DNA from: Candidatus Delongbacteria bacterium
Lineage (GTDB): Bacteria; UBA4055
NCBI GenBank assembly: GCA_013139625.1
Contig: WTAK01000455.1
Location: 1 to 6,722, forward strand
DNA: 6,722 bases
Direction of reading: 5' to 3'
This document shows positions 1 to 6,722 of this stretch, piece by piece (within the stretch, counting starts at the first letter, position 1; each line of letters starts with the position of its first letter). Position numbers and translations under genes: made by a program. The notes below the pieces were generated by a model. That model made no database searches. It saw nothing but the letters and a program-made list of their open reading frames with translations, and was not told the DNA's origin.

Positions 1-1
1 C

Positions 2-682
2 GGACTTTTCATGTTCATGCCTTTAATCTTTGGATCAATGTATTTTCAGAATTTCTCATTTACAGGTGATATGATCCTGATAATGTATTTCCAGTTCTTT
101 GGAATGCTGGGAATGGCAATGGGAGCCGGAGAAGCCGGTCAACCAAATTCTATAATAGGAATTAGTAGAGGACTTGCTCAATTCACAGTAGCTGAAATAC
201 CATTTACATTAGCAATAATCGCGATTGCAATTCAATATGATACTTTAACTATTAGTGGTATTGTTGCAGCACAGCAGGGCGGAATTATGAACTGGACGAT
301 GTTCCAGAATCCAATTGCTACTTTAGCAGGAATGTTAGCTTTCTTGGGAATAATGCGTCATGCACCATTTAATGTTGTTATGGCTCCTCAAGAAATACCG
401 ATCGGTCCTCCAACAGAATATCATTCAACTTACCTAGGAATGCTTCAATCTAATAGAGCAATACTTCATGTTGTTGAATCAGCATTGTTCATGAATTTAT
501 TCTTCGGTGGAGCTACAAGTTGGTTAGAATTAATAGTAAAAACATTCTTCATATATTTCATCACAGTATTCGTGGGAGTCGTATTCCCTAGATTCAGAGT
601 AGATCAATCGGTAAGATGGTTTATAAAGGTGCCATTAGTGGTTGGTATCCTAGGTGTAATATATGCAATGTATTTTGTTTAA
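2..682 (+). CDS. nuoH: Complex I-like membrane subunit H (NuoH/MbxM family), 5'-partial
   Basis: This is the C-terminal ~226 residues of a NuoH-family membrane subunit. The frame is open to the left edge, so the true start lies upstream; full-length members are about 300-350 residues. In the family NuoH anchors the peripheral arm in the membrane and forms the floor of the substrate cavity and the start of the ion path. Counting from the Met at position 11, hydrophobic segments lie near residues 22-38, 58-75, 102-115, 150-167 and 175-192, with a last one at 205-223. The family motif region GISRGLAQFTVAEIP (50-64) corresponds to the G-S-x-R-x-x-x-Q-x-x-x-x-E segment, and PFN...QEIPIGPPTEY (119-137) to the PFD...E...GxxTEY loop. 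That loop is unusually poor in acidic residues. A 26-base gap separates it from the nuoB homologue, indicating one transcript. The family call is firm; the branch (Mbx/Mbs-like rather than quinone-reducing complex I) is inferred. Confidence 0.88.
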   Translation, partial: GLFMFMPLIFGSMYFQNFSFTGDMILIMYFQFFGMLGMAMGAGEAGQPNSIIGISRGLAQFTVAEIPFTLAIIAIAIQYDTLTISGIVAAQQGGIMNWTMFQNPIATLAGMLAFLGIMRHAPFNVVMAPQEIPIGPPTEYHSTYLGMLQSNRAILHVVESALFMNLFFGGATSWLELIVKTFFIYFITVFVGVVFPRFRVDQSVRWFIKVPLVVGILGVIYAMYFV

Positions 683-694
683 TTCAATAATAAT

Positions 695-699
695 AGAGG
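695..699 (+). promoter_or_regulatory. Ribosome binding site of the nuoB homologue
   Basis: AGAGG ends nine bases before the ATG at 709. A second in-frame ATG follows at 718 (Met4), but it would sit 18 bases away, so this site favours the first ATG. Confidence 0.6.
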
Positions 700-708
700 T
701 TTAAATAA

Positions 709-1353
709 ATGACACGAATGTATGATTTAAAAAAGAGAACTGTAACTGCACCAGATGGTGAAGTATTTACAGTTGATCCGATGAAAGATTACTTTTGTGA
801 TAAACGACCGGAAGTTCAAGCTCCCGCTCATCCTGTAATTGAAAAGTTCTTCAATTGGGCAAGATCAAACTCACTATGGGTATTAGGATGGGGAACAGGT
901 TGTGGTAGTATGGAATTACCACCATTGACAACACCAAGATTCGATATGTTCAGATATGGTGTTCAGATGAGAGCTACTCCAAGGCAATCGGGCGTATTTA
1001 TCATATCAGGATATTTAGCTGTAAAAACTCTGAAAAGAGTTATCAGAGCTTATGAGCAAATGCAGGGTCCAAAATATATAATAGCATTAGGCAGTTGTAC
1101 TATAAACGGTGGAATGTACTATGATAGTTTCAATACTATCAATAGACTCGATCATTATATTCCTGTTGATGTTCACATTACAGGATGTATGCCAAGACCG
1201 GAAGCAATTCTTTCAGGGTTCGTTGAATTGAAGAAAAGGATCAGAGCAGGTAAGGCTGAAGGTGCTAATGATTATGCTGAGAGATTTGATTGGTATAAGG
1301 GTAATCAGAAAAAGGTCATTAAAGGCTGGGACATGCCTGACTATAATTGGTAA
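709..1353 (+). CDS. nuoB: Complex I-like Fe-S subunit B (NuoB/MbxJ family)
   Basis: A 214-residue homologue of NuoB, the subunit that carries the last Fe-S cluster (N2 in complex I, proximal cluster in hydrogenases) before the active site. Family signatures run in order: GTGCGSMELPP (62-72), RATPRQSGVFIISG (88-101), YEQMQGPKYIIALGSC (115-130) and PVDVHITGCMPRPEA (152-166). Candidate cluster ligands are C65, C130 and C160, with conserved E69. Where complex I has a tandem Cys-Cys, this protein has C65-G66, so only three of the usual four cysteines are present at the canonical sites; C30 lies in the N-terminal extension. An N-terminal stretch of about 40 residues and a charged C-terminal tail (175-214, ending in Trp) flank the core. 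It lies 26 bases after nuoH and 91 bases before nuoC; that second gap holds a repeat element. Family assignment is secure. The altered cluster site argues against ordinary ubiquinone-type complex I. Confidence 0.93.
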   Translation: MTRMYDLKKRTVTAPDGEVFTVDPMKDYFCDKRPEVQAPAHPVIEKFFNWARSNSLWVLGWGTGCGSMELPPLTTPRFDMFRYGVQMRATPRQSGVFIISGYLAVKTLKRVIRAYEQMQGPKYIIALGSCTINGGMYYDSFNTINRLDHYIPVDVHITGCMPRPEAILSGFVELKKRIRAGKAEGANDYAERFDWYKGNQKKVIKGWDMPDYNW

Positions 1354-1362
1354 TTTTTTTAC

Positions 1363-1415
1363 CACAGAGGACACAGAGGTCACAGAGATGTAGGGGAGGG
1401 TTTCTAACCCTCCCC
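1363..1415 (+). repeat. Composite intergenic repeat A: three CACAGAG units plus hairpin
   Basis: CACAGAG occurs at 1363, 1372 and 1381, exactly nine bases apart. After a short spacer, GTAGGG leads into a perfect 10-bp stem, GGGGAGGGTT (1393-1402) pairing with AACCCTCCCC (1406-1415), with a 3-base loop. The element fills most of the nuoB-nuoC gap and ends about 30 bases before the nuoC start. A second copy of the same architecture lies at 3234-3298. No T tract follows the stem, so it is not an intrinsic terminator. It could be a REP-like dispersed element or an RNA-stability hairpin. Confidence 0.8.
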
Positions 1416-1444
1416 AAACAGTGAATAAAATAAGGTTATAGAAT

Positions 1445-1978
1445 ATGAAAGAGATATTAGAAAAAATTAAGACCAAATATGAAGTTACAGATGTTCTTCA
1501 GAAGAGAGCTGATCTTCTGTTCTTTACTATAGACAAGAAAATGGTATTGGATATTCTGAATTATTTGAAAGAATTGGAAGGTTTTACTCATTTAGTTATG
1601 CTATCCAGTGTTGATTGGTTGGAAGAGAATAAATTTCAGCTTACTTATATAATAAATCATCCTATCAATAAGCATGATATTGCGATAAGAGTTGATCTTA
1701 ACAGAGATGAAGCGACGATGGATTCTATCCATCATATTTGGATCCATGCTGAAACTGACCAAAGAGAAATTAAAGAATTGTTTGGTATAGATTTCCCTGG
1801 CAGCCCTGGTGTTGATGAAGATTTTGTTCTTGAAGATTGGGATGAGATACCACCTATGAGAAGAGATTTCGACACTTTGGAATATTCAGAGAGAACTTTC
1901 TTCCCTAGAGATGGAAGGAAGACTTACGATACAAAAGAATACATGAAGTCCAAATTATATCCGGATGACAAACAATAA
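1445..1978 (+). CDS. nuoC: Complex I-like subunit C (NuoC/MbxK family, 30-kDa subunit)
   Basis: A 177-residue homologue of the NuoC/30-kDa subunit, a peripheral-arm scaffold with no cofactor that packs against NuoD and NuoB. The N-terminal half (1-100) has the expected alpha/beta pattern, including HLVMLSSVDWLE (49-60) and a strand HDIAIRVDL (77-85). The C-terminal half has the family signature at Q106-R-E-I-K-E-L-F-G-I-D-F-P-G-S-P (106-121), matching the ERE..DLFGI.F.GHP pattern, then LEDWDEIPPMRRDF (129-142), matching the W..PLRKD region. The His of the usual GHP is Ser here. Length is normal for the stand-alone form. It is not fused to NuoD, unlike E. coli NuoCD. The start at 1445 is preceded by AAGG about nine bases upstream. 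The stop lies 14 bases before the nuoD start, so the two are tightly coupled. Confidence 0.92.
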   Translation: MKEILEKIKTKYEVTDVLQKRADLLFFTIDKKMVLDILNYLKELEGFTHLVMLSSVDWLEENKFQLTYIINHPINKHDIAIRVDLNRDEATMDSIHHIWIHAETDQREIKELFGIDFPGSPGVDEDFVLEDWDEIPPMRRDFDTLEYSERTFFPRDGRKTYDTKEYMKSKLYPDDKQ

Positions 1979-1992
1979 CCTGAGGTTTATAG

Positions 1993-3171
1993 ATGTTCAG
2001 TATAAAAGAAGACAGATCGAAATTTCCAACTAAAAAAGCAGATGGAACTCTAGACATAGATCTTGATTCACAAAAGTATGTAAAGATCTGGCAGGGACCG
2101 AATCATCCCGGTATTACAGGTAATATGGCTTTAGAGCTAACTGTTTCAGGTGATGAAGTAGTTCAATCCAAAACACATGTTGGGTATTTGTACAGAGCAT
2201 TTGAAAAATTGATGGAAAGAAGAAAATTCATTCAATGTTTTCCAATCTGTATCAGAATGTGCGTTCCTGAGCCTGATATCAATGAATATTTACTTGCTGC
2301 GTCTGTTGAAGAACTTGGAGGTATCGAAGTTCCTGAAATGGCTGAGTGGCTTAGAACTCTTGTATTAGAAATGGCGAGAGTTACGATATTACTCAGAGGA
2401 GTTCCCGGACAAGGTGGTACTATGAGTCTTGGTATGGGAGTTCAATGGGGAGTTTATGTTAGAGATCTTATGCTGGATAGATTCGAAGAACTTACTGGTG
2501 GTAGAGTTTACCATATGTACATTGCTCCGGGTGGAGTGAGAGGTCTTTTACCTTCTGGTTTCAAAGATAGAATGGAAGAAGTTTTAAAGAAAGTAGATGA
2601 ATTTGTAGTTGATATAGATAACTTAATGTTCAATAATGCCGTTTTTAAGGTAAGAACTAAAGGTGTTGGTATTATTGATAAAGATTGGATCGATCAATAC
2701 AGTGTTGTAGGACCTAATGCAAGAGCTGCGGGAATCATGAGAGATGTTAGAAAGGATTATCCATATCTAAAATATGACCAATTGGATTTTGAACCTCATA
2801 CTGAAACTGATTCGGATATTTATGCAAGATCAAGAGTAAGATGGCATGATCTTCAAACATCAGTAGATCTTATTCGTCAAATCATGGCGAAAATGCCTGA
2901 AAAAGGTGAGATCAGAGCTAAGACTCCTAACGTTCTTCACTGGAAAATACCTAAAGGCGAAACTTATCAGAGAATAGAGTCATCCAGAGGTGAATATGGT
3001 TTCTATATGGTTACTGACGGTAGTGCTTATCCTAGAAGGATAAATCTAAGAGGACCTAGTTATAATTCAGCAATGGTATTACTTGAAAAAATGCTTGTAA
3101 ACGCTAATATATCAGATGTTTCATCATTGATGGTATCATTAGCTACATGTCCACCAGAGATAGAGAGATAA
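1993..3171 (+). CDS. nuoD: Complex I-like catalytic subunit D (NuoD/MbxL family, 49-kDa subunit)
   Basis: A 392-residue homologue of NuoD and the [NiFe]-hydrogenase large subunit, which forms the active-site cavity with NuoB. Recognisable segments are GPNHPGITG (35-43), HVGYLYRAFEKL (62-73), PICIRMCVPEPDINE (84-98), RGVPGQGGTM (135-144), IAPGGVRGLLPSG (177-189), VVGPNARAAG (238-247), then RGPSYNS (353-359) and a C-terminal TCPPEIER (385-392). The residues matching the two quinone-binding positions of complex I (Thermus Nqo4 His38 and Tyr87) are T42 and V91. The positions of the two [NiFe] CxxC pairs read C90-V-P-E93 and C386-P-P-E389. The protein is therefore neither a standard quinone reductase nor a [NiFe] hydrogenase; an Mbx/Mbs-type ferredoxin- or sulfur-linked subunit is the better fit. 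TGAGG lies about seven bases before the ATG. A 160-base repeat-filled gap separates it from the NuoI fusion gene. Confidence 0.92.
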   Translation: MFSIKEDRSKFPTKKADGTLDIDLDSQKYVKIWQGPNHPGITGNMALELTVSGDEVVQSKTHVGYLYRAFEKLMERRKFIQCFPICIRMCVPEPDINEYLLAASVEELGGIEVPEMAEWLRTLVLEMARVTILLRGVPGQGGTMSLGMGVQWGVYVRDLMLDRFEELTGGRVYHMYIAPGGVRGLLPSGFKDRMEEVLKKVDEFVVDIDNLMFNNAVFKVRTKGVGIIDKDWIDQYSVVGPNARAAGIMRDVRKDYPYLKYDQLDFEPHTETDSDIYARSRVRWHDLQTSVDLIRQIMAKMPEKGEIRAKTPNVLHWKIPKGETYQRIESSRGEYGFYMVTDGSAYPRRINLRGPSYNSAMVLLEKMLVNANISDVSSLMVSLATCPPEIER

Positions 3172-3175
3172 AAAT

Positions 3176-3203
3176 AGTGACAAGTGGTTAGTGATTAGTG
3201 GTA
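3176..3203 (+). repeat. Four-unit heptamer tandem array (AGTGnnn)
   Basis: AGTG recurs at 3176, 3183, 3190 and 3197, a strict 7-base period: AGTGACA, AGTGGTT, AGTGATT, AGTGGTA. It begins four bases after the nuoD stop. Heptamer arrays of this kind are known as short tandemly repeated repetitive sequences in some genomes, for example filamentous cyanobacteria. No function can be read from it here. Confidence 0.65.
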
Positions 3204-3213
3204 AGTTAAAATC

Positions 3214-3229
3214 AAAAGATTAAAAGATT
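3214..3229 (+). repeat. Tandem octamer pair AAAAGATT
   Basis: AAAAGATT occurs twice without a gap (3214-3221 and 3222-3229), between the heptamer array and the CACAGAG array. It is short and AT-rich, so chance is possible, but it continues the stacking of short tandem repeats in this gap. Confidence 0.45.
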
Positions 3230-3233
3230 GAAC

Positions 3234-3298
3234 CACAGAGAACACAGAGTTCACAGAGAAAAGAATATACTGTAGGGTCGGGGTTTACCTCCGACCTA
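3234..3298 (+). repeat. Composite intergenic repeat B: three CACAGAG units plus hairpin
   Basis: CACAGAG occurs at 3234, 3243 and 3252, again nine bases apart. The array is followed by CTGTAGGG and an imperfect hairpin. TAGG (3273-3276) pairs with CCTA (3295-3298), TCGG (3278-3281) with CCGA (3291-3294) and GG (3282-3283) with CC (3288-3289), with single-base bulges at 3277 and 3290. The layout matches the nuoB-nuoC gap element, but the hairpin sequence differs and its arms compensate each other, suggesting that the stem itself is kept. No T run follows, so it is not a terminator. It ends 33 bases before the next start codon. Confidence 0.78.
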
Positions 3299-3331
3299 GA
3301 ACGAGAATAAGACTTGAGATAGAGGATTAAA

Positions 3332-5125
3332 ATGAGTATAAAAGATATATTATCACCATTTTCAGCTTGGAAAAAAGTAATTAAAGATCCTGTTACTGTC
3401 AAAGATCCATTCAATGACAGACCGGGAGCTCCAAGATATAGAGGATTTCATAAGAATGAGTTAGATAAATGTATCGGCTGTGGTGCCTGTGAAGAAATTT
3501 GTCAGAATGCTGCAATTGATATGGTTCCTGTCGAAGGTATTGAAACAGTCGAAGGGGACAGTGGATTGAGACCTATGGTTGATTACGGTAGATGCTGCTG
3601 GTGTGCTCTCTGTGTTGATATTTGTTCAACGAATTCGCTGACTTTATCTAATGAATATACCTGGATCGACTCAGACCCGGATGTTTTTAGATTTATTCCC
3701 GGCTATGATAAGAAGGAATGGGATAATAGTAAACTTGGATGGACTAAACCTAAAAACTATGATCTCAACACTTATGAAAGAGTTGAGATGAAAGAGCTTC
3801 ATCCTGAGGAAAGAGATAAATCATTTATTGAATTTGTAAAAGGTTATTCAAAAGAACAGGCAGAAGCTGAGGCGGACAGATGTATTGATTGTGGTCTTTG
3901 TACTGCAACTTGCCCTGCTCATATGTCTATTCCTGAATATATCAAAGCTATTAGAAATGATGACATGGAAGAAGGTCTTAGAATAATGTATGAAACTAAT
4001 CCTTTACCTGAGATATGTGGTAGAATTTGTACTCATAAGTGTGAAACTGTTTGTGCTATCGGTCACAAAGGTGAACCATTGTCAATACGATGGCTGAAAA
4101 GATATATTGCTGATCAAGTACCTGAAAGTAAATACAAAGAAGTTCTGGAACAAGGTTTGGAAATTACTCCGAAGAGTAAAAAAGTGGCTATAATCGGTTC
4201 AGGTCCATCAGGACTTTCAGCGGCATACTATTTATCAAGAATGGGATATGCAACTAAGATATTTGAGTCACTACCTGAAGCCGGAGGTATGATGAGATAT
4301 GGTATTCCTTCGTATCGTCTTCCTTACGATCAGATAGATAAAGACATCAATTATATCTTATCATGTGGCGTTGAGATCGAATATAATGTAAAAATTGGAA
4401 AAGATATTACTATAGAACAACTTGAAAAAGATTATGATGCAGTATTCTCAGGTACAGGACTTCACTTAGGTAGAAGTACAAGAATTCCGGGTTCTGAACA
4501 TGAAAATGTTTTCTTTGCAACTGATCTTCTAAGAGAAATTTCACTGGGAACTGAGATCAAAGTCGATGAAAAGATAGTTGTTATTGGTGGTGGTAATGTT
4601 GCAATGGATATTACCAGATCACTTGCTAGGCTTCAAAATCAGAAGTATGGTAAAGTAGATGTATTGGCGACTTGTCTGGAAGCTGAAGATATTATGCCTG
4701 CTGATAGGGAAGAGGTTGTTGAAGCCAGAGAGGAAAAAGCAATTGTGGATCCGGGATGGGGTCCTAAAGATATTAAGATCGAAAATGGTAAAATTAAAGG
4801 TTTGAATGTTGTTAAATGTCTTTCTGTGTTCGATGATGAAGGTAGATTCAGTCCTAAATTTGATGAAGATAAAAAGAAATTCTTCCCAGCAGAAATGGTC
4901 GTTGAATCAATTGGTCAAGGCATGGATCTAACTTACATTGATTCTATCAAAGACAAACTTGAATTCAGTGATAGAGGCAGAATTGTTGTAAATGAAAAGT
5001 ACCAATCATCACTTCCTTGGTTCTTCGTTGGTGGAGATATTATTAAAGGTCCTGATGTAATCAATGGAATTGCGAATGGTCATATCGCAGCAAAAGGTAT
5101 TGATGAATTTTTAAATAAGAAATAA
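3332..5125 (+). CDS. NuoI-like ferredoxin domain fused to a GltD/NfnL-like NAD(P)H oxidoreductase
   Basis: A 597-residue fusion. Residues 1-135 resemble NuoI/MbxN: a PVTVKDPF...RYRGFH lead-in, then two ferredoxin motifs, C47-x2-C50-x2-C53-x3-C57 and C88-x2-C91-x2-C94-x3-C98. Residues 165-262 form the Fe-S domain of GltD/NfnL/dihydropyrimidine dehydrogenase proteins, with C184, C187, C190 and C194-Pro, then C229, C233, C237 and C241. Residues 283-597 are the flavoprotein part: FAD motif GSGPSG (289-294), the family's GGMMRYGIPSYRLP (318-331), pyridine-nucleotide motif GGGNVAMD (419-426), MPADREE (455-461) and terminal FAD motif VGGDIIKGP (566-574). It would carry electrons between NAD(P)H, FAD and a chain of about four [4Fe-4S] clusters into the NuoB/NuoD core, replacing NuoEFG. 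The Arg pair that usually binds the NADPH 2'-phosphate after the second Rossmann strand reads T447-C448, so NADH is plausible. AGAGG (3321-3325) sets the start. Glutamate synthase activity is unlikely, as no large subunit is nearby. Confidence 0.9.
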   Translation: MSIKDILSPFSAWKKVIKDPVTVKDPFNDRPGAPRYRGFHKNELDKCIGCGACEEICQNAAIDMVPVEGIETVEGDSGLRPMVDYGRCCWCALCVDICSTNSLTLSNEYTWIDSDPDVFRFIPGYDKKEWDNSKLGWTKPKNYDLNTYERVEMKELHPEERDKSFIEFVKGYSKEQAEAEADRCIDCGLCTATCPAHMSIPEYIKAIRNDDMEEGLRIMYETNPLPEICGRICTHKCETVCAIGHKGEPLSIRWLKRYIADQVPESKYKEVLEQGLEITPKSKKVAIIGSGPSGLSAAYYLSRMGYATKIFESLPEAGGMMRYGIPSYRLPYDQIDKDINYILSCGVEIEYNVKIGKDITIEQLEKDYDAVFSGTGLHLGRSTRIPGSEHENVFFATDLLREISLGTEIKVDEKIVVIGGGNVAMDITRSLARLQNQKYGKVDVLATCLEAEDIMPADREEVVEAREEKAIVDPGWGPKDIKIENGKIKGLNVVKCLSVFDDEGRFSPKFDEDKKKFFPAEMVVESIGQGMDLTYIDSIKDKLEFSDRGRIVVNEKYQSSLPWFFVGGDIIKGPDVINGIANGHIAAKGIDEFLNKK

Positions 5126-5140
5126 ATATAATCCCGAAAA

Positions 5141-5167
5141 AGCTCTCCAAAATGGAGAGCTTTTTTT
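5141..5167 (+). terminator. Intrinsic terminator of the complex I-like operon
   Basis: AGCTCTCCA (5141-5149) pairs perfectly with TGGAGAGCT (5153-5161) around an AAA loop, and seven T residues follow the GC-rich arm (5161-5167). The A run at 5137-5140 extends pairing into the T tract. It lies 15 bases after the fusion-gene stop, so it should end the operon transcript and separate it from the surface-protein gene. Confidence 0.92.
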
Positions 5168-5178
5168 GCTCTTAAGAC

Positions 5179-5209
5179 TTGGAATTATCTAATACTATAT
5201 GTACATTTG
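5179..5209 (+). promoter_or_regulatory. Candidate Bacteroidota-type promoter of the surface-protein gene
   Basis: TACATTTG at 5202-5209 fits the Bacteroidota -7 consensus TAnnTTTG, and TTG at 5179-5181 lies 20 bases upstream, near the expected -33 spacing. A promoter is required here because a strong terminator lies just upstream and the next gene starts at 5267. The 99-base interval 5168-5266 holds nothing else I can support. Such motifs arise easily in AT-rich DNA and the phylum is only inferred, so this is tentative. Confidence 0.35.
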
Positions 5210-5256
5210 TAATTGTTGTAGATTTTGCAATGGAATTAATGAAAGAAATAAAATAT

Positions 5257-5261
5257 AGGGG
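5257..5261 (+). promoter_or_regulatory. Ribosome binding site of the LamG/VCBS surface-protein gene
   Basis: AGGGG ends five bases before the ATG at 5267. It supports that start over the in-frame ATG at 5276 (Met4). Either start leaves an intact signal peptide. Confidence 0.6.
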
Positions 5262-5266
5262 TAACT

Positions 5267-6722
5267 ATGAAAGCCATGAAACTACTAATAATTGTACTAT
5301 TTATCAGTGCAATACAATTGTTTTCTCAATTTCCGGGTACTGCACTAGAATTTGACGGAGTTGATGAATTTGTATCAATCTCAGATAACGCATCGTTAGA
5401 TATTACCAATGCAATAACAATTGAAGCTTGGATATATGCAAATACATGGAAAGCAAACCACTGGGATGGAACTATAGTTGGTAAGGACGGAACAGACAAA
5501 ACGGGTTATAACTTACGATGTGGTGATAATGGAAGCTTAAGCTTTGTTAATGGGATTGCAGGAGACTGGCCGGAAGCAGTATCCTCTCAAATAATGTCAA
5601 CAAATGAATGGTATCATGTTGCAGGAGTTTATGATGGAAGTAGTCAGAAGGTATATATAAATGGTGAGTTAGTTGCAGAAAATTTATCTTCAGGTACTAT
5701 TGGTGTAAATACTAACAATCTTCAAATAGGAGATTCTCAGGGATATCCCGGTAGATTATTTGATGGCAAGATAGATGAAGTTCGTATTTGGAATATTGCA
5801 AGGACTGAAACCGAGATCCAAGACAATATGTATTCCTCTTTAGACGGTACAGAAACTGGGCTTATTGCATATTATGAACTGGATGAAGGAACCGGAATGA
5901 TAGCAGGGGATACTGCAGGAAGTAATGACGGAACGCTAACTAATATGGAAGAAGAAGATTGGGTAGGCTCAATTCCTCCACCATCGGTTGTATTACTTTC
6001 CAATCCGGGTTCATTTACGCTAGTAACTGGAAATTTTAATGGAATAGATGTAGGACAGTATTCTTCACCAACTATTGCGGATATTGATGGCAATGGCTTG
6101 TTTGATATGTTAGTGGGTGAAGGAAATGGTAATGGTAACATAAACCATTATGAGCAGAATGCTATTAATAACACAGAATTTACACTTGTAACAGAAAGTT
6201 TTAACGGAATTAATGTGGGAAATATATCTGAACCAATTATTATCGATATAGATGGAGATAGATTACTGGATATGCTAGTTGGGGAATGGGATGGTAATAT
6301 AAACCATTACGAACAAAACTCTCTAAATTCTACCTCGTTTACACTTGTAACAACCTCTTTTAATTCAATTGATGTAGGTTATAGTTCAGCTCCAACCTTT
6401 ACCGATTTGGATGGAGATGGATTACTGGATATGCTAGTTGGAGAATATGATGGGAATATAAATCATTACGAACAAAACTCTCTAAATTCTACATCATTTA
6501 CATTAGTAACTGCAAACTTCAATTCAATAGATGTGGGCCGTAGCTCTAAACCAACCTTTGCCGATCTAGACGGAAATGGTTTACTTGATATGCTTATTGG
6601 GGAAGACGGTGGGAATATAAACCATTATAAGCAGGATGCAGAAAATTCTCTTTCCTTTTCACTTATAACTGAGAATTTTAATGGAATTAATTTAGGACTT
6701 TATGGTAATCCGATATCAATAT
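5267..6722 (+). CDS. Secreted LamG-domain protein with FG-GAP/VCBS-like repeats, 3'-partial
   Basis: The frame is open from 5267 to the window end, giving at least 485 residues with no stop. Residues 1-20 form a classic signal peptide: Lys at 2 and 5, a hydrophobic [11 protein letters not shown] core, and likely cleavage near S20-Q21. Residues about 24-195 form a LamG/concanavalin A-like jelly roll: ALEFDG (26-31) and IEAWIY (52-57) near the start, [11 protein letters not shown] (114-124) and YINGEL (130-135) in the middle, and [16 protein letters not shown] (165-180) closing the fold. An acidic linker with a PPPS turn (226-240) follows. From residue 250 come tandem ~53-residue units, each with a D-x-D-G-[DN]-x-L-x-D calcium-type loop followed by DML(V/I)GE, as in FG-GAP/VCBS propeller repeats. 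A cell-surface or secreted adhesion or carbohydrate-binding role is likely; no catalytic motif is visible. A C-terminal sorting domain (type IX in Bacteroidota relatives) could lie past the window. It is a separate transcription unit from the operon. Confidence 0.87.
6014..6722 (+). repeat. In-frame tandem repeat array, about 159-base units, inside the surface-protein gene
   Basis: Units begin at the Phe codon of the F-[TS]-L-[VI]-T motif at 6014, 6179, 6338, 6497 and 6656, giving lengths of 165, 159, 159 and 159 bases and a fifth unit cut by the window edge. The first unit is two codons longer through an extra Gly/Asn insertion. The core second half of units 2 and 3 differs at about ten of some 95 bases by eye count, mostly third positions, and the stretch ACTCTCTAAATTCTAC is identical in both. 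This indicates recent duplication. Each unit encodes one calcium-loop repeat ending in NINHY[EK]Q. Confidence 0.88.

What the first reader, a model, noticed from the sequence alone, without database searches (positions are those of the whole stretch)
3332..5125. NuoI fused to a GltD/NfnL-type NAD(P)H module in place of NuoEFG
One 597-residue chain joins a two-cluster NuoI-like domain to a complete Fe-S/FAD/pyridine-nucleotide oxidoreductase, with 16 cysteines in four recognisable motifs. It follows nuoD directly, with no nuoE, nuoF or nuoG. The natural inference is a complex I-like pump whose soluble electron-input (or output) module was swapped for an NfnL-like one and made permanent by fusion. 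This could be an ion-pumping ferredoxin:NAD(P)+ oxidoreductase acting as an Rnf substitute, or a NAD(P)H-driven sulfur reductase. Mbx-type gene clusters with a nearby GltD-like gene exist, as I recall for Thermotoga; the covalent fusion is the part worth tracing.
Basis: partly seen in the sequence, partly recalled or inferred. Interest (0 to 1): 0.72.

Follow-up and report, generated by a model that had tools for sequence, protein, structure and literature searches.

The report
Sulfur-reductase pump with built-in NADH module
In a relative of the uncultured Delongbacteria, one gene fuses an electron-carrying subunit of a sulfur-reductase-type relative of respiratory complex I to an NAD(P)H-enzyme module, which likely lets the predicted ion pump run directly on NADH; the fusion is widespread and is also present in Thermotoga maritima.

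Summary
The fusion is real: one 597-residue reading frame, intact in 70 of 78 related loci, with all 16 predicted Fe-S ligand cysteines invariant in 71 of 71 sequences. It does not belong to a quinone complex I: its B, D and I parts are closest to P. furiosus MBS (sulfane reductase), both quinone-site residues are gone, the terminal cluster site keeps three cysteines, and relatives show a complete Mrp-type arm. Rnf is present in the same genome. The fusion is common (NCBIfam PRK13984-like) and T. maritima encodes it. New here: two nicotinamide-site types occur, Leu-Glu (window, Thermotoga; predicted NADH) and Arg-Arg (predicted NADPH); the closest relative genome carries one operon of each. 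In the window's class the nicotinamide module does not share the history of the core subunits (core-tree clades rejected for the module, p 3e-4 or lower), which indicates module exchange; the donor is unresolved. K256 matches the non-bifurcating StnC flavin, not bifurcating NfnB. Best reading: a likely NADH-fed, non-quinone, ion-pumping polysulfide/disulfide reductase. No activity was tested, and cluster distances could not be measured.

The parts
2..682 (+). NuoH/MbsM-type membrane anchor, 5' part cut by the contig end
   Evidence: PF00146 E 2e-35
709..1353 (+). NuoB/MbsJ-type subunit with a three-cysteine proximal cluster site (C65, C130, C160; the position of MbsJ C25 is glycine)
   Evidence: PDB best hit 6u8y_J (P. 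furiosus MBS) 202.5 bits against 132.7 for the next; C65 and C130 in 60 of 60, C160 in 59 of 60, residue 62 glycine in 59 of 60
1445..1978 (+). NuoC/MbsK-type subunit
   Evidence: PF00329 E 8.2e-23
1993..3171 (+). NuoD/MbsL-type subunit; quinone-site residues replaced (T42, V91); no [NiFe] cysteine pairs
   Evidence: 6u8y_L 285.6 bits, Thermus Nqo4 173.9, MBH 6cfw_L 121.7; T42 in 66 of 67 and V91 in 67 of 67; C-terminal CxxC in 0 of 50 NuoD sequences, N-terminal CxxC absent in the window
3332..5125 (+). NuoI/MbsN::NfnL/GltD fusion, 597 aa
   Evidence: (NF010590 aligned over residues 1-596, 894.3 bits, under its 946 cut-off); AlphaFold2 model mean pLDDT 91.6, pTM 0.86
3332..3706 (+). residues 1-125: two-[4Fe-4S] MbsN/NuoI domain (cysteine motifs 3470-3502 and 3593-3625)
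   Evidence: 6u8y_N 83.5 bits against 48.4 for the next NuoI
3815..4129 (+). Fer4_20 helical domain, two predicted [4Fe-4S] clusters (3881-3913 and 4016-4054) and K256 (4097-4099)
   Evidence: PF14691 E 5.6e-31; K256 in 44 of 44, aligned with StnC K170 (counted on the alignment)
4157..5122 (+). residues 276-597: FAD and nicotinamide Rossmann domains; Leu449-Glu450 (4676-4681) where some relatives have Arg-Arg

Best explanation
Window 3332-5125 encodes one chain that joins the two-cluster electron-entry subunit of an MBS/Mbx-type complex to an NfnL/GltD-type Fe-S/FAD/nicotinamide module, and it likely feeds electrons from NADH into a predicted ion-pumping polysulfide (or other disulfide) reductase. 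Predicted path: NADH -> FAD -> two [4Fe-4S] clusters of the Fer4_20 domain -> two [4Fe-4S] clusters of the MbsN/NuoI domain -> the three-cysteine [4Fe-4S] cluster of NuoB/MbsJ, where an S-S bond would be reduced; the energy would drive the Mrp-type Na+/H+ membrane arm. Shown by sequence: the fusion, the 16 ligand cysteines, the MBS-type B/D/I subunits, loss of the quinone and [NiFe] residues, the three-cysteine site, and (in relatives) the complete Mrp-type arm. Inferred: NADH rather than NADPH (no NADP arginines; Glu450), a non-bifurcating flavin (K256 as in StnC), direction of flow, sulfur as acceptor, and Na+ as the ion. In the window's class the nicotinamide module has a different history from the core subunits, probably by exchange between Mbx lineages.
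For: MBS kinship of D, B and I. Operon in relatives: MrpE-F-G, MbhD-type, MrpB, MrpC, double antiporter, NuoH (Pfam), then B-C-D-fusion; all 12 genes in this order in 44 of 44 loci that hold all 12, of 78 loci. MBS reduces polysulfide at a three-cysteine cluster, and its C25, C85 and C385 are dispensable (PMC7684303); here the three ligands are kept and C25 is lost. Quinone residues are lost. In 21 fusion genomes menB is over its cut-off in 0 and PF02621 in 1. No [NiFe] pairs. T. maritima mbxA rises 4.36-fold with S0 (PMC9431562), and T. maritima encodes a Leu-Glu fusion. Two NfnB arginines bind the NADP phosphate (PMC6405883); they are missing here. K256 aligns with StnC K170 of a non-bifurcating flavin; NfnB has Glu there (PMC10482914). 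Module history: clades of the core tree that hold the window's class are rejected for the module, p 3.2e-5 and 2.9e-4 over residues 165-597.
Against: No biochemistry was found for any fused member. The energy gap from NADH to polysulfide is small by textbook potentials (recalled), so a pump fed by NADH alone would have little to spend. Sulfur use by the window organism was not tested. MBS in P. furiosus takes electrons from ferredoxin, and ferredoxin could still dock here. Cofactor choice rests on two residues and a general rule. T. maritima, itself a carrier of the fusion, rings for PF02621 as a control, so that marker is not a clean sign of quinone use. That P0149 lies in the T. maritima mbx operon was not checked. 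The donor of the module is unresolved: uniting the window's class with class C is not rejected (p 0.157 over 165-597; p 0.069 over 276-597). Cluster distances were not measured.
Confidence: 0.5

Rival explanations
1. Ion-pumping ferredoxin:NAD(P)+ oxidoreductase acting like Rnf: ferredoxin enters at the NuoI domain and NAD(P)+ is reduced at the GltD module.
For: Both electron carriers have a plausible site on one chain; the ferredoxin-to-NAD+ step is energetically ample, -34.7 kJ/mol (PMC7414866 passages).
Against: rnfD over cut-off in 7 of 7 fusion genomes searched, own included. This path would not use the conserved NuoB/NuoD site, where complex I relatives are thought to couple redox to pumping (recalled; for MBS).
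Confidence: 0.13
2. The same chain works in reverse: the ion gradient drives electrons from thiols or sulfide up to NAD(P)+.
For: The anatomy is the same as in the best reading; the potentials of NADH and polysulfide lie close together (recalled). The Arg-Arg class may suit NADP+ reduction.
Against: S0 induces mbxA in T. maritima, which fits S0 reduction.
Confidence: 0.15
3. Two-donor (confurcating) reductase: ferredoxin and NAD(P)H both feed one sulfur reduction through a bifurcating NfnL-type flavin.
Against: NfnB's Glu ligand is Lys (K256, 44 of 44), as in non-bifurcating StnC; no NfnS-like second flavin subunit among the genes of the L007 operon.
Confidence: 0.12
4. NADH:quinone complex I with a substitute input module.
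For: Overall subunit homology; the T. maritima mbx operon is called an NADH:ubiquinone oxidoreductase in print (PMC2246101 passage). One fusion genome, G356, does hit PF02621.
Against: Nqo4 H38 and Y87 counterparts are T (66 of 67) and V (67 of 67); both menaquinone markers are under cut-off or missing in 20 of 21 genomes.
Confidence: 0.03
5. H2-evolving group 4g [NiFe] hydrogenase linked to Mrp, as published for Cloacimonadota.
For: Published annotation (PMC8542988 passages); the text includes Ca. Zophobacter, the MAG that yielded L033, although the paper's table shows no hydrogenase for it.
Against: C-terminal CxxC in 0 of 50 NuoD sequences; N-terminal CxxC lacking in 30 of 50, the window included. 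Whether the published call refers to this same operon was not checked.
Confidence: 0.02

Closest known systems
P. furiosus MBS, membrane-bound sulfane reductase (PDB 6u8y)
   Same: Closest solved relative by sequence of NuoD, NuoB and the NuoI half; three-cysteine proximal cluster site; no quinone or [NiFe] site; Mrp-type arm in relatives
   Different: MBS has a separate MbsN and uses ferredoxin; here the GltD module is fused, the C25 counterpart is Gly, and in relatives the two antiporters are one ~1045-residue chain
T. maritima MBX
   Same: T. maritima encodes a 615-aa fusion of the same layout with a Leu-Glu nicotinamide site (P0149)
   Different: The passages seen treat MBX as a 13-subunit ferredoxin:sulfur enzyme and do not mention the module; P0149 was found with a class B query (62% identity), a different core lineage from the window's
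NfnL/NfnB (5jca, 5jfc, 4ylf)
   Different: No NfnS partner seen; Lys for Glu at the FAD-proximal cluster; no Tyr-Arg-Arg motif
StnC of Sporomusa (8oh5) and NfnABC large subunits (9bov, 9n5u)
   Same: GltD-like module with the lysine at the cluster position (alignments; shown as a ligand for StnC), fused to further Fe-S domains
   Different: StnC is fused to a NuoG-like part in a bifurcating transhydrogenase; all three have Tyr-Arg-Arg
NCBIfam NF010590 / PRK13984 'putative oxidoreductase'
   Same: Aligns over residues 1-596
   Different: 894.3 bits, under the curated 946; no function assigned
AegA/YgfT (NF009408, NF009451)
   Same: Ferredoxin-type domain in front of a GltD module
   Different: Not in a complex I-type operon (recalled); match starts at residue 45 and is weaker (263 and 204 bits)

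Membership tests
MBS/Mbx (membrane-bound sulfane reductase type) | NuoD/MbsL lacks the counterparts of Nqo4 H38 and Y87 | tested here: met
   T42 in 66 of 67, V91 in 67 of 67, register
MBS/Mbx (membrane-bound sulfane reductase type) | Proximal cluster with three cysteine ligands in NuoB/MbsJ | tested here: met
   C65, C130 60/60; C160 59/60; C25 position Gly 59/60
MBS/Mbx (membrane-bound sulfane reductase type) | Mrp-type membrane arm with two antiporter units | tested here: met
   Pfam on L007; order in 44 of 44 loci that hold all 12 genes; not visible in the window itself
MBS/Mbx (membrane-bound sulfane reductase type) | MbsL C85 and C385 retained | tested here: inconclusive
   Present in the window (C90, C386), in 50 of 67 and 46 of 67 overall; dispensable in MBS
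MBS/Mbx (membrane-bound sulfane reductase type) | Reduces polysulfide and pumps Na+ | not testable with these tools
   No assay
Respiratory complex I (Nuo) | NuoEFG input module | tested here: not met
   None in the L007 operon; nuoF model over cut-off in 2 of 21 fusion genomes, not in G000, whose 4 hits are below it
Respiratory complex I (Nuo) | Quinone-binding His/Tyr in NuoD | tested here: not met
Group 4 [NiFe] hydrogenase | Two CxxC pairs in the large subunit | tested here: not met
   C-terminal pair in 0 of 50 NuoD, N-terminal pair in 20 of 50 and not in the window
Bifurcating Nfn | NfnS partner, Glu at the FAD-proximal cluster, NADP arginines in NfnL | tested here: not met
   No partner gene in the L007 operon; Lys256 and Leu449-Glu450 in the window
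NF010590 / PRK13984 | Score over the curated cut-off of 946 bits | tested here: not met
   894.3 bits over the full length; one of 14 control genomes passes
Rnf substitute | Genome lacks rnf | tested here: not met
   rnfD over cut-off in 7 of 7, own included

The most novel reading that the evidence does not exclude
A second, independently built NADH-fed complex I: a non-quinone, ion-pumping disulfide reductase whose NADH module is an NfnL/GltD unit welded to the electron-entry subunit, with the nicotinamide module exchanged between operon lineages so that NADH-fed and NADPH-fed versions coexist in one cell.
Probability: 0.4. Interest if true: 0.8.

Novelty: new variant of a known kind. Interest (0 to 1): 0.6.

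Why it matters
If true, sulfur-reductase-type complex I relatives in many uncultured anaerobes (loci here are titled Bacteroidales, Spirochaetes, Cloacimonadota, Fermentibacteria, Neomarinimicrobiota) and in Thermotoga run on NAD(P)H, not on ferredoxin alone. That would change published energy budgets, such as the ferredoxin-fed MBX model for T. maritima. It would also correct labels in use: NADH:ubiquinone oxidoreductase, glutamate synthase small chain, and perhaps group 4g hydrogenase. The Leu-Glu/Arg-Arg split gives a direct, cheap test, and a matched pair of operons sits in one genome.

Tried and rejected
Rnf-substitute, quinone and [NiFe] readings: tested and set back. Unfused class: three loci were first called unfused (L096, L097, L098); L098 turned out to be cut by its contig end with no stop, so only L096 and L097 stand, and the AU test that treated three 'A' rows as a class is void. 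Two AU tests that I first took for two results ('W without L063 plus C', p 0.021, and 'L063 plus B', p 0.019) are one and the same split of the 44 rows; the same holds for the pair (p 0.157 and 0.15). The better question, whether the module can follow the core tree, was tested afterwards. The class labels A, B, C and W were given partly by the Leu-Glu/Arg-Arg motif itself, so '21/21, 10/10, 13/13' is no independent evidence. Fer4_20 region (165-275): no resolved tree; it leans with the core subunits, so the joint may lie near residue 276 and not in the 135-165 linker; for L063 identity to the window class rises already from about residue 150. Fold comparison tested residues 144-597; no listed row covered the NuoI half. 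Papers: no description of the fusion was seen in searches (listings); 'PRK13984' gave 0 papers. Most subscription papers are not held, so prior description is not excluded; one relevant review (PMC8165549) is not held. Intergenic inverted repeats: none of 12 bases or more.

Full report
OBSERVATION. The window is one whole contig, C447, of a 2.61 Mb draft genome of 88% completeness. It holds five genes of a complex I-type cluster on the + strand: a 5'-cut NuoH (2-682), NuoB (709-1353), NuoC (1445-1978), NuoD (1993-3171) and the 597-residue fusion (3332-5125). An unrelated LamG/FG-GAP protein follows from 5267. The fusion has a two-cluster ferredoxin-type domain (residues 46-101), a Fer4_20 domain (162-266) and a Pyr_redox_2 domain (283-575). 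The coordinates and the description in the finding are right.

IS IT REAL. A scan of representative genomes gave 78 loci. In 70 of them the fusion is one intact frame; of the other 8, five are incomplete, two are broken outside residues 135-165, and one is a 50-residue match. In the 71 full sequences including the window, all 16 ligand cysteines and C89 are invariant. A protein search gave 7,938 hits among the 7,999 candidates it scored (a cap); the 120 listed are all 593-610 residues long and at least 70% identical. NCBIfam NF010590 (PRK13984, 'putative oxidoreductase') aligns over residues 1-596 with 894.3 bits, under its cut-off of 946. A second search, with the fusion of L100, listed a 615-residue protein of T. 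maritima MSB8 (P0149), whose sequence shows the same layout. So the fusion is an established, widespread protein; the source names shown are mostly FAD-dependent oxidoreductase, oxidoreductase or glutamate synthase small chain.

WHICH COMPLEX. By sequence, NuoD scores 285.6 bits with P. furiosus MBS (6u8y_L), 173.9 with Thermus Nqo4 and 121.7 with the MBH hydrogenase. NuoB scores 202.5 with MBS against 132.7 for the next. The NuoI half scores 83.5 against 48.4. In the nearest relative L007 (Candidatus Delongbacteria, 92% identity) the operon reads MrpE, F, G, MbhD-type, MrpB, MrpC-type, a 1047-residue chain with two antiporter stretches, NuoH, B, C, D, fusion, then a CBS-domain gene. Forty-four of the 78 loci hold all 12 genes from MrpE to the fusion, and all 44 have them in this order; a CBS gene was found in 24 of the 78. 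There is no NuoE, NuoF or NuoG in the L007 operon. NuoF-like hits in the window's genome score below the NuoF cut-off; over it are 2 of 21 fusion genomes, G056 and G356.

SITES. Counterparts of the quinone residues Nqo4 H38 and Y87 are T42 (66 of 67) and V91 (67 of 67). The MBS paper (PMC7684303; abstract and parts 1-3 of 6 of its text read) reports that MBS also lacks them, that its proximal cluster has only three cysteine ligands (C28, C93, C123), that C25 is too far to bind, and that mutants of C25 and of C85/C385 stay active. Here the three ligands are kept (60/60, 60/60, 59/60) and the C25 position is glycine in 59 of 60. The counterparts of C85 and C385 are kept in 50 and 46 of 67. A [NiFe] site is not expected: C-terminal CxxC in 0 of 50 NuoD sequences, N-terminal CxxC in 20 of 50 and not in the window (one of the 50, L113, is not MBS-type). 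In 21 fusion genomes menB is over its cut-off in none (weak hits in 3), and PF02621 occurs in one, G356. These are single markers in mostly draft genomes, and T. maritima, which has the fusion, rings for PF02621 as a control. rnfD is over its cut-off in 7 of 7 genomes searched, the window's own included.

FUSED AGAINST SEPARATE. Among 386 sampled genomes, 23 have a match to the fusion at E <= 1e-100. NuoD hits of 297 bits or more, which I count as MBS-type, occur in 26 genomes: the 23, plus G126 (fused, cut by its contig, L095), and G327 and G193, whose MbsN is a separate protein of 176 and 179 residues with a stop codon and no GltD-like gene in the locus (L096, L097). So 24 of 26 are fused and 2 are not. 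One further operon, L098 in G117, is cut and undecided; G117 has a fused one elsewhere.

MODULE EXCHANGE. I sorted the operons by the motif and the antiporters: class B (Leu-Glu, antiporters separate), class C (Arg-Arg, one double antiporter where whole), and W, the window's class (Leu-Glu; one double antiporter, except L063). Independent of these labels, the C25 position is cysteine in the B rows and in L063, and glycine in the C rows and the other W rows. Mean identity of the NuoI half of W is 61.7% to C and 44.0% to B; of the GltD half 42.6% to C and 48.7% to B. In the core tree (NuoD+NuoB+NuoI half) W without L063 lies inside C: 20 W and 13 C rows form one side (100/100), C as one side is rejected (p 0.0013), and L063 lies inside B; one clade of all W rows is rejected (p 3.6e-6). 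In the module tree W with L063 is one side (98/100) and C is one side (100/100). If module and core shared one history, the core-tree clades that join W to 3 or to 9 of the C rows should hold for the module. They are rejected: p 3.2e-5 and 2.9e-4 over residues 165-597, and p 5.1e-5 and below over 276-597 (support of these clades in the core tree 93/87 and 100/100). So the two parts of the chain have different histories. Who gave the module is not settled: uniting W with C as a whole is not rejected (p 0.157 over 165-597; p 0.069 over 276-597), and residues 165-275 are unresolved and lean with the core. L063 is the clearest single case: core inside B, module with W; putting its 276-597 part with B is rejected at p 0.02.

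MECHANISM. Putting this together: NADH (inferred) reduces FAD; electrons pass through two Fer4_20 clusters and two NuoI clusters to the three-cysteine NuoB cluster, where polysulfide or another S-S bond is reduced (inferred from MBS), and the Mrp-type arm moves ions (inferred from homology). Support from physiology is indirect: mbxA of T. maritima rises 4.36-fold with S0 (PMC9431562 passages). That paper models MBX as ferredoxin-fed; if P0149 is part of that complex (not checked), NADH would also enter.

LITERATURE. In the passages seen, the T. maritima mbx operon is called an NADH:ubiquinone oxidoreductase complex (PMC2246101) and a ferredoxin-fed sulfur reductase (PMC9431562). For Cloacimonadota, a Mrp-linked group 4g [NiFe] hydrogenase is reported; the text includes Ca. 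Zophobacter, whose MAG also yielded L033, while the table shows none for it (PMC8542988; that this means the same operon was not checked). No passage or listing seen describes the fused nicotinamide module, but most subscription papers are not held.

VERDICT. Real, common and so far named without a function: a variant of the MBS/Mbx complex with its own nicotinamide input. The chemistry is untested.

Noticed in passing
window 1362-1387 and 3233-3258; G000:C252:1609-1634: A short CACAGAG-type repeat lies in the nuoB-nuoC and nuoD-fusion gaps, and again in the nuoB-nuoC gap of the second Mbx operon of the same genome; 13 copies genome-wide with up to 2 mismatches, 0 for the reversed control. Three of 13 sit in Mbx operons.
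   Followed up: partly
P0193 (753 aa, from the search service): A longer version of the fusion carries a C-terminal stretch with PF02915 (rubrerythrin); a number of ~750-residue forms are listed, some named Spirochaetales.
   Followed up: no
G000:C465 and G000:C23: Other GltD-type modules in the same genome, one beside a NuoF-like gene (C465) and one in a 1460-residue chain (C23); both have Tyr-Arg-Arg.
   Followed up: no
L007:3228-6371: The two antiporter subunits are one ~1040-1060-residue chain in most loci where the gene is whole, but separate in class B and in L063.
   Followed up: partly
window 5267-6722: LamG plus FG-GAP repeat protein, cut by the contig end; not part of the operon.
   Followed up: no
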